From contig NZ_SMFY01000002.1 of the NCBI RefSeq assembly GCF_004339465.1, positions 124,001 to 188,000 of the forward strand: a DNA stretch of 64,000 nt, given 5' to 3'. Origin of the DNA: Ancylobacter aquaticus (GTDB taxonomy: Bacteria > Pseudomonadota > Alphaproteobacteria > Rhizobiales > Xanthobacteraceae). Under the pieces are notes generated by a model. That model ran no database searches, was not told the origin of the DNA, and saw nothing but the letters and a program-made list of their open reading frames with translations. Position numbers and translations under genes: made by a program. Positions 1 to 64,000 of the stretch are shown piece after piece (position 1 is the stretch's first letter; the number at the start of each line of letters is the position of its first letter).

Positions 1-434
1 TCGTGCGCGACATGCATGACACGCGCGCCGCGCTTGAGACGTTGCTGGTCCGCAATGCCGCCGGGCGGATCACCCCGACCGACGCAGACGGGCTCGACAG
101 CCTTGCGGCTGCCTATGAGCACGCCGCCGGCAGCGGCCGTGCGGCCGCGATGGTCGAGGCCAATCTCACGTTGCACCGCCGGATTGCCGTACTGGCCGAC
201 AATCCGGTGGCGGCCGACATCATGGATCAGGGCTGGGAACTCGTCGTCGGCATCCGGCAGCGTTACGGCTTCGGGCCGTCACGCATCGCCGCGATCATCG
301 CGCAGCACCGCCGGCTGGTCGATGCGATCCGTTCCGGCGATGCCACTGCCGCCGCCGGCGTTGCGCTGGAGCATTGCCTCGATGCCCGCGACGATCTGCT
401 GGCGCGGATGGAAGAGGCCGTGATCGGGGCGTAG
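1..434 (+). CDS. GntR-family regulator, C-terminal FCD domain (5' truncated by window edge)
   Basis: The open frame runs in from the left edge and stops at a TAG at 432-434. The visible ~143 residues are all helical and match an FCD ligand-binding domain: an early Asp-x3-Thr-Arg-Ala-Ala-Leu-Glu stretch, a central Leu-His-Arg-Arg-Ile segment and a closing segment with His-Cys-Leu-Asp-Ala-Arg. No winged-helix domain is visible; it should lie upstream of the window. FadR-subfamily proteins bind small carboxylates or amino acids and usually repress nearby catabolic genes. The GTG at position 3 is only the first possible start in the window and is unlikely to be the true one. The gene converges on the aspartase-like gene at 466. 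Confidence 0.75.
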   Translation, partial: VRDMHDTRAALETLLVRNAAGRITPTDADGLDSLAAAYEHAAGSGRAAAMVEANLTLHRRIAVLADNPVAADIMDQGWELVVGIRQRYGFGPSRIAAIIAQHRRLVDAIRSGDATAAAGVALEHCLDARDDLLARMEEAVIGA

Positions 435-465
435 GTGCACCGCGCCCCGCTAGAATTACGTCAAC

Positions 466-1866
466 TCACACAGCCTCTTCACGATATTCCGTGCTGTCGC
501 GAAGCGAGCGGAGCACGTCGTCATGGCTCAGCAACCCGCGCTCGATGACGAGTTCGATGAACGAACGATTCTCGGTGGCGGCCAACTGAACAAGCTTCGA
601 GACTTCGGTATAGCCAAGGCTGGGCACGAAGAGCGTGGCCAGCGCGGGCGACCGCATCAGATTGCCCAGTGACCGCTCGCGGTCGGCCTCTATGCCGGCA
701 ATGCACCTGTCGGCGAAGATACGTGTCGACCGGGCCAGCAGGTCGATCGAGCCCAGCAGCCGCGAGGCGATGACCGGCTCGAAATGGTTTATTTCGAGCT
801 GGCCGTTCAGGCAGGCCAGCGAAATCGCCGCATCGTTGCCGACCACCGCGAAGGCCACCTGCTGCATCATCATCGGGAGCACGGGGTTGACCTTACCCGG
901 CATGATCGAGGAACCCGGCTGCACCGAGGGCAGCTTAAGTTCACCAAGCCCGGCCTGACCATCGGACGAGAGGATCACGAGATCCGAGGCGATCTTCCCG
1001 ATGACCTCCGCGCCGATGCGAATTTCCGAGGAAACCCGCGCGAAAGCGTCGGCGTTCTGCATGGCGTCGAACAGGTCGTCGCTCTGCCGGACAGGTGCTC
1101 CGACGAGCCGGCTCAGATGCCGGTACACGGCGCCGCGATAGCCCGACGCCGAGCCGAAGCCGGTACCGATCGCCGTCCCTCCCAGGGGCAGCACCAGCAT
1201 CTCGTCGCGCGCGCGGCCAAGGCTGCTGGCGATCCGGCGGATGGCGGATGCATAGCCGCGAAAAGCCTGCCCCAGCCGCATGGGCTGCCCCGCCTGCATG
1301 CAGGTCCGGCCCAGCCGCAGCACGTCGTCGAAGGCCACTGCGCGCTGATCGAAGGCCTCGGCCAGATGGACAAGCGCCGCAACCAGCGCCTGCGACGTGT
1401 CATAGACAGCGAGCTTCACAGCTGCGGGCACCACGTCGTTGGTCGACTGCCCCATATTGACGTGGTCGTTGGGATGGAGCCGGGCATAGTCACCGGGCTG
1501 ACCGCCAAGCAGCTGGAGTGCCCGGTTCGCCAGCACCTCATTGACGTTCATGTTGATCGAGGTGCCGCCAGAGCCCTCCATCAGATCCACAATGAACTGC
1601 TCGCCGTGCCGTCCCTCCACGACCTCGACGGCGGCCGCGATGATCACCTCGGCTAGGTCAACCGGCAGCACGCCGATTTCCGCGTTCGCCGCGGCGGCCG
1701 CATGCTTGATGCGCGCGAGCGCCCGGAGCAGCGCCGGCTCGTGGCCGAGTTTGTGGAAGGAGATGTCGAAATTCTCTCCACCCCGGAGCGTCGATATCCC
1801 GTAGAGCGCCTCCTGCGGCAAGTGCCTGGAGCCCAGGCTGTCAGTGTCGGTTCGAGTGTTCGGCAT
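466..1866 (-). CDS. Aspartase/fumarase-superfamily lyase (probable aspartate ammonia-lyase)
   Basis: A 466-aa protein of the class II fumarase/aspartase fold, which reversibly eliminates ammonia (aspartase) or water (fumarase) to give fumarate. The family signature GSSIMPGKVNP, carrying the mobile catalytic Ser loop, sits near residue 318. GGTSINMNVNEV near 101 and GQSTND near 139 are the substrate loops; the overall pattern is closer to aspartase than fumarase. The start chosen (ATG at 1866) has AAGGGA about 11 nt upstream; the frame extends to 1953 but those residues are not family-like. The usual GRTxLQDAxP loop reads GRTCMQAGQP here, so the substrate may not be aspartate itself. It follows lysR on the same strand, opposite an amino acid ABC operon, which suggests coordinated uptake and deamination. 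Confidence 0.8.
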   Translation of the reverse strand: MPNTRTDTDSLGSRHLPQEALYGISTLRGGENFDISFHKLGHEPALLRALARIKHAAAAANAEIGVLPVDLAEVIIAAAVEVVEGRHGEQFIVDLMEGSGGTSINMNVNEVLANRALQLLGGQPGDYARLHPNDHVNMGQSTNDVVPAAVKLAVYDTSQALVAALVHLAEAFDQRAVAFDDVLRLGRTCMQAGQPMRLGQAFRGYASAIRRIASSLGRARDEMLVLPLGGTAIGTGFGSASGYRGAVYRHLSRLVGAPVRQSDDLFDAMQNADAFARVSSEIRIGAEVIGKIASDLVILSSDGQAGLGELKLPSVQPGSSIMPGKVNPVLPMMMQQVAFAVVGNDAAISLACLNGQLEINHFEPVIASRLLGSIDLLARSTRIFADRCIAGIEADRERSLGNLMRSPALATLFVPSLGYTEVSKLVQLAATENRSFIELVIERGLLSHDDVLRSLRDSTEYREEAV

Positions 1867-2027
1867 GAGCCCGCGCGTCCCTTGAGAGATGCGGCAACTT
1901 GGCAAACGGGCCTGCATTTTTAAATGAAAGAAGCGAAATTTAAGGCGATTCACTGAGAAGCATTAATCGCGCTAATAGTAACCGCATTGCGAGGTAGGGG
2001 ACGCGGTTTCGGGCAGCCGTCGCAAGG

Positions 2028-3029
2028 TCAGTCCGTCTGGTCGGCCTCGGCGGACAGGGGACTCAGGATCATCTCCCCGGCGATGGCCGCAAGCCAGGGA
2101 ACCTGCCCGACCAACTGCGGAAGCGTATACCGCTCCAGCATTCCCCGTGCCGCCTCGGCCAAGCGCGGGGCCAGCGGCCCAAGTTCGTCGCGACGGGTCA
2201 CAAGCGTCAGTTCGCGCGAGAAGCCCGGGCTCGGTAGCGGCATGATCGCCAGCGCGGGCAGGTGCAGCGCTCCCTGCAGAAGGCAGAGCGGCGTTGTGAT
2301 GGTCACGCCGACGCCACCGGCAACCATGGCCAGCAGCGAGTCGGACGTGTCGAAAGACAGCACATGCGGGTGCTCGATGCGCAGCCGGCGCAGATGCCGC
2401 TCGACCTGACTCCCCGTGTGCGAGCGGGCACTGTAGCGGATCAGTCGGTGCTCAAGCAGAATGTCCCGCAACGGGCGCCCCTGCAGCGCGTCGCCCCAGC
2501 CCACAGGGGCCACCAGCACAAATGGCTCTCGAAAGAGAGGGAAACGCATGAGCTCGTCCAGCTCGTCCATCGTGTCGCAGGTGATGGCGGCGTCGATTTC
2601 GTAGCGCATCAGCGCGTCGGTATGCGCGTGGGCGAGGCCAGAGAAGGCGGTCACGCGAAGCGCCACAGCTCCTTCCATGAGGTCGCGGATCAGGAGCGGT
2701 CCGACGGAGGACGCGAAAGTGTCCACCATGCCGAGGCGCAGATCCTGTCGTTCCGGCCGCAGGGCGGTGGCGCGCACCTCCTCGATGACCCGTTCGATGC
2801 GGAGCGTGATCTCCCGTATATGCGCGACCAGCACCCGCCCGGCTTCGGTGGCGACGAGGGGACGGCGCTCCCGGTGAATGAGCGTCACGTCCAGCTGTGC
2901 CTCGGCACGCTTCACGGCCTGCGAAACGGCAGATTGCGTCAGGCCGAGCACCGAGGCGGCCCGGCTCATGCTGCCTTCCTCGATCACCGTCGTCGCGATC
3001 TCCAGGGCCTTGAGATCAGGGATCGGCAT
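2028..3029 (-). CDS. LysR-family transcriptional regulator
   Basis: A 333-aa protein with an N-terminal winged helix-turn-helix (about residues 5-65, with SMSRAASVLGLTQSAVSQAV as the recognition region) and a C-terminal periplasmic-binding-like effector domain. It is transcribed away from the ABC operon starting at 3221, with the aspartase-like gene 160 bp downstream on its own strand. This is the classical LysR arrangement for activating a divergent operon and repressing itself. A palindromic T-N11-A motif lies about 30 bp upstream of its start. The effector is unknown; an amino acid or dicarboxylate is the natural guess from the neighbours. Confidence 0.88.
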   Translation of the reverse strand: MPIPDLKALEIATTVIEEGSMSRAASVLGLTQSAVSQAVKRAEAQLDVTLIHRERRPLVATEAGRVLVAHIREITLRIERVIEEVRATALRPERQDLRLGMVDTFASSVGPLLIRDLMEGAVALRVTAFSGLAHAHTDALMRYEIDAAITCDTMDELDELMRFPLFREPFVLVAPVGWGDALQGRPLRDILLEHRLIRYSARSHTGSQVERHLRRLRIEHPHVLSFDTSDSLLAMVAGGVGVTITTPLCLLQGALHLPALAIMPLPSPGFSRELTLVTRRDELGPLAPRLAEAARGMLERYTLPQLVGQVPWLAAIAGEMILSPLSAEADQTD

Positions 3030-3058
3030 CGCGTAAATTAACTCAGATGAATATGTTT

Positions 3059-3073
3059 ATTAATCCCATTAAT
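3059..3073. promoter_or_regulatory. Candidate LysR operator between lysR and the ABC operon
   Basis: ATTAATCCCATTAAT is a perfect inverted repeat with a 3-nt centre. It contains the T-N11-A core expected of LysR-type recognition sites and lies in an AT-rich stretch of the 191-bp divergent intergenic region. No binding evidence exists beyond the sequence. Confidence 0.45.
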
Positions 3074-3220
3074 ATTTCACATTAGCAATTGCCGCAAGCT
3101 CTTCGATTCCACAGGTTGCGCTGCACTGAAGCGCTCTCCACCGACATGCATTTCGTTCTCGAATGACGGCGAGCGGAAGCCTTGCGAAAACACCAAATAA
3201 TAACTCCAGAGGTAATTCAC

Positions 3221-4060
3221 ATGGTCACGTTGAAGTCTCTCATGGCAGGTATCGGGCTGGCTCTGGTGGCGGCGGCCGGCGCAAACGCCCAGACACTCGA
3301 CTGCGGCACCGACACGCTGTGCAAGATCAAGGCGGCGGGCGTCCTGAAGATCGGCACCAAGGACGATTACGTGCCGTGGTCGTATCGGGCTTCCGACGGC
3401 AGCTTCAAGGGCATGGAAGTCGATATCGGCACGAAGATCGCCGAGGCGCTCGGCGTCAAGCCGGAGTTCGTGAAAGTCACCTCCGCCAACCGCTTCGAGT
3501 TTCTCGCGCAGGGGCAGATCGACCTGATGATCGCCTCGGCGTCCGATACGGCGGAGCGTCGCAAAGTGGTCGCCTTCGTTCACCCCAATTACTATTCGTC
3601 CGGCTACACCGTGCTTCTGCCAAAGGCCGTCAAGGCCACCCAGTGGAAGGACATCTCCGGCCAGACGCTGTGCGCGGTCCAAGGCGCCTGGTATAATAAG
3701 CCGGCTCAGGAAAAATTCGGCGTCACGGTTCTCGCCTTCGCCGGCACGGCTGAAACCGAGGCCGCGATGACGCAGGGGCGCTGCATCGGTCTGCTGGAGG
3801 ACGACAACCAGATCAACGTCCGGCTAAACAACCCGAAATGGGCCGACTACCACATGCCTCTGCCCATCGAGGCCGACACGCCCTGGGGCATGGCGGTGCG
3901 GCAGAGCGACCAGCTCGCCCCGTTCGGCATCTACATCGCCGGCTCGATCGCGCAGATGCACCGCGACGGCACGCTGCTGAAGCTTGAGGGCGACAATGGC
4001 ATCGCCAAATCGGCCTATCTCGTCAGGATGCACGAGAGCCTGAAGGACCACATTGACTGA
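3221..4060 (+). CDS. Amino acid ABC transporter substrate-binding protein
   Basis: A 279-aa periplasmic binding protein of the extracellular solute-binding family 3 (PBPb fold). Residues 1-23 form a Sec signal peptide ending in Ala-Asn-Ala-Gln. The mature part has the family features: GVLKIGTKDDYVPWS near the first strand, KGMEVDIGTKIAEALG, and the DLMIASASDTAERRK motif that follows the hinge. The ATG at 3221 is preferred over one at 3182 because it has AGAGGT 8 nt upstream and begins the signal peptide directly. It is the first gene of an ABC operon with two permeases and an ATPase and sits opposite lysR. The ligand is probably a polar or acidic amino acid, judged from the neighbouring aspartase-like gene. 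Confidence 0.88.
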   Translation: MVTLKSLMAGIGLALVAAAGANAQTLDCGTDTLCKIKAAGVLKIGTKDDYVPWSYRASDGSFKGMEVDIGTKIAEALGVKPEFVKVTSANRFEFLAQGQIDLMIASASDTAERRKVVAFVHPNYYSSGYTVLLPKAVKATQWKDISGQTLCAVQGAWYNKPAQEKFGVTVLAFAGTAETEAAMTQGRCIGLLEDDNQINVRLNNPKWADYHMPLPIEADTPWGMAVRQSDQLAPFGIYIAGSIAQMHRDGTLLKLEGDNGIAKSAYLVRMHESLKDHID

Positions 4061-4079
4061 CCCATATCCAACAGCATGT

Positions 4080-4101
4080 CCGGAGCGCCTCGGCGCTCCG
4101 G
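4080..4101 (+). promoter_or_regulatory. Intercistronic stem-loop after the binding-protein gene
   Basis: A perfect 10-bp inverted repeat (CCGGAGCGCC / GGCGCTCCGG) with almost no loop lies between the binding-protein stop codon and the first permease. No T-run follows, so it is more likely an mRNA-stabilising or attenuating hairpin. Such elements commonly raise binding-protein levels above those of the membrane subunits. Confidence 0.6.
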
Positions 4102-4120
4102 ATGAAGCAGAGGGCCGGGG

Positions 4121-4879
4121 ATGATCGGGGATATACAGGCGTTTTTTCGGGATCTATCCACGTCGGGGATAAATCTGACGATTTTCTACGATGCTTTCGA
4201 CTTTGGGCGCTTCGTCACCGGCCTTGGCTATACACTTCTGCTCATCGCGCTGAGCGGTTTCTTTTCCATCCTCATCGGCGCTTTCGGCGCGGCGGTGCTG
4301 TCGCTGGGGCGCGGGCCAGCCGCCGCGATCATTGGCGGTTATGTCGCGCTGTTCCGCAACACGCCGCTCATCGTGCAGATGTACTTTTTCTACTTTGCTA
4401 TCGGCAGCATCATGCCGGTCATGCGCAATGAGATCGGGCTGGCCCAGCCGCTGATTGGCGGCCTCGCCTGGGCGGTTATCTCGCTGTCGCTGTATTCCGG
4501 CGCGTTCAACGTGGAGACGTTCCGGGCCGGCGTCGGCGCGGTGCACCGCTCCTATGAGGAAGCCGCGCTCGCGCTCGGCTACACGCCGAGGCAGGCGTTC
4601 TTCTCGGTAACGGCGCCGCTCGCTCTGCGCTTCTCGTTCGCCTCGCTCGCCAACAACCTTGTCGACCTGACCAAGGCGACGACGGTGGCCTATGCGGTTG
4701 GCGTGACCGAACTTCTCTACGTCTCGAACCAGATCTGGTCGGACTCGCTCAACACGATCGAGATGATGAACGTCATTTTGGTGATCTACCTCGTGCTGAC
4801 CGGCCTGGTCGTGTTTCTGATCAACAGGGTCGAGGCGGCCATGCGCCTACCTGGGTTCGGCGCGGGGGGCGCGTCGTGA
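4121..4879 (+). CDS. Amino acid ABC transporter permease (HisM family)
   Basis: A 252-aa inner-membrane protein with several hydrophobic segments. It carries the polar amino acid permease signature: FRNTPLIVQMYF near residue 85 and the EAA-loop region EEAALALGYTPRQAF near 147, which contacts the ATPase. It ends with GTGA overlapping the next permease start, so the two subunits are translationally coupled and probably form a heterodimeric channel. The N-terminus (about 35 residues before the first clear membrane segment) is a little longer than usual. Confidence 0.9.
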   Translation: MIGDIQAFFRDLSTSGINLTIFYDAFDFGRFVTGLGYTLLLIALSGFFSILIGAFGAAVLSLGRGPAAAIIGGYVALFRNTPLIVQMYFFYFAIGSIMPVMRNEIGLAQPLIGGLAWAVISLSLYSGAFNVETFRAGVGAVHRSYEEAALALGYTPRQAFFSVTAPLALRFSFASLANNLVDLTKATTVAYAVGVTELLYVSNQIWSDSLNTIEMMNVILVIYLVLTGLVVFLINRVEAAMRLPGFGAGGAS

Positions 4880-5562
4880 CGGCATCGCAGGCACTGGCGA
4901 ACGTCGTGGAATGGATGCCCTTCATTCTTCGGGGCTTCGGCCTCAACATTCTCATGAGCGTGCTCGCCATCCTCATCGGGACCGCACTGGGCACCTTCCT
5001 CGGGCTTGGCCAGCTCTCTCGGTTGCGGCTCGTGGGCGCCCCGTCCCGGCTGGCCACGCAGCTCTTTCGCAATGCGCCATGGCTCGTGCTTCTGTTCTAC
5101 TGCATCTTCCTGATGCCCTATCAGGTGAACATCGGCGGCATGTCCATCGTTCTGCCGAGCTGGCTGCGCGCAACCATCGGCTTTTCGTTTCCCGTGGCGG
5201 CCAATTTCTCGGAAATTGTCCGCGGCGCCGTCAACTCTGTGCCGCATGGCCAGTGGGAAGCCGCCGAGGCTTTGGGCTACAGCAGGCGGGCGACGCTGTT
5301 CCGCATCGTGCTGCCGCAGTGCATCAGCCGCATGATTCCGCCTTGGATGAACCTGTACGCCCTGCTGCTCACCGCGACCCCGCTGTCCATGATCGTGGGG
5401 GTCGAGGAGGCGCTGGGCCGCACGCAAGCCGCCGTGCAGGCTCAGGCGAATTCCGCGATGCTCATCCCGATGTATCTCGCGCTGCTGGCCATGTTCTTCT
5501 TCTACACATGGCCGATCAATCGCCTTTCGCGGACGCTTGAAGGCCGCTTTGGCACGAAATGA
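4876..5562 (+). CDS. Amino acid ABC transporter permease (second subunit)
   Basis: A 228-aa permease starting with GTG inside the stop of the preceding gene. FRNAPWLVLLFYCIFLMPY is the conserved region after the third membrane segment, and EAAEALGYSRRATLFRIVLPQ is the ATPase-coupling EAA loop. It pairs with the product of the upstream gene; the ATPase begins 9 bp downstream. The Gln-Trp-Glu-Ala-Ala-Glu-Ala stretch is typical of family 3 uptake systems for polar amino acids. Confidence 0.9.
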   Translation: MTASQALANVVEWMPFILRGFGLNILMSVLAILIGTALGTFLGLGQLSRLRLVGAPSRLATQLFRNAPWLVLLFYCIFLMPYQVNIGGMSIVLPSWLRATIGFSFPVAANFSEIVRGAVNSVPHGQWEAAEALGYSRRATLFRIVLPQCISRMIPPWMNLYALLLTATPLSMIVGVEEALGRTQAAVQAQANSAMLIPMYLALLAMFFFYTWPINRLSRTLEGRFGTK

Positions 5563-5571
5563 GGTGCTGCC

Positions 5572-6321
5572 ATGTCTTTTTCCCCCACCTCAGCGCCGCT
5601 CATCTCCCTGCGGGGCGTGCGAAAGTCGTTTGGCCACCTCGAAGTCCTGCGCGGTATCGACATGGATATCCGCAAGGGCGAAGTGGTTGCAATCATCGGT
5701 CCGTCCGGATCGGGCAAGTCGACGATCCTCCGGACCATTAACGGGCTGACGCCGATCAACGAAGGCAGCATCCGGGTCGGCGATATCGAGGTCAGCGACC
5801 CCAAGCTCGACAAGGTCAAGCTGCGCCACCGCGTCGGCATGGTGTTCCAGCAGTATAATCTGTTTCCGCATCGCACCGTGCTCCAGAATGTCGCGATGGC
5901 GCCGATCCAGGTGCTCAAGGAACGCCGCGAGCAGGTCGAGGAACGCGCGCGTCGCCTGCTGGCCGAAATGCGCCTTCCCGACAAGGCCGACGCCTATCCC
6001 GGCGAGTTGTCCGGCGGCCAACAGCAACGGGTAGCTATCGCCCGTGCGCTCTGCATGGAGCCGGAGGTCATTCTGTTCGACGAAGTGACGGCGGCGCTCG
6101 ATCCCGAAATGGTCAAGGAGGTGCTGGCGGCCGTCCGCAAGGTTGCCGAAGGCGGCGTGACCTGCATCCTCGTCACGCATGAGATGGGCTTCGCCCGCGA
6201 AGCCGCCGACCACATCTACTTCACTGATCGGGGCGTCATCGTCGAGCACGCCGCGCCGCAGGTCTTCTTCACCGAGGCAAGCGACCCGCGCACCAAAGAG
6301 TTTCTGTCGAAAGTTCTGTGA
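5572..6321 (+). CDS. Amino acid ABC transporter ATP-binding protein
   Basis: A 249-aa ATPase with all nucleotide-binding motifs: Walker [10 protein letters not shown] near residue 42, the Q-loop in VGMVFQQYNLFPH, the signature [15 protein letters not shown] near 144, Walker B VILFDEV followed by the D-loop, and the switch His in LVTHEMGFA. It is closest in pattern to GlnQ/HisP-type ATPases. Walker B is followed by Val-Thr-Ala-Ala instead of the usual Pro-Thr-Ser-Ala. It is the last gene of the ABC operon, followed at once by a strong hairpin. Confidence 0.92.
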   Translation: MSFSPTSAPLISLRGVRKSFGHLEVLRGIDMDIRKGEVVAIIGPSGSGKSTILRTINGLTPINEGSIRVGDIEVSDPKLDKVKLRHRVGMVFQQYNLFPHRTVLQNVAMAPIQVLKERREQVEERARRLLAEMRLPDKADAYPGELSGGQQQRVAIARALCMEPEVILFDEVTAALDPEMVKEVLAAVRKVAEGGVTCILVTHEMGFAREAADHIYFTDRGVIVEHAAPQVFFTEASDPRTKEFLSKVL

Positions 6322-6328
6322 AATCGAA

Positions 6329-6360
6329 GGCAGCCGCGCGCTGAAGGTCGCGCGGCTGCC
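6329..6360. terminator. Bidirectional hairpin between convergent operons
   Basis: A perfect 12-bp inverted repeat (GGCAGCCGCGCG / CGCGCGGCTGCC, 8-nt loop) fills the 51-bp gap between the ABC operon and the end of the ectoine operon. It has no marked T-run on either side, so its use as an intrinsic terminator is inferred from position. Confidence 0.6.
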
Positions 6361-6372
6361 TCGCCCCAGCGT

Positions 6373-7764
6373 TCAGCCGATGGCGGCCGAGACCGCCTCG
6401 ACAGCGCCGCGCGTGGCATCCACCACGATATCGGCTTCCTCCCGGGTCAGGCATAGCGGCGGCGCGAAGCCCAGAATATCGCCCTGCGGCATGGCGCGGG
6501 CGATGACGCCCCGCTCCAGCAAAGCGGCGGCGACGCGCGGGCCGACTTTCTCCGTGGTCTCGAAGAAGGTGCGGTCGTCGCGGTCGCGCACCAGTTCCAC
6601 CGCCGCCAGCAGGCCTTCGCCGCGCACCTCGCCGACGAAGCGATGGCCGCCCAGCGCCTCCTTCAGCGCCTCATTGAAATAGGCACCGGTCTCGCGGGCG
6701 TTGGTGACGAGGTCGAGTTCGTCCACGAGTTCGAGGTTGGCGACGCCGGCGGCCGTGCAGAGCGGGTGCGAGGAATAGGTCCAGCCATGGCCGATCGGGC
6801 CGTATTCGTCCGACCCCTGCTCCAGGATGCGCCAGACCTTGTCGGAAACGATCACGCCCGACAGCGGCGCATAGGCGGAGGTGAGGCCCTTGGCGATGGT
6901 GATCAGGTCCGGCTTGATGCCGTAATGATCGGAGCCGAACATGCTGCCCAGCCGCCCGAACCCCGTCACCACCTCGTCGGCGATCAGCAATATGTCGTGC
7001 TTCTTCAGCACCGCCTGTATCTTCGGCCAGTAGCCGGCGGGGGGAGGGACGATGCCGCCGGTGCCGAGCACCGGCTCGCCGATGAAGGCAGCAATGGTGT
7101 CCGGTCCCTCGGCCTGGATCATCTCTTCCAGCCTGTCGGCGCAATGCTGGGAAAACGCCTCCTCGCTCATCGAGCGATCCGTGCGGCGGAAATAGTAGGG
7201 CGCCTCGGTGTGCAGGATCGGCGCGCGCGGCAGGTCGAACATATTGTGGAAGCCGGCGAGGCCGGTGAGGCTTCCGGTCATCACGCCGGAGCCGTGATAG
7301 CCGCGCCAGCGCGAGATGATCTTCTTCTTTTCCGGTCGGCCGAGCACGTTGTTAATGTACCAGACCAGCTTGATGTTGGTCTCGTTGGCATCCGACCCCG
7401 ACAGGCCGAAGAACACCCGGCTCATGCCGGCCGGCGCGCGCTCGATCACCATGCGGGCGAGGCGGATGGAGGGCTCCGAGCCGTGGCTGGCATAGGCGTG
7501 GTAATAGGCGAGCTTCGAGGCCTGCTCGGCGATGGCGTCGGTGATCTTCTTTCGGCCATAGCCGACATTCACGCAGTACAGCCCGCCAAAGGCGTCGAGG
7601 CTGCGGCGCCCCTCGCGGTCGACGATATAGACGCCCTCCGCGCCGGTGATGATGCGGTTCGGCGTCTCCCCCCGCGCATGCTGGGCCATGTGGGTGGACG
7701 GGTGGAAGAAATGGTCGCGGTCCCAGCTGTCGAGCTCGTTACCGCGGGTGCCGTTTTCAAGCAT
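6373..7764 (-). CDS. doeD: Class III aminotransferase, probable diaminobutyrate transaminase of ectoine catabolism
   Basis: A 463-aa PLP enzyme of the class III (omega-amino acid) aminotransferase family. Lys292 in TIAKGLTSAY should form the Schiff base and Asp263 in IADEVVTGFGR contacts the pyridine nitrogen; SGSDANETN near 122 binds the cofactor phosphate. In this operon it should convert L-2,4-diaminobutyrate to aspartate semialdehyde. The ATG at 7764 has GGAG 8 nt upstream and begins 25 bp after the doeC stop; an upstream ATG at 7812 would run into doeC and is disfavoured. It is the last gene of the ectoine operon. Sequence alone would also permit a general omega-amino acid:pyruvate transaminase; the assignment relies on the neighbours. 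Confidence 0.82.
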   Translation of the reverse strand: MLENGTRGNELDSWDRDHFFHPSTHMAQHARGETPNRIITGAEGVYIVDREGRRSLDAFGGLYCVNVGYGRKKITDAIAEQASKLAYYHAYASHGSEPSIRLARMVIERAPAGMSRVFFGLSGSDANETNIKLVWYINNVLGRPEKKKIISRWRGYHGSGVMTGSLTGLAGFHNMFDLPRAPILHTEAPYYFRRTDRSMSEEAFSQHCADRLEEMIQAEGPDTIAAFIGEPVLGTGGIVPPPAGYWPKIQAVLKKHDILLIADEVVTGFGRLGSMFGSDHYGIKPDLITIAKGLTSAYAPLSGVIVSDKVWRILEQGSDEYGPIGHGWTYSSHPLCTAAGVANLELVDELDLVTNARETGAYFNEALKEALGGHRFVGEVRGEGLLAAVELVRDRDDRTFFETTEKVGPRVAAALLERGVIARAMPQGDILGFAPPLCLTREEADIVVDATRGAVEAVSAAIG

Positions 7765-7789
7765 CTGAATCTCCGTGTTTTTCCCGCCC

Positions 7790-9298
7790 TCAGCCGAGGT
7801 CGAGGCAGACATATTTCAGGTCGGTGAAGGCTTCGAGGCCGTGGCGGGAGCCTTCGCGGCCGAGGCCGGACTGCTTCATCCCGCCGAAGGGGATCGGCGC
7901 GCCGGTGATCTTGACGCGGTTGATCGCCACCATGCCGTACTCCAGCGCCTGCGCCATCCGCGCCGCGCGGGCGCCATCGCGGGTGACGACATAGGCGACG
8001 AGCCCATATTCGGTGGCGTTGGCGCGGGCGATCACCTCCTGCTCCGTGTCGAAAGGGGCGAGGGCGGCGACGGGGGCGAAGGTCTCCTCGCGCATGATCA
8101 GCGCCTCTTCCGGCACGTCGGCGAGCACGGTGGGAGCAAGGAATAGCGGGCCGGGCATCGCGCGCTCCGGGGTCAGGCGCCGGGCACCGTGCGCCAGCGC
8201 GTCGTCGATCTGCGCCTGCGCCTTGGCCACGGCCTGCGCGTGCATCAGCGGGCCGATCTCGGTGCCCTCGTCGAGCCCATGGCCGACGCGCAGCCGCGTG
8301 ACACGCTCAGCGAAGGCGGCGCAGAAGCGGGGATAAAGTGCGCGCTGGACATAGATCCGGTTAGCGGCGAGGCAGTCTTGTCCCGACGTGGCGAACTTGG
8401 CGTCGATGGCGATGTCCACCGCACGGTCGAGGTCAGCATCGTCGAACACGATCAGCGGCGCGTGACCGCCAAGTTCCATGACGACGCGCTTCATGCTGGT
8501 GGCCGCGTTCCGGGCGACCATGCGACCGACCTCGGTGGAGCCGGTGAAGCTCACCGCGCGCACCCGCACATCGGCGCAGAACGTTTCGGCGATCGGCGCG
8601 GGTTCGCCGGTGACGACGTTGAACACGCCGGCGGGAAAGCTGGCACGTTCCGCCAGTTCCGCCAGCGCGAGCGCAGAGAGCGGCGTGTGGGAGGAGGGAT
8701 GCGCGACAAGGGTGCAGCCGGCCGCCAGCGCCGCCGCCGCCTTGCGCGTCAGCATGGCGGAAGGGAAGTTCCACGGCGTCAGCAAGGCCGCGACACCAAC
8801 CGGCTCGCGGCTGACCGACATCTGCGCGCCGGGGAGGTGGCTGGTCACGCCCTCCACATTCACCCGCAGCGCCTCCTCCGCGTAATAGGCGATGAAGGAG
8901 GCGGCATAGGCGATCTCGCCGCGCGATTCTGCCAGCGGCTTGCCCTGCTCGATCGTCATCAGCAAAGCGAGGTCCTCAGTGGCCTCCAGCATCAGCATGT
9001 GCCAACGGCGCAGGATGCCGGCGCGCTCCTGCGGACGACGCGATTTCCACGAGGGAAAGGCGCGATGGGCGGCGTCCACCGCCCGCGTCGCCGCTTCCGC
9101 GCCGAGGGCGGCAACCTCCGCCACCGGCGTGCCGTCTGCGGGGTCATTGACGGAGAAGGTCCGCCCGTCGGCGGCACCCGTCCATTTGCCGTCGACATAG
9201 GACAGGGTGCGCAGAAGCCGCGGATCGGACAGGCGCGACAAGCCGGGGTGGCCGGCGGGATCGCCGGCCAGACGTTCGGTGCGGGCAGGCGCGGTCAT
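7790..9298 (-). CDS. doeC: NAD(P)-dependent semialdehyde dehydrogenase, probable aspartate-semialdehyde dehydrogenase DoeC
   Basis: A 502-aa aldehyde dehydrogenase resembling succinate-semialdehyde dehydrogenases. Asn177 in TPWNFPS, Glu275 in MELGGHAP and Cys309 in SGQDC are the catalytic residues. FTGSTEVGR near 251 is the nucleotide-fold glycine motif. In ectoine breakdown it should oxidise aspartate semialdehyde to aspartate. The cofactor-ribose lysine of the usual KPAxxTP motif is His200 (VAHPSSHTP), a rare change. GAGGAG lies upstream of the ATG. It stands between ehuA (131 bp gap) and doeD. Confidence 0.85.
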   Translation of the reverse strand: MTAPARTERLAGDPAGHPGLSRLSDPRLLRTLSYVDGKWTGAADGRTFSVNDPADGTPVAEVAALGAEAATRAVDAAHRAFPSWKSRRPQERAGILRRWHMLMLEATEDLALLMTIEQGKPLAESRGEIAYAASFIAYYAEEALRVNVEGVTSHLPGAQMSVSREPVGVAALLTPWNFPSAMLTRKAAAALAAGCTLVAHPSSHTPLSALALAELAERASFPAGVFNVVTGEPAPIAETFCADVRVRAVSFTGSTEVGRMVARNAATSMKRVVMELGGHAPLIVFDDADLDRAVDIAIDAKFATSGQDCLAANRIYVQRALYPRFCAAFAERVTRLRVGHGLDEGTEIGPLMHAQAVAKAQAQIDDALAHGARRLTPERAMPGPLFLAPTVLADVPEEALIMREETFAPVAALAPFDTEQEVIARANATEYGLVAYVVTRDGARAARMAQALEYGMVAINRVKITGAPIPFGGMKQSGLGREGSRHGLEAFTDLKYVCLDLG

Positions 9299-9428
9299 GA
9301 CGGCTCCTCTGTCAACGCGACAAGCCTAGGCGCGCGGCTGCCGACAGGGTTTCCGAAGAAAGGAAGGCTCACCGAAAGGACACCGGAACCTGGCCGTTCC
9401 GCCGAAGAAATCTCGGCGGCCATATCCA

Positions 9429-10208
9429 CTAGCCCAGCACGGAGGCGAGGAACTCGCAGGTGCGCGGATGGCTGGGGGCAGTAAAGATCGCCTCCGGGCT
9501 GCCCTGCTCGCAGATGCGCCCCTTGTCGAAGAAGCATACGCGATCCGAGACTTCGCGGGCAAAGCGCATCTCGTGCGTCACCAGCAGCATGGTCAGGTCA
9601 TGCTCATGGGCGAGATCGCGGATCACCGCCAGCACCTCGCCGACCAGTTGCGGGTCGAGCGCCGAGGTCGGCTCGTCGAACAGCAGCACACGCGGGCGCA
9701 TGGCCAGCGCGCGGGCGATGGCAACGCGCTGCTGCTGGCCGCCGGAGAGCTGGGAGGGGAAGTGATCCTTCTTGTCCACCAGCCCCACCAGCGCCAGCAG
9801 GTCGAGCGCCCGCGCCTCGGCCTCAGCCCGCGAAAGGCCCAGCACCCGTACCGGCGCCTCCGCCACATTGCGCATCACGCTCATATGCGGAAACAGGTTG
9901 AAGCTCTGAAACACCATGCCGACATGGCTGCGAATGTCGCGCAGATGCCGCTCCGACGCCTTGAACGGGCCGGTGCCAGCCGGCTCCTGATAGTCCATCC
10001 CGGCCAGGGTCAGCCTTCCCTCCTGGAAGGGCTCCAGCGTCATCAGGATGCGCAGCACGGTGGATTTTCCCGAGCCGGACGGGCCGATGAGCGTGACCTT
10101 CTCGCCCGGCGCGACCTCGAAATTGAAGTCGTCGAGCACGGTGAGCGCGCCGAAGCGCTTGGTCACGCCGGCGAACTGGATCAGCGGCGGCGTCGCGTTC
10201 TCGGTCAT
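9429..10208 (-). CDS. ehuA: Ectoine/hydroxyectoine ABC transporter ATP-binding protein EhuA
   Basis: A 259-aa ATPase with Walker [11 protein letters not shown]-loop [11 protein letters not shown], signature [15 protein letters not shown], Walker [12 protein letters not shown] and switch His in LVTHEMRFA. The correct start is the ATG at 10208, overlapping the ehuD stop; the open frame continues upstream only as an out-of-frame reading of ehuD. It energises the EhuCD membrane channel for ectoine import. Its assignment to Ehu rests on adjacent ehuB/C/D and the ectoine catabolic genes on both sides. Confidence 0.88.
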
Positions 10209-10897
10209 CGCAGCGGAATCCCTGCCTTGGGAAGCACCTTCTGCAGCCGGTGCAGGCCGGCGGAGCAGACGAGCGTCAGGATGAGGAAGATCACGCCGAC
10301 CATGGTCAGCGGAACCAGATATTCGAAGGTGCGCTCGCCGATCATGTTGGCCAGCGCCATCATGTCGAGCACGGTGATGACGGAGAGCACGGGCGTCTCC
10401 TTGATCATGGCGACCATGTAATTGCCCATGGCCGGCAGGATGCGCGGCACGATCTGCGGCACCACGATGTCGCGATAGGTCTGCATCCGCGTGAGGTTCA
10501 GCGCAGTGGCCGCCTCCCACTGGCCGCGCGGCACCGCCTCGATGCCGCCGCGATAGACTTCGGAGGTGTAGGCCGAATATTGCAGGCCCAGCGCCAGCGC
10601 CCCGGTGAGGAAGGCGGGCAGGGTGAGCCCGTATTCGGGCAGCACGTAGTAGAGAAAGAACAGCTGCACCAGCAACGGCGTGTCGCGCAGGAACTCGACC
10701 ACGCATGCCGTTGTCCAGGAGACGCTGCGGAAGCGGCTGCGGCGCAGCATGGCGAAGACGAGGCCCAGCACCAGCGCGATGGCAAAGCCGGCGGCTGCCG
10801 CCTTCAGCGTCACGGTGAGGCCGATGAGGATGATGGGCAGGATCGACCACGCATAGGCGAGCGGTGTCGCGGTGTCCCAAGTGTAGCCGTACATCAT
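10205..10897 (-). CDS. ehuD: Ectoine/hydroxyectoine ABC transporter permease EhuD
   Basis: A 230-aa polar amino acid-type permease with about five hydrophobic segments. [16 protein letters not shown] near residue 69 and the coupling-loop [19 protein letters not shown] near 125 are diagnostic. It overlaps ehuA by 4 bp and starts 10 bp after the ehuC stop. Together with EhuC it forms the transmembrane path of the osmoprotectant importer in the inner membrane. Confidence 0.87.
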
Positions 10898-10907
10898 GCC
10901 GGGGCCC

Positions 10908-11573
10908 TCACGAATGCGCCGCGCGCGGGAAGGCCGCGCCGCGCCGCGCCCAGCGCTCGATCAGCCGCATCACCAGCATCAGCACCAGCGACATGGCGAA
11001 ATAGCCCACCAGCGTCAGGCTGTAGACACCGGCGCTGTCGAGGGTGAGGTTGCGGATCGACTGGGCGCGGAAGGTGAGGTCGGCAATCGAGATCAGCGAG
11101 ACCAGCGACGACAGCTTCAGCGTCTCAATGGCGAGATTGCCGAAGGCCGGCAGCATCTCGATGATCGCCTGTGGCAGGGTGACGTGGATGAGCGTGTGCA
11201 TCCGCCCGAAATTCAGCGCCCGCGCCGCCTCAAACTGCTGCACCGAGACCGAGGCGAGCGCGCCGCGCACGATTTCCGAGCCATAGGCGCCCACATGCAG
11301 GGCGAGCACGAGAATGCCGGTCGCCACCGGCTCGAAGCTGATGCCGATGAGCGGCAGGGCGTAATAGAACCAGAACAACTGCACCAGCAGCGAGGTGCCT
11401 CGAAACAGCTCCGTGTAGCACAGCGCCAGCGTGGAGACGGCGCGCCCGCCCTCGACCCGGGCGATGCCGGCCACGAAGGCGAGAACCGCCCCGACCGCGA
11501 TTGCCGCCAGCGTGATCCACGCGGTGACGAGCGCGCCCTGCGCCAGCGAGGGCAGATAGGAAACCCACTGCAT
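10908..11573 (-). CDS. ehuC: Ectoine/hydroxyectoine ABC transporter permease EhuC
   Basis: A 221-aa permease of the HisM/HisQ family. ELFRGTSLLVQLFWFYYALP near residue 55 is the conserved region and the EAA-like loop reads QFEAARALNFGRMHTLIHV. Its C-terminus is basic (Arg-Arg-Gly-Ala and similar), consistent with a cytoplasmic end. It lies between ehuB (upstream, 90-bp gap containing a hairpin) and ehuD. Confidence 0.87.
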   Translation of the reverse strand: MQWVSYLPSLAQGALVTAWITLAAIAVGAVLAFVAGIARVEGGRAVSTLALCYTELFRGTSLLVQLFWFYYALPLIGISFEPVATGILVLALHVGAYGSEIVRGALASVSVQQFEAARALNFGRMHTLIHVTLPQAIIEMLPAFGNLAIETLKLSSLVSLISIADLTFRAQSIRNLTLDSAGVYSLTLVGYFAMSLVLMLVMRLIERWARRGAAFPRAAHS

Positions 11574-11609
11574 CGTCAGCTCCCGGTGTGAGCGCCGATA
11601 AAAGGCGAG

Positions 11610-11641
11610 CCCTCCGCCGGGGCGCTGCCGCCGACGGAGGG
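11610..11641 (-). promoter_or_regulatory. Candidate intercistronic hairpin downstream of ehuB
   Basis: A 7-bp inverted repeat (CCCTCCG / CGGAGGG) with a GC-rich loop lies in the 90-bp gap between ehuB and ehuC. Its position just behind a binding-protein gene matches the hairpin at 4080 and suggests a role in differential mRNA stability. The stem is short, so this is tentative. Confidence 0.35.
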
Positions 11642-11663
11642 ATATGTTCCGGTCAACGCGGCA

Positions 11664-12515
11664 TTACTTGCCGGCGCAGAGGTCGGCTACCTTACGATCC
11701 GCCGCTGCCTTGATGCTCTCCGGGGAGAGGCCGTAGGTGGCGAGGATCTTCTTGTACTCGTCGGTGGTGCGGAACTCGACCAGAGCGGCATTGAACGCGC
11801 CATAGAGTTCCTTGTCTTCGGGGCGGAAGGCGAAGCCGCCAAAGTTGCGCACCGGCTTGCCGTCCACTACCGGGTCGGTGAAGGGCGCAACCTGCTCGAC
11901 GCCGTCCTGCCCCTTGGCGAGCGAGGCCACCGTGAGCTCGGTCGCGGCATAGGCGTCGGCACGGTTCCGCACGGTGGCGAGCGCGTCGGCATTGGCGGTG
12001 ATGAAGATCACCTGGTCGTCCTTCACGCCGACCGCGCGCAGGAAGTCGATATTATTGGCGCCGGAAACCACCGCCACCTTCAGTGACGGATCCTTGGCGA
12101 TGTCGGCATAGGTGGTGAGCTTCTTGGGGTTGCCCGTCTTCACCAGCAGACCCTCGCCATAGGAGGAGTTCGGCTCGGTGAAGGCCACCTGCTTGCAGCG
12201 CTCGGGCGAGATGTTCTGCTCGGCGGCGACGAAATCGTAGCGCTTGGCCTTGAGGCCGGGGATGAGCGTGCCGAACGGCGTCACCGACCAGGTGACGTCG
12301 GTGATGCCCATCTTCTTGAGCACGGCATTGGCGACGTCCGGACCGATGCCGGCCGAGGTGCCGTCGTCCTTCATGTAGGAATAGGGCACCTCATTGGCGG
12401 TGGCGGCGCGGATATAGCCCTGGTCCTTCACATCCTGAAGCGTCGTGGCGCCGGCGACCGAAACGGCACCGGCGAGGGCGAGGGCTGAAAGCCCGGCAAT
12501 CTTGATGAACGACAT
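11664..12515 (-). CDS. ehuB: Ectoine/hydroxyectoine ABC transporter substrate-binding protein EhuB
   Basis: A 283-aa periplasmic protein with a signal peptide of about 23 residues (Met-Ser-Phe-Ile-Lys then a hydrophobic core, Ala-Gly-Ala end). The mature part is a family 3 binding protein with GYIRAATANEVPYSY near the N-terminus, FVAAEQNISPERCKQVAFTE and a C-terminal FAFRPEDKELYGAFNAAL, all typical of EhuB. AGAGGAGATAGAC immediately precedes the ATG at 12515, which decides the start over an upstream ATG at 12599. It delivers ectoine and hydroxyectoine to EhuACD. It follows doeB by about 100 bp. Confidence 0.9.
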   Translation of the reverse strand: MSFIKIAGLSALALAGAVSVAGATTLQDVKDQGYIRAATANEVPYSYMKDDGTSAGIGPDVANAVLKKMGITDVTWSVTPFGTLIPGLKAKRYDFVAAEQNISPERCKQVAFTEPNSSYGEGLLVKTGNPKKLTTYADIAKDPSLKVAVVSGANNIDFLRAVGVKDDQVIFITANADALATVRNRADAYAATELTVASLAKGQDGVEQVAPFTDPVVDGKPVRNFGGFAFRPEDKELYGAFNAALVEFRTTDEYKKILATYGLSPESIKAAADRKVADLCAGK

Positions 12516-12613
12516 GTCTATCTCCTCTGGTCGATCTGTCTGGGGTCCGATGTTTCGGAGGTCGGCGCCGTGTTCCGGCGCCCGTGTTGGGCCGCGCATG
12601 CGGCCGGGATGGT

Positions 12614-13624
12614 TTAGGCGTCCGTCACCACGGCGAGGACGGAAAGGCAGTCGCCGGCCTTGATCAGGCCGGGCACATGGCGGGCGGCGAGAACGCCGTC
12701 CATCGCCGCGCGGTATTCGGCCGGTGCCTCACCGGTGCGCCCGATGGGGTAGACCCGGGCGATGATGTCGCCGGCGCGCACCGTTGATCCGAGGTCGAGC
12801 GCGAAGGCGATCAGCCCGTCATCCCCGGCGAAGGCGAAGCAATCGGCGGAGGGCATGTCGAGCCAGCGTGTGGGGGAGGCTTCTGGTTCCCCCTTCAGGA
12901 TGCCGGCATGCCGCAGCAGGTTGGTCGTGCCGCGCCGGGCGATGCCGATGCTGGTCGCGCTCGCCGTGCCGCCGCCGCCGAGTTCTGTGGTGACGAACAC
13001 TTTGCCCATCTCCTCGACGGTGGTGTCGAGCATGCCGACGGCGTCGATTTCAAGCATCCGCATGGAATAGGGGGCGGCGAAGGCGGCCACCGCCGCGAAG
13101 CAGGCCTCTTCCTGCGCCTTGTCCGGCAGGGCGTGGGCAGCGGCGTAGGGCAGGAAGTCCAGCGTCTTGCCGCCGGAATGGAAGTCCAGCACGATATCGG
13201 CCAGTGGCACGAGGTGCCGGGTGACGAAATCGGCGATCTTCTCCGTCACCGTGCCGTCCGGACGGCCGGGAAAGCTGCGGTTGAGATTGCCCCGGTCGAT
13301 GGGCGAGGTGCGGGTGCCCGCCCGGAAGGCGGGATAGTTCAGTGCCGGCACGATGATGACGCGGCCGCTCACATCCTCCGGCTTGAGCGTGCGCGCCAGC
13401 TCGAACAGCGCTGCCGGGCCCTCATACTCGTCGCCATGGTTGGCGCCGGTGAGCAGCGCGGTCGGCCCTTCGCCATTGGCTATGACGCAGACCGGGATCA
13501 TCACCGAGCCCCAGGCGCTGTCGTCGCGGCTGTAGGGCAGGCGCAAATGGCCGTGCTGCGCCCCTTTTGCGGCGAAATCGACCGTGGGCGTGACCGGGGA
13601 GGGGCGGGGGGAGGCGGTGAGCAT
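12614..13624 (-). CDS. doeB: N-acetyl-L-2,4-diaminobutyrate deacetylase DoeB (EutE)
   Basis: A 336-aa zinc-dependent deacylase of the AstE/succinylglutamate desuccinylase type. GANHGDEYEGP near residue 61 supplies zinc-binding His and Glu, and LDFHSGGKT near 143 the second His. NLNRSFPGRPDGT is a substrate-binding stretch seen in this family. It removes the acetyl group from N-alpha-acetyl-diaminobutyrate produced by DoeA. It begins 5 bp after the doeA stop, consistent with coupled translation of consecutive enzymes. Confidence 0.9.
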   Translation of the reverse strand: MLTASPRPSPVTPTVDFAAKGAQHGHLRLPYSRDDSAWGSVMIPVCVIANGEGPTALLTGANHGDEYEGPAALFELARTLKPEDVSGRVIIVPALNYPAFRAGTRTSPIDRGNLNRSFPGRPDGTVTEKIADFVTRHLVPLADIVLDFHSGGKTLDFLPYAAAHALPDKAQEEACFAAVAAFAAPYSMRMLEIDAVGMLDTTVEEMGKVFVTTELGGGGTASATSIGIARRGTTNLLRHAGILKGEPEASPTRWLDMPSADCFAFAGDDGLIAFALDLGSTVRAGDIIARVYPIGRTGEAPAEYRAAMDGVLAARHVPGLIKAGDCLSVLAVVTDA

Positions 13625-13629
13625 TCCCG

Positions 13630-14808
13630 TCAGCCCTTAACGAACAGTTGGCGCGGCACGTTGGACAGGCATTCATGGCCGGTCCCGGTGATCGCGATGC
13701 TCTCGGTGATCTCCAGCCCCATGTCTTCCAGCCACAGGCCGGTCATGAAGTGGAAGGTCATGCCGGGCTTCAGCTCGGTGCGGTCGCCGGGGCGCAGGCT
13801 CATGGTGCGCTCGCCCCAGTCCGGGGGATAGCTCAGCCCAATGGGATAGCCGGTACGGTTGTCCTTGATGATCCCGTACTTCTTCAGCACCGCGAAGAAG
13901 GCGTTGGCGATGTCCTCGCAGCTGTTGCCGGGCTTTGCGGCGGCAAGGCCGGCTTCCATGCCCTCAAGCGTCGCCTTCTCGGCGTCGAGGAACGCCTGTG
14001 TCGGCGTGCCGAGGAAGACGGTGCGCGAGAGCGGGCAGTGATAGCGCCTGTAGGCACCGGCGATCTCGAAGAATGTGCCTTCCCCGACGCGCATGGGCTT
14101 GTCGTCCCAGGTCAGATGCGGGGCGGAGGCGTCGGCCCCCGACGGCAGCAGCGGCACGATGGCGGGATAGTCGCCACCGAATTCGGCGGTGCCGCGAATG
14201 CCGGCATCGTAGATCTCCGCCACGAGGTCGCATTTGCGCATGCCGGGCTCGATCACTTCGACGATGCGCTTGTGCATCAATTCGACGATGCGACCGGCCT
14301 TGCGCATATAGTCCAGCTCGGTCGCGCTCTTGACCGCGCGCTGCCAGTTCACCAAGCCGCCGGAATCCTTGAAGCGGGCGTTCGGCAGGTGGGTCGTCAG
14401 CGAGGCGAAGGCGGCGGCGGTGAAGTAGTAATTGTCCATCTCCACCGCGATGGAGCCCTTGTCCCAGCCCCGATCCGCGATGATCTGCGACAGGAGGTCC
14501 ATCGGGTGGCGTTCCGCCGACTGCACATAGTGGTCGGGGTAGCCGATGATGTTGTCGTGGGCGAGATAGGCCGTGCGCCGCGCGCCATTGGCGTCCTGCT
14601 TGCGGCCGTACCACACTGGCTCGCCCGTGGGTGGCACCAGCACGCACTGGTGGACATAGAACGACCAGCCATCATAGCCGGTGAGCCAGTGCATGTTGGA
14701 GGGGTCGGTGACGACCAGCAGGTCGATGCCGGCCGTCTCCATCGCCGCCCGCGTCTTGGCGAGGCGCTCGGCATATTCCTCGCGGGAGAAATTCAGGGTA
14801 ACGGTCAC
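13630..14808 (-). CDS. doeA: Ectoine hydrolase DoeA (EutD), M24/creatinase fold
   Basis: A 392-aa protein with an N-terminal creatinase-like domain (about 1-160, including WLTGYDGWSFYVHQ) and a C-terminal pita-bread M24 domain (about 165-385). It opens the ectoine ring to N-acetyl-diaminobutyrate. IGLSYPPDWGERTMSL and TFHFMTGLWLEDMG near the C-terminus are typical of EutD/DoeA. Its start overlaps the eutC stop by 4 bp. General Xaa-Pro peptidase is the alternative from fold alone, but operon context makes ectoine hydrolase far more likely. Confidence 0.92.
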   Translation of the reverse strand: MTVTLNFSREEYAERLAKTRAAMETAGIDLLVVTDPSNMHWLTGYDGWSFYVHQCVLVPPTGEPVWYGRKQDANGARRTAYLAHDNIIGYPDHYVQSAERHPMDLLSQIIADRGWDKGSIAVEMDNYYFTAAAFASLTTHLPNARFKDSGGLVNWQRAVKSATELDYMRKAGRIVELMHKRIVEVIEPGMRKCDLVAEIYDAGIRGTAEFGGDYPAIVPLLPSGADASAPHLTWDDKPMRVGEGTFFEIAGAYRRYHCPLSRTVFLGTPTQAFLDAEKATLEGMEAGLAAAKPGNSCEDIANAFFAVLKKYGIIKDNRTGYPIGLSYPPDWGERTMSLRPGDRTELKPGMTFHFMTGLWLEDMGLEITESIAITGTGHECLSNVPRQLFVKG

Positions 14809-15818
14809 GCGGTTTCTCCGGCTGCGGCCTTGGTGTCGATGGGGCGCCCCGCCTTCGCGCTGCGGGCGCGGGCGAAAGCGAGATTGGCGATGGCGGTGTC
14901 CTGCACGCCGGTGCCGGTGAGGTCGGCCAGCGTGATCGCGTCGGCGCGGGTCCGGCCCGGCGCGGTGCCGGCGATGACTTCGCCCAGCTCGGCGAAGGTG
15001 GCGTCTTCGGCGACGAGGCCGGCGCGGATGGCGTGGTGCAGTTCGCCGAGGCGGCGCGTCTGGCTCAGCCGGTCGGCGATGTAGGTGACGCGGGCGAACG
15101 CTTCCGGGTCGATCTCGTTCTTGTGCTCGCTGTCCGCGCCCATGGCGGTGACGTGCTGGCCGGGCTCCAGCCAGTCCGCCTTCAGGATGGGACGCTCGGA
15201 GGGAGTCGTGGTGACAACGATGTCGGCACCGCGCACGGCCTGCTCGGGATCGGCGATGACAACGACGGGAAGGCCGAGGCGTGTTGCGAGGTCGCGGGCG
15301 GTTGCAACCGCCTTGGCGGCATCGCGGGCCCAGATCCGGGCCTCGCGGATCGGCCGCACCAAGGTGAGCGCTTCCAGCTGCAGCCGCGCCTGCATGCCGG
15401 CGCCGAGGATCGCCGCCACACCCGAGTCGGGGCGGGACAGGTGCCGGGCGGCGACGGCGCCGGCCGCGGCGGTGCGCACATCGGTGAGGTAGCCATTGTC
15501 GAGGAGCAGCGCCTCGACGAGGCCGGTCTTCGTGCTGAACAGGATCATCAGCCCGTTGAGGCTGGGCAGGCCGAGCAGCGGATTGTCGAAGAAGCCGGGG
15601 CTAACCTTGATCGCGAAGCCGTCCAGCCCGGGGACATAGGCGGTCTTCACATCGACCTCGCCACGATGCTCGGGGATGTCGAGCCGCAGGATCGGCGGCA
15701 TGGCGACCGGCTTGGTCGCGAGCGCGGCAAAGGCGGCCTCGACGCAGTCGACAGCGCTGGCGTCGAGCCGGACGACGGGGCGCAAATCGGCCTCGGTGAG
15801 GACAAGCATTTCGCTCAT
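14805..15818 (-). CDS. eutC: Ectoine utilisation protein EutC (ornithine cyclodeaminase family)
   Basis: A 337-aa member of the ornithine cyclodeaminase/mu-crystallin family. The Rossmann motif AILGAGMQARLQLEAL near residue 134 binds NAD(P). The family-typical RTAAAGAVAARHL lies just before it. EutC is found with EutB in hydroxyectoine utilisation clusters, where the pair is thought to act on hydroxyectoine-derived intermediates; the exact reaction is not established. It overlaps both neighbours by 4 bp. Confidence 0.85.
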   Translation of the reverse strand: MSEMLVLTEADLRPVVRLDASAVDCVEAAFAALATKPVAMPPILRLDIPEHRGEVDVKTAYVPGLDGFAIKVSPGFFDNPLLGLPSLNGLMILFSTKTGLVEALLLDNGYLTDVRTAAAGAVAARHLSRPDSGVAAILGAGMQARLQLEALTLVRPIREARIWARDAAKAVATARDLATRLGLPVVVIADPEQAVRGADIVVTTTPSERPILKADWLEPGQHVTAMGADSEHKNEIDPEAFARVTYIADRLSQTRRLGELHHAIRAGLVAEDATFAELGEVIAGTAPGRTRADAITLADLTGTGVQDTAIANLAFARARSAKAGRPIDTKAAAGETA

Positions 15819-16831
15819 GCGAAGTCTCCCTTGACGATGCGCCGATGCACGGTCGGGTCGATATTGCCGCCCGAGACGATGAGTGCGGTCGGGCCGTCGG
15901 CGTGTACCTTGCCGGCGAGCAGCGCAGCGATGCCGACCGCGCCGGCGCCCTCGACCGTCTCGCCCTCTTCCATCGCGGCGTGGCGGATGCCGGCAGCGAT
16001 TTCGTCGTCGGTGAGCAGCACGACCTCATCGAGCAACGCGCGGCAGAGCGGGAAGGTGTAGCGATTGGACAGGCCGATGCCGCCGCCAAGCGAATCCGCC
16101 AGCGTCTCCTCCTCCGTCACATCGACGGGCCGGCCCGCTTTGAGCGAGGCCGCCATGGCGGCGCCGCGCTCCATCGACACGCCGATCACGCGCACATCGG
16201 GGCGCAACGTCTTCACAGCGAGAGCAATGCCGCCGGCAAGCCCCCCGCCCGACAGCGGGATCAGCACGAGGGCGAGCGCGGGCAGGTCCTCAATGAGTTC
16301 AAGGCCGATCGTGCCCTGGCCGGCGATCACGTCGGGATGGTCGAAGGGCGGGATGGCGGTGAGGCCGCGCCCGGCCACGAGCCGCTCCACCTCGGCCTGC
16401 GCGTCGTCCTGCGAGCGGCCGACGATCCGCACCTCGGCGCCGAGCGCGCGAACCGCCTCGACCTTGTTGAGCGGCACGAGGGCGGACATGCACACGACCG
16501 CCGGCACGCCCGCCTCGCGGGCCGCATAGGCCAGCGCCCGGCCGTGATTGCCGGTGGAGGCGGTGACGAGGCCGCGCCGCCGCGCCGGCTCATCGAGCGC
16601 CAGCACGGCGTTCATCGCCCCACGCAGCTTGAAGGCGCCGACCGGCTGCCGGGTTTCCAGCTTGAGATGCACGGGGTGGCCGCAGCGTTCCGTCAGGTTA
16701 AGCGAGGCGACCAGCGGCGCGCGCTCCACCCGCCCGGCAATGCGACCGGCCGCAGCCGTGACGCTTGCGAACGCGACCGGAAGATCAGCCACGGCGGCAC
16801 GGATGGAAGCGGCGTCGGCGAGATCCGGCAT
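15815..16831 (-). CDS. eutB: Hydroxyectoine utilisation dehydratase EutB (threonine dehydratase-like PLP enzyme)
   Basis: A 338-aa fold type II PLP enzyme similar to threonine/serine dehydratases. The Schiff-base Lys lies in PVGAFKLRGAMNA near residue 60, STGNHGRALAYAA is the phosphate/substrate loop and SGGGLAGG binds the cofactor phosphate. The ATG at 16831 has AGAGGGGA about 10 nt upstream; an ATG at 16870 would add 13 atypical residues. It is the first catabolic gene after enuR, with a 105-bp AT-rich gap that probably carries a promoter. EutA, its usual partner, is not encoded in the window. Confidence 0.85.
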   Translation of the reverse strand: MPDLADAASIRAAVADLPVAFASVTAAAGRIAGRVERAPLVASLNLTERCGHPVHLKLETRQPVGAFKLRGAMNAVLALDEPARRRGLVTASTGNHGRALAYAAREAGVPAVVCMSALVPLNKVEAVRALGAEVRIVGRSQDDAQAEVERLVAGRGLTAIPPFDHPDVIAGQGTIGLELIEDLPALALVLIPLSGGGLAGGIALAVKTLRPDVRVIGVSMERGAAMAASLKAGRPVDVTEEETLADSLGGGIGLSNRYTFPLCRALLDEVVLLTDDEIAAGIRHAAMEEGETVEGAGAVGIAALLAGKVHADGPTALIVSGGNIDPTVHRRIVKGDFA

Positions 16832-16874
16832 GAGCTGATGTCCCCTCTGACTTGTGATGGTGTGAGGCATCAGA

Positions 16875-16912
16875 AATCATGTCAATTATTATATTGTAAT
16901 GATCCAATGACG
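16875..16912 (-). promoter_or_regulatory. AT-rich promoter/operator region upstream of eutB
   Basis: The gap between enuR and eutB contains a conspicuous AT-rich stretch in otherwise GC-rich DNA, including a TATAAT on the minus strand and a partial inverted repeat around GATCATTACAATATAAT. It is the best visible place for an EnuR-controlled promoter of the ectoine operon. No precise -35/-10 pair can be assigned. Confidence 0.35.
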
Positions 16913-16936
16913 GCGCATCTGCGCGCGGCGGTGCGT

Positions 16937-18391
16937 TCAGCCAATGGCACCGATATCGAAAACCGGCGGGAGCTGCTCGAAGGTCTGCCGCACCGTGGTC
17001 AGCGCCTGCGTCAGCGCGGCGGGTGAGAAGTGCCCGCCGAGGCAGATGCGGATGCCCCCGCCGTGATTGCTGCCGGCAATGAACGGATCGGACGGCGTCA
17101 CCGCCACGCGCCGCTCGGCGAGCGATCGCACCAGCCCGTCCTCCGTCCAGTGCGCCGGTACCTTGAGCCAGGCGCAGAGCGACAGGGGATGGGTTGAGGC
17201 GATGTGGGGCCCGAGCGTCGCCGCGACGACCCTCTGGCGCGCCCGCGCTTCGTTCCGCTGCACGGTCAGCAGGCGCTGCGCGGTGCCGTCCTCGATCCAG
17301 CGGGAGGCGATTTCGGCCAGCAGATAGGCCCCGCTCCAGCTGGTGACGCGCAGGATCGAGGCGGCCCGGATCGAATAGTGCGGCGGCACCACGAGATAAC
17401 CGACCCGCAGGCCTGTCAGCACGGTCTTGGTGAAGCTGGTGACGAAGAAACCGAGATCCGGCACCATCTGACTGATCGAGGGCAGGGGCGTGTCGATCAG
17501 CGGCTTGTAGACCTCGTCCTCGATCACGAACACGCCGTGACGCTGGGCGATGGCGGCGATGGCCTCCCGGCGCTCGGCCCCGGCGACATGGCTGGTCGGG
17601 TTGTTCAACGTGGGAATCAGAACCAGCGCGCGGGGGCTGCCGGCCTGGCACGCAGCCTCGAACGCCTCGGGGAGCACGCCTTCCTCGTCGGTGGGAAGCC
17701 CCCTGAGGTTGAAACCCAGCACATTGGCGAGGCCGATCACGCCATGGTCGGTCAGGTTCTCGGTCAGCACCACATCGCCGGCGCGCACGATGCAGCTCAG
17801 CGCCAGGAACAGGCCGTGCGCGGCGCCATTGGTGATCAAAATGCGTTCGGTGCCGGCATCCACGCCCAATGGCTTCAGCCAGGCCCGCGCCGCCTCCCGG
17901 TGCGGGTCGAGGCCGGCGATCGGTCGGCAGGCGCTCATGAAGGCGCCATTGTCGGCACTGGCCAACGCGCCCAAAACGGCCCGCGACGCCTCCTCATGCG
18001 CCCGCGTGTAGACACCGCGGACGATGGAAAGGTCCACCACCTCGTCGGGCGTGCGGTCCAGCATCAGCCTTCCCGCCCGCTCGGTGACACGCGTCTTGAC
18101 GAAGGTGCCACGACCGATTTCGCCGGAGAGATAGCCCAGCCGCTCCGCCTCCCGGTAGCTCAGGCTCACCGTCTGCACGGAAAGACCGAGGTCGCGGGCG
18201 AGGTCGCGATGCGTCGGCATCCGGTCCATTGGCTTGAGCACGCCGGAATCGATGTCGGCAATGATGCGTTCCGTCAGCGCCGCGTGCTTGGTCTGGCCTT
18301 TCGCCTTGGCGAGCCGGGGCTGCCAGTCCACGGTCTTGCCCAATCCCGCGCTGGCAGGCGCGGCGACCGGAGGGTGGACTTGACGCAGCAT
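16937..18391 (-). CDS. enuR: MocR-type GntR regulator of ectoine utilisation (EnuR)
   Basis: A 484-aa fusion of a GntR winged helix (about 35-100, with DLARDLGLSVQTVSLSYREA) and an aminotransferase class I fold (about 120-480). Lys322 in SFTKTVLTGLRVGY is the expected PLP Schiff-base lysine, and NNPTSH near 263 belongs to the cofactor site. MocR proteins of this kind, EnuR, repress ectoine catabolic operons and respond to ectoine-derived metabolites such as N-acetyl-diaminobutyrate or diaminobutyrate bound to the PLP. It heads the operon and is divergent from doeX, with only 60 bp or less between the two starts. Confidence 0.9.
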   Translation of the reverse strand: MLRQVHPPVAAPASAGLGKTVDWQPRLAKAKGQTKHAALTERIIADIDSGVLKPMDRMPTHRDLARDLGLSVQTVSLSYREAERLGYLSGEIGRGTFVKTRVTERAGRLMLDRTPDEVVDLSIVRGVYTRAHEEASRAVLGALASADNGAFMSACRPIAGLDPHREAARAWLKPLGVDAGTERILITNGAAHGLFLALSCIVRAGDVVLTENLTDHGVIGLANVLGFNLRGLPTDEEGVLPEAFEAACQAGSPRALVLIPTLNNPTSHVAGAERREAIAAIAQRHGVFVIEDEVYKPLIDTPLPSISQMVPDLGFFVTSFTKTVLTGLRVGYLVVPPHYSIRAASILRVTSWSGAYLLAEIASRWIEDGTAQRLLTVQRNEARARQRVVAATLGPHIASTHPLSLCAWLKVPAHWTEDGLVRSLAERRVAVTPSDPFIAGSNHGGGIRICLGGHFSPAALTQALTTVRQTFEQLPPVFDIGAIG

Positions 18392-18451
18392 CGAATTGTC
18401 TCGTTCTTAAGGGAAGCTATTCATGACATTATGCACGCCCGGTCGCGAAAG

Positions 18452-18907
18452 ATGAAGCTCGATGCCACCGATCACCGGATCCTCGCGGCGCTGCGCCGCG
18501 AGGGGCGCATTACCAAGCTTAAGCTTGCGGAGAAGGTGCATCTCTCCCCGGCGGCCTGCTGGGAGCGGCTGCGTCGGCTGGAAACCTCCGGCATCATCAA
18601 GGGCTACACGGCCATCATCGACCTCGGGGCCGGCGAGCCGCGCACGACGGTCATGGTCGAGATTAGCCTCAAAAGCCACCAGCAGGCGGATTTCCGTCGC
18701 TTCGAGGAGGCCGTGGCCCGCGAGCCCGCCATCGTCGCCTGCGACGCCACCGGCGGCGGCATCGACTATATCCTGCGGGTGACGGTGCCGGATATCGACA
18801 GCTACCAGCGCCTCATCGACCGATTGCTCGAACAGCAGCTCGGGATCGGCCGCTATTTCAGCTACGTGGTGACGAAAAGCGTGCCGCTGGGAAAAAGCGG
18901 CGAGTGA
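18452..18907 (+). CDS. doeX: Lrp/AsnC-family regulator DoeX of ectoine catabolism
   Basis: A 151-aa Lrp/AsnC protein: an N-terminal helix-turn-helix (about 1-55, KLKLAEKVHLSPAACWERLR) and a C-terminal RAM domain (about 65-145) that binds small effectors and oligomerises. Start: the ATG at 18452 (Met-Lys-Leu-Asp) matches the family's usual N-terminus; an in-frame ATG at 18431 would add 7 residues but would fall very close to a TTGTCT-N16-TATTCA promoter-like pair at about 18396-18424. AsnC regulators commonly accompany ectoine catabolic clusters as a second regulator. It is divergent from enuR. Confidence 0.85.
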   Translation: MKLDATDHRILAALRREGRITKLKLAEKVHLSPAACWERLRRLETSGIIKGYTAIIDLGAGEPRTTVMVEISLKSHQQADFRRFEEAVAREPAIVACDATGGGIDYILRVTVPDIDSYQRLIDRLLEQQLGIGRYFSYVVTKSVPLGKSGE

Positions 18908-18957
18908 CCCCGGGCTGACGCGCCGCCAGCAGCCCCGCTGGACGCAGCCACCGTGCC

Positions 18958-19623
18958 TCACCGCATGCGGTTGCGCACCGAATGGAGATGCGCGCGCATG
19001 CCGATCTCGGCCTGGTCCGGGTCGCGCCGGGCGATGGCGTCGCACACCGTCTCGTGTTGGGAAAAGCTGAGATGATTGCCCGGCGGCACCGGGTTGAACC
19101 GCAAATCGCCCCACACCGGCGAGCGGCGCACGGCATTCAGCGTCTCGAACAGCACGATGAGCAGCTTGTTCCGGCTGGCCTGTGCGATGGCGAGATGCAG
19201 GCGATTGTCCCACGCTTCGTAGACGCTCCAGCTCTTGGCGCCGCGCGCACGCCGATTGCACGCAGTCATCTCGGCGAAATCCGCCTGCACGCCGTTCAGT
19301 GCCGCCAGCCGCGCCAGCTGCGGCTCGATCGCCAGCCGCGCATCAATGATCTGCGCCGGGCTGGTGATGCTTCCCAGATACTCCACGTCGTGCAGGTTGA
19401 AGACGGGCCGGGCGCCGATGAAGGTCCCGCGCCCGATATGCCGCCAGACCTGCCCCTCGGCTTCAAGCACCGCCATCGCCTTGCGGACCTCGCCGCGCGA
19501 GATCTTTAACTGTTCCGCCAGCGCGCGCTCGGAGGGTAGCCGGCCGTTCAGTGGCAATGTCTGCTCGCTGACGAAATCCCGCAGCATCGGCAAAGCATCG
19601 GCACTTGATCGTCGCCCAGCCAT
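18958..19623 (-). CDS. FadR-type GntR regulator with FCD domain
   Basis: A 221-aa protein with a winged helix (about 10-75; RLPSERALAEQLKISRGEVRK) and an FCD effector domain (about 90-215). The ATG at 19623 is used; a TTG at 19632 is the alternative. It is divergent from the ABC operon beginning at 19902 and converges on doeX, so it most likely controls the importer and the FAH/Ldh2 enzymes behind it. FadR-type regulators bind carboxylates, often with a metal held by the FCD His/Asp residues. The ligand is not deducible. Confidence 0.87.
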   Translation of the reverse strand: MAGRRSSADALPMLRDFVSEQTLPLNGRLPSERALAEQLKISRGEVRKAMAVLEAEGQVWRHIGRGTFIGARPVFNLHDVEYLGSITSPAQIIDARLAIEPQLARLAALNGVQADFAEMTACNRRARGAKSWSVYEAWDNRLHLAIAQASRNKLLIVLFETLNAVRRSPVWGDLRFNPVPPGNHLSFSQHETVCDAIARRDPDQAEIGMRAHLHSVRNRMR

Positions 19624-19626
19624 TCT

Positions 19627-19646
19627 AACCAATCACCAAATTGGGT
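19627..19646. promoter_or_regulatory. Candidate operator upstream of the FadR-type regulator
   Basis: An inverted repeat AACCAAT-N6-ATTGGGTT sits immediately upstream of the regulator's start codon in the 278-bp divergent gap. Its CCAAT/ATTGG arms and position would suit autorepression. The rest of the gap shows a good GGAGG ribosome site at 19891 but no other clear signal. Confidence 0.35.
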
Positions 19647-19901
19647 TCAGATTGGAGCTTCCCACGACGCCCCAATAGCGCGCAAGCTCCCGGTTAAAGT
19701 CACCGCTTGGGAAGGCTGCCGGCACCAACCCCGGGATACCGGATGCTTGGGTACGCTGACCAAAGTCCGCAATGGTTATGCGGGGTGACGCGGATTGCTG
19801 CGCCAACAGCGCCCGCGCCCGCCCCGCATCAACCGCTCAGGGAGAGAGAACAACCGCCTTCACGCATTCGCATCAAACACAAAAATATCTGGAGGAAACA
19901 A

Positions 19902-20921
19902 ATGACGATCTCCAAGAGATCCTTCTGTCTTGTTGCCGCAGCCGGCGCGCTGCTGCTTGCCGCACCGCTGTCCCCCTCGTCGGCGCAGACTCTGAAGGAC
20001 ATCACGTTCGTCCAGCCCAGCCCGTCCTCGATCAATTCCTTCCCCATCTACGTCGCCATCAGCGAAGGCTTCTTCAAGGAAGAGGGCCTCAATGTGCGGG
20101 TGGAATCGGTCAACGGGTCCGGCCCGGTGATCCAGGCGCTGGCCTCCGGTCAGGCCCAGTTCGGTCGTCCCGGTCCCGGCCCCGTGCTCAACGCCCGGGC
20201 GCGCGGCGTGGACGTGGTGTTCCTCTACAACATGATGGTCAAAAGCTCGTTCGGCATCGTGGTGAAGGACGGCGATTCCTTCAAATCGGTGCCCGATCTG
20301 AAGGGGAAGGTCATCGGGGTCGGCACGGCGGATGGCGCCGAGGTCTCCTTCGCACGTGGCATCCTCTCCAGCCTCGGCATGCAGGAAAACCGCGATTTCA
20401 CCTTTTTGACGGTTGGCGATGGCGGCATGGCGGCGGCCGCCTTCACGCGTGACGACATTTCCGCCTATGCCGCTTCAACAGCGGATGCGGCGATCCTCAC
20501 CTATCGCGGGCTCAAGCTGCGCGACATCACGCCCGTCGAGTTCCTCACCTATTTCGGCAACGGCTTCGCGGTCATGCAGTCGACCATCGACAAGGACCCC
20601 AAGCTGGTGGAGAGCTTCGGCCGGGCGGTGGTGCGGGGGCAGGAATTCGCCGCCGACCCGAAGAACCGCGACAGGGTGCTGGCCGACCTCAAGGCGGGCA
20701 TGCCGCAGGAGAACGAGGATCGCGACTTCGCCAACGCGCTGTTCGAGCAGGTGCTGGCCAAGACCATTCCGCTCGATGCCAGCAAGGGCTGGGGCTATCA
20801 GGACCCCGCGCACTGGGACCGCTGGCACAAGAGCCTGGTCGAGACCGGCAGCCTGAAGCAGCCGATCCCGGACCTGCCGAAGGCCTACACGAACGCCTTC
20901 GTGGAGACCTGGAACAAATGA
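19902..20921 (+). CDS. ABC transporter substrate-binding protein (SsuA/TauA/NMT1 type)
   Basis: A 339-aa periplasmic protein with a Sec signal peptide of about 27 residues ending Ser-Ala-Gln. The mature fold is that of nitrate/sulfonate/taurine/thiamine-precursor binders: PIYVAISEGFFKEEGLNV near residue 47 and the VIQALASGQAQFG stretch near 80 are hallmarks. GGAGG lies 6 nt before the ATG at 19902, which fixes the start; the frame extends upstream without a coding signature. It overlaps the ATPase gene by 4 bp. The ligand is unknown; the FAH and Ldh2 genes in the same operon suggest an organic acid or aromatic derivative rather than nitrate. Confidence 0.85.
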   Translation: MTISKRSFCLVAAAGALLLAAPLSPSSAQTLKDITFVQPSPSSINSFPIYVAISEGFFKEEGLNVRVESVNGSGPVIQALASGQAQFGRPGPGPVLNARARGVDVVFLYNMMVKSSFGIVVKDGDSFKSVPDLKGKVIGVGTADGAEVSFARGILSSLGMQENRDFTFLTVGDGGMAAAAFTRDDISAYAASTADAAILTYRGLKLRDITPVEFLTYFGNGFAVMQSTIDKDPKLVESFGRAVVRGQEFAADPKNRDRVLADLKAGMPQENEDRDFANALFEQVLAKTIPLDASKGWGYQDPAHWDRWHKSLVETGSLKQPIPDLPKAYTNAFVETWNK

Positions 20922-21724
20922 ACACCGCCGCAGCGGCTCTCACTAAGCTGCCGAGCCACCGGGATGTCGTCTATGAGCTGAGATCGGTCAGCAAGACCTT
21001 TGCCTTGCGCCGCATCCAGGCCCTCGACAAGGTGGATCTGAGGCTCGAACGGGGAAGCTTTTCTTCGGTCATCGGTTCGAGCGGCTGCGGCAAGTCCACC
21101 CTGCTCAAGATCATGGCGGGGCTCCAGTCGCCCTCGTCCGGCAGCGTTGTCCTGGCCGGCACTCCCGTCATGGGCACGCGCCGCGATATCGGCATGATGT
21201 TCCAGCACGCGACGCTGTTTCCCTGGCGCACGACGCTGGAAAACATAGTGCTGCCCATCGAGATTCGCGACGGCAAGCACGCGGCGCGCGCCAAGCATGA
21301 GGACGCGCGCCGGCTTCTCGAACTGGTCGGCCTGAAGGGGTTCGAGAACGTTTATCCGAACGAGCTGTCCGGCGGCATGGCGCAGCGTGCCGCGATCTGC
21401 CGGATGCTGATCACCGAGCCGGAGGTGCTGCTGCTCGACGAGCCGTTCAGCGCGCTCGACGAACTGTCGCGCGACTTCATGAACATGGAGCTGCAGCGCA
21501 TCTGCATGGCGCGGGAGGCCACCGCCTTCCTCGTCACCCACTCCATTCCCGAAGCCGTCATCCTCTCGGACACCGTCTATGTCATGCGGCCACGGCCGGG
21601 TCGCGTGGTCGAGGAAGTCCCGATCGACCTGCCGCGCCCGCGCACCCTCGACATGATCACGACGCCGCGCTTCGGCGCGCTGGTCGAGCACATCCGCAGC
21701 CGTCTCGACAAGGAGGCCCTATGA
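20918..21724 (+). CDS. ABC transporter ATP-binding protein (SsuB/TauB type)
   Basis: A 268-aa ATPase: Walker A GSSGCGKST near residue 51, Q-loop GMMFQHATLFPW, signature LSGGMAQRAAICRML near 145, Walker B VLLLDEPFSALD and switch His in LVTHSIPEA. The Phe-Pro-Trp after the Q-loop and Gly-Gly-Met in the signature are typical of the nitrate/sulfonate/taurine subfamily. It overlaps genes on both sides by 4 bp, so the three subunits are translationally coupled. Confidence 0.9.
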   Translation: MNTAAAALTKLPSHRDVVYELRSVSKTFALRRIQALDKVDLRLERGSFSSVIGSSGCGKSTLLKIMAGLQSPSSGSVVLAGTPVMGTRRDIGMMFQHATLFPWRTTLENIVLPIEIRDGKHAARAKHEDARRLLELVGLKGFENVYPNELSGGMAQRAAICRMLITEPEVLLLDEPFSALDELSRDFMNMELQRICMAREATAFLVTHSIPEAVILSDTVYVMRPRPGRVVEEVPIDLPRPRTLDMITTPRFGALVEHIRSRLDKEAL

Positions 21725-22593
21725 GCGCCACCGATCTCAACGACGGCCTCGGCGAGGGCTCGGCGTCGACGATCGTCGACACCGTCTGGACCGAGGAAAC
21801 CTCCTGGCTCGACCGGGTGCCGCGCGCCGTGTCGATGCTCGCGCTGTTTCTCGCCTTCCTCGCGGTCTGGCAGGTCGTGACGATGCTGGGGATCATTTCC
21901 CCCATCATCATGCCGACACCGGCGGAGGTCGGCCGCGACCTCGTCACCGTGGCCCTGAACCTGCTCGCCGGCGACTACATGCTGGGCGCGATGTGGATTA
22001 CCGCGAAGGAAGTGTTCTTCGGCTTCGCCATCGCCATCACCGTCGGATTCAGCCTGGGCGTGCTGGTCGGCGAAACCAGTTTCGGCGAGCGGGCGGTGAT
22101 GCCTTATCTCGTCGCCATCGACACCATGCCGAAGATCGCGTTCGCCCCTCTCTTCGTCGCCTGGCTCGGCTTCGACATCGCATCCAAGGTGGCGCTGGCG
22201 GCCTTCATCGCGACCTTCCCGATCATCGTGGGCACTGCCGCCGGCCTCCATGCCGCCGACACCAATGCCCGCATGTTGTTCAAGACCATGGGGGCCTCGC
22301 GCTGGCAGACGCTGGTGAAACTGAAGCTGCCCACCGGCCTGCCGCACTTCTTCACCGGCCTGAAGATCGGCTCTGTCGGCGTCATGGCCGGCGCCATCAC
22401 CGGCGAGTTCCTCGGTGGCGGAAAAGGCTTCGGCGAACTGATCCGGGTCGCCGCCAGCATGCTCGACACGCCCCGCGTGTTCTCGCTGATCCTCTATCTC
22501 AGCCTCATCGGGCTTGCCCTGTTTGCCTTCGTCAACTGGGTGCAGCGCCATTTCGTATTCTGGCACAAGGCCAGGGTCGCGCAGTCGGACTAG
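21721..22593 (+). CDS. ABC transporter permease (SsuC/TauC type)
   Basis: A 290-aa inner-membrane protein with a 35-residue cytoplasmic N-terminus and about six membrane segments. PKIAFAPLFVAWLGFDIASKV near residue 136 and the coupling loop LFKTMGASRWQTLVKLKLPTGLP near 185 are typical of the nitrate/sulfonate/taurine permease family. It closes the transporter; the FAH-family gene follows after 39 bp. Confidence 0.9.
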   Translation: MSATDLNDGLGEGSASTIVDTVWTEETSWLDRVPRAVSMLALFLAFLAVWQVVTMLGIISPIIMPTPAEVGRDLVTVALNLLAGDYMLGAMWITAKEVFFGFAIAITVGFSLGVLVGETSFGERAVMPYLVAIDTMPKIAFAPLFVAWLGFDIASKVALAAFIATFPIIVGTAAGLHAADTNARMLFKTMGASRWQTLVKLKLPTGLPHFFTGLKIGSVGVMAGAITGEFLGGGKGFGELIRVAASMLDTPRVFSLILYLSLIGLALFAFVNWVQRHFVFWHKARVAQSD

Positions 22594-22632
22594 CGGCCCT
22601 CCAACCTCTGCGTCTTCTCAAAGGGTAGAAAC

Positions 22633-23496
22633 ATGCATCTCGTGACGTATCGCACGGCCGCCGGCTCATCGGTGGGCGTCCTCGACGCGGACTCCGTGAT
22701 TGCCGTGCGCGATCTGGTTCCCGGCGCGCCGGACGACATGATCAGCGTGATCGAGGCGGGCGACGCCCTGCTGGCACAGCTTGCCGGCGCGCTCAAGGGC
22801 GCTTCCGCCTCCGCTCGCACCCCGTTGGCCACGGCCGAGCTGCTGTGCCCGATCCCGCAGCCCGGCAAGGTCATCTGCCTCGGCCTCAACTATGCGCTGC
22901 ATGCCAAGGAGGGCGGCAACGCGGTACCTGATTATCCCGCCTTCTTCATTCGGACCAACTCCTCGCTCGTGGCCCCCAATGCCCCGGTGCTGCGGCCGAA
23001 AGTGTCCGACAAGCTGGATTATGAGTGCGAGCTGACGATCGTCATCGGCAAGCGCGGCCACGACATTCCGGAAGCCGAGGCGCTGTCCTATGTCTATGGC
23101 TACACGATCCTGAACGATGTCTCGGTGCGCGATTATCAACGCAAGACCACCCAGTGGTCCGCGGGCAAGAACTTCGACGGCACAGGCCCGCTCGGGCCGG
23201 TCATCGCGACGGCGGATTCGCTGCCGGCCGGTGCCGATGGCCTCGGCATCCGCACCCGCCTGAATGGCGAGGTCATGCAGGACAGCGTCACCTCCGACAT
23301 GGTGTTCAAGACCGCGCGCACCGTCGCCCTCATGTCGGAGATCATGACCCTGAACCCGGGCGACGTCATCGCCACCGGCACGCCCTCCGGCGTCGGCTAT
23401 GCCCGCAAGCCGCCGGTCTTCATGAAGCACGGTGATGTCGTCGAGATCGAGATCGACGGCATCGGCATCCTGCGCAATCCTGTCGTCGACGCGTAA
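22633..23496 (+). CDS. Fumarylacetoacetate hydrolase-family protein
   Basis: A 287-aa FAH-fold enzyme. CLGLNYALHAKEGG opens the catalytic domain, LDYECELTIVIGK near residue 132 provides the Glu-x-Glu metal ligands and YTILNDVSVRDYQ near 157 the Asp ligand. The C-terminal GDVIATGTPSGVG loop is conserved. Family members hydrolyse or decarboxylate 2-keto acids, for example acylpyruvates or didehydro-deoxy sugar acids, using Mg or Mn. The substrate cannot be read from sequence. It is in one operon with the importer and an Ldh2-type dehydrogenase. Confidence 0.85.
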   Translation: MHLVTYRTAAGSSVGVLDADSVIAVRDLVPGAPDDMISVIEAGDALLAQLAGALKGASASARTPLATAELLCPIPQPGKVICLGLNYALHAKEGGNAVPDYPAFFIRTNSSLVAPNAPVLRPKVSDKLDYECELTIVIGKRGHDIPEAEALSYVYGYTILNDVSVRDYQRKTTQWSAGKNFDGTGPLGPVIATADSLPAGADGLGIRTRLNGEVMQDSVTSDMVFKTARTVALMSEIMTLNPGDVIATGTPSGVGYARKPPVFMKHGDVVEIEIDGIGILRNPVVDA

Positions 23497-23505
23497 GCCC
23501 GCCCG

Positions 23506-24564
23506 ATGAGCGCACCGCCCGCCACCATCTCCGCCGCCGCCCTGCAGGACTTTGTGTTCCGCAGCTTCCTTGCCTTCGACATGCCGCGTGAGGATGCGCA
23601 AGCGGCGGCCGCACTCATGGTCGAGGCGGATCTGCGCGGCTATGACACGCATGGCGTGTTCCGGCTCCGGCAATATGTGAACCGGCTGCGCGGGGGCGGC
23701 ATCAATCCCGCCGCCCGCATCGAGCGGGTCCGCGAAACCGCCGCGACCGCACTCATCGACGGTGGCAACGGGCTTGGCCATCTCGCCATGAAGGCGGCGA
23801 CCGAGCTCGCCATCGAGAAGGCCGCACAGGCCGGCATCGGCTGGGTCGGCGTGCGCAACAGCAACCATGCCGGGCCTGCCGCGCTCTATGTGCTCCCGCA
23901 GACGCGCCAGGGCATGATCGGGCTGTGCGCGGCGGTCGGCAGCGCCAATCATGTGGCGCCCTTCGGCGGAACGGATCTGCTGCTGGGCACCAATCCGCTG
24001 GCCATCGCGGTGCCGGCGGGGCGCCAGCCGCCCTTCCTGCTCGACATGGCGACCACCACCGCCGCCATGGGCAAGATCAAGACGCTGGCGCAGCGCGGCG
24101 AGCAGATGCCGGAGGGCTGGATGGTCGGCCGCGACGGGCGCCCGCTCACCGACCCCAACAGGCGCGACGAGGGTTTCCTCCTGCCCATCGGCGGACCGAA
24201 GGGCTATGGCCTCGCCATGGCGATCGGCCTGCTGGCCGGGGCGCTGAACGGCGCTGCCTTCGGTAGCAATGTCGTCGACTTCACCGCCGACACCACCACC
24301 ACCACCAACACCGGCCAGTTCGTCGCCGCCCTATCTGTCTCCGCTTTCGGGGCTCCCGAGACGTTCGCGGAGACGGTCGACGCGGTGTTTGACGAGATGC
24401 GCGGCTCCGAACCGCTGCCGGGTTATCCTCCCGTACGGATACCGGGCGAAGGACGCGACGCCGCAGCCGAGCAGCGCCGCATGTCGGGCCTGGTGCTGCA
24501 CACCAATCTGATCAAGGAACTGCAGGCGATCGCCGGGGAGCTGTCGATTCCTGGCCCACTCTAA
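23506..24564 (+). CDS. Ldh2-family malate/lactate/ureidoglycolate-type dehydrogenase
   Basis: A 352-aa NAD(P)-dependent 2-hydroxyacid dehydrogenase of the Ldh2 family, unrelated to classical lactate dehydrogenases. LRGYDTHGVFRL near residue 45 carries the catalytic His, NSNHAGPAALY near 121 the second conserved His, and LLGTNPLAIAVP near 161 and GGPKGYGLAMAI near 227 are family motifs. It starts 9 bp after the FAH-family gene, so the two probably act in sequence on an imported hydroxy acid, giving a keto acid for the FAH enzyme. It is the last gene of this operon. Confidence 0.87.
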   Translation: MSAPPATISAAALQDFVFRSFLAFDMPREDAQAAAALMVEADLRGYDTHGVFRLRQYVNRLRGGGINPAARIERVRETAATALIDGGNGLGHLAMKAATELAIEKAAQAGIGWVGVRNSNHAGPAALYVLPQTRQGMIGLCAAVGSANHVAPFGGTDLLLGTNPLAIAVPAGRQPPFLLDMATTTAAMGKIKTLAQRGEQMPEGWMVGRDGRPLTDPNRRDEGFLLPIGGPKGYGLAMAIGLLAGALNGAAFGSNVVDFTADTTTTTNTGQFVAALSVSAFGAPETFAETVDAVFDEMRGSEPLPGYPPVRIPGEGRDAAAEQRRMSGLVLHTNLIKELQAIAGELSIPGPL

Positions 24565-24595
24565 CTCTATGATAGAGCACGCGGATCGGCATTCC

Positions 24596-25642
24596 TCACG
24601 CCAGACCGCGCCTCAGTACGGCGAGCCAATCCGCCTCGGTCACGACCCCCAGGGGACGACGTTCGGCATCCACGATGAAGACGGCGTGGACGCGGTCGAC
24701 GGCGAAGCGGTCAAGGAGACCTATGGCGGGCATATCCGGCTCCGCGGTCGTGGCCGCTGTCATCGTCTCTCCCAGCGAGGCACTGAAAGCCGAGAGTTCC
24801 CGCAGCCCAACCGCGCCGACAATCCGGCCTTCGTCGTCGAGGATGGGCAGCCGGCGCACATCGTGCTGGACGAGCAGCGCGCGCACTTCATCCACCGGCA
24901 TTGTGAGGCGGGCAGCGACGACGCCGCCATGCATGATGTCCGCGCAGGTGAGGTCTCGATAGGAACGCGCCAGCGCCCGCTGCTCGATCTCCCGCAGCAG
25001 TCGCTCCAGGTCGTTCACATCTATGTCGAAGGTCTCTCCCGTCCGATCGAGGGCGGCGTCCAGGTCAGCCCTGCTGAACGTCCACGGCAGTTCGCTCTCC
25101 GTCGTCTTGGCAGGCGGCGGGGCCGCGACATGGGGATAGGAGTGCCCGGCAAAGCGATGATAGACCCAGGCCGTGGCGACAAGGACGACGGCGTTGAGGC
25201 CGACCGGAAGAAGCGGGAAGGCGTAGCTTGAGGAAGCCCCGGCGAAGAGGCCGACGAGTGCCGCCGCCCCTCCGGGCGGATGCAGGCAACGCAGCAGCGA
25301 CATGACACCGATCGCAACACCCACCGCGATCCCAGCGGAAAGTGCCGAAAGTGGCATATTGTGAGCCACCAACAGGCCGACGAGCGCCGACACGACATTG
25401 CCACCGATCGCCGGCCACGGCTGCGCCATCGGACTTGCCGGCACGGCAAACAGAAGCACGGCCGAGGCCCCCATCGGAGGTACCAGCCACAGCATCTGCT
25501 GCGCGTCGGTCGCGGCCAACCCGCTGATGAGGCCGGTCAGCCCGATGCCGACCAAGGCCCCCGTGCAGGCCAGCATTCGGTCGCGCAAGTTAGCCCCCGC
25601 CAGTATGGGTCGAAATAACTTCAGGCGGGAGCTTGCAGACAT
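24596..25642 (-). CDS. HPP-family membrane protein with C-terminal CBS domain pair
   Basis: A 348-aa protein. The N-terminal 170 residues hold about five hydrophobic segments with the HPP family core: VPPMGASAVLLFAVPASPMAQPWP near residue 35 and the namesake CLHPPGGAAALVGL near 119. Residues about 225-345 contain two CBS motifs, which usually sense adenine nucleotides. GGAGGTCATC precedes the ATG. Some HPP proteins are linked to nitrite transport; here the gene lies beside an NsrR-type regulator and a nitric-oxide-type reductase, so a link to nitrogen oxides is plausible but unproven. Confidence 0.85.
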   Translation of the reverse strand: MSASSRLKLFRPILAGANLRDRMLACTGALVGIGLTGLISGLAATDAQQMLWLVPPMGASAVLLFAVPASPMAQPWPAIGGNVVSALVGLLVAHNMPLSALSAGIAVGVAIGVMSLLRCLHPPGGAAALVGLFAGASSSYAFPLLPVGLNAVVLVATAWVYHRFAGHSYPHVAAPPPAKTTESELPWTFSRADLDAALDRTGETFDIDVNDLERLLREIEQRALARSYRDLTCADIMHGGVVAARLTMPVDEVRALLVQHDVRRLPILDDEGRIVGAVGLRELSAFSASLGETMTAATTAEPDMPAIGLLDRFAVDRVHAVFIVDAERRPLGVVTEADWLAVLRRGLA

Positions 25643-25742
25643 GATGACCTCCAGAATGCGAGTAAGACGACTGGGTTCATGGCCGGACCTGTCTAAAGCA
25701 GACCGGCCGTCAGGCCGGACCCCAGAGGGCTGAATTCCACCA

Positions 25743-26192
25743 TCACACCGTTCTCCCCCTCGGAGCGCTGGCGCCGAGCGAGAAGATCAGGTGCTGGAAA
25801 CCTTGCTTGCGCTCCACCAGACTGGCGATGGTATAATTGTCCAGCACGGCGAAGAACGCGGCCATTGCCTCGTCGAGCACGGGGGGGACGCCGCAGCCGC
25901 TCGACAGCGCACAACCGGCGCAGTCGACCAGATCGAAATCGTCCTCCGTGTGGCGTAGCAACTCGCCGACGCTGATCTCGCTGGCCGGCCGCGCCAGCCG
26001 GTAGCCGCCGGTGCGGCCGCGCACGCTGGCGACATAGCCAGCCTTTCCGAGGTCGTGCAGCACCTTCATCAAATGGTTCTGCGAAATGGAGTAAGCGGCG
26101 GCAATCTCGGAAATCGCACAGAGCCTATCGCCGCGCGCCGCGAGGTACAGCACCACGCGCAGGGCGTAGTCGGAATAGCGCGTCAGTTGCAT
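25743..26192 (-). CDS. nsrR: Rrf2-family NsrR-like nitric oxide-sensing repressor
   Basis: A 149-aa Rrf2 protein: winged helix (about 1-75; ISEIAAAYSISQNHLMKVLHDL) and a cluster-binding loop with Cys91, Cys94 and Cys100 (Cys-x2-Cys-x5-Cys). NsrR carries an Fe-S cluster whose nitrosylation releases DNA; the Gln-Asn-His-Leu-Met-Lys recognition helix is NsrR-like. The cysteine spacing is shorter than in the enteric protein. It is divergent from the reductase-PAS gene, with a near-perfect palindrome in the 73-bp gap. Confidence 0.82.
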   Translation of the reverse strand: MQLTRYSDYALRVVLYLAARGDRLCAISEIAAAYSISQNHLMKVLHDLGKAGYVASVRGRTGGYRLARPASEISVGELLRHTEDDFDLVDCAGCALSSGCGVPPVLDEAMAAFFAVLDNYTIASLVERKQGFQHLIFSLGASAPRGRTV

Positions 26193-26227
26193 GGCTACCT
26201 GTCTGGAGGCTTTCCAGTCCGCTAATA

Positions 26228-26246
26228 CATGTATAGCGTATACATG
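26228..26246. promoter_or_regulatory. Probable NsrR operator
   Basis: CATGTATA-GCG-TATACATG is a perfect inverted repeat with 8-bp arms. It contains the ATGTAT-N5-ATACAT pattern expected for NsrR, and it is centred in the gap between the Rrf2 regulator and the divergent reductase gene. It would overlap both promoters, allowing autorepression and NO-induced derepression of the reductase. Confidence 0.7.
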
Positions 26247-26265
26247 ATTTTAGCGGAGGCAAGGC

Positions 26266-27567
26266 ATGACCGAAGGCGGCGCACAGGCGGGCGGAACGGA
26301 CCAAGAGCGAGGCGGGGCGGTGCGAGCCTTTGTGATCGAGAGCCGCCGTGCCGAGAGCGACGTGATCACCTCGTTCGTGCTGCGCCCGCGCGACGGCCGG
26401 CCACCCGCCCCGCACGTCGCAGGCCAGCATCTGACGCTGTTCGCCGATATCGACGGCGTAGGCCGGCAGAAGCGCAACTACACCATCTCCGCCGCGCCGA
26501 ACGGCGAAACCTACCGCATCTCCGTCAAGCGCGAGCCGGAGGGGAGGGTGTCGAAATGGCTGCATGACGACGCGCGCGAGGGCACGCTCATGGACATCGC
26601 TCCGCCGGCCGGCGCGTTCGTGCTGCCGGAGAGCGGCCATCGCCCGCTCGTTCTGCTCAGCGCCGGGGTCGGGCTGACGCCGATGGTGGCAATGCTTGAG
26701 GCGGTTGTCGCCGAGCACCGCCAACTCGCCATACAGTTCATTCACTGCACGCAGAACAGCACGACCCATGCCTTTCGAGAGCATGTGCGATCGCTCGCCG
26801 CCGCGAGCGGTACCGATACGACCTTTTTCTATTCGCGGGCGGGAGGCAATGACGTCGCCGGGCGCGACTTCAACAGTGCCGGCCACCTGACGCCGGACTG
26901 GCTCACGGCCGATACTCCGATTACTGAGGCGGAGTATTTTCTGTGTGGCCCGCCGGGCTTCCTCAGGAGCTTTGTGCCCGCTCTCGCCAAGGCCGGCGTT
27001 CCTGCCGACCGGCTCCATTACGAGTTCTTCGGAGCTGTGGAAGACCTGTTCGACGATCCGCTCCCAGACTCGCCCCCGGCGGCGTCCCCGTCGGCCACAG
27101 TATTGGACCGCCGCTCGCGCGCCAGCGCGGGCTTCACGCGCGAGGCGATCGGCGACGCGCTGATCGACAGCGCGGCCGATGCCGTCGTTGCCAGCGATGC
27201 CGAAGGTGCCATCGTGCTGTGGAACCCCGGCGCCGAGCGCATATTCGGTTTCACCGAGGAGGAGGCGCTCGGGAGTTCACTCGACATCATCATCCCCGAA
27301 CCGTTCCGCGCCCGCCACTGGGAGGGATACCGCGAGACCGTGGCCTCCGGCCAAAGCCGCTACGGCGCCGGCGACATGCTCTCCGTCCCCGGCCTTACCC
27401 AGGACGGGCGGCGAATTTCGCTGGAGTTCACCATCGCGCTGCTCAGGGACGAGGCCGGAAAGGTGAGCGGCATGGTCGCCGTGCTGCGGGACATCACGCC
27501 CCGTTTCGAGGAAATGAAGGCGCTGAAAAAGAAGATGGCCGCGACCCAGAATTCGCCCGGCGCTTGA
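26266..27567 (+). CDS. Flavohaemoglobin-type FAD/NAD(P)H reductase fused to a FixL-like PAS domain
   Basis: A 433-aa two-part protein. Residues about 15-260 are a ferredoxin reductase-type module as in flavohaemoglobin: RNYTIS at 70-75 binds FAD, AGVGLTPM at 133-140 and FLCGPPGFL at 225-233 bind NAD(P)H, and YEFFG closes the module. The globin domain of Hmp is absent. After a Pro/Ser-rich linker (about 262-290), residues 293-420 form a PAS domain in which His351 (PEPFRARHWEGY) aligns with the haem-ligating His200 of FixL. GGAGG lies 6 nt before the ATG. With the NsrR-like operator upstream, a nitric oxide or oxygen function is likely: the PAS haem could replace the globin haem. Haem binding is inference. 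Confidence 0.85.
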   Translation: MTEGGAQAGGTDQERGGAVRAFVIESRRAESDVITSFVLRPRDGRPPAPHVAGQHLTLFADIDGVGRQKRNYTISAAPNGETYRISVKREPEGRVSKWLHDDAREGTLMDIAPPAGAFVLPESGHRPLVLLSAGVGLTPMVAMLEAVVAEHRQLAIQFIHCTQNSTTHAFREHVRSLAAASGTDTTFFYSRAGGNDVAGRDFNSAGHLTPDWLTADTPITEAEYFLCGPPGFLRSFVPALAKAGVPADRLHYEFFGAVEDLFDDPLPDSPPAASPSATVLDRRSRASAGFTREAIGDALIDSAADAVVASDAEGAIVLWNPGAERIFGFTEEEALGSSLDIIIPEPFRARHWEGYRETVASGQSRYGAGDMLSVPGLTQDGRRISLEFTIALLRDEAGKVSGMVAVLRDITPRFEEMKALKKKMAATQNSPGA

Positions 27568-27639
27568 TGGCAGGAATGGCAATTGCCGGCAAAGTCCCGC
27601 CGGTCTTGCGGGGGCCGACGCGCGGGCCTTGATTCGCGC

Positions 27640-28644
27640 TCACCGGAACTGATCACGCCACTCGCTGGGCGAGACGCCGTACCGGCTGCGGAACAGCTTT
27701 CCGAACGAGGAGGCGTCCTTGAAACCGCAATCATAGGCGATAACCGAGATGCTCCGGCCGGTAGCCGCCTCGATCAGCTTGCGCGACTTTGCGAGCCTGA
27801 CCTCGCGGACCGTGTCCATGATCGTCGCGTCGTTCTGCACGAACGCACGGTAAAGGGCGGCGCGCGAGCAGCCGAGCGCCCGGGCGACGGCGTCCGGGGA
27901 CAGGTCGATCATTGTGTAGTTCGACTGGATATAGCGCTTCGCGGCAAGGAACAGCGCGTTGGCGTTGGCTTCGCCACCGCCGTTCAGTTCGCGCCCGATG
28001 TGCTGGAGTAGTAGGAGGCTCAGCGCGTGGATGGCGTCGAGCGCGGCTGCCATCTCCTTCGGTTCAAGATGTTCCGCGTGACGGTCGAGCCCTAGCATTT
28101 GCTCGCGGACCATGACGCCGAGCGGGATGGTGTCCAGCAGCAGGAAAAGGCCGGGAATGTCGCCACCGAGCGCTTCCAGCGCCTTGGCGCGCGGCAGAAG
28201 AAGGTAGATTTCCCTGCCGAGACTCCGGTGATAGCGCATGGGGCGGGTCGCGTCATAGGCGGCCAGCCGGCCATGCGGCGTGATGCACTGCGTGCCGCCG
28301 GGGCTTTCCAGCCCGAGTTCGCCCTCCGGCATCATCGAGATTACCACCGCCTCGCCGGCACCGCTGAGGCTGGCCGCCCGCGAGAACACGGTTCGGTGCT
28401 CCGATCCTTCCTGGCTGGCAAACACCCCCATCTCGCCGCGCACCGAGCGCTTGATGGCGAACAGGTCGGTATCTCCTGCCTGATCCGCTTCGAGCTCGAC
28501 GACGCTGTAGGCCACTTCGCGCCAGGCGTCGAAACGCTCGCTTCTATCGAAGTCGGATGTGGACAGGCGCTTCAGGCGGTAGAGGCCGGCATCGGCTGCA
28601 TGCGGCCCTGCGACCTGATAAGCCTTGCCCCTGCGGTCGCTCAT
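27640..28644 (-). CDS. AraC-family transcriptional regulator
   Basis: A 334-aa protein with an N-terminal AraC-binding-like domain (about 20-210) and a C-terminal double helix-turn-helix (about 230-333). The C-terminal signature ISVIAYDCGFKDASSFGKLF followed by RYGVSPSEWR is intact. The first helix-turn-helix reads SPDAVARALGCSRAALYRAF. It uses the ATG at 28644. It is divergent from the sugar operon starting at 28958 and convergent with the reductase-PAS gene, making it the likely regulator of the sugar operon. Confidence 0.87.
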   Translation of the reverse strand: MSDRRGKAYQVAGPHAADAGLYRLKRLSTSDFDRSERFDAWREVAYSVVELEADQAGDTDLFAIKRSVRGEMGVFASQEGSEHRTVFSRAASLSGAGEAVVISMMPEGELGLESPGGTQCITPHGRLAAYDATRPMRYHRSLGREIYLLLPRAKALEALGGDIPGLFLLLDTIPLGVMVREQMLGLDRHAEHLEPKEMAAALDAIHALSLLLLQHIGRELNGGGEANANALFLAAKRYIQSNYTMIDLSPDAVARALGCSRAALYRAFVQNDATIMDTVREVRLAKSRKLIEAATGRSISVIAYDCGFKDASSFGKLFRSRYGVSPSEWRDQFR

Positions 28645-28957
28645 CAAACAAGGTTCCCAACGACGCCGAAAGCCTCGCCAACGGCGTCAGAATGGCTGCA
28701 AACCCAGCCGGCGTCCACTACCGCTGCGGCCGCGCGAGATCTCCCTACCGAAGTACCGGGTCGGCCTCGCGTCGCCGCCCCGCGCGCGAATGAAGCTTAT
28801 TCCCCGGGCGGGGCTGATACGCTGCGCCGAGATTTGGAACGCACGAACGATTGCCAGTGCAACCCGCGTCGATAGTCTGGCGGGCGTCATCGGGCTCACG
28901 GGCGTCTCGCTCATGGGTTTGCTCTCTCGTGGGATTCTCGCAGGTCACGACGCAGGC
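28645..28957. other. Divergent intergenic region between araC-type gene and sugar operon
   Basis: A 313-bp stretch. The downstream aminotransferase frame stays open through it, with ATGs at 28790 and 28913, but the translated residues are low-complexity, Arg-rich and unlike the family, so I treat it as non-coding. No clear inverted repeat or promoter was identified, although AraC-type direct repeats would be expected here. Confidence 0.4.
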
Positions 28958-30265
28958 ATGGAACGAGAGCATTCAAACGGGCTCGCCATCGACGGAGGTT
29001 TCCCCGTCAGAACGCTACCGCTGCCGTACGAATTCCCCGGGGCGAACTGGATCGGGGAAGAAGAGCGGCTGCTTGTCGAGCGCGTGGTAACCGCGCGCAG
29101 CCCTTTCCGCTTCTACGGCGAAGACTCCCAGCACATGGTCGAGACGCTGGAGCGCGAATGGTGCGCCGCGTTCGGTCACGGGCACGCGGTTGCCGTGGCG
29201 TCGGCAACGTCCGGCCTGTCCATCGCCATGTCGGCACTGGAGATAGGGCCCGGCGACGAGGTGCTGCTGCCCGGCTATCTCTGGGTCAGCTGCGTCGCCG
29301 CCGTGGTCCGCTCGGGCGCAATCCCCCGGCTTGTCGAGATCGACGACAGCTTCACCATCGACCCCGTCGACCTCGAGCGAAAGATCGGGCCGCGCAGCCG
29401 CGCCGTACTGGCCGTTCACATGAACGGGGCGCCGGGACGCATCGCCGAGGTTGCCGCCATCTGCGAGCGCCATGGCCTTGCGCTGATCGAGGACTGCGCG
29501 CAGGCGGCGGGCGCCACCTCGGGCGGACGCGCCGTCGGCCGGTTCGGCGCCATTGGCGTGTTCAGCTTCCAGCTCAACAAGAACATGACATCCGGGGAGG
29601 GGGGAATGGTGGTCTGCGAAGACACCGCTCTCTACCGCCGGATCGTCGCGCTTCACGATCTGGGCTACGCGCGTGACGCGAACGGAAGGCTGGATACGGC
29701 GGACGAGACCTGCCAGCTCTGGGGCTACGGCGTGCGCATGTCCGAGCTGGCCGGGGCGCTCGCACTGGCGCAGTTGCGCAAGCTTCCCCGCATCACCACC
29801 GCGATGCGTACCGCCAAATGGCGCATCCGCGAGGCGCTGTCCGACATTCCGGGCCTTGGCCTGCGCACCATTCCCTGCCCGGCCGGCGACACCGGGCCGT
29901 TCCTGATCACTGTGCTGCCCGATGAGGACACGGCGCGCCGCTTCGCCGCCGCCGTTCATTGCGAAGGCATTGCCGGCCCCGGGGGGCGGTCGCTCTGCGT
30001 GTCGATGCGCGACTGGGGGCTGCACTGGTACTCCAACATCCCAAGCCTCGTTCGCCGCACCTCGAACAGCCGCGACGGCTTCCCCTGGAGCCATCCCGCC
30101 AACGCCTTCGCCGCCGGGTACGACTACCGCATCGGCGCGCTTCCCGCGTGCGACGACCTGCATTCCCGCAGCGCCATCCTGTCCATCGGATCAACGCTCG
30201 CCGAGCAGGATGTCGACGACATCATCCGCGCCTTGCGCAAGGTTGCTCATCTGGTGCTGTCGTGA
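28958..30265 (+). CDS. DegT/DnrJ/EryC1/StrS-family sugar aminotransferase
   Basis: A 435-aa PLP enzyme of the family that transaminates keto-sugars. The Schiff-base Lys lies in FSFQLNKNMTSGEGGMVV near residue 209, preceded by the ALIEDCAQAAG Asp that contacts the pyridine ring; SATSGLSIAMSAL near 82 binds the cofactor phosphate. The start at 28958 (Met-Glu-Arg-Glu-His) places the common N-terminal AIDGGFPVR motif at residue 10; 28913 is an alternative. It is the first gene of an operon with a GMC oxidoreductase and a sucrose-phosphate synthase, which suggests it aminates a sugar ketone. The gene ends in GTGA overlapping the next start. Confidence 0.85.
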   Translation: MEREHSNGLAIDGGFPVRTLPLPYEFPGANWIGEEERLLVERVVTARSPFRFYGEDSQHMVETLEREWCAAFGHGHAVAVASATSGLSIAMSALEIGPGDEVLLPGYLWVSCVAAVVRSGAIPRLVEIDDSFTIDPVDLERKIGPRSRAVLAVHMNGAPGRIAEVAAICERHGLALIEDCAQAAGATSGGRAVGRFGAIGVFSFQLNKNMTSGEGGMVVCEDTALYRRIVALHDLGYARDANGRLDTADETCQLWGYGVRMSELAGALALAQLRKLPRITTAMRTAKWRIREALSDIPGLGLRTIPCPAGDTGPFLITVLPDEDTARRFAAAVHCEGIAGPGGRSLCVSMRDWGLHWYSNIPSLVRRTSNSRDGFPWSHPANAFAAGYDYRIGALPACDDLHSRSAILSIGSTLAEQDVDDIIRALRKVAHLVLS

Positions 30266-30561
30266 GCGACCCGTCGGAGCAAGAGGCGGCCGCGCTCCTG
30301 CGGGCGATGATCGCGTCGAGCCCCTACCGCGATTATCTCCGCCCGATTGAGGACGATGTGGTCCGGGTCGCCTTTCTCAACCACCAGATCCGTGCCGCCC
30401 TCCTTTCCGCCAGCGCTGCCGGCGTGCGCGCGTCGCGCTTCTCCTTCCGGCGCGGGCCGGACGAAAAGCGGGTGCTCTCCTTTCTCGAATATGTCGCGTT
30501 CGCCTCGCCGGGGTTCCTCGCCTCCGTTGGCGAATGGCCATTGGAGCGCGCCAATGGCTGA
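30262..30561 (+). CDS. Uncharacterised 99-aa protein between aminotransferase and GMC oxidoreductase
   Basis: It begins with GTG overlapping the aminotransferase stop and ends 8 bp inside the GMC gene, so it is firmly embedded in a translationally coupled operon. The product is mostly helical and basic in its middle, with SSPYRDYLRPIEDD near residue 15 and FLEYVAFASPGFLASVG near 75. There is no signal peptide or membrane segment and no cysteine. GMC dehydrogenases often need a small partner subunit (the gluconate dehydrogenase subunit 3 type); this could be an analogue, but I see no recognisable family motif. Confidence 0.7.
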   Translation: MSDPSEQEAAALLRAMIASSPYRDYLRPIEDDVVRVAFLNHQIRAALLSASAAGVRASRFSFRRGPDEKRVLSFLEYVAFASPGFLASVGEWPLERANG

Positions 30562-32185
30562 AATCGACGCTTGCGATGTGTGCGTAGTGGGCACAGGGGC
30601 CGCCGGCGGCATCCTGGCGCACAGCCTAGCGATGGTCGGCCTGAAGGTCGTCTCCCTTGAGCAGGGGCCGAGGCTGGCGGGCGACTATTTCCGCAGCGCC
30701 GACCCTTATGGCAGCCGTAAGGACTTCGGCATCCGCGCGCATACGAGCTGGCCGGCGGATCCGCACGAGGCCTTCTTCGGCAACGCCCTGTTCGCCTCGG
30801 CCGAACAGGGATCGGCGCGACGCCGCGCCGGCGGATTCCTGCCCTATCAGGTCTTTGCCGTCGGCGGCCTGCAGAATCTCTGGAATGGCGTCAGCGTTCG
30901 CTTTTCCGCTGACGATGTGCGTGGCTGGCCGCTGCATTATGACGACCTCGCCCGGAACTATGCGGCGGTTGAGCGGCTGGTGACCGTGTGCGGCACGGCG
31001 GCAAACCTGCCCGAACTGCCAGACGGAGAGTTCATCGCGCCCAAGCCCTTCCGGCCGGTGGACCACCTGCTGGCGAAGGCGGTGGCAAGCCTGGGCGAGC
31101 CGACATCGCACGTCACCGCCAACCGCAAGGCGATCAACACAGTGCCCGGCACGCCCTCCTCGTGCCAGTCGACGGGCGGCTGCGCCTTTGGTTGCCCCAC
31201 GGATGCGGTCTACAAGTTTTCCACCCGGCTGCTGCCGCGCATCGCTGGCCGCACCAATTATGCGCTGCGGCCCAATGCCAAGGTGACGCGCCTGATCGCC
31301 GCATCGGACGGGGGGCGGGTTGAGAGCGTCGAGTTTCTCGATACGGCCACCGGCGAGCGGCATCGGCTACGGGCCGGCGTCGTGGTGCTGGCGGCGGGAG
31401 CGCTGGAGTCGCCGCGCATCCTGTTTAATTCAGCCTCCGAGGCGGCGCCGGCGGGGCTGGCCAACTGGCATGGACAGGTCGGACGCCGGTTGCAGGATAA
31501 TCCCAAGACCGTTCTGTCCACTTCGCTATGGAAGCTCTGGGGCCGGCGGCGGGACTACGACATCGGCTATGGAGACCCGGTCCTGATCGTGGGGCGCGCC
31601 GGCTTGCCGGATGGCGAAACCTTCCCCTTCCTTTGCCATAACAGCCACTCGGTGCCGGATATTCCCCACTATCTTGCCGGACTCGAACGGTTTCCCCCGT
31701 TCGTCAAGCGGCGGCTGGCGCGGCTCATGTTCCACAGCTACCTGACGATCGGCATGTTCTGCGGCGGCGAGCCCGATCCCGCCAACCGCCTCCGGCCCAG
31801 CCGGGAGACCGACGCCTTCGGGGTGCCGCAGGTCGATGTCGACTACACCACCTCGCCGCGCGCCCAGGCCAGAATGGACGCCATGGAGCGGTGGGGCCGG
31901 CGGGTGCTTGGCCGAGCGTCGGGCACGATCATCCATGGCGGCAGTTCCGACAACGGAACGGGCATCCATTATGCCGGAACGACAGGCATGGCAGCGGACC
32001 CGGGCGCCGGCGTGGTCGATGTGGACCTTCGCTGCCACGGGATGGACAACCTGTACGTCTGCGATGGCGGCGTCATTCCCCAACTGCCCGAGAAGCACCT
32101 GACTCTGACGATCATGGCCCTCGCGCACCGTCTTGGCGGGCACCTGGCTGCGCGCGCCGCAGCAGGGGAACTCGCCGCCGCATGA
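30554..32185 (+). CDS. GMC-family FAD-dependent oxidoreductase
   Basis: A 543-aa flavoprotein. GTGAAGG near residue 13 is the FAD dinucleotide-binding motif, closed by Glu in SLEQGP. CQSTGGCAFGCPTDAVYKFS near 201 is the Cys-rich loop of the gluconate/choline dehydrogenase-like branch, and the C-terminal part has NGTGIHYAGTTGM with the first catalytic His. The second catalytic position, usually Asn-Pro-Thr, reads His-Leu-Thr (EKHLTLTIMALAHR), so a His/His pair is likely. There is no signal peptide, so it should work in the cytoplasm on a sugar or polyol. Its place between the aminotransferase and the sucrose-phosphate synthase suggests it makes the keto-sugar for amination. Confidence 0.86.
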   Translation: MAEIDACDVCVVGTGAAGGILAHSLAMVGLKVVSLEQGPRLAGDYFRSADPYGSRKDFGIRAHTSWPADPHEAFFGNALFASAEQGSARRRAGGFLPYQVFAVGGLQNLWNGVSVRFSADDVRGWPLHYDDLARNYAAVERLVTVCGTAANLPELPDGEFIAPKPFRPVDHLLAKAVASLGEPTSHVTANRKAINTVPGTPSSCQSTGGCAFGCPTDAVYKFSTRLLPRIAGRTNYALRPNAKVTRLIAASDGGRVESVEFLDTATGERHRLRAGVVVLAAGALESPRILFNSASEAAPAGLANWHGQVGRRLQDNPKTVLSTSLWKLWGRRRDYDIGYGDPVLIVGRAGLPDGETFPFLCHNSHSVPDIPHYLAGLERFPPFVKRRLARLMFHSYLTIGMFCGGEPDPANRLRPSRETDAFGVPQVDVDYTTSPRAQARMDAMERWGRRVLGRASGTIIHGGSSDNGTGIHYAGTTGMAADPGAGVVDVDLRCHGMDNLYVCDGGVIPQLPEKHLTLTIMALAHRLGGHLAARAAAGELAAA

Positions 32186-32273
32186 ACCTCGACAGGCAGC
32201 GTGAAACGGGGCGTCCCGTCACGCTGGTTCGGCAACGAATGATGCCCGGCTGAGCCGGAGAGAGGAGATTTCC

Positions 32274-34364
32274 ATGTTCGCTTTGCATATCGCCTTGCAG
32301 GGATGCCTTCGCGGCTCCGACGTGCAGTACGGCATCAGCGCCGACACCGGCGGCCACATCCGCTATCTGCTTGGCATGGTGGAAGCCTCCGAGCGCAGTG
32401 CGAAGCTCGAACGCATCGTCATCGCGACCCGGGCCTTCGACAGCAAGCACGGCCCCGAATATGCCGCTCCGCGCGAGCGTGTGTCGTCCAAGACGGAAAT
32501 CGTCCGCTTTGCGACGCCGAATCCGGACTACCTGGCCAAGGAGGAGCTCTGGAGCGAAGTGCCGGCTTACGCCGAGTCCCTCATCGACTGGATTGTCGCC
32601 CAGCCCGCCCCGCCTGACATCATCCACGCCCATTACGCCGATGCGGGTGTGGTGGCCGGCATCGTTCGCGAGAGGCTCGGCATTCCCTATACCTTCGTCG
32701 GCCACTCCCTCGGGCGTGTCAAAATGGACGCCTTCCGTGACAATGCCGGGTCGGAAAACCCCGATTCCATTGAATCGCTGGAACGCCGTATCGACATCGA
32801 GGAACGGGCCATCCGCGACGCCTCACTCATCATCGCCAGTTCACGCGACGAGGCCGAGTTCCAATATTCCCAATATAAGAACTACGATCCCGGGCGCATA
32901 CGCATCGTTCCCCCAGGCGCCGAACTCGCCGCCTTCCGGGGCGCGCCGCCGCGCCTGAACGTGGACCGGCTCATCAACCGCTTCCTGACCCATCCCGAGA
33001 AGCCGGCGCTGATCGCGATTGCGCGGCCCGTGGCGAAGAAGAACCTCGCCATGCTGGTGAGGGCCTATGGCGAGAGCCCGCAGTTGCAGGAGATGGCGAA
33101 CCTCATCCTGATAGCGGGAAACAGGTCCGACATTTCCGATCTGGAACCGGAGATTTCCAACAGCCTGAACGAGATCCTGCGGCTGATCGACCTCTACGAC
33201 CTCTACGGCAAGATCGCCTATCCCAAGGTGCACCTGCCATCCGACGTGCCGGCGATCTATGCGTATGCGCAGTACCGGCGGGGCATCTTCATCAATCCGG
33301 CGCTCAACGAGCCTTTCGGGCTCACCTTGCTGGAGGCGGCAGCCGTCGGCATCCCCATCATCGCCACGGACAGCGGCGGGCCGAACGATATCGTCGAGAT
33401 CTGCCGCAACGGCGAGCTGGTCGATCCGAGCTCCCCGGACGACATCGCGCAGGCCGCCATCCGCATTCTCGCCGACCCCGCCTTGTGGGATTCCTATGCT
33501 GCTGCCGGTGCGCGCGCGGTCAAGCGTTTCGACTGGCGCTCCCACGCCAAGCGCTATTTGCGCCTTGCCGAGGCCGTGACCGGAAATGAGGGAATCGCGG
33601 TCCCGCAGCCGCGCGAGCTGCTGGTGAGTGACATCGACAACACGCTGCTGGGATCGCGGGACGCGCTGTCCGAGTTCAGCGAATGGCTGGCGGGGGAGCC
33701 CGAGATGGGGTTCGCCATCGCCAGCGGCCGCAGCTTCCACAGCGCCATGTCGGTGCTGGAGCAGGAAGAGGCGCCGCTGCCCGACATCATGATCACCAGC
33801 GTCGGGTCGGAGATCTATTATCGGGCGGAAAACGGCCCGCAATACCGCCCCGACCCCGAATGGGCGGAGTGGATCGCGCAGGGGTGGGATCGCGCCGGCA
33901 TTCTCGCCGCCTTGCAGGACCTGCCGGGGATTCGCCCGCAATCCCCTCTCGAGCAGCGCCGCTTCAAGCTGAGCTATCTCAGCCCGGGAAACCCGGACGC
34001 GGCAGCCGTGATTGCCGAGCGGCTGCTCAAGGCGGGACTGGAGGGCACGGTCATGGGCAGCCATGCGCGGTACATCGACATTCTTCCGCCCCGTGCGTCG
34101 AAGGGAACGGCCGTCGAGTTTGTCCGAAAGCGCCTCGGGCTAGCGTCGCGGCAGGTCTATGTCGCGGGCGATTCCGGCAACGACGTCGAGATGCTGCGTC
34201 TGCTGCCGAACGCCATCGTGGTCGGCAATTTCTGCGACCATCTGCGAAGCCGTCCGGAACTCGATCATTGCCATTTCGCCCCGCGCCGCTATGCGCGCGG
34301 CATTCTCGATGGCGTGGCCTATTTCCGGGGCACGGAGAACGAGCGAGCCCTCTCCGTGGCCTGA
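32274..34364 (+). CDS. Bifunctional sucrose-phosphate synthase/phosphatase-like protein
   Basis: A 696-aa protein of two modules. Residues about 1-440 are a GT4 glycosyltransferase of sucrose-phosphate synthase type: DTGGHIRYLL near 22, DIIHAHYADAGVVAG, VGHSLGR, and the donor-site EPFGLTLLEAAAVG near 346. Residues about 450-690 are a HAD phosphatase of the sucrose-phosphatase type, with Asp453 and Asp455 in VSDIDNTLLG and VAGDSGNDVEML near the end. It should make sucrose 6-phosphate from UDP-glucose (or ADP-glucose) and fructose 6-phosphate, then dephosphorylate it. AGGAG lies upstream of the ATG. Its place behind sugar oxidation and amination genes raises the possibility of a modified disaccharide. 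Confidence 0.88.
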   Translation: MFALHIALQGCLRGSDVQYGISADTGGHIRYLLGMVEASERSAKLERIVIATRAFDSKHGPEYAAPRERVSSKTEIVRFATPNPDYLAKEELWSEVPAYAESLIDWIVAQPAPPDIIHAHYADAGVVAGIVRERLGIPYTFVGHSLGRVKMDAFRDNAGSENPDSIESLERRIDIEERAIRDASLIIASSRDEAEFQYSQYKNYDPGRIRIVPPGAELAAFRGAPPRLNVDRLINRFLTHPEKPALIAIARPVAKKNLAMLVRAYGESPQLQEMANLILIAGNRSDISDLEPEISNSLNEILRLIDLYDLYGKIAYPKVHLPSDVPAIYAYAQYRRGIFINPALNEPFGLTLLEAAAVGIPIIATDSGGPNDIVEICRNGELVDPSSPDDIAQAAIRILADPALWDSYAAAGARAVKRFDWRSHAKRYLRLAEAVTGNEGIAVPQPRELLVSDIDNTLLGSRDALSEFSEWLAGEPEMGFAIASGRSFHSAMSVLEQEEAPLPDIMITSVGSEIYYRAENGPQYRPDPEWAEWIAQGWDRAGILAALQDLPGIRPQSPLEQRRFKLSYLSPGNPDAAAVIAERLLKAGLEGTVMGSHARYIDILPPRASKGTAVEFVRKRLGLASRQVYVAGDSGNDVEMLRLLPNAIVVGNFCDHLRSRPELDHCHFAPRRYARGILDGVAYFRGTENERALSVA

Positions 34365-34445
34365 CAGCCTCACACCCCGTCATCACGCCCGCCGAGCGCG
34401 CGCGCCATCGGCGCAAAGCGCAGGCTTCATCAGCACGAGGTCTCA

Positions 34446-37064
34446 ATGCTGCATCTGTCCGTGGCCATCGCCTCGCTCGGCGGCCTGTTGTTCGGCTACG
34501 AGACGGGCGTCGCCGCAGGGGCGTTGCAGCAGGCCGTCGGCGGATGGGGCCTCGACCGCTTCGCCTTGCTGCTGGTGAGCACGGGCACGCTGGTCGGCGC
34601 CCTTTTCGGCGCGCTCGTCAGCGGCTGGCTGTCCGATCGCATCGGCCGGCGCGACGTCATCATGGCGACGGCCGCGCTCTTCACGCTCGGAGCCTTCTCG
34701 GGCGCGGTGGCACCGTCGATCGAGGTGCTCTTCGTCGCCCGCCTCATCGTCGGGGTTGCCGTGGGCGCCATGTCGGCGGTCGGTCCGACCTACATTGCCG
34801 AAATCGCGCCGGCCCGGTCGCGCGGTGCGCTGGTAACGGCTTTCCAGCTGGCTATCACGCTGGGCGTGCTGCTGGCCTATGGCGCCGACGAGTTCTTCTA
34901 CGATGTGCCGGGCGGCTGGCGCACCATGCTGGGTCTCGGCGCCGCTCCCGCGCTTCTGCTGGCCGGGGCGGCGCTGCTCCTGCGGGAATCGCCGCTGTGG
35001 CTCGATCTTCAGGATGCGCAGGAGAGGTCCGGCTCCCACGGGGAGGGGACGGGCGAGGCGAGCCCGTTCTCGATTCAGGGCCGGCAGGCGCTGCTGCTCT
35101 GCGTCGGCCTGTTCTTCTTCCAGCAGTTCGTCGGCATCAACACCCTGCTCTATTTCGCCCCCTCGATCATGGAGGGCGTCGACTTCAGCCTGGGTGGCGG
35201 GTTGCTGGCGGGCGATGCGCTGCCCTTGGGAATCGTCAACGTGCTGGCGACGATCTGCGCCATAGGCCTGATCGACCGGGTCGGCCGCCGGCCGCTGCTG
35301 CTGGCCAGTTTCATCGGATCGGCCGCGGGCCTTGCCCTTGCCGGCGCGGGTCTGGCCTTCAGCGTTTCGGAGCCGGGTCCCGGCCAGGCCATGGCCGCCG
35401 CCGGCGTGTTTCTGTTCGTGGCCTCCTTCGCCATCGGCCTGGGGCCGATCCCTTGGGTGACGGCGGTCGAGATATGCCCGATCCGGATACGCGGCATGGC
35501 AATCGGCCTGGTCGCTGCCTCCCATTGGCTGTTCGACGGTATCGCGTCGCCGATAAGCCTGGTGGGCGCCGACGAGCCCACGCGGGCGGGCATCTTCGCC
35601 GTCTATGCCGGCATCGCGGTCACAGGCTTCTTCCTGTTCCGGCGCGCCTTTCCGGAATGCAAAGGGCTCGCTCTTGCCACGATCGACGCCCGGGCTGCGG
35701 CGGCGGCCGCCGCGATGCGCGCGAGGGGCAGCCTGTTCGTGCACTACGCGGTCACGGCGCTCGTCACCACCGGAGGTCTGCTCAACGGCTTCAATTTCGC
35801 CATCACCGCTGCGGCCATCGTCCTGCTGGCGCGCGATTGGGGGCTGGGCTCTTTCGAGCAGGGCGCCGTGGTCAGCACGCTGGTCCTCGGCCTCGCGGTG
35901 GGCTCCTTTCTCGCCGGCGGATTGGCCGACAGGTTCGGACGGCGCTATCTCCTGATGTCGACGGCGGCGCTGTTCGTCGCCGGCGCGTTCCTGTCGGCAC
36001 TGGCACCCTCGCTGATAGCGCTGCTGGTGGCGCGGGCGGCGGTGGGGTTGGCGATCGGCATCGCGTCGCCGACGACCGGCATCTATGTCGCCGAAATCTC
36101 GCCCAGCGCCATTCGCGGACGCCTGCTGTCATTCGAGGCGGCCACCTATGGAGCCGGTGCGATCCTCGCCTATTGCGTCGGCATCTGGTTCGAGGCGACA
36201 CCCGAGGGCTGGCGCTACATGTTCGCCTTCATCGCCGTGCCGAGCACGATCTACGGCCTGCTCCTGCTGCCGCTACCGGAATCGCCGCGCTGGCTGGCGA
36301 TGCAGGGACGCCACGCCGCCGCGCGCCGCGTGCTGCGCCAGTTCGATGAACGCGACGTCGACCACGTCCTCGCCGAGATGGAAACCGGGCAGCCGGAGGA
36401 GGGCGGGGGCTCCTGGCGGCAGCTGGCGTCGCGCGTCAACCGGCCGATCGTCGTGCTGGGCGTGACGCTGATGTTCCTTATCGTGTTCTGCGGCTGGGAC
36501 ATGGTGCTGTTCTACGCACCAACCCTGCTGGACGAGATCGGCTTCGAGGACACCACCGTCAATTTCGTCACCACTCTTGGCCTCAGCGTGGTGTTTCTCG
36601 TGGCCACCCTCATATCGCTCGGCATTGTCGACCAGGTGGGCCGCAAGCCACTGGTGGTCAGCGGGCTTGTCCTCATGTCCGGCTGCCTCGCCCTGCTGTC
36701 GCTTCTGCACGGGAGCGCGGCCGAGCCGGGCGGGGTTGCCGCCTGGGCCATGGTCGCCGTGCTCGCGGTGTTCGTTGCCGTCTTCGCCCTGACACTGGGA
36801 CAGGTTGGCGAGATCGTGGTGGCGGAGATCTTTCCGCAAGCGATCCGGGGCCCCGGCACCAGCCTGTCTCACGGCATGCGGAGCCTGTTCGCCTTCGCAT
36901 TCACCCTGACCTTTCCCTTCGTGATCGACACGGCGGGCCTCGGCCTCACGTTCCTGAGCTATGCTATCATCAACATTCTGGGGGCTGCCTACCTGTTCCG
37001 CTACATGCCGGAAACGCGGAACAAGACTCTGGAAGATATCGCCCGCTACTGGCGCGAACGGTGA
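34446..37064 (+). CDS. Tandem-fused double sugar-porter MFS transporter
   Basis: An 872-aa membrane protein, about twice the family length. Residues 1-408 form a complete sugar-porter unit: LFGYETGVAAGAL in helix 1, SDRIGRRD and later IDRVGRRP loops, RESPLWL after helix 6, and a PECKG motif at its end. After a 20-odd residue Ala-rich linker, residues about 433-872 form a second complete unit: GFNFAITAAAI, ADRFGRRY, PESPRWL, VDQVGRKP and the terminal PETRNKTLEDI. Both should have 12 helices, so both keep the same orientation. The halves are diverged, not a recent duplication. It is last in the sugar operon and probably moves the operon's substrate or product. Confidence 0.9.
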   Translation: MLHLSVAIASLGGLLFGYETGVAAGALQQAVGGWGLDRFALLLVSTGTLVGALFGALVSGWLSDRIGRRDVIMATAALFTLGAFSGAVAPSIEVLFVARLIVGVAVGAMSAVGPTYIAEIAPARSRGALVTAFQLAITLGVLLAYGADEFFYDVPGGWRTMLGLGAAPALLLAGAALLLRESPLWLDLQDAQERSGSHGEGTGEASPFSIQGRQALLLCVGLFFFQQFVGINTLLYFAPSIMEGVDFSLGGGLLAGDALPLGIVNVLATICAIGLIDRVGRRPLLLASFIGSAAGLALAGAGLAFSVSEPGPGQAMAAAGVFLFVASFAIGLGPIPWVTAVEICPIRIRGMAIGLVAASHWLFDGIASPISLVGADEPTRAGIFAVYAGIAVTGFFLFRRAFPECKGLALATIDARAAAAAAAMRARGSLFVHYAVTALVTTGGLLNGFNFAITAAAIVLLARDWGLGSFEQGAVVSTLVLGLAVGSFLAGGLADRFGRRYLLMSTAALFVAGAFLSALAPSLIALLVARAAVGLAIGIASPTTGIYVAEISPSAIRGRLLSFEAATYGAGAILAYCVGIWFEATPEGWRYMFAFIAVPSTIYGLLLLPLPESPRWLAMQGRHAAARRVLRQFDERDVDHVLAEMETGQPEEGGGSWRQLASRVNRPIVVLGVTLMFLIVFCGWDMVLFYAPTLLDEIGFEDTTVNFVTTLGLSVVFLVATLISLGIVDQVGRKPLVVSGLVLMSGCLALLSLLHGSAAEPGGVAAWAMVAVLAVFVAVFALTLGQVGEIVVAEIFPQAIRGPGTSLSHGMRSLFAFAFTLTFPFVIDTAGLGLTFLSYAIINILGAAYLFRYMPETRNKTLEDIARYWRER

Positions 37065-37127
37065 GTGATCGAACGGACGTCGTGGCCACCAGCCCGCGTT
37101 TGAGGCCAGGCCGGCGAACGCGCCGCT

Positions 37128-37385
37128 CTAACCCTCCCGCTCCTCGGCGAGCTTTCGGGCGTAAAGCGCCCCGCTGACACCGCCCATGAGCGCGCCATTG
37201 CCATAGATGACGAGCAGCGGCGTGAGCGAGGCGAACAGGCCGAAATCGACCGCCGCAACGGCGGCCAGCACGGTGAGCGCGGTGATCACCAGCGCCGCCG
37301 GTACCAGCCGGCGCACCGTGAAGGCGATGAGGGCGGACACGCACAGGATGGCGAAGCCGGAGAGCAGGGCGAACAGGTCGATCAT
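37128..37385 (-). CDS. Small uncharacterised membrane protein
   Basis: An 85-aa protein with about three hydrophobic stretches (residues 2-20, 25-45, 48-70), ending in a charged ARKLAEEREG tail. The ATG at 37385 starts directly with a membrane segment; an ATG at 37424 would add 13 basic residues. It lies convergent to the MFS gene and downstream of the GNAT gene on the same strand. No family was recognised. Confidence 0.6.
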   Translation of the reverse strand: MIDLFALLSGFAILCVSALIAFTVRRLVPAALVITALTVLAAVAAVDFGLFASLTPLLVIYGNGALMGGVSGALYARKLAEEREG

Positions 37386-37493
37386 CGAGAGGTTCCGCGC
37401 GAGGTGCCTGTAGGGAAAGCGCACATGCCCGTCCTATAGAGGAGGCGGCGGATTCATTCTAGGACCCGGCCAGAACCGGCGTGAAACGGCGGG

Positions 37494-38063
37494 TCAGCCG
37501 CCGGCGACGACGGGGGACGCTGGCGCGGTCGAGGTTTCTGTCTCCGGCGCGCGGATCATCAGCCAATAGGGGTCGCTCTCTCCGGCCGGCGTGAACCCCT
37601 TGCGCTGATAGAGTCGCTGGGCGGGATTGTTCTTCTCGACATGGATGGAAACGATGCGTCCGTGGCGACTGGCCCCGGCGCAGGCCAAATCGAGCAGTGC
37701 GCCGCCAATGCCCCGGCTCCGGGCCTCCGGCAGCAGGCTGATATCGACGATGCGATGCTCGCGCGGGCCTCGGTGAAGATAGAACCGGCCGATGGGGGCG
37801 CCGTCGCGCTCGATGATGAGAAACAGCGCATCCGCGTAGTAGCGGGCATAATGCGCAACCTGACAACGGAACTGGTCGGCCAGAAATGCGGACCGAACCT
37901 CGTCCGGCCAGCCATTGCCCTGGAACTCGGGCCCGCGCACGCTGGCAAACAGCGCGGCGAGGAACGGGGCGTCCTCGCGGATTTCAGGGCGCAGGCTCAC
38001 CGACAGGCCGTGAAGGGTTATCGGCGAGCTCACGAAATCAGCAACCATCCCCGTGTCAGTCAT
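37494..38063 (-). CDS. GNAT-family N-acetyltransferase
   Basis: A 189-aa acetyltransferase. EARSRGIGGALLDLA near residue 118 is the acetyl-CoA pyrophosphate-binding Arg/Gln-x2-Gly-x-Gly/Ala loop, followed by HVEKNNPAQRLYQRKGFTPAG, the conserved C-terminal strand-helix pattern. The ATG at 38063 overlaps the end of the upstream tail-collar gene by 8 bp, so the acetyltransferase is coupled to the three tail-collar genes. GNAT enzymes are often found next to such genes; the substrate is unknown. Confidence 0.85.
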   Translation of the reverse strand: MTDTGMVADFVSSPITLHGLSVSLRPEIREDAPFLAALFASVRGPEFQGNGWPDEVRSAFLADQFRCQVAHYARYYADALFLIIERDGAPIGRFYLHRGPREHRIVDISLLPEARSRGIGGALLDLACAGASRHGRIVSIHVEKNNPAQRLYQRKGFTPAGESDPYWLMIRAPETETSTAPASPVVAGG

Positions 38064-38604
38064 AGTTGGGATACGCGCCTTCGAGGCAAATGCAGTAATT
38101 GAGCGCGAGGTAAGGCTGCATGTTCTCGTGCGGGGTACCTTTGCCGGTGACGCTGATGCTGGCCGGTGACAGCGCGGTGTCGGGCGTTTCCTTGATGTAG
38201 CAATCCGAGAATCCCGGGCTGTTTTCAATCTCGTAGCGGCCGATATAGGAGTCTGCCACAGGCCCACGGGACATCTGGCTGTCGGGGATGGATCCGCCAT
38301 AGGTCGAAAGTACATGCGTATGAGGTGGCGCATGCTGCTCGTAGAGGCGGGTAGCAGCGTCGCCGTCGGCCTGGCCGATTCTAGTCGCGTATGGTGTCCC
38401 GCCTGATGCGTTCCAGCCCATCACTGCCCGACCTGCAAGTCTGGGCAGATTGAACACCAAATGCTGGCCACCATAATTGTAGCCGATGATCGCCCAGAGC
38501 ACCTGATGCTGCTGCACAGGGAATTCCGCCCCATTGCAGTAGGCCCAACCGTTTGGCGGGTAATTGAAACAAAACGCTCGAATTTCACCTATAAAGGCGT
38601 CCAT
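38056..38604 (-). CDS. Tail-collar domain protein (MdpB/microcystin-dependent protein type), copy 3
   Basis: A 182-aa protein with the phage tail-collar fold: FIGEIRAFCFNYPPNGWAYC at the N-terminus, then a GGQHLVFNLPRLAGRAVMG motif near residue 45 and AYPNYD at the C-terminus, with PPHTHVL near 94 in the central His region. The first motif has lost the canonical Asp-Gly and the second reads Leu-Pro-Arg-Leu instead of Pro-Asp-Leu-Arg, so this is the most diverged of three consecutive paralogues. There are no other phage genes nearby, so it is a domesticated or non-phage structural protein. Confidence 0.82.
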   Translation of the reverse strand: MDAFIGEIRAFCFNYPPNGWAYCNGAEFPVQQHQVLWAIIGYNYGGQHLVFNLPRLAGRAVMGWNASGGTPYATRIGQADGDAATRLYEQHAPPHTHVLSTYGGSIPDSQMSRGPVADSYIGRYEIENSPGFSDCYIKETPDTALSPASISVTGKGTPHENMQPYLALNYCICLEGAYPNYD

Positions 38605-38616
38605 GGCCGTTCTCCT

Positions 38617-39168
38617 TTAAGCTTCGCTAGGGTAAAGGCCAGTCAGAGCAATGATATAATTGATGGAGAGGGACGGCATGAGGTTGGAGTGCGGCGTTTG
38701 TGCGAGACTGTTTTCACCGATCGATTTGGGGTGAAGATCGCGTTTGTTCAGGTTGGCCGTATTCACGATATAAAATAGCGCGGGCTTGTCTGTGGAAGCA
38801 GCGGAATGCGCGGCAGATAAGATTCGGTCGGTGGGAGAACTCGATTGGGCGTCGCTGCTTGAGGCCATCAGCCGATGATTGTGCGCCGGTAGGTGCTCGC
38901 TCGTCAGTTCGACCTTGTCGAAACCGCTGGCGTCAGCCGTCCTGCGTGGGGAGAGGCCGGGACCCTGGCCGCTTCCCACCGCGAGCTTGCCGCGAAGATC
39001 GGGTATGCCAAATGTCGTCCTTCCATCTCCTCCCCAGGTGAATTCCAGAAGTGAATACAGGGCTTGATATTCGTTGATGTTGAGCAGCCGCCCATCGCAT
39101 AACGCCCAGCCGGAGGGAATTCTCTGTCCAGCGAAGTTTCGTATTTCGCCTACATAACAATCGACCAT
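38617..39168 (-). CDS. Tail-collar domain protein (MdpB type), copy 2
   Basis: A 183-aa paralogue of its neighbours. CYVGEIRNFAGQRIPSGWALC, then TTFGIPDLRGKLAVGSG near residue 50, LPAHNHRLM near 93 and the C-terminal SINYIIALTGLYPSEA. The order strand motif, PDLRG loop, His-rich centre and aromatic C-terminus is that of the tail-collar/MdpB family. It is 12 bp upstream of copy 3 and 10 bp downstream of copy 1. Confidence 0.85.
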   Translation of the reverse strand: MVDCYVGEIRNFAGQRIPSGWALCDGRLLNINEYQALYSLLEFTWGGDGRTTFGIPDLRGKLAVGSGQGPGLSPRRTADASGFDKVELTSEHLPAHNHRLMASSSDAQSSSPTDRILSAAHSAASTDKPALFYIVNTANLNKRDLHPKSIGENSLAQTPHSNLMPSLSINYIIALTGLYPSEA

Positions 39169-39178
39169 TTTCGCCTCG

Positions 39179-39730
39179 TTACTCTTTAGAGGGCCACACG
39201 CCGGTAACGCATATGCAGTACGTCACGACGGCGAAGGGCTGCATGTTGTTGTGTGCCGCACCTGCTCCCTTGGGCCCGACCATTGCCTCGTTCAGGGCGA
39301 TAAGGTTGCTTCCCAAAAGCGGCCTGTAGAGAAAGCGCTCTTTGTGGGCCTCCGAATCCGGGCCGATTGTCGCGAGGCATGCGTCTTTCGAGCTAACGGT
39401 GGTGCCGGGAGCCGTGGACGCACGCAGGGGGTGTGTGTGAGGCGGCATCGTCTCGGCGGTCAGCGCGACACTCTCGGCCCCGCCTTTGCTGGCGAAGGGG
39501 CGGGGAGTGTTCGGAGGGTCTGCATCCTGGCCCATCCCGAGCGGCACCCTTCCCCGTAGATCCGGGAGGGCGAAGTCGGTGTCCCCATTGCCGCCGAAAC
39601 TGTGTCCCAGCAGTCCGTAAAGCGCTTGGTACTGCCGTGTCGGGAGAATTCGGCCATCCGCCGGCACCCAGCCGTTCGGTACGCGGTTGTACGCAAAGGC
39701 GCGGATCTCGCCGATAAAGCTGTCGGTCAC
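39179..39730 (-). CDS. Tail-collar domain protein (MdpB type), copy 1
   Basis: A 183-aa paralogue with the best-preserved family motifs: FIGEIRAFAYNRVPNGWVPA, FALPDLRGRVPLGMGQ near residue 50, MPPHTHPL and the C-terminal VVTYCICVTGVWPSKE. The start is the GTG at 39730, with GGGGAGG 6-7 nt upstream; the frame runs on to 39817 but those residues are not part of the fold. It is the first gene of the minus-strand operon and is divergent from the RiPP-like locus. Confidence 0.86.
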   Translation of the reverse strand: MTDSFIGEIRAFAYNRVPNGWVPADGRILPTRQYQALYGLLGHSFGGNGDTDFALPDLRGRVPLGMGQDADPPNTPRPFASKGGAESVALTAETMPPHTHPLRASTAPGTTVSSKDACLATIGPDSEAHKERFLYRPLLGSNLIALNEAMVGPKGAGAAHNNMQPFAVVTYCICVTGVWPSKE

Positions 39731-39951
39731 AGTAAGCCTCCCCTGACCCACCACCTCGGAACATGGCGGTGCCCTGCTACAATTACAACCATAACGAGTA
39801 TTATAATCTATCGTCAATCAATGACTGTGTTCCGCAACAAATAATTCCTGCAGGCGCATCGGCGGCCGTCGGGAGCACGTTGACGGCAAGGAAGGGGTGC
39901 AGCATCCTCTATGTCGATCAATGGTTGTATCGCGATATTCCGGAGGCAAAG
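39731..39951. promoter_or_regulatory. Divergent AT-rich promoter region between tail-collar operon and RiPP-like locus
   Basis: This 221-bp gap has a markedly AT-rich core (about 39776-39850) in GC-rich surroundings. The core includes a self-complementary ATTATAAT that could serve as a -10 element in either direction. It probably drives both the tail-collar operon and the small precursor gene. No -35 element could be assigned with confidence. Confidence 0.4.
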
Positions 39952-40110
39952 ATGGGCGAGGCACGGGGCGTCGAGGCGGCGAACTGCGTAACCAGCGGCG
40001 AAATGGCTCCTGCGCGACCCAAATGGGAAACGCCGGAATTGACCGTGACGCCGGCCGCTGATGCGAGGCTGACGGCAAATCAGCCGGGTGACGACGACGG
40101 CACGTCCTGA
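39952..40110 (+). CDS. Putative RiPP (lasso-like) precursor peptide
   Basis: A 52-aa gene with a strong GGAGG 5 nt before its ATG, ending 9 bp before the asparagine synthetase homologue. Residues 25-30 (WETPEL) resemble the Tyr-x2-Pro-x-Leu element that lasso leader peptides present to the PqqD-like RRE protein, with Trp for Tyr, and a Thr follows 16 residues after the Trp. The C-terminal part (about residues 41-52) is Asn/Gln/Asp/Gly-rich and ends Gly-Thr-Ser, giving acidic side chains and a terminal Ser. The predicted core of only 10-12 residues is shorter than known lasso peptides. Identification rests on position, ribosome site and leader motif. Confidence 0.65.
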   Translation: MGEARGVEAANCVTSGEMAPARPKWETPELTVTPAADARLTANQPGDDDGTS

Positions 40111-40119
40111 GCCTTCGGC

Positions 40120-41994
40120 ATGGCCTTCTGCGGCGGGCAGGTATCGCTGGACATCGTCCGGCGGTGCATTTCCGTTCTGAGCGGGGGTGATCGCGCTGCC
40201 TCTCTCCACAATGAGCCTCCCATGGCCGTGGGGAGCCAATCACCCGCCGGGCTGGCGGTGGAGCCTGGCGTCGTTGCCGCCTTCGACGGTCGTCTCGACA
40301 ACCGCAGCGATCTCGCGCGCCAACTCGGGCTGAGCGATATCGGCCGCGTCACGGACAGTGCGTTCCTCGGCGCGGCCTATGCCAAATGGGGAAGCGGCTG
40401 CTTCCATCGCCTGATCGGCGACTATGCCTGCGCCGTCTGGGACGGCAACAGCCGGGAATTCCTCCTGGCGACCGACCCCGGCGCCCTGCGCACCCTGTTC
40501 TTCTGGTCCGATCAAAGCCGCCTGCTGTTCGCCACCGAGCAGCGCGGCTTGTTCGCATGTCCCGACGTGCCGCGCGAGATCGACCAGGACCAGATGGCGG
40601 CGTGGCTCTGCATGCTGCCCCGCGAGCCGCTGCGCACCTTCTTTCGCGGCGTCAACCGGGTGCCTCCCGGCCATTTCATCCGCTGGTCGGCAGGGAATTT
40701 CACCGTGGAGCGCTGGTGGCGGCCCGAGGACGTGCCGACGCTGCATCTGCCGCGTGACGAGGATTATGAGGAAGCGCTGCGCGAGGCGCTCAGCGAGGCG
40801 GTGCGGGCCCGCATCCGGCCCGGTGAGCGCATCGGCAGCCACCTCTCCGGTGGGCTCGACAGTTCGACCGTCACGGCGATGGCGGCGCGGGAACTGGCGG
40901 CGCAGGGGCGGGGACTGATCGCCTTCACGGCGGCGCCGCGCCATCCGCAACCCGCCAGTCGCAACCGCTTTACCGATGAATGGCCGCATGCCGCCGAGGT
41001 GGCGGCGCGTTACGCCAATGTCGAGCATGTACGGATCGACAACGATGCCGAGCCGCTTCTCGATGCGCTGGATCGGCGCGAGGCCGGCCATGACTGGCCG
41101 TTGCTGAACGCTGTCAACAATGTCTGGATCACCGGCATCTATCGCGAGGCCCGCCGCCGGCGGCTCGACGTGGTGTTGCAAGGCGCGATGGGCAACATGA
41201 CCATCAGCTATGCCGGCGGCGACCTTCTGGCGGGCCGCCTGCGCGGCGGCGATCTGGGCGGGGCGTTGCGGACGGCCCTGGACCTGCGCCGGGGGGGCGG
41301 GCGCTCATGGCTGGGTATCGCCGGGCAGGCGGCCGACAGCGTGCTGCCCGCGCCGATGCGCCGGCGACTCAGGGCCGCCCTCGGCAAAAAGGAAATCGAG
41401 CTCTACGACTACTCGGCGATCCGCCCGGAGTTTCTCAAGCGCTCCGGGCTGGAAGAGCGCGCCATCGAGCTGGGCGGAAGCCTCGGCAACCTTGCCCGAG
41501 GCGACAGCCGCGCGCTGCGGCTCGCGGTGTTCGACCGTTCCGATCATCGCGGCCATACCGCCATGTCGACCCGCCGGCTCTTCGGCATCGACGTGCGCGA
41601 TCCGACCAGTGACCGGCGGGTCATCGAGCTGTGCCTCTCCATTCCGGACGAGCAGTTCGCGCTCGGCGGGGTGCCGCGCTCGCTGATCCGGCGCGCGATG
41701 CGGGGCGTCGTGCCGGATGTGGTGCTCGACGAGCGGCGCAAGGGACTTCAGGCGGCGGACTGGCGGGCCAGCTTCCAGGAGGCGCTGCCGGGCCTGCGGG
41801 CCGAGGTGGCGCGCCTGCGCAACAGCTCCTTCGCCAGCGAATGCCTCGACCTCGATCGAATGGACGCCCTTCTCGATAGCTGGCCCGGCATCGGAGACTC
41901 CAGCGAGAAGGCGACCTATGACTATCTCTGCACCTTCAGCCGCGCGCTCACCGCCGGCCGGTTCATCCGCCGGGTCGAGGGTGGCAACGGGTAG
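40120..41994 (+). CDS. Asparagine synthetase homologue of lasso-peptide cyclase type
   Basis: A 624-aa protein with an N-terminal glutamine amidotransferase-like domain (about 1-200) and a C-terminal AsnB ATP-pyrophosphatase domain. SGGLDS at 243-248 is the PP-loop that adenylates a carboxylate. The amidotransferase Cys at position 2 is absent, so glutamine hydrolysis is not expected. The canonical Gly-Glu-Gly-Ala-Asp-Glu loop reads GAMGNMTISYAGG near 355, a change also seen in lasso C proteins that form the macrolactam. It lies 9 bp behind the precursor candidate. Function: probably ATP-dependent amide bond formation on that peptide. Confidence 0.85.
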   Translation: MAFCGGQVSLDIVRRCISVLSGGDRAASLHNEPPMAVGSQSPAGLAVEPGVVAAFDGRLDNRSDLARQLGLSDIGRVTDSAFLGAAYAKWGSGCFHRLIGDYACAVWDGNSREFLLATDPGALRTLFFWSDQSRLLFATEQRGLFACPDVPREIDQDQMAAWLCMLPREPLRTFFRGVNRVPPGHFIRWSAGNFTVERWWRPEDVPTLHLPRDEDYEEALREALSEAVRARIRPGERIGSHLSGGLDSSTVTAMAARELAAQGRGLIAFTAAPRHPQPASRNRFTDEWPHAAEVAARYANVEHVRIDNDAEPLLDALDRREAGHDWPLLNAVNNVWITGIYREARRRRLDVVLQGAMGNMTISYAGGDLLAGRLRGGDLGGALRTALDLRRGGGRSWLGIAGQAADSVLPAPMRRRLRAALGKKEIELYDYSAIRPEFLKRSGLEERAIELGGSLGNLARGDSRALRLAVFDRSDHRGHTAMSTRRLFGIDVRDPTSDRRVIELCLSIPDEQFALGGVPRSLIRRAMRGVVPDVVLDERRKGLQAADWRASFQEALPGLRAEVARLRNSSFASECLDLDRMDALLDSWPGIGDSSEKATYDYLCTFSRALTAGRFIRRVEGGNG

Positions 41995-42033
41995 CCGCCG
42001 CCTTGTCGTTGTGGGATTCGTCTGCGCGCAGGG

Positions 42034-42870
42034 TCAGCCGTAACCTACACGGGCCATGACCCGTGAATGCGTCCCGACGACACGCTCTGCCAGAACGGCC
42101 GGCAGTGCCGTGCGCCATTCGCCGGCTTTCCCCGCGCGGAAGAACGGCGCCGTGGATGTCCGGGAGCGTTCGCGAAAACCGCCGCGCGCCTCCTGACCGG
42201 CGAGCGCGCTGAAGCGGCTCTCTTCCAGGCTGCGGGAGACGGCGTGGCGCGTGTCGTCCAGGTCGAGAAACCGGCACAGCTGCGTGAAGCTCTCAAGCGG
42301 GTCGGCCAGCAAATCCTCATAGCGCAGCATCAGGAGTTGCACGCCGCCCGCGTCGAGCCAGCTCTCGACATGGGCGCTCCAGGACGAGATCCACTGCTCA
42401 ACATTCGCGTTGAGGCGTCTCGGCGAGTGACCGATGCAAAATGCGGTGTCGGCCATCCGGTCGACGCTGTCATCGAGCGACCAGCCGAAATGGGCGGCTG
42501 CTGAAACCGCGACATCGCGCGGGTCGCGGACGATGCAGACGACACGATCTATGGCATCGGGCGGGATCGCCGGCTCGCGCGCACCGGGCGGGACGAGATT
42601 GGAATCGTGCGTCTTGTAGAATCCGGGCTGCTCCCTTGCGATGCGGCGGCTGGTGAGCGGCCGAAGCAGGGCGACCTCCTGCCGACTGAGGTCCGAATGC
42701 TCCAGCCCCGCATGGCAATCCTGCAGGCTGCGCGAGGTGAGGTTCGGAACCTCTGACAGGTCCGCATTAAGGTCGATCGGCCGGCCGTCGCGCAGATGGC
42801 TGGCGAGGAAGGCGCGCAGCCAGGTGTTGCCGGACTTGGGATAGGAGGCGATGAGGGTGAGCCCGCTCAT
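42034..42870 (-). CDS. PAPS-dependent sulfotransferase
   Basis: A 278-aa sulfotransferase. PKSGNTW at residues 11-17 is the 5'-phosphosulfate-binding loop, IVRDPRDVAVS at about 113-123 is the 3'-phosphate-binding motif, and His88 in FYKTHDS is in the position of the usual catalytic base. It overlaps the HprK-like gene by 4 bp as the last gene of a three-gene minus-strand operon that converges on the asparagine synthetase homologue. In this setting it is likely to sulfate a side chain of the peptide product. Confidence 0.87.
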   Translation of the reverse strand: MSGLTLIASYPKSGNTWLRAFLASHLRDGRPIDLNADLSEVPNLTSRSLQDCHAGLEHSDLSRQEVALLRPLTSRRIAREQPGFYKTHDSNLVPPGAREPAIPPDAIDRVVCIVRDPRDVAVSAAAHFGWSLDDSVDRMADTAFCIGHSPRRLNANVEQWISSWSAHVESWLDAGGVQLLMLRYEDLLADPLESFTQLCRFLDLDDTRHAVSRSLEESRFSALAGQEARGGFRERSRTSTAPFFRAGKAGEWRTALPAVLAERVVGTHSRVMARVGYG

Positions 42871-43787
42871 CCCCGTATCGTCGCCGCGATGGCGTCGAGC
42901 CAGCGGTCGGGCTGCGCGTCTGCCCGGCGCGTCAGCCGGTAGACAGGCACGTCATTGGCGATCAGGGCGCGCGCCTGGAACAACGTTTCGGCACGCCCCA
43001 GCGCGTGCCCGACCTGCAGCCGGAACGTCTCGGCCTCCAGCGCGGCCATGATGTCGAGCGGCGCCGCCAGCCGCTGGATACCTTCTCCCTCACCAGAACC
43101 AGCGCGGCGAAGGAGGAAGATCGCCCGCAGCGGGAGGGGCTCGCGCACGCCGGCGTGAGGCGCGCGAAAATGGAATTTCTCCTGTCCGCGCCGGTTGCGC
43201 TCCAACCCTTCCGGCGACAGCGCCGCATCTTCCATGGTGTCGCGCCAGAGCTTCAGCCGGGGGAAGCAAGGACGCACCCGGGGCGGCTCGCACGTCTCGA
43301 TCACGCAGATATCGTCGGAGACCACCGAATGGCCGTGTTGGGCGAACCGCAGCGCGAGGGTGGACTTGCCCATGCCCGACGGACCGCAAAAGGCGACCGC
43401 GCCACCGTCGATCGCCACACTGGACGCGTGCAGCGGCAGCAGGGCGCGTTGATGGCACACCATGCCGAGCACCGAGCCGAGCAGGAAAAGCCGAATCTCG
43501 GCCTCGCTCGCCTCGGGCTGCGGGGCAATGGTGATGCCGCCCGACGGCCGCACGAGGAACCGCCCTACCATCGGCACCTGCAGCAAACCTGCGCCGGTAC
43601 CGTCGATCTGCAAGAGCGGGCTGATTTCCCGCCCCTCGGGCAGGCGTTCGTCAACCTCGCCGAGCCGGACGACGAGGTCGGGAATCCTGTCGTCGCCCTG
43701 CCAGTCGAGGAGCTCGGGCAGCGCAATGTCGGAGCGGATGCGCCAGCCGCAGAGTAGGCCGTCGGTCATGGGCACCGCCGCTGTCAC
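42867..43787 (-). CDS. HPr kinase-related protein (RiPP tailoring kinase candidate)
   Basis: A 306-aa protein resembling the catalytic core of HPr kinase/phosphorylase. GPSGMGKST at 135-143 is Walker A, VVSDDICV near 155-162 matches the following conserved Asp-Asp element, and LLPLHASSVAI precedes them as in HprK-related kinases. HprK-like enzymes in lasso clusters phosphorylate the C-terminal Ser of the precursor; the precursor candidate here ends in Ser. It overlaps both neighbours by 4 bp. A role in the phosphotransferase system is unlikely given the absence of ptsH. Confidence 0.85.
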   Translation of the reverse strand: MTAAVPMTDGLLCGWRIRSDIALPELLDWQGDDRIPDLVVRLGEVDERLPEGREISPLLQIDGTGAGLLQVPMVGRFLVRPSGGITIAPQPEASEAEIRLFLLGSVLGMVCHQRALLPLHASSVAIDGGAVAFCGPSGMGKSTLALRFAQHGHSVVSDDICVIETCEPPRVRPCFPRLKLWRDTMEDAALSPEGLERNRRGQEKFHFRAPHAGVREPLPLRAIFLLRRAGSGEGEGIQRLAAPLDIMAALEAETFRLQVGHALGRAETLFQARALIANDVPVYRLTRRADAQPDRWLDAIAATIRG

Positions 43788-44065
43788 GCGCGAATTTCGA
43801 TGAGCTTCCGGGCGTCGAGCAGGGCCAGAAAGGCAAGCACCTCCGCTTCGATGCGCGCCGCCTCGCCCTCATATTCGGCCTTGAGCGAACAGCAGAGGTC
43901 GCTGACCCGGACGGGCTGCTCCAGACGCTGCCAGATGCTGGTGGCTATGCCGTTCAGCCCGAAATAAAGGCCCTGCTCGACATCGAGCAGAACCCGCGTG
44001 TCACCGATGGCGGCCTCAAGCGGATGAGGCCGCCGAACGATCTCGGAGCTGGATGAAAGGGCCAT
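43784..44065 (-). CDS. PqqD-like RiPP recognition element protein
   Basis: A 93-aa protein of the PqqD family, a winged helix that binds leader peptides. Key features: ALSSSSEIVRRPHPLEAAIGD at the N-terminus, LLDVEQGLYFGLNGIATSIW near residue 28 with the conserved Asn-Gly/Ala-x2-Ile-Trp, then a helical C-terminus. It is the first gene of the PqqD-kinase-sulfotransferase operon. Stand-alone PqqD proteins (B1) work with a separate peptidase (B2), which I do not find here. Confidence 0.87.
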   Translation of the reverse strand: MALSSSSEIVRRPHPLEAAIGDTRVLLDVEQGLYFGLNGIATSIWQRLEQPVRVSDLCCSLKAEYEGEAARIEAEVLAFLALLDARKLIEIRA

Positions 44066-44193
44066 GGATCACGCGTGAGTTGTCACCATTGCCTCTACAC
44101 CTAGCCCGGCAAGGTGGTATCGTCCAGAGGATGCTACCGGGAAGCGCGTGAGGCGGCGCCGGGGAACCCGGCAAGGCAGGAGAGGGCAAGCAA

Positions 44194-44493
44194 ATGGACA
44201 TCGCCGCGTTGACCATCCAGCACTTTGCGCCGCGCGTCGGCGAGAGTTTCGCGGTTGAGACCGGCCAACCCGGGCCGTTGCGGATTGTGCTGCGGGAAGC
44301 CGCGGTGCTCTCCGCGCGCGGCCGGCCGGACGGGCGCGACGGTTTCCAGCTGCTGTTTGAAGGCGAGGGGCCTTATTGCCTGGCCCAGCTCACCCACCGC
44401 TTGCACCATGACGCGCTGGGGGAGCTGGAAATGTTCCTCGTGCCCATAGCCGGCGATGGGAACCGCTTCACCTACCAAGCGATCTTCAGCTGA
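44194..44493 (+). CDS. DUF6916-like small protein
   Basis: A 99-aa protein with no signal peptide or membrane segment: FAPRVGESFAVETGQPGPL near residue 11, FQLLFEGEGPYCLAQLTHRL in the middle and ELEMFLVPIAGDGNRFTYQA at the C-terminus. This pattern matches a small beta-rich family often encoded next to tail-collar (MdpB-like) genes. A clear AGGAGAGGG precedes the ATG. It is divergent from pqqD, so the tail-collar and RiPP-like genes are interleaved. Confidence 0.7.
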   Translation: MDIAALTIQHFAPRVGESFAVETGQPGPLRIVLREAAVLSARGRPDGRDGFQLLFEGEGPYCLAQLTHRLHHDALGELEMFLVPIAGDGNRFTYQAIFS

Positions 44494-44506
44494 GGCGCCG
44501 CGCCGA

Positions 44507-44911
44507 TCAACCGGCTACCGCAGCCTTTTCGGGCAGGCGCGCGATCACCTTGATCTCGAAATCGAACCCGGCAAGCCAGTTCACCCCGACGGCTGTCCAT
44601 GCGGGATAGGGCGCCGCTGGGAAGGCCTGCGCCTTGGCCGCCAGGACCGTGTCGAACTGATTCTCGGGATCGGTATGGAAGGTCGTCACCTCGATAACGT
44701 CATCGAAGGTGCAGCCGGCAGCGGCGAGGGTCGCCCGCAGATTGGCGAAGGCCTGCTCGACTTGGCGGGCGAACTCGGGCTCGCGGCTGCCATCCGGGCG
44801 GCTGCCCACCTGTCCCGATACGAACAGCAGGTCCCCCGAGCGAATGGCGGCGGAATAGCCATGGGTCTCATAGAGTGCGTGCCTGCCGGCAGGGAAAACG
44901 GCGTCGCGCAT
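44507..44911 (-). CDS. RidA-family (YjgF/YER057c/UK114) protein
   Basis: A 134-aa RidA-fold protein. LLFVSGQVGSRPDGS near residue 37, FANLRATLAAAGCTFDDVIEVTTF near 66 and the C-terminal FEIKVIARL are typical. True RidA enzymes hydrolyse 2-aminoacrylate and need an Arg near position 105; the corresponding region here (AWTAVGVNWLAG) lacks it, so this belongs to a paralogous Rid subgroup. The ATG at 44911 has GAGG upstream and removes 30 non-family residues of the longer frame. It is divergent from a TetR gene across two shared palindromes. Confidence 0.85.
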   Translation of the reverse strand: MRDAVFPAGRHALYETHGYSAAIRSGDLLFVSGQVGSRPDGSREPEFARQVEQAFANLRATLAAAGCTFDDVIEVTTFHTDPENQFDTVLAAKAQAFPAAPYPAWTAVGVNWLAGFDFEIKVIARLPEKAAVAG

Positions 44912-44972
44912 GATCGCATCCTCAAGGTTGAGAAGGCCGCCACCGGCGTTCCCGATGGCGACTTCTTCTGAT

Positions 44973-44985
44973 ATACGTTTCGTAT
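44973..44985. promoter_or_regulatory. TetR operator candidate, half 1
   Basis: ATACG-TTT-CGTAT is an inverted repeat in the 142-bp gap between the RidA and TetR genes, 27 bp centre-to-centre from a second copy of the same arms. The shared ATACG/CGTAT arms mark both as sites for the adjacent TetR protein. Confidence 0.6.
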
Positions 44986-44998
44986 GTGAGAGTGCTGG

Positions 44999-45013
44999 CA
45001 TACGTCGCGTATG
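44999..45013. promoter_or_regulatory. TetR operator candidate, half 2
   Basis: CATACG-TCG-CGTATG is a perfect inverted repeat with the same arms as the site at 44973. It lies about 40 bp before the TetR start and about 88 bp before the RidA start, suiting autorepression plus control of the divergent gene. Confidence 0.65.
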
Positions 45014-45053
45014 TCAATGGGCGCGTGTGCCAATGAGGGAATGAGAGCGCGAA

Positions 45054-45650
45054 ATGGCCGTGGGACGACGGGCGGAAAAGATGGAGGCGACGCGCGCCAG
45101 ACTGGTCGCGGCGGCGCGCAAGGCCTTCGCCGAAAAGGGCTATGCCGACGCCTCGATGGATGATCTGACGGCGGCGGCAGGGCTGACGCGCGGCGCGCTC
45201 TATCATAATTTCGGCGACAAGCGGGGGCTTCTGGCGGCGGTGGTGCACCAGATTGATGCTGAAATGGCGGCCCGCGCGCAGGCGATCGCTTCCGACGCCA
45301 CCACGCCATGGGAGGCGCTTCTCGCCGAGGGGGCGGCTTACATCGAGATGGCGCTGGAGCCGGAGGTGCAGCGAATCGTGCTGCGCGACGGTCCCGCCGT
45401 GCTCGGCGACCCCTCGCAATGGCCGAGCCAGAATGCCTGCCTGGAGACGACGCGACGGACAGTGGAAAGGCTGATCACCGGGAAGGTGCTGAAGCCGGTG
45501 GACCCGGAAGCGGCGGCCTGGCTGATCAATGGCGCGGCACTGAACGCGGCGCTGTGGATCGCCGCGAGCCCTACGCCGGAGAACGCGCTACCCAAGGCGA
45601 TCGAGGCGTTTCGCTGCCTGGCGCAGGGGCTTCTGGAAACGCCGGGCTGA
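45054..45650 (+). CDS. TetR/AcrR-family transcriptional regulator
   Basis: A 198-aa protein with a TetR-type N-terminal domain: ARKAFAEKGYADASMDDLTAAAGLTRGALYHNFGDKRGL, about residues 18-58, with the recognition helix in the second half. The C-terminal domain (70-195) is helical and of unknown ligand. It is divergent from the RidA-family gene, and twin palindromes lie between them, so it very likely represses that gene and itself. Confidence 0.9.
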   Translation: MAVGRRAEKMEATRARLVAAARKAFAEKGYADASMDDLTAAAGLTRGALYHNFGDKRGLLAAVVHQIDAEMAARAQAIASDATTPWEALLAEGAAYIEMALEPEVQRIVLRDGPAVLGDPSQWPSQNACLETTRRTVERLITGKVLKPVDPEAAAWLINGAALNAALWIAASPTPENALPKAIEAFRCLAQGLLETPG

Positions 45651-45678
45651 ACAGGCCCGGCTGTTATCTCGCCCGCGG

Positions 45679-45891
45679 CTACTTCGCGGGTCGCTCCCCG
45701 GCTTCCTCGTCGAGCATCGACTCGACGGCGCCGATGGCGACTTCGAGACTGGCGATCTTCTGGATCGTCTTGTCCGAGGGAAGGGCATTGATCTCGGCGG
45801 CGATGGAAATCAGATCGCGCTGCTCGGTCAGTAGCCGGTTTCGGAGAGTCTTGAGCTTCAGGGTCATGAAATCGTTCGGGTCAGCAGGCAT
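45679..45891 (-). CDS. Small uncharacterised helical protein
   Basis: A 70-aa protein: LKLKTLRNRLLTEQRDLISIAAEINALPSD followed by a second helix (IASLEVAIGAVESMLDEE). It looks like a short coiled coil with Lys/Arg at the first half and acids at the C-terminus. It lies 18 bp after the basic 75-aa gene on the same strand, so they are probably co-transcribed. No family recognised. Confidence 0.6.
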   Translation of the reverse strand: MPADPNDFMTLKLKTLRNRLLTEQRDLISIAAEINALPSDKTIQKIASLEVAIGAVESMLDEEAGERPAK

Positions 45892-45909
45892 GACAGCTTT
45901 CGCGGGAGA

Positions 45910-46137
45910 CTAGCGCTTGACGGCGCGGCGGGTGGGCTTGGGTGCCGCAGTGGCGGCGAGGCTGCGCTCGGCGGCCTCCTTGGCCAGCCGCGCCTCCCGC
46001 AGGCGGGCGATCTTGGCTTCGCGGGCCACCGATTCGTGCTCGATCATCGACATGGCGATCCGGGAGACCGAATCGGCCTTGCTCTCCGATTGAGACAGCT
46101 TCGGCTTGAAGGGTGTCTCCTGCGCTCGTTTGGGCAT
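45910..46137 (-). CDS. Small basic uncharacterised protein
   Basis: A 75-aa Lys/Arg/Ala-rich protein: MPKRAQETPFKPKLSQSESK at the N-terminus, a long charged helix from about residue 28 to 60 and a PTRRAVKR tail. GAAGGGAAG lies 6-7 nt before the ATG at 46137; a longer frame to 46230 is disfavoured. The composition suggests nucleic-acid binding, but no family was recognised. Confidence 0.6.
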   Translation of the reverse strand: MPKRAQETPFKPKLSQSESKADSVSRIAMSMIEHESVAREAKIARLREARLAKEAAERSLAATAAPKPTRRAVKR

Positions 46138-46160
46138 ACTGAACTTCCCTTCGTAAACGC

Positions 46161-46186
46161 AAAAAAGGCCGGGTTTCCCCGGCCTT
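46161..46186 (-). terminator. Intrinsic terminator of the cold-shock gene
   Basis: On the minus strand a 9-bp stem (AAGGCCGGG / CCCGGCCTT, 4-nt loop) runs into a run of six T. It lies about 60 bp downstream of the cold-shock gene stop and is the clearest intrinsic terminator in the window. Confidence 0.85.
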
Positions 46187-46248
46187 CCCACTACTGCCTC
46201 AACGGTCGTTGCCAGTACATCCGTGGTCAAAGACCGGAAGCAATGTTG

Positions 46249-46458
46249 TCACGCAGCCTTGAGGCTACCGGCCGAGCTCTTGCCGCTACGGCGGTCGGTC
46301 TCGAGCTCGTAGGACACCTTCTGGCCTTCGTTCAGGCCCATCAGGCCCGCGCGCTCAACCGCAGAGATGTGAACGAACACGTCCGGCCCGCCATTGTCCG
46401 GCTGAATGAAGCCGAAGCCCTTCTGACCATTGAACCACTTCACAGTACCTGTCGCCAT
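46249..46458 (-). CDS. Cold-shock protein (CspA family)
   Basis: A 69-aa single cold-shock domain: [20 protein letters not shown] near residue 4 is RNP1 and DVFVHISAV near 26 is RNP2, both with the aromatic residues that stack on RNA bases. The C-terminus is short and slightly basic. Function: single-stranded RNA/DNA chaperone. The 185-bp upstream gap probably carries its long regulatory leader; I see no further element there. A terminator follows at 46161. Confidence 0.95.
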
Positions 46459-46643
46459 GACTAAATCCTTTCAGTCGACATAGAGATCTGATCACCCACA
46501 TTTACGCAGGCATCACGTTGACATCGATTTGAGAGGAAGTTCGCTACGGCGCAAGTGTGCGCAAAACAAAGTTCAACGTCCAAGATCGATGCCTTTATCG
46601 TACAGAGGATGTGGTGTTCTCACAACCCCTGCAAGATTTATTT

Positions 46644-46925
46644 TTACTCGGCGGCCGGGGCGCTTGGGGCGCCGGGGCGCGGCAATCCGCGGCCGATCAG
46701 CGGCTTCTTTTTCGGCGCGGCGATGAGCCCGTCACGGATAGCCTGCTTGCGCGCGGCCTTCTTGGTCCGGCGGATGGCTTCGGCGTCCTCACGATTGCGC
46801 CGTTCGGAGGGCTTCTCGTAAGAGCGACGCGCCTTCATCTCGCGGAAGATGCCTTCGCGCTGCATCTTCTTCTTCAAAACCCTCATGGCTTGTTCGACAT
46901 TGTTGTCGCGAACGAGGACCTGCAA
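46644..46925 (-). CDS. rpsU: 30S ribosomal protein S21
   Basis: A 93-aa S21: [20 protein letters not shown] at the N-terminus, [20 protein letters not shown] in the middle and a basic Ala/Pro-rich C-terminal tail. The start is most likely the TTG at 46925, which gives the usual Met-Gln-Val-Leu-Val-Arg-Asp-Asn-Asn start; GGA lies 6 nt upstream. Residues 66-93 extend beyond short S21 proteins. A non-AUG start fits low-level or conditional expression, and alphaproteobacteria often have more than one S21. Confidence 0.9.
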
Positions 46926-47271
46926 TTCTTGTCCGATCACATGCAGCACGGCTGCTGGTTGGGCGGTTCGTTGGAACCGACGCGGCCGCATCTCATAAGA
47001 GCAAGACGCAGCGATGGGAAGTGCGGCCCGGCGGGACGCGACATCGTCGGAACCTACATAGCGCCATCACGCCATGGCCGACAAGCGGCGCGGTCGATTT
47101 CCGGCGGCTGCGACGAGCGAAGGCGCCGCCCGCGCAGCCGGGGGCATTCTCGCGTAGATGCGCCGCGTCAAATAAATGTGGTTTGGAAAAATAACCGGGA
47201 TCGTTCTTCCGCATGCCGCGTTGGCTGTCATTGACGTGGTGAAATGTGCGCTGGCACCCGGGGTTTTGAGT
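46926..47271. other. Intergenic region between rpsU and receiver gene
   Basis: 346 bp without a convincing gene. It must carry the rpsU promoter on the minus strand and the receiver gene promoter on the plus strand. An AT-rich stretch lies at about 47167-47196. GGATC-N16-CGTT at 47198-47222 resembles the GGAAC-N16/17-CGTT pattern of EcfG-type general stress promoters with one mismatch. Confidence 0.4.
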
Positions 47272-47640
47272 ATGCCAATCGCAGTGCTGGTGGTCGAAGA
47301 CGAAGCGCTGGTGCGCTTCGACATCGCCGACTACCTTGCCGAACAAGGCTTCGAGGTGCATGAGGCGGCAAGTGCCGATCAGGCGCTGAAGATCCTTGAA
47401 GCCATCCCGGAAATCCGGCTGCTGTTCACCGATATCGACATGCCCGGCAGCATGGACGGGCTGAAGTTGTCGGCAGCGGTGCGCAAGCGCTGGCCGCCGG
47501 TGCAGATCATCGTCACGTCCGGCAACAGGATCGCCGCGACGGCCGAACTCCCCCCTGGCAGCCTGTTCTTTTCCAAGCCCTACACGCCCGCCGACATCGC
47601 CCGCTCCATGCAAGGGCTGCTGGCCTCCGGAAGCACCTGA
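47272..47640 (+). CDS. Stand-alone response regulator receiver protein
   Basis: A 122-aa CheY-like domain: VLVVEDEALVRFDI with the acidic pocket near residue 9, the phospho-acceptor Asp in LFTDIDMPGSMDGL near 55, a Thr-Ser in IVTSGN near 83 and the conserved Lys in FFSKPYTPADI near 105. No output domain. The partner kinase is not in the window. It starts at the ATG at 47272; the ribosome site is weak. Confidence 0.88.
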   Translation: MPIAVLVVEDEALVRFDIADYLAEQGFEVHEAASADQALKILEAIPEIRLLFTDIDMPGSMDGLKLSAAVRKRWPPVQIIVTSGNRIAATAELPPGSLFFSKPYTPADIARSMQGLLASGST

Positions 47641-47688
47641 CGGACCGGGTGCGCTCCGGCATCTGGGGGGTGGGCGCTACCCAACATC

Positions 47689-47718
47689 TTGACGTCGGTA
47701 CATGTGCGTTGCCTATAT
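47689..47718 (+). promoter_or_regulatory. Promoter candidate for the riboswitch-nrdAB transcript
   Basis: TTGACG-N18-CTATAT lies just upstream of the riboswitch (TATATG with one more base of spacing is an equivalent reading). Position relative to the RNA element, whose conserved part begins about 10 nt later, supports it. Confidence 0.5.
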
Positions 47719-47727
47719 GTAGGCGTT

Positions 47728-47910
47728 ACGGTCCTTTGAGTCGCGAGACGAGAAGGCTAAGAGGGAAGCCGGTGAGCCTTTCGGGGCAAGGCCGGCGCTG
47801 CCCCCGCAACTGTCAGCGGCGAGCCTGTCGTCCATACCGAGTCACTGAGGCTATGCGCCTCGGGAAGGCCGGGCGAAAGGCGTTGACCCGCGAGCCAGGA
47901 GACCTGCCGT
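47728..47910 (+). promoter_or_regulatory. Cobalamin (B12) riboswitch
   Basis: The whole conserved core is visible in order: GGGAAGCCGGTGAGCC, then CTGCCCCCGCAACTGT, then AGTCACTG, then GGGAAGGC, GACCC and finally GAGCCAGGAGACCTGCC. This is the adenosylcobalamin-binding fold. It lies about 125 nt before nrdA on the same strand. The downstream GC-rich segment (47925-48015) probably holds the expression platform. With B12 present, expression of the class Ia reductase should fall. Confidence 0.95.
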
Positions 47911-48034
47911 AGCAACATAATCGTCCCTGGGCGGGGTGTCCCGGTGGTGCGTTCGCGCGTCCGCCGGCTCAATGCGCCGTTGCCCGCGCCTGCGTCCGCT
48001 CGGCCTTTGCCCCCAAAGAATGTGGGGTTCGCCG

Positions 48035-50908
48035 ATGTATCCTTCTCTCGACGCCAAGCATCCGCCCGGCCATGAGCCGGTTTCCGCTGCGCCGGCGGCC
48101 GCCCCGTCCAGCACGCCCGGCTATCAGCTCATCCGTCGCAACGGCGCGGTGACGCTATTCGATGCGTCCAAGATCGTGGTGGCGCTGACCAAGGCGTTTC
48201 TCGCGGTCGAGGGTTCTTCCGCCGCTGCCTCCCGACGCGTGCACGACATCGTGGCCGAATTGACCGACCAGATTGTCGCCGGCCTCACCCGCCGCGCAGA
48301 TGTGGGGCGCACCTTCCATATCGAGGACGTGCAGGACCAGGTCGAGCTCGCCCTGATGCGCGGCGAACACCACAAGGTGGCGCGCGCCTATGTGATCTAT
48401 CGCGCGGAACGTGCCCGCGAGCGGGCTGCGGCGGCCTCCACCGCGCTTCCCGCTGCGACTGCGGCGCTGTCGATGACCACAGCCGATGGGGTCCGAGTGC
48501 CGCTCGACGCCGCCCGGCTGGAGGCGGTGCTGGCGGAGGCGACCGAGGGGCTTGCCGATGTCTCCGCCGCCGCCATCCTCCTCGAGACCCGCCGCAATCT
48601 CTATGACGGCATCAGCGTCGAGGAGCTGGGCCTCGCCCCGATTCTCGCGGCCCGCACTTTGATCGAGACCGAGCCGAATTACGCCAGGGTGTCCGCCCGG
48701 CTGCTCGGCGACAAGCTGCGCCGCGAAGCGCTGAGCTTCCTCGACGGCCGGCCGGTGCAGGCGACGCAGACCGAGATGGCGGCGCGCTATCCCGACTATT
48801 TCCGCGCCTATCTCCAGCGCGGTATCGCCGAGGAACTGATCGACCCGGAACTCGGCGGCTTCGATCTGGCCCGCATCGCCGCCGCGCTTCTGCCCGAGCG
48901 CGACCTCCAATTCGACTATCTCGGCCTGCAGACCCTCTATGACCGCTATTTCCTGCACGCGCGCGGCAACCGCTTCGAGCTGCCCCAGGCCTTCTTCATG
49001 CGCGTCGCCATGGGGCTTGCCTTGCGCGAGGTGGACCGCGAGGCGCGGGCGATCGAGTTCTACCTTCTGCTCTCCTCCTTCGACTTCATGGCCTCGACGC
49101 CGACCCTGTTCAACGCCGGCACGCTGCGGCCGCAGCTGTCCTCCTGCTTCCTGACCACCGTGCCGGACGATCTCGACGGCATCTTCAAGGGCATCAAGGA
49201 CAACGCCCTGCTGGCGAAATATTCCGGCGGGCTCGGCAATGACTGGACGCGTGTGCGCGGCCTTGGTGCCCATATCAAGGGCACCAATGGCGAGAGCCAG
49301 GGCGTGGTGCCGTTCCTCAAGGTGGCGAACGACACCGCAATCGCCGTCAACCAGGGCGGCAAGCGCAAGGGCGCGGTCTGCGCCTATCTCGAAACCTGGC
49401 ATGTCGACATCGAGGAATTCCTCGATTTGCGCAAGAACACAGGCGACGACCGCCGCCGCACCCACGACATGAACACCGCCAACTGGGTGCCGGACCTGTT
49501 CATGGAGAGGGTGGAGGCGGACGGGCCGTGGACGCTGTTCTCGCCCGACGAGACGCCGGAGCTGCACGATCTCACCGGCCCGGCCTTCAGAGCCGCCTAT
49601 GAGGCCTATGAAGCGAAGGCCGCGCGTGGCGAAATGAAAGTGTCGCGGCAGCTGCGGGCCATCGACCTCTGGCGACGCATGTTGACCCTGCTGTTCGAGA
49701 CCGGCCACCCCTGGATCACCTTCAAGGACCCCTGCAACATTCGCTCGCCGCAGGGCCATGTTGGCGTGGTGCACTCCTCGAACCTGTGCACCGAGATCAC
49801 GCTCAACACCTCCAATGATGAAGTGGCGGTGTGCAATCTCGGCTCGGTGAATCTGCTGGCGCATGTCACGCCGGAGGGGCTCGACCGGGCGCGGCTGGCG
49901 CGCACCGTGACCACCGCGATGCGCATGCTCGACAATGTCATCGACATCAATTTCTACACCATCCCCGAGGCGCGCCGCTCCAATCTGCGGCACCGTCCGG
50001 TCGGGCTCGGCATCATGGGCTTCCAGGACGCGCTGCAGGTGCTGCGCATCCCCTATGGTTGCGACGCGGCCGTGCGTTTTGCCGATGAGAGCATGGAGGC
50101 GGTGAGCTTCCACGCGATTTCCGCCTCTTGCGACCTCGCAACGGAGCGCGGGCGCTACCCCTCCTTCGAGGGCTCGCTGTGGTCGAGGGGGGTGCTTCCC
50201 ATCGACAGCCTTGAACTGCTGAGCGCGGCGCGCGGCCGGGCGGCGTTCGACCGTTCCGCGACGCTCGACTGGGAAAGCCTGCGCCAGCGGGTGACGATCA
50301 CCGGCCTGCGCAATTCCAACACCATGGCGATCGCGCCCACCGCGACGATTTCCAACATCTGCGGCGTGTCGCAGTCGATCGAGCCGGCCTACCAGAACCT
50401 GTTCGTGAAATCGAACATGTCCGGCGACTTCACCGTGGTGAACGCGGCTCTCGTGCGCGACCTGAAGGCGCGCGGCCTGTGGGACGAGGTGATGGTGTCC
50501 GACCTCAAATATTACGACGGCAGCGTCGGGCCGATCGACCGCGTCCCGGACGACCTCAAGGCGCTCTACGCCACCGCTTTCGAGATCGACACAGCCTGGC
50601 TCATAGAGGCGGCGGCGCGCCGGCAGAAATGGATCGACCAGGCGCAGTCGCTGAACCTCTATGTCGCCAATCCGAGCGGACGCAAGCTCGACGAGACCTA
50701 TCGGCTGGCGTGGAAGCGCGGCCTGAAGACCACCTACTACCTGCGCTCGCGCTCGGCCACCCATGTCGAGAAATCGACGCTGAAGGGCACGGACGGCAAG
50801 CTCAACGCGGTCTCGGCCGTCCTCGCGGCGACGTCCATCGCGGTGCCGGAGACGGCATTCGGTCAGGCCTGCTCGATCAACGATCCCGACTGCGAAGCCT
50901 GCCAGTGA
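48035..50908 (+). CDS. nrdA: Ribonucleoside-diphosphate reductase, class Ia, alpha subunit
   Basis: A 957-aa large subunit. Residues about 25-135 are an ATP-cone ([19 protein letters not shown]), and 145-240 look like a second, degenerate cone; together they make the protein longer than many NrdA. The catalytic barrel has QLSSCFL near residue 365, the Asn-Leu-Cys-Thr-Glu loop with the radical Cys near 585, and [16 protein letters not shown] near 770. The C-terminus ends DPDCEACQ, a redox-active Cys-x2-Cys. ATG at 48035 has TGGGG upstream; 48020 is an alternative. It reduces ribonucleoside diphosphates with NrdB and is controlled by the upstream B12 riboswitch. Confidence 0.93.
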
Positions 50909-50931
50909 GCAGAGAACAGGGAACCAACAAC

Positions 50932-52065
50932 ATGCTCGACTGGTCCGAGACCAAGCCTGCGCGCGCACAGATCCACCCCGCCTTCGCACCGGCGTCCACC
51001 GATGCCACCGCCGACGCCACCGGCCTCGGCGCCATTGCGCGTGGCGCTGCGCGCGTGAGCGTGGACGAGAAGCGGATGATCAACGCCCGCGCCGACGTGA
51101 ACCAGCTTCTGCCGCTCAAATATAAATGGGCGTGGGAAAAGTACCTCGCCGGCTGCAACAATCACTGGATGCCAACGGAGGTGTCGATGCAGGCCGACAT
51201 CGCGTTGTGGAAGTCGCGCGACGGCCTCACCGAGGACGAGCGCCGCATGTTGAAGCGCAATCTCGGCTTCTTCGCCGCCTCGGAATCGCTGGTGGCGAAC
51301 AACATCGTGCTGGCGATCTACCGCCACCTCACCAACCCGGAATGCCGGCAATATCTGCTGCGTCAGGCCTTCGAGGAGGCGGTGCACACCCATACCTTCC
51401 AGTACATCGTGGAGAGCCTGGGCCTGGATGAGGGCGAACTGTTCAACATGTACCGCGAGGTGCCTTCCATCACCGACAAGGCCGCGTGGGCGCTCAAGCA
51501 CACGCAGAGCCTCGACGACCCTGCCTTTGCTACCGGCACGCCGGAGGCCGACCAGCAGTTCCTGCGGGATCTCGTGGCGTTCTATGTCGTGTTCGAGGGC
51601 ATGTGGTTCTACACCGGCTTCGCGCAGATTCTCTCGCTCGGCCGGCGCAACAAGATGGTCGGCATCGCCGAGCAGTACCAGTACATCCTGCGCGACGAGA
51701 GCCTGCACCTGAACTTCGGCATCGACGTGATCAACCAGATCAAGGCCGAGAACCCCGATCTGTGGACGCCCGCGTTCCAGGACGAGGTGCGCGGCATGCT
51801 GAAAGATGCTGCGGAACTGGAAGCCGCCTATAGCAGGGACACCATGCCGCGCGGGCTGCTCGGGCTGAACGCGGGCCTGTGCGAACAGTACATGCACGTC
51901 ATCGCCAATCGCCGCTGCGCCCAGCTCGGGCTCGCGCCCGTGTTCGCCGAGGCCGAGAACCCGTTCCCGTGGATGAGCGAGTCGATAGACCTGAAGAAGG
52001 AGAAGAACTTCTTCGAGACCCGCGTCATCGAGTACCAGAACGGCGGCGCACTCGCCTGGGATTGA
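50932..52065 (+). CDS. nrdB: Ribonucleoside-diphosphate reductase, class Ia, beta subunit
   Basis: A 377-aa R2 protein, 23 bp after nrdA. Diiron ligands are visible in the [16 protein letters not shown] segment near residue 147 and in [10 protein letters not shown] near 256; the tyrosyl-radical region lies close to EAVHTH. The C-terminus [11 protein letters not shown] differs from the classical E. coli end but is typical of alphaproteobacterial R2, which docks to NrdA through this tail. The operon is followed by a terminator hairpin. Confidence 0.93.
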
Positions 52066-52068
52066 GCG

Positions 52069-52095
52069 GGCCGGCGGCGGGTTTCGCCGCCGGCC
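52069..52095. terminator. Hairpin terminator between nrdB and the convergent metallochaperone gene
   Basis: A perfect 11-bp inverted repeat (GGCCGGCGGCG / CGCCGCCGGCC, loop GGTTT) starts 4 bp after the nrdB stop and fills the convergent gap. The T-run behind it (GTCTT) is weak, but position supports termination from both sides. Confidence 0.7.
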
Positions 52096-52101
52096 GTCTT
52101 C

Positions 52102-53316
52102 TCAGGCCGGCACGCGCTCCCAGTCCGGGAACGGGTCCGGCAGGTGCTTCAGCGGCTCGGGGTCGAACAGCATGGGCTTGAGCGGGCCGATAAGGCAGTC
52201 GTCGAGCGCGGCGCGGATGGCGGCCTCGTCCATGTTGACGCCGATGAACACCAGCTCCTGCCGTCGGTCGCCATAGCCCGGCGTCCAGTGCTGGCGCAGC
52301 CAGCTTCGCCAGTCGGCCTGCGTCGGCCAGTGCTCGGTCGGGATAGCCGCCCACCACTGGCCGATGGAACCCGTGCGGCAGATGGCGCCGGCGAGCGACA
52401 TCTCGCCGACCCGGCGCGGGCGGGTGGCCAGCCAGAACAGCCCCTTGGCGCGGACGAGGCCCGGCCAGGTGCGGGCGAGGAAGGCGTCGAACTTCTCCGG
52501 GTGGAACGGCCGGCGGGCGCGGTAGACGAAGCTGGAAACGCCGTATTCCTCCGTCTCCGGCACATGGTCCTTGAAGCCGTTCAGCTCCTTGAACCAGGTC
52601 GGGTGCTCGTGCGCCTGCTCGAAGTCGAAGCGGCCGGTGCCCAGAATGTCCTTCATCGGCACATTGGCCTGGTCGGTCTCGATGATGAGCGCGTCCGGGT
52701 TCAGCGCCTTCACCACGGCGCGGACCTCGCGCCGCCGCGCCGGGGCGACGTCCGAGACCTTGTTGAGCACGATGACATCGGCGAACTCGATCTGGTCGGT
52801 GAGCAGGTCGACCAGCGTGCGGGCGTCCTCCTCGCCCGCCACCTCGCCACGGTCGCGCAGAAAGTCGCGGGAGCCGAAATCCCTCAAGAGGTTGGCGGCG
52901 TCGACCACGGTAACCATGGTGTCGAGCCGGGCAACGTCCGAGAGCGAGAAGCCGTCCTCGTCGCGGAACTCGAAGGTGGCGGCTACCGGGAGCGGCTCGG
53001 CGATCCCCGTGGATTCGATGAGGAGATAGTCGAAGCGGCCCTCATCGGCGAGGCGCTTGACCTCGGCGAGCAGGTCGTCGCGCAGCGTGCAGCAGATGCA
53101 GCCATTGGTCATTTCGACCAGCTTTTCCTGCGTGTGGGACAGGTTGGCGTCGCCCGCCCGCACCAGCTCGGCATCAATGTTCACTTCCGACATGTCGTTG
53201 ACGATGACAGCGACGCGCAGCCCCTCGCGGTTCGCCAGCACATGGTTGAGCAGGGTGGTCTTGCCGGCCCCGAGGAAGCCGGAAAGCACCGTGACCGGAA
53301 GGCGGCTGTCGGACAT
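52102..53316 (-). CDS. COG0523 GTPase (CobW/ZigA-like metallochaperone)
   Basis: A 404-aa G3E GTPase. GFLGAGKTT at 13-21 is Walker A, Cys-Ile-Cys-Cys at 73-76 is the metal-binding signature (Cys-x-Cys-Cys), LNKVSD gives the base-specificity motif, and the C-terminal CobW_C domain starts near 260. The acidic/histidine segment [15 protein letters not shown] near 232 is typical of zinc-linked members. ATG at 53316 has GGAG upstream. A Zur-like palindrome 22 bp upstream supports zinc-starvation induction. Not next to cobalamin genes, so CobW proper is unlikely. Confidence 0.87.
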
Positions 53317-53337
53317 AGGAAGGCTCCACATACAAAG

Positions 53338-53352
53338 TGATATAATGTATCA
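53338..53352 (-). promoter_or_regulatory. Zur-like box upstream of the metallochaperone gene
   Basis: TGATA-TAATG-TATCA is an AT-rich inverted repeat just before the COG0523 gene. It resembles the TGTTATA...TATAACA pattern of alphaproteobacterial Zur sites, and the gene family is usually Zur-controlled. The match is incomplete, so confidence is moderate. Confidence 0.55.
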
Positions 53353-53412
53353 TTTGCATAGGGGGGCCCGTTGCGCAAGCCGCCCGCGGCTGGCAGGGGG
53401 CGCGTGCTGCGG

Positions 53413-53431
53413 CGTCTTTATGCCGTCTTTA
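53413..53431 (+). promoter_or_regulatory. Candidate KdpE-binding direct repeat upstream of kdp operon
   Basis: CGTCTTTA occurs twice, starting at 53413 and 53424, that is one helical turn apart, about 80-100 bp before the first kdp gene. OmpR-family response regulators such as KdpE bind direct repeats of this spacing, so these are the probable half-sites. Confidence 0.5.
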
Positions 53432-53512
53432 CGGTGGCGCGCCGCAATCCAGATCGAACCCTTATCCAGCCCGGCCTAGATGAAATGCCAGCTCAACCAG
53501 GAAGCTGGAATC

Positions 53513-53596
53513 ATGCTGGATCTTTTTTATCTCGCCATCGCCGTCGGCTTCTTCCTGCTGATGGCCGCCTATGCCCGCTTCACGTCGCTGGGGTGA
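53513..53596 (+). CDS. Small membrane peptide upstream of kdpF
   Basis: A 27-aa hydrophobic peptide: MLDLFYLAIAVGFFLLMAAY followed by a short ARFTSLG tail, one transmembrane helix. It ends 4 bp before kdpF, and GGAAG lies upstream. Short proteins of this kind precede kdpF in other alphaproteobacteria; its role is unknown, possibly a Kdp complex accessory like KdpF. Confidence 0.7.
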   Translation: MLDLFYLAIAVGFFLLMAAYARFTSLG

Positions 53597-53600
53597 GGCC

Positions 53601-53687
53601 ATGGTCGATCTTCTGCTTGGTGGCACCGTCGCCCTCGCTCTCGCCGTCTATCTCGTGACCGCCCTGCTGCGGCCCGAGAAATTCTGA
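53601..53687 (+). CDS. kdpF: KdpF small subunit of the Kdp potassium ATPase
   Basis: A 28-aa membrane peptide: [20 protein letters not shown] and a LLRPEKF end, matching the single helix and the terminal Glu-(Ala/Lys)-Phe of KdpF. It stabilises the KdpABC complex in the inner membrane. Start 34 bp before kdpA. Confidence 0.85.
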
Positions 53688-53721
53688 CGCGCCCCCCCAT
53701 CTTCGCGAAAGTCCAAATGCC

Positions 53722-55431
53722 ATGACCGTTCAAGGCTGGCTCCAGATAGCCATCATCCTCGCGCTCGTGCTCGTCGCGGCGGTGCCGCTCGGCGCCTATA
53801 TGGCGCGCGTCTTTGCCGGCGAGCGCACGATGCTCTCGGCGCTGCTCGCACCCGTGGAGCGGGTGCTCTACCGTCTCGCCGGCGTCGACCCCGCCCGCGA
53901 GCAGGGCGCGCTCGGCTACACCCTCGCCATGCTCGCCTTCAACGCGGCCGGCGTGGTGCTGCTTTATGCGCTACTGCGCCTGCAGGGCCTGCTGCCGTTC
54001 AATCCGCTCGGCTTTGCCGGCGTGGCTCCCGACCTTGCCTTCAACACGGCGGTGAGCTTCGTCACCAACACCAACTGGCAGGCCTATGGCGGCGAGACGA
54101 CGATGAGCCTGTTCAGCCAGATGGCCGGGCTCACCGTGCAGAACTTCCTCTCCGCCGCCACCGGGCTGGCTCTGGCCGTGGCGCTGGTGCGGGCGTTCGC
54201 TCGCTCCGGGGCGGTCACGGTCGGCAATTTCTTCGTCGATATGACCCGCTCGGTGCTCTATGTGCTGCTGCCTCTGGCGGTCGTCACCGCGCTGGTGCAG
54301 GTGGCGATGGGCGTGCCGCAGACGCTCGGCGCGGCCACCTCGGCGACGACGCTGGAAGGCGCGCAGCAGGTCATCGCCATGGGGCCGGTGGCCAGCCAGA
54401 TGGCGATCAAGCAGCTCGGCACCAATGGCGGCGGGTTCTTCAACGTCAATGCGGCGCACCCGTTCGAAAATCCGAGCCCGCTCTCCAATGCGCTGGAGAT
54501 CTGGCAGATGCTGGTCATCTCCACCGCGCTCATCTTCGCCTTCGGCCGGTTGATCGGCGACCGGCGGCAGGCGCGGGCGCTGGTGGCGGCCATAGGCCTC
54601 ATCCTCGTCGCCGGCATCGCCATCACCTATTGGGCGGAAGCGGCCGGCACACCCTCGCTGGTGGCCGCCGGCATCGACCCCGCCGGCGGCAACATGGAGG
54701 GCAAGGAGGTCCGCTTCGGCCTCGCCGCCTCCGCCATGTTCGCCGCCGTCACCACCGGCCTGTCCGATGGCGGCGTCAACGCCATGCACGGCTCCTTCAC
54801 CCCGCTCGGCGGCATGGTGCCGCTGTTCCTGATCCAGCTTGGCGAGATTCTGCCGGGCGGCGTCGGCTCGGGGCTTTATGGCCTGCTGGTCATGGCGATC
54901 CTCGCCGTCTTCGTGGCCGGGCTGATGGTCGGGCGCACGCCGGAATATCTCGGCAAGAAGATCGAGGCGAAGGAGGTCAAGATGGCCATGCTCGCCATCC
55001 TCATCCTGCCGACCGCCATTCTTGGTTTCTCAGGCGTCGCGGCGGTGCTGCCCACGGCGCTCGCCGGCCTCGGCAATGCCGGCCCGCATGGACTGTCGGA
55101 AATCCTCTACGCCTATTCCTCGGCGGCGGGAAACAATGGCTCGGCGTTTGGCGGGCTGTCGGCGAATTCGCCATGGTGGAACACCACGCTCGGCCTCGCC
55201 ATGCTGCTTGGCCGCTTCGCCTATATCGTGCCGATGATGGCGATCGCCGGCTCGCTTGCCGCCAAGACGCGGCTCACGGCCTCGACAGGCACCTTCCCGA
55301 CCCATGGCCCGCTCTTCGTGGGGCTGATGGTCGGCATCATCCTCATTCTCGGCGGCTTGCAGTTCTTCCCCGCTCTCGCCCTCGGCCCGATTGCCGAGCA
55401 GGTGCAGATGCTGGCCGGCAAGACCTTTTGA
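53722..55431 (+). CDS. kdpA: Potassium-transporting ATPase subunit KdpA
   Basis: A 569-aa membrane channel subunit of the superfamily of K+ transporters. Selectivity-filter-like loops are visible in [14 protein letters not shown] near residue 111, [22 protein letters not shown] near 231, [21 protein letters not shown] near 343 and [12 protein letters not shown] near 466, one for each of the four repeats. It is the K+-binding subunit. Second in kdpFABCDE. Confidence 0.96.
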
Positions 55432-55469
55432 GCAAGACCTTCTGACCCCGCCGCTTCGGAGACACATCC

Positions 55470-57536
55470 ATGTCCACGCACACCAAGGCGACGTCCGGCT
55501 CCGCCTTCGCCTCGCCCGAGCTGATCGGGCGGGCGGCACGCGATGCCGTGACCAAGCTCAACCCGGTGGCACTGATGCGCAACCCGGTGATTTTCGTCAC
55601 CGAAATCGTCGCCGCGCTCGTGACCGTGCTTTTCGTCCGTGACGTCCTGGTCGGCAATCCGCTGGCCTTCACCGGCCAGATCATGGCGTGGCTCTGGTTC
55701 ACCGTGCTGTTCGCCACGTTCGCCGAGGCTCTGGCCGAGGGCAGGGGGCGTGCCCAGGCCGACAGCCTGCGCCGGGCGCGCACCGACACGGTGGCCAAGC
55801 GCCTGCGCGACCCCGCCAACCGCGCCGCCTTTGACACCGTCTCGGCGCTGGACCTCGGGATCGGCGACCATGTGGTGGTCGAGGCCGGCGACCTCATCCC
55901 CGGCGATGGCGAAATCGTCGAGGGCATCGCCTCGGTCAACGAGGCCGCCATAACAGGCGAGAGCGCGCCGGTTATCCGCGAATCCGGCGGCGACCGTTCC
56001 GCCGTCACCGGCGGCACCACCGTGATCTCCGACTGGCTGGTGGTGCGCATCACCGCCGCGCCCGGCTCTTCGTTCCTCGACCGGATGATCGCTCTGGTGG
56101 AAGGCGCCGAGCGGCAAAAAACGCCGAACGAGCTGGCGCTCTCCGTGCTGCTGGTCGGCATGACATTGATCTTCCTCATCGCGGTCGTCTCGCTGGCCGG
56201 GCTGGGGCGCTATGCGGCGGCGGACGTTCCCGTGCCGGTGCTGGTGGCGCTGCTGGTTACACTGATCCCGACCACCATTGGCGGGCTGCTCTCGGCCATC
56301 GGCATTGCCGGCATGGACCGGCTGATCCGCCACAACGTGCTCGCCATGTCCGGCCGCGCGGTGGAAGCGGCGGGCGATGTCGACACGCTGCTGCTCGACA
56401 AGACCGGCACCATCACTTTCGGCAACCGCATGGCGAGCGAGATCATCCCGGTGCCCGGCGTCAGTGAGCATGAAGCGGCGCTGATCGCCGTGCAGGCGAG
56501 CCTTGCCGACGAAACCGCCGAGGGGCGCTCCATTCTCGCGCTCGCTCGCGAGACCCATGGCATCACGCCCGAGACGGCGGCGCTTGACGGCGCGAGCTTC
56601 GTTGCCTTCTCGGCAGCCAGCCGGCTCTCGGGCGTCGACGTCGACGACCGGCGCCTCCGCAAGGGGGCGGTCGATGCCATCAAGCGCTTCGTGCATTCGG
56701 TTGATCCGCACGCCGCCACCGGCATCACCGCGTTCGATGCGGCGGTGGAGCGGATAGCCCGCTCCGGCGGCACACCGCTCGGCCTTGCCGAGAATGGCCG
56801 GCTGCTGGGCGTGATCCACCTGAAGGATGTGGTGAAGCCCGGCATCAAGGAACGCTTCGCGGAACTGCGCCGCATGGGAATCCGCACGGTGATGGTGACG
56901 GGCGACAATCCCGTCACCGCCGCCGCCATCGCCTCCGAGGCTGGCGTCGATGATTTCATCGCCGAGGCCACGCCGCAGGACAAGCTGGCCTATATCCGCA
57001 CGGAGCAACGCCAGGGGCGGCTGGTCGCCATGTGCGGCGACGGCACCAATGACGCCCCGGCTCTGGCGCAGGCCGATGTCGGCGTTGCCATGCAGAGTGG
57101 CACGCAGGCGGCGCGCGAGGCGGGCAACATGGTGGACCTCGACAGCGACCCGACCAAGCTCATCGAGATTGTCGGCATCGGCAAGCAATTGCTGATGACG
57201 CGCGGCGCGCTCACCACCTTTTCCATCGCCAACGACGTAGCGAAGTATTTCGCCATCATCCCGGCGCTGTTCATCGCCGCCATTCCCGAACTGGGGCTGT
57301 TGAACGTGATGGGGCTGGCCTCACCGCAGAGCGCCATCCTCTCGGCGGTCATCTTCAACGCGCTGATCATCGTCGCGCTGATCCCGCTCGCTTTGCGCGG
57401 CGTGGCCTATCGGCCGGGCGAGGCCGGAACGGTGCTGGCGCGCAACCTCGCCATTTACGGGCTGGGCGGGCTGGCACTGCCTTTCATCGGCATCAAGCTC
57501 ATCGACCTCGCCTTGGTGGCGGTGGGGCTGGCGTGA
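55470..57536 (+). CDS. kdpB: Potassium-transporting P-type ATPase subunit KdpB
   Basis: A 688-aa P-type ATPase. Asp310 in LLLDKTGTI is the phosphorylated residue, [11 protein letters not shown] near 165 is the actuator motif, [16 protein letters not shown] near 522 the hinge and [11 protein letters not shown] near 475 the P-domain. It drives K+ uptake through KdpA. The gene is 38 bp after kdpA. The 123-bp gap to kdpC is larger than usual and carries a palindromic repeat. Confidence 0.96.
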
Positions 57537-57543
57537 CACCCGG

Positions 57544-57636
57544 CGTCATCCCGGCCGAAAGCGAAAGCCGCGGCGCGGGAATCGCCCGCCGATTTTCAAA
57601 CGATCCCGGATCGGCCTGCAACCGTCCGGGACGACG
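57544..57636. repeat. Palindromic intergenic repeat inside the kdp operon
   Basis: The 93-bp element begins CGTCATCCCGG and ends CCGGGACGACG (11-bp terminal inverted repeat with one mismatch), with an inner CCCGGA...TCCGGG stem. This structure is like the REP/RIME-type short palindromic repeats that are dispersed in rhizobial genomes. It has no coding capacity and separates kdpB from kdpC. Confidence 0.65.
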
Positions 57637-57659
57637 CGACGAACTCAAGGAATTCTCAC

Positions 57660-58241
57660 ATGCTCACTTATCTCCGCCCGGCGGTGACGTTGCTCATTGC
57701 CTTCACCCTGCTCGCCGGTCTCGCCTATCCGCTGGCCATCACCGAAGCCGCGCAGGTGCTGTTTCCCCGGCAGGCCAGCGGATCGTTGATCACCCGCGAC
57801 GGGACGGTGGTCGGCTCGGCACTGATCGGCCAGGCCACGACCGGCGCCGGTTATTTCCACCCGCGCCCTTCGGCTGCGGGCACCGGCTATGACGCGTCCG
57901 CCTCGTCAGGAACGAACCTCGGTCCCACCAGCGCCAGGCTGGCGGAGCGGCTGAAGACCGATTCCGAAGCGCTGCGGGCGGCGGGGTTCACCGGGCCGGT
58001 TCCTGCCGACGCGGTGACCACCTCCGCCAGCGGCCTCGACCCGCATATTTCTCCGGCGAATGCGCTGGCACAGGTGCCGCGCGTCGCCGCCGCCCGCGCG
58101 ATCGACGCGGCAGTTGTGCGTGCCCTTGTCGAGGTCCACATAGAGCGCCCGCAACTTGGCGTCTTCGGCGAGCCGCGCGTCAATGTGCTGGCGCTCAATC
58201 TTGCGCTGGATGCCCTCGCCAAGGATGCGCCGCGCTCGTGA
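57660..58241 (+). CDS. kdpC: Potassium-transporting ATPase subunit KdpC
   Basis: A 193-aa subunit with a single N-terminal membrane helix (about 10-32, [18 protein letters not shown]) and a periplasmic domain. [22 protein letters not shown] near residue 57 and [22 protein letters not shown] near 121 are KdpC signatures. It couples KdpA and KdpB. Start ATG with AAGGA 9 nt upstream; 13 bp before kdpD. Confidence 0.93.
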
Positions 58242-58254
58242 GACGGAGATGAGA

Positions 58255-60951
58255 ATGAGCGCCGAGGAGGCCCCTCGCGCCGACCCGGACGCCCTGCTTG
58301 CCGCCGCCGAACGCGAGGCGCGCGGCAAGCTGCGCATTTTCCTCGGCGCCGCGCCGGGGGTCGGCAAGACCTATGCGATGCTTTCCGCCGCTCGCGCGAC
58401 GCAGGCCGGCGGACGCGATGTGGTGGTGGGCCTTGTCGAGACCCATGCACGGGCCGAGACCGAAGCGCTGACCGCCGGTTTGGAGATGCTCCCGCGCAAG
58501 GGCATCGCATACCGTGGCCGGCTGGTGCCGGAATTCGACCTGGAGGCGGCGCTTGCCCGGCGGCCGGCGCTGCTGCTGGTTGACGAATACGCCCACTCCA
58601 ATGTCGAGGGCTCGCGCCACCCCAAACGCTGGCAGGATGTGCAGGACCTGCTCGCCGCCGGCATCGACGTGTGGACGACGCTCAACATCCAGCATGTCGA
58701 GAGCCTCAACGACGTGGTGCAGCGCATCACCGGCGTGCGGGTGCGCGAGACGGTGCCGGACGCGGCGCTGCGCAAGGCCGACGAGATCATCCTTGTCGAC
58801 CTGCCCTCGGATGAGTTGCTGAAGCGTCTTGCGGACGGCAAGGTCTATGTCGAGGACACCGCCAGCCGTGCGGTGCAGAGCTTCTTCAAGCCGAGCAATC
58901 TCACAGCCCTGCGCGAGCTCGCTCTGCGCCGGGTCGCCGCGCAGGTCGACAGCGATCTGGTCGAGCGCATGCAGGGCGCGGCGATCGAGGGGCCATGGGC
59001 GGCGGGCGAGCGGCTGCTGGTCTGCGTCGGGCCGGACATGGCGGCGGAGCGCGTGGTGCGCGAGGCCAAGCGCCTCGCCGACCTCATGGACGCCGCGTGG
59101 TTCGCGGTGACGGTGGAGCGCCCCGGCCAGGTGATGGCGACCCCCGACCGCCAGAAGCTCGACGCCGGCCTGCGCCTTGCCGAGAGCCTCGGCGCCGAGG
59201 TGCGCGCGCTGGTGGCCGGGGATGTCGCGGCCGAGCTGCTGCGCTTCGCGCGCTTCGAGAATGTGACGCAGATCATCATTGGCAAGGCCCGGCGCCGCTG
59301 GCCGTTCGGTGCGCTGCGTCGGCCGCTTGCGGATGCGCTGGTGCGCACGGCGAACGGCATCGCCATCCATGTCGTCACCGCGCAGGCGAGCGAGGGGCGC
59401 GCGGGCTGGCGCTCCCGGCTGGCGCCGGCCGGTCCACTCGCCGGCTATGTCACCGCCGGGCTCGGCGTGGCGACGGCGACGCTGCTCGGCCTGGTGCTGA
59501 CCCGCTTCGTCGCCTTGCCGAACGTGTCGATGCTCTATCTGCTCGCCGTGCTGCTGCCGGCGCTGCTGCACGGCGTCTGGCCGGCGATCCTCGCCTCGGC
59601 CATGTCCTTTCTCGCCTATAATTTCTTCTTCATCGACCCGGTAGAAACCTTCACCGTCGCCCGGCCGCACGAATTGCTGGCGCTGCTGGTGTTCCTCATC
59701 GTGGCGGTCATCATCTCGGCGATCGCCGGCCGGGCGCGCGAGCAGGCCCGGCTCGCCGCCCGGCGCATGCGGGCGACCCGGCGGCTCTATGATTTCACCC
59801 GAAAGCTCTCCGCCTTGCCGGACCGGGCCTCGGTGGCGGAGGCTGCGGTGGTGGAACTGCACGCGGCTCTCGGACGGGCGAGCGTGATCCTGCTGGCGCA
59901 GGAGGGTACCCTCGCACTCGCCGCCGCCTGGCCACCGGAGGACCGGCTCGACACCGCCTCGATGACGGCGGCAGGGTGGGCGTTCGAGCATGGCGAGGCG
60001 GCGGGGGCGGGCACCGGCACCCTGCCGCGAGCGCCCTGGTTGTTCCTGCCGCTCGGCGGCCTCGAGAGGGGCGCCCGCATCGGCGTCGTCGGGATCGAGC
60101 ATGACGGCGCGGCGCCTTTGGACACGGAAAGCGAGGGCCTTCTCGGTACGCTCGCCGAGCAGACGGCAGCGGCGCTGCTGCGCACGCAGCTTTCCGCCGA
60201 GGTGACGCGCGTGCGCACCGCCGCCGAGACGGAACGGGTGCGCAACATCCTCCTGGCCTCGATCAGCCATGATTTTCGCACCCCGCTCGCCTCCATTCTC
60301 GGCGCGGCCACCAGCCTGCTCGACTACGGCCCCGGCATCCCCGAAGAGGCGCGCCGCGACCTGCTGGCGCAGATGCGCGAGGAGGCCGAGAATCTCGACC
60401 TGATGGTACGCAACCTGCTCTCGATGACCCGGCTTGAAGCTGGCGCGCTCGACATGCGACGCGACTGGGTGGACGTGGTGGAGCTGATGCACCGCGCCGT
60501 TGCCACGGTGAAGAAGCGCGGCGCCACCCAGCGCTTCGTCGTCACCAGCGCGCCCGGCCTGCCGCTGATCGAGGCCGACCCGAGCCTGATGGACCAGGCG
60601 CTTGGCAATGTCGTCGCCAATGCCGTGCGCTATGCCGGCGTGGGCGCGCACATCCGCCTCTCCGCCACCGTCATCGACGGCCAGCTTGTGGTCGCCGTGA
60701 CCGATGACGGGCCGGGCATTCCGGCCGAGACGCTGCCGCATGTGTTCGAGAAATTCGTGCGCGCCCCACGCGGCGCGGGCGATGGTGGCGACGGCTCGGG
60801 GCTCGGCCTCGCCATCACCCGTGGTATTGTCGAGGCCCATGGGGGGTCGGTCTCGGCGCGCAGTCCCGCGCCCGGCCAGACCAACGGCGCCCGTATCGCG
60901 ATGCGGTTGCCACTTTCCCCGCAGGCCGCGACGCCGGAGGACGAGCCATGA
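58255..60951 (+). CDS. kdpD: Sensor histidine kinase KdpD
   Basis: An 898-aa membrane kinase. Domains: KdpD N-terminal domain (about 20-230; Walker A GAAPGVGKT at 31-39), a universal-stress-type domain (about 240-365), four membrane helices (about 400-500), a GAF-like domain (about 515-650), HisKA with phospho-acceptor His672 in SISHDFRTP and HATPase (DGPGIP, SGLGLAI near 845). It senses K+ limitation and turgor-related cues and phosphorylates KdpE. The ATG at 58255 has GGAG 6 nt upstream; 58249 is too close to it. Overlaps kdpE by 4 bp. Confidence 0.94.
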   Translation: MSAEEAPRADPDALLAAAEREARGKLRIFLGAAPGVGKTYAMLSAARATQAGGRDVVVGLVETHARAETEALTAGLEMLPRKGIAYRGRLVPEFDLEAALARRPALLLVDEYAHSNVEGSRHPKRWQDVQDLLAAGIDVWTTLNIQHVESLNDVVQRITGVRVRETVPDAALRKADEIILVDLPSDELLKRLADGKVYVEDTASRAVQSFFKPSNLTALRELALRRVAAQVDSDLVERMQGAAIEGPWAAGERLLVCVGPDMAAERVVREAKRLADLMDAAWFAVTVERPGQVMATPDRQKLDAGLRLAESLGAEVRALVAGDVAAELLRFARFENVTQIIIGKARRRWPFGALRRPLADALVRTANGIAIHVVTAQASEGRAGWRSRLAPAGPLAGYVTAGLGVATATLLGLVLTRFVALPNVSMLYLLAVLLPALLHGVWPAILASAMSFLAYNFFFIDPVETFTVARPHELLALLVFLIVAVIISAIAGRAREQARLAARRMRATRRLYDFTRKLSALPDRASVAEAAVVELHAALGRASVILLAQEGTLALAAAWPPEDRLDTASMTAAGWAFEHGEAAGAGTGTLPRAPWLFLPLGGLERGARIGVVGIEHDGAAPLDTESEGLLGTLAEQTAAALLRTQLSAEVTRVRTAAETERVRNILLASISHDFRTPLASILGAATSLLDYGPGIPEEARRDLLAQMREEAENLDLMVRNLLSMTRLEAGALDMRRDWVDVVELMHRAVATVKKRGATQRFVVTSAPGLPLIEADPSLMDQALGNVVANAVRYAGVGAHIRLSATVIDGQLVVAVTDDGPGIPAETLPHVFEKFVRAPRGAGDGGDGSGLGLAITRGIVEAHGGSVSARSPAPGQTNGARIAMRLPLSPQAATPEDEP

Positions 60952-61631
60952 GCGCGGGCACGGTGCTGGTGGTCGACGACGAGCCGGCGATCCATCGCTT
61001 CATGGCGCCGGCGCTCGCCGCCAACGGCTACGAGGCGCTGCGGGCGGACACCGGCGCGCAGGCGCTGGCGCTGGTCGCCAATCGCCGGCCGGATGTCGTG
61101 ATTCTCGATCTCGGCCTGCCCGACATGGACGGCAAGGAGGTGATCCGCCGCCTGCGCGAATGGTCGGACGTGCCGATCCTCGTGCTCTCGGCGCGCGACC
61201 GCGAGGTCGAGAAGATCGAGGCGCTGGACCTTGGGGCCGACGATTTCATCAACAAGCCGTTCGGCATGGGCGAGTTGATGGCGCGCCTGCGCGCCGCGCT
61301 GCGGCACCGGATGCAGGGCAAGGGCGAAATTCCGGTGCTGCGGCTGGGAGCGGTAGAGATCGACATTCCCCGCCATCGTGTGCTGCGCGAGGGCGAGGAG
61401 ATCAAGCTGACGCCAAAGGAGTTCGAGCTCGTCGCCTTCCTCTCGCGCCATGCCGGCAAGGTGCTGACCCATCGCCACATCCTGCGTGAGGTGTGGGGCC
61501 CGGCGCATGAGCACGACACGCAATATCTGCGCGTCTATGTCGGTCAACTGCGCGCCAAACTGGAGCCGGACCCGGCCAATCCGGTGCTGATCGTCACCGA
61601 GCCGGGGGTCGGCTACCGGGCTGGGGAGTGA
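60948..61631 (+). CDS. kdpE: Response regulator KdpE
   Basis: A 227-aa OmpR-type regulator: receiver domain (about 1-120, acidic pocket VVDDEP, phospho-acceptor Asp54 in VILDLGLPDMDG, Lys in FINKPFGMGEL) and a winged-helix output domain (about 130-225, LTPKEFELVAFLSRHAGKVL and the terminal TEPGVGYR). It activates kdpFABC, probably through the direct repeat upstream of the operon. Confidence 0.95.
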   Translation: MSAGTVLVVDDEPAIHRFMAPALAANGYEALRADTGAQALALVANRRPDVVILDLGLPDMDGKEVIRRLREWSDVPILVLSARDREVEKIEALDLGADDFINKPFGMGELMARLRAALRHRMQGKGEIPVLRLGAVEIDIPRHRVLREGEEIKLTPKEFELVAFLSRHAGKVLTHRHILREVWGPAHEHDTQYLRVYVGQLRAKLEPDPANPVLIVTEPGVGYRAGE

Positions 61632-61637
61632 CTTGCG

Positions 61638-62987
61638 CTACGCCTCGATGTCGACGTCGCGGGTCTCTTTGCCTATCAGCAGGGCGATCAGGGTCAGGCC
61701 GGCCATCGCCGACAGGTACACCCCGACCCAGAACGGACTGCCCCCGCCCCAGGACCACAGCGCGATGGCGATGAAGGGCGCAACCGCCGCGCCGAGGATG
61801 GACGAGACATTGTAGGCGATGCCCGAGCCGGTGTAGCGCACATTGGCCGGGAACAGCTCCGGCAGCAGCGCGCCCATCGGGCCAAAGGTCATGCCCATCA
61901 GGCTGAAGCCGAGAATGAGCCAGGCCATCACGCCCACCGGGCCGGCCGCGAGCATCGGCACCCAGGTCAGTCCGAAGGCGATGATGGCAAGCGTCACCGC
62001 GATCAGCGTGCGCCGCCGGCCCCAGCGGTCGGCCCACGGGCCGGACAGCATGGTGAAGATGCCGAAGAACACCACGCCAATGATCATCATCAGCACGAAG
62101 GTCGTGTAGTCGTAGCCGAGCCCGGGCAGGGCGGCGCCGGTGCCGGCGCGGCCATAGCTGAGCGAGAAGGTCGTCATCAGGTAGAACAGCACATAGGTCG
62201 CCAGCATGTAGAAGGTGCCGAGCACCAGCTGGCGCCTATGGGTGCGGAACACCGAGGCCAGCGGCAGCTTGTGCACCTTGCCGTCCGACACCGTTTTCGT
62301 GAAGGCCGTGCTTTCCACGAGATGGAGACGCACCCACAGGCCGACGGCCACCATGATGATGGAAAACAGGAAGGGAATGCGCCAGCCCCATTCAAGGAAG
62401 GCGTCGGACGGGCGGGTCGGGTCTTCCGAGGGCAGGATCGCGGCGATGAGGAGGAACAGGCCGTTGGCGAGAATAAAGCCCAACGGCGCGCCGAGTTGCG
62501 GGAAGGTGCCATAGACAGCGCGTTTGCCGGGCGGGGCGTTCTCGGTCGCCACCAGCGCCGCGCCGCTCCATTCGCCGCCGATGGCGAAACCCTGCGCAAG
62601 GCGCATCACCACCAGAAGCGCCGGCGCCAGCCAGCCGACCTGATGGAACGTCGGCAGCAGGCCGATGAGGAAGGTGGCGACGCCCATGGTGAGCAAAGCG
62701 CCGACCAGCGTTACCTTGCGCCCGCGCTTGTCGCCGAGATGGCCGAAGAAGATGGCGCCGAGCGGCCGGGCGACCATGGCCGCGCCGAAGATGGCGAAGG
62801 AGGCCAGCAGCGCCGTCGTGTCATTGCCCGCCGGGAAGAACAGATGCGGGAACACCAGTACGGCGGCCGTGGCATACACGTAGAAATCGTAGAACTCGAT
62901 GGTGGTGCCGATCAGGCTCGCCAGTATGACGCGCGAGCGGGGATTGGCGACGGCACCGGCATGCCCGGCGGCGAGGGTGGACGACAT
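61638..62987 (-). CDS. MHS-family MFS transporter (metabolite:H+ symporter type)
   Basis: A 449-aa transporter with 12 predicted helices. GTTIEFYDFYVYATAAVLVFP near residue 27 and GHLGDKRGRK near 82 are signatures of the alpha-ketoglutarate/shikimate-type MHS family; RLAQGFAIGGEWSGAALVATE near 125 and DRWGRRRTLIA near 317 are further motifs. The ATG at 62987 has GGAG 8 nt upstream; an ATG at 63026 would add basic residues. Substrates of the family include dicarboxylates, citrate, proline/betaine and aromatic acids; none can be singled out. It converges on kdpE. Confidence 0.9.
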   Translation of the reverse strand: MSSTLAAGHAGAVANPRSRVILASLIGTTIEFYDFYVYATAAVLVFPHLFFPAGNDTTALLASFAIFGAAMVARPLGAIFFGHLGDKRGRKVTLVGALLTMGVATFLIGLLPTFHQVGWLAPALLVVMRLAQGFAIGGEWSGAALVATENAPPGKRAVYGTFPQLGAPLGFILANGLFLLIAAILPSEDPTRPSDAFLEWGWRIPFLFSIIMVAVGLWVRLHLVESTAFTKTVSDGKVHKLPLASVFRTHRRQLVLGTFYMLATYVLFYLMTTFSLSYGRAGTGAALPGLGYDYTTFVLMMIIGVVFFGIFTMLSGPWADRWGRRRTLIAVTLAIIAFGLTWVPMLAAGPVGVMAWLILGFSLMGMTFGPMGALLPELFPANVRYTGSGIAYNVSSILGAAVAPFIAIALWSWGGGSPFWVGVYLSAMAGLTLIALLIGKETRDVDIEA

Positions 62988-63136
62988 GAAGGCGCTCCGC
63001 AACGGCAGCCGGATGCGCGCCCTCATGGCGCGGCCGGTTGGATGTCGGAGGCGGTTTTAAAGTATCGGGTCGGGAAAAGCAGCCGGGGGGCGCCGGATAT
63101 TCGTGCCGGCGGCATCCCCCGATCTGATGGCTGTGA

Positions 63137-63280
63137 TCAGCCCGGGGGATCGACCTTCACCCCTTCCGGCCCGACTTCGATCTGCAGCGAGTTCTGGTCC
63201 TGCTCATAGGCGCGATAGGCGAAGAATCCGGCCACGCAGGCGAGCACGATGACGGCGACGATCAGGACATTTCGATTCAT
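63137..63280 (-). CDS. Small single-helix membrane protein
   Basis: A 47-aa protein: one N-terminal membrane helix (about 4-23, VLIVAVIVLACVAGFFAY), then a polar tail with QDQNSLQIEVGPEGVKVDPPG. GGGGAAAACC precedes the ATG. No lipobox is clear. Unknown function. Confidence 0.65.
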   Translation of the reverse strand: MNRNVLIVAVIVLACVAGFFAYRAYEQDQNSLQIEVGPEGVKVDPPG

Positions 63281-63391
63281 GGTTTTCCCCGTTTGCCTCG
63301 GCCCGCCGCCACGCGCGGAAAGCCGAGCGGTAACAGAACGCGGCACGGGCGGATCGAGTTCCGCCCGTTTCGGTGCGGCTGTCTGGCGCGT

Positions 63392-64000
63392 TCAGGGGAT
63401 CAGGCGACGATACACTTCGGGGCGTCGGTCGGGGACATGGGTGTTGATCGCCCGCGCCGCCTTCAGACGCGCGGGATCGAGATCGGCGAAGAGAAGTTCC
63501 TCGCCATCGCCTCCCAGCATCAGGTTGGTGCCATGGGGATCGCCGACGCAGCTCAGGCCCATATAGTCGAGTTCGCCCTCCACACCGCAGCGATTGGCGT
63601 AGGCGACGAAGAGTTCGTTCTCGAAGGCGCGCGCCGGCACGACGACATGCGAGACCGCGTCATAGGGCTTCATGTTGGCGGTTGGCACCAGCACGAGGTC
63701 GGCGCCCGCCAGCGCCAGCGCGCGCACGGCTTCGGGGAACTCCACGTCGTAGCAGATGAGCATGCCGACCCTGTAGCCCTCGAAGCTCGCAAGCTCTGCC
63801 GAGCCCTCGCCGGGCGCGAACATCGCCCGGTCGAGATCGCCGAACAGATGGGTCTTGCGGAAATTGAGCAGCGGCGCCCCATCCTTGCCGATGAGCAGGC
63901 AGGAATTGTAGATCGCGCCGCCATCGCCCAGCTCGGGATAGCCGTAGCAAAGCCCGACGCCAAGGGTGCGGGCAATCTCGCCGGCACGCCAGGCGCTGGG
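63392..64000 (-). CDS. Nitrilase/carbon-nitrogen hydrolase family protein (5' end beyond window)
   Basis: The visible 202 residues are the C-terminal part of a CN-hydrolase domain; the frame runs open through the right edge. NFRKTHLFGD carries the catalytic Lys and MLICYDVEFPEAVRALALAG carries the nucleophilic Cys; the catalytic Glu should lie in the missing N-terminal part. Downstream, PYDAVSHVVVPARAFENELFVAYANR matches the family. Such enzymes hydrolyse amides (amidase, carbamoylase, omega-amidase) or nitriles. Substrate unknown. Confidence 0.87.
   Translation of the reverse strand, partial: PSAWRAGEIARTLGVGLCYGYPELGDGGAIYNSCLLIGKDGAPLLNFRKTHLFGDLDRAMFAPGEGSAELASFEGYRVGMLICYDVEFPEAVRALALAGADLVLVPTANMKPYDAVSHVVVPARAFENELFVAYANRCGVEGELDYMGLSCVGDPHGTNLMLGGDGEELLFADLDPARLKAARAINTHVPDRRPEVYRRLIP

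Follow-up and report, generated by a model that had tools for sequence, protein, structure and literature searches.

A lasso-type peptide locus of Ancylobacter aquaticus accompanied by tail-collar genes and a leader peptidase encoded elsewhere in the genome

We have analysed a RiPP locus in a 64-kb stretch of DNA from Ancylobacter aquaticus, referred to below as the window. We consider it probable that this locus and a distant B2 peptidase gene form a split, paeninodin-like lasso-type pathway, in which the peptide would be phosphorylated and probably sulfated, B2 would act in trans, and the proteins of the adjoining tail-collar genes would be likely partners of the peptide. From the sequences, we established the gene content and synteny of the locus, its co-occurrence with B2, the identity of this B2, the precursor pattern, the kinase motif, and a hypervariable block. 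The original prediction of a RiPP locus with a precursor, a lasso-type cyclase, a PqqD leader binder, a kinase, and a sulfotransferase holds, but its description as a "reduced" pathway is not supported.

Organization of the locus

On the plus strand, a 52-aa precursor ORF (39952-40110) is followed, after a gap of 9 bp, by a gene for an Asn-synthase-domain protein (40120-41994). On the minus strand lie the genes for a PqqD-like protein (43784-44065), an HprK-like kinase (42867-43787), and a PAPS-type sulfotransferase (42034-42870), with 4-bp overlaps. Both arrangements had been described in the original prediction and were borne out. The PqqD/HprK overlap requires that HprK begins with the GTG at 43787. 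For L021, L024, and L104, the HprK start was called at the position of ATG 43769, with which the overlap would vanish; L081 and L106 retain the 4-bp overlap. Gene starts outside the window were set by a simple purpose-written gene caller. The Pfam and NCBIfam assignments were consistent with the gene names given. Considering the synteny in annotated Ancylobacter loci and the presence of a precursor-like ORF in 9/9 of them, the arrangement of the locus is not due to chance.

Cyclase and tailoring enzymes

The Asn-synthase-domain protein is a predicted lasso-type macrolactam cyclase without the N-terminal Cys nucleophile and has the motifs SGGLDS, GNMTIS, and RRKGLQAADW. SGG-DS is common to the other lasso-type cyclases aligned, and GN-T-S and RG-QAADW-like motifs occur in most rows. 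Its best NCBIfam model was NF033535, with which it scored 238.8 bits (cut-off, 525). The PqqD-like protein is a leader-binding protein of the discrete-RRE, lasso B1 type (PF05402, 61.9 bits), and it scored 51.8 bits with NCBIfam NF033536, under the cut-off of 80.

The HprK-like kinase carries the lasso-kinase motif H-x14-G-x2-G-x-GKS-x15-DD, which was found in 6/6 Ancylobacter copies tested and whose spacing is identical to that of the motif given in PMC10368454. The kinase of paeninodin targets the C-terminal Ser, as stated in PMC9266682. The sulfotransferase (PF00685, 92.5 bits) has the motifs YPKSGNTW and RDPRDVAVS, again in all six Ancylobacter copies tested. In G157, part of the sulfotransferase is lost and the precursor ends in Ile-Ser. 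A pairing of this enzyme with a [Ser/Thr]-Ser end was considered and dropped, as the enzyme is also present in L033, L034, and L101, whose precursors terminate with Ile-Ser or Leu-Ser.

Precursor peptide

The precursor has the leader motif KWETPEL, Ala(-2), and the predicted core LTANQPGDDDGTS, with Asp at core position 8 and a C-terminal Ser. It had been expected that a short precursor-like gene would consistently be present upstream of the cyclase, and an equivalent ORF, verified by six-frame translation, was found in 9/9 Ancylobacter loci. All nine share a WxxP leader, Ala(-2), a core of 13-14 residues, and a C-terminal Ser; core residue 8 is Asp or Glu and residue 13 is Ser in every one, and an acidic residue occurs at any other core position in at most three of the nine. 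A core of 13-14 residues would be short for a threaded lasso. Core position 8 is a normal ring position in lasso peptides according to PMC10368454.

Thr(-2) is absent from the leader at this locus and is replaced by Ala in all nine Ancylobacter loci. Thr(-2) is usually required by lasso B2 enzymes, and exceptions with Ile or Val have been published (PMC10368454). Four genomes (G169, G158, G157, and G171) additionally have Thr(-2) precursors, and accordingly one B2 would need to accept both Ala(-2) and Thr(-2).

Among the non-main precursors, 23 of 31 rows were used (L025, L027, L037, L242, three of L248, and L251 were left out), and Thr(-2) was assigned by hand in L026 and L093. Asp or Glu was located at core position 8 in 12 of these 23, and at position 8 or 9 in 20. 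Since the precursor finder demanded an acidic residue within a 5-residue stretch and a final Ser or Thr, precursor counts are biased except at the Ancylobacter loci fixed by synteny.

Leader peptidase and exporter

The original prediction was right that B2 is absent from this locus: none is encoded in the window, because the sole PF13471 match of the genome at E <= 0.001 sits on another contig. The further proposal, that there is no leader peptidase and that the leader is cut by a host protease or not at all, failed, as that match is a lasso B2. This standalone gene (G000:C1:1357984-1358334, outside the window) scored 70.4 bits with PF13471 and 89 bits with NCBIfam NF033537 (cut-off, 33). Nor is B2 consistently absent from the locus in relatives. 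In G153, the DUF6916 gene of this very locus (L081, 8517-8804) is directly followed by B2 (8801-9244), an arrangement that the original prediction had itself named as evidence against it; the equivalent position in the window, between the DUF6916 gene and the next gene, is an empty site (44494-44506).

Strong B2s (over 70 bits), lasso-type cyclase matches, and tail collars coincide: the same 9 of 30 Ancylobacter genomes carry all three, and the other 21 carry none of them. B2 adjoins a GntR gene in eight of the nine carriers and lies at the locus in one (G153). Of 29 orthologous GntR sites, eight hold B2, and these eight represent 8/9 of the cyclase genomes. Where B2 and the locus share a contig (two genomes), about 1 Mb separates them. 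In the tree, the standalone B2s grouped with the B2s of G153 and L025 with support of 93/97, slightly below the tool's mark of 95, and the eight standalone B2s formed one group with 85/94. The joint presence of the locus and B2 reflects few evolutionary events, namely one clade and G153. The numbers of cyclases and peptidases differ in some genomes: one B2 accompanies four cyclase matches in G169 and six in G181, and a cyclase match occurs without any B2 in G401. G157 has lost the cyclase of this locus by deletion and retains only a different cyclase locus.

In agreement with the original prediction, we saw no ABC exporter of the lasso type among the genes of the locus. Genes for HlyD, an ATPase, and an ABC-2 permease adjoin the standalone B2 in eight genomes and were rejected as the exporter. 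The permease is genus-wide (25/30 genomes), and in 11 genomes that lack the standalone B2 and have permease and GntR on the same contig, the two are approximately 55-140 kb apart. Accordingly, the link between the ABC genes and B2 is not specific, and no exporter was identified. An MFS gene for a double sugar-transporter-type protein lies at 34446-37064; an MFS/MerR pair is present in L022, L106, and L026.

Collar module

The original prediction had not mentioned three tail-collar genes (38056-39730, minus strand), a GNAT gene (37494-38063, minus strand), and a DUF6916 gene (44194-44493, plus strand). Collar protein 3 (39179-39730, minus strand; PF07484, 80.9 bits when scanned from a TTG start at 39817) resembles the receptor-binding part of phage tail fibres, and its predicted model matches the T4 short tail fibre 1ocy and the cyanophage tail fibre 8kec. 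Collar proteins 2 (38617-39168, minus strand; 81.8 bits) and 1 (38056-38604, minus strand; 59.9 bits) also matched PF07484, as well as PHROG tail families. Residues H98, H100, and H160 of the collar proteins are invariant across 41 rows. In A. polymorphus L024, the GNAT acetyltransferase (PF13508/PF00583) shares a single reading frame with collar domains. The DUF6916 protein (PF21880, 87.7 bits) is absent from L021, L023, and L104, and L024 has only a fragment.

Identity is 34-50% in the collars, the precursor, and the N-terminus of the cyclase vs 73-77% in the enzymes. Judged by these sequences, the three regions form a hypervariable block that has apparently been exchanged together. Because the block appears to be exchanged as one, the peptide and the collars look like a matched pair.

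In an order-wide sample, collars were found in 64 of 397 genomes, and a cyclase-profile match above 290 bits, with the top three candidates per genome scored, in 6 of those 64; a tie of collars to lasso loci everywhere was thus rejected at the level of the order. No further phage genes were recognised in the 37-46 kb stretch, and the proteins scanned or compared within 34-50 kb belong to metabolism, regulation, transport, or RiPP biosynthesis. A role as a known anti-phage defence system was rejected (PADLOC returned 0 families for six proteins tested), as was a plasmid-borne location, with only four plasmid records having a relative at E <= 1e-40, all below 60% identity. Our literature searches found no paper joining lasso peptides with a tail collar or with Ancylobacter; three papers mention lasso peptides together with tail fibres.

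Discussion

On the one hand, the locus resembles paeninodin-type clusters as described in PMC9266682 and PMC10368454: it shares with them a discrete RRE, B2, a predicted cyclase and kinase, a precursor ending in Ser, a leader motif of the Y/WxxPxL kind, and the spacing of the kinase motif. On the other hand, it differs from them in its distant B2, its sulfotransferase, Ala(-2), the 13-14-residue core, and the attached collar module, and neither a nucleotidyltransferase nor an ABC exporter was seen here. A putative sulfotransferase gene has been noted in Firmicute lasso clusters (PMC8498205), and Pontixanthobacter clusters join B2, sulfotransferase, PqqD, and Asn-synthase genes with near-consecutive numbers (PMC10040529). 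The passages on these clusters describe neither a collar module nor a B2 far from the locus. Our literature searches yielded no account of sulfated lasso peptides. Required maturation enzymes that lie outside the cluster have precedents in lanthipeptide proteases and the citrulassin deiminase (PMC8960859, PMC12971885); here, in contrast, the unclustered enzyme is the leader peptidase dedicated to lasso biosynthesis, alongside several cyclase loci. The collars share their domain with T4 gp12-like short tail fibres, and their predicted fold is similar to that of the gp12 receptor-binding domain, but they are stand-alone proteins of 182-183 aa, encoded as a triplet beside RiPP genes.

Considering that the window has no B2 and that Ala takes the place of Thr(-2) in 9/9 loci, the pathway could be a reduced one, in which the leader stays on or is cut by some unrelated protease of the host, with another role for the distant B2. 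We regard this as unlikely. In the source genome, the cyclase query (E 1e-20) found one other protein, at 75 bits. With a PF00733 score of 314.6 bits vs 109.5 for the window cyclase, this protein looks like an ordinary Asn synthetase, which would leave the B2 without another cyclase to pair with. Moreover, B2 is under constraint (pN/pS 0.33-0.56), and the precursor of the G153 locus has Ala(-2) even though that locus contains B2. Because of this same combination in G153, we also rejected the idea that Thr(-2) was lost when B2 departed. Decay of the locus, with B2 and exporter lost or displaced and no product made, would agree with the loss of the cyclase and part of the sulfotransferase in G157 and with a B2 in two pieces at a different locus of G171. 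It is nevertheless very unlikely, since the frames of the four locus enzymes are open, their motifs are intact, and their pN/pS lies at 0.24-0.42 (five comparisons), and the precursor pattern is preserved in all nine loci. It is also quite unlikely that the cyclase homologue couples the peptide to another molecule, such as a collar protein or an amine, without closing a ring. The collars, interleaved with lasso genes in several loci and apparently exchanged with the precursor, together with the short tail beyond residue 8, would fit such coupling, but the acidic residue lies exactly at core 8, a normal ring position (PMC10368454), in 9/9 loci, and the cyclase shares motifs with other lasso-type cyclases.

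The collar genes might also have no tie to the peptide and be unrelated neighbours such as a prophage remnant, a possibility to be taken seriously, although we lean against it. Collar sets without lasso genes, usually with GNAT and DUF6916, occur in other Hyphomicrobiales (L252-L259), few of the collar genomes in the order have a strong cyclase match, phage tail proteins match the collars (442 records, all below 60% identity), and DUF6916 is missing or fragmentary in four loci. Within Ancylobacter, however, collars are restricted to the nine genomes with B2 and cyclase, they are intermingled with lasso genes in L033, L034, L101, and L251, and they diverge and are apparently exchanged together with the precursor.

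Several observations count against the split-pathway reading itself: Ala(-2), the short core, mixed Ala/Thr(-2) leaders, cyclase and PqqD scores under the NCBIfam cut-offs, the small number of evolutionary events, the cyclase deletion in G157, G401 without B2, the lack of an identified exporter, and the 85/94 support for the B2 group.

For the split pathway, we infer the following steps on the peptide. The PqqD protein would bind the WxxPxL-like leader, the kinase would add phosphate to the C-terminal Ser, and the sulfotransferase would probably sulfate a Ser or Thr near it. The B2 encoded elsewhere on the chromosome would cut after Ala(-2)-x(-1), and the cyclase would close an 8-residue ring between Asp/Glu 8 and the alpha-amine of core residue 1, leaving a tail of 5-6 residues, which may be threaded. 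B2 probably left the locus once, in the ancestor of eight of the nine carrier genomes, and a single B2 could serve several cyclase loci. The three collars, which resemble tail-fibre tips and vary and are exchanged with the precursor, would be likely functional partners of the peptide. We tentatively suggest that the peptide and the three collars are one unit, in which the specificity of a phospho/sulfo-lasso-type peptide is matched to receptor-binding proteins serving as a delivery fibre, a carrier, or self-protection. Peptide and fibre tips might then be exchanged as one cassette, with the maturation enzymes left in place and the single trans B2 acting as a shared trimming hub for several loci.

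Lasso cluster mining usually requires that the precursor, B2, and cyclase genes adjoin one another, and this test fails here although the genome has the complete set. Because B2 is unclustered and one B2 can accompany up to six cyclase matches per genome, searches could overlook such loci or take them for B2-independent, as the original prediction did. Should B2 act in trans on both Ala(-2) and Thr(-2) leaders, it would be a portable peptidase. To our knowledge, the function of most proteobacterial lasso loci is unknown, and the apparent co-exchange of precursor and tail-fibre tips offers a testable lead to the function of the peptide.

Organization of the locus and its precursor peptide

On rechecking, all gene coordinates of the original prediction were correct, and the neighbourhood proved wider than it had described, as collar, GNAT and DUF6916 genes are also present. 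On the plus strand, a 52-aa precursor ORF (39952-40110) lies 9 bp ahead of the cyclase gene, which encodes a 624-aa protein with an Asn-synthase domain. By family profile matches, the minus-strand products are PqqD, HprK-like and sulfotransferase proteins. The same strand carries, upstream of the precursor gene, genes for three tail-collar proteins (PF07484, 80.9, 81.8 and 59.9 bits) and for a GNAT protein, and a DUF6916 protein lies beyond PqqD, the last two also being profile matches. We found syntenic loci in Ancylobacter rudongensis, A. vacuolatus, A. dichloromethanicus and A. polymorphus, with cyclase identities of 70-74%. In genome G157 the cyclase is gone and the sulfotransferase is truncated, with the precursor, PqqD, HprK and collars retained (L178:6931-7649).

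One precursor-like ORF is present in each of nine Ancylobacter loci, that of G157 included. When positions are numbered relative to the conserved Trp, all nine share Ala(-2), an acidic core residue 8 (Asp in six, Glu in three) and a Ser as core residue 13; a single core extends to a 14th residue, which is also Ser. Acidic residues at any other core position occur in at most 3 of the 9 precursors, and the rest of the core is mostly hypervariable. At an acidic frequency of 0.195 in the cores, the probability that all nine are acidic at one of 13 positions is about 5e-6 if the cores are independent, which they are not fully. Our precursor finder demanded a nearby acidic residue and a final Ser or Thr; 8 of the 9 precursors were already visible in ORF lists or translations before it was applied. 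An 8-residue Gly1-Asp8 ring was inferred for BsfA (PMC10368454).

In all six Ancylobacter copies compared, the cyclase retains the motifs SGGLDS, GN-T-S and RRKGLQAADW, the kinase motif is spaced as in lasso kinases already published, and the sulfotransferase carries its motifs, which we take to be PAPS-binding. Inspection of the cyclase N-terminus revealed no Cys. The sulfotransferase substrate could even be a small molecule. PadeK phosphorylates the paeninodin precursor at its C-terminal Ser (PMC9266682), and this action fits the final Ser of all nine Ancylobacter precursors. The enzymes of the locus are all of known kinds, and a sulfotransferase gene near lasso clusters was previously recorded (PMC8498205).

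Location of the B2 leader peptidase

The original prediction saw no leader peptidase at the locus and inferred cleavage by a host protease or none at all. This inference was not supported, because the A. aquaticus genome encodes a strong B2 outside the window (G000:C1:1357984-1358334). Across the 30 Ancylobacter genomes searched, strong PF13471 matches (70.7-91.5 bits) were found in nine, this genome included, and window-cyclase matches at E <= 1e-20 fell in the identical nine and in 0 of the 21 others. The cyclase match is the orthologous locus in 8 of these; in G157, where the orthologous cyclase is deleted, it is a different locus. The standalone B2 protein matched the NCBIfam family 'lasso peptide biosynthesis B2 protein' with 89 bits against a cut-off of 33. 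In eight of these nine genomes its gene has an ABC permease on one side and GntR on the other, and among 29 orthologous GntR sites B2 adjoins 8 and is absent from 21. Where both genes are on one contig, cyclase and B2 are 1.08 Mb (G160) and 0.91 Mb (G169) apart.

In the ninth genome, G153, whose cyclase is 62% identical, B2 is within the locus, the order being precursor, cyclase, convergent sulfotransferase, HprK and PqqD, and then DUF6916 and B2 with a 4-base overlap. Across relatives, the expected precursor-like ORF was constant (9/9 loci); the absence of B2 from the locus was not. In a tree of 22 B2 proteins, the eight standalone copies grouped with the B2s of G153 and of locus L025 (support 93/97), and the eight also grouped alone (85/94), the first number being below the tool's mark of 95 in both cases. 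In the simplest reading, a single relocation would account for the standalone B2s. B2 is under constraint, with a pN/pS of 0.33-0.39 in four comparisons and 0.56 in a fifth. The only non-Ancylobacter B2 in this group is found at L025 (11395-11568), together with a precursor that has Ala(-2) and Asp as core residue 8. A strict rule joining this B2 group to Ala(-2) is contradicted by G181, which has an Ala(-2) precursor at L242 and its only B2 (L251) elsewhere in the tree.

We also counted cyclases and B2s per genome in a set of 18. Four cyclase-profile matches and one B2 were found in G169, and two and one in G497. G181, from a different family, has six (296-638 bits) and one; among the four matches inspected there (L242, L243, L244, L251), B2 lies beside the cyclase at L251 only. 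In G051, 19 kb separate B2 and cyclase; in G401, a cyclase match was present and B2 was not found; in most remaining genomes the two are adjacent. The extra loci of G157, G158, G169 and G171 contain cyclase and precursors, with PqqD in three of four, a clear HprK in two of four and no local B2. Separation of B2 from the cyclase is therefore not confined to a single species, and one B2 may serve all cyclase loci of a genome. Two cyclase loci without B2, L096 and L097, have four and three different tandem precursors, respectively, with Asp or Glu at core 8 and a terminal Ser in 7/7 cores. Unclustered RiPP enzymes are already known (PMC8960859 and PMC12971885); we recognised no report of a trans-acting lasso B2 in a literature search that covered few subscription papers.

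Weaker PF13471 matches (38-45 bits) were found in G152, G162, G163 and G167, and G022 and G171 have such matches besides their strong ones. The three that we annotated, in G162, G022 and G171, belong to a different gene set of PqqD-like, weak B2-like and HprK-like genes without a cyclase (L088:7268-9652, L090:7728-9402 and L092:7583-9242). These sets resemble linear phosphorylated RiPPs without a cyclase, as described in PMC13381572, and L088 includes in addition a tandem of three short peptides sharing a ...VTSGY stretch. G171 additionally has a B2 split into two pieces adjoining an extra cyclase (L093).

Collar module and hypervariable block

The collars occur in the same nine Ancylobacter genomes as B2 and cyclase and in 0 of the 21 others. 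In a wider comparison of 33 cyclase loci, with one Ancylobacter main locus counted, collars lay within 10 kb of seven of the nine loci that have a sulfotransferase and of four of the 24 that lack one (Fisher p = 0.002). For DUF6916 the counts were 5 of 9 versus 0 of 24. Because of relatedness among the loci, and because some of the sequences stop short, the p value is only a guide. Within Ancylobacter, DUF6916 is absent from L021, L023 and L104. HprK, sulfotransferase and DUF6916 are consecutive on the same strand in L101, and collar and lasso gene sets are also intermixed in L251, L033 and L034. Against a collar-lasso link, collar sets frequently occur in the order with no lasso genes beside them, and 64 of 397 genomes there carry collars. 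Stand-alone triplets of this kind, in most cases accompanied by GNAT and DUF6916, recur in Hyphomicrobiales, and the 20-kb stretches examined contained no lasso genes (L252-L259). The literature search, which covered few subscription papers, found no paper on lasso peptides that mentions a tail collar.

In A. polymorphus, one 559-aa frame holds two collar domains and a GNAT acetyltransferase (L024:6156-7835), a natural fusion linking acetylation to collars. Collar-domain proteins of 1239 and 1252 aa adjoin a lasso-like precursor in L099 (11162-14881) and L179 (5939-9697), and the 16-kb L179 has precursor and giant collar protein with no cyclase. The AlphaFold2 model of collar 3 (mean pLDDT 76.5, pTM 0.48) matched two phage tail fibres, that of cyanophage A-1(L) (E 2.8e-5) and, for T4, the receptor-binding domain of the short fibre, 1ocy (E 6.6e-4). 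With TM-scores near 0.34 for both, the safe match is limited to the well-modelled N-terminal part.

Among six Ancylobacter genomes (five for the precursor), the collars had mean identities of 44, 50 and 48%, the precursor 34% and the first ~50 cyclase residues 36%. The remainder of the cyclase, by contrast, averaged 77%, the other enzymes 73-75% and GNAT 67%. Synonymous differences per site (pS) were 0.60-0.69 in this block versus 0.44-0.46 in the enzymes and GNAT, although alignment at 35-45% identity and the lower GC of collars 1 and 2 may inflate pS. The clearest pair is G022 and G157. Outside the block, their TetR is 98% identical (pS 0.11), the L-PSP homologue 95% (0.16) and B2 90% (0.07); within it, collar 3 is 44% (0.66) and the precursor 35% (0.76). 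HprK and PqqD are intermediate (pS 0.35 and 0.26). These jumps at silent sites point to replacement of the block by recombination, beyond fast evolution alone, and we read the peptide and collars as having probably been swapped together.

Proposed pathway

We propose that PqqD would hold the leader, the kinase would modify the final Ser and the sulfotransferase a neighbouring hydroxyl; B2 from its distant gene would cut the precursor, and the cyclase would close a 1-8 ring. What we established for this pathway is gene content, patterns and distribution only. Lasso-type loci of three genomes, A. vacuolatus, G160 and the more distant G098, have an MFS transporter and MerR regulator (73-92% alike) nearby (L022:4225-6004, L106:13208-14984 and L026:7047-8801), which are absent from the other 17 stretches compared; the pair is a possible exporter or a coincidence. 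A role of the collars in binding, carrying or neutralising the peptide is possible.
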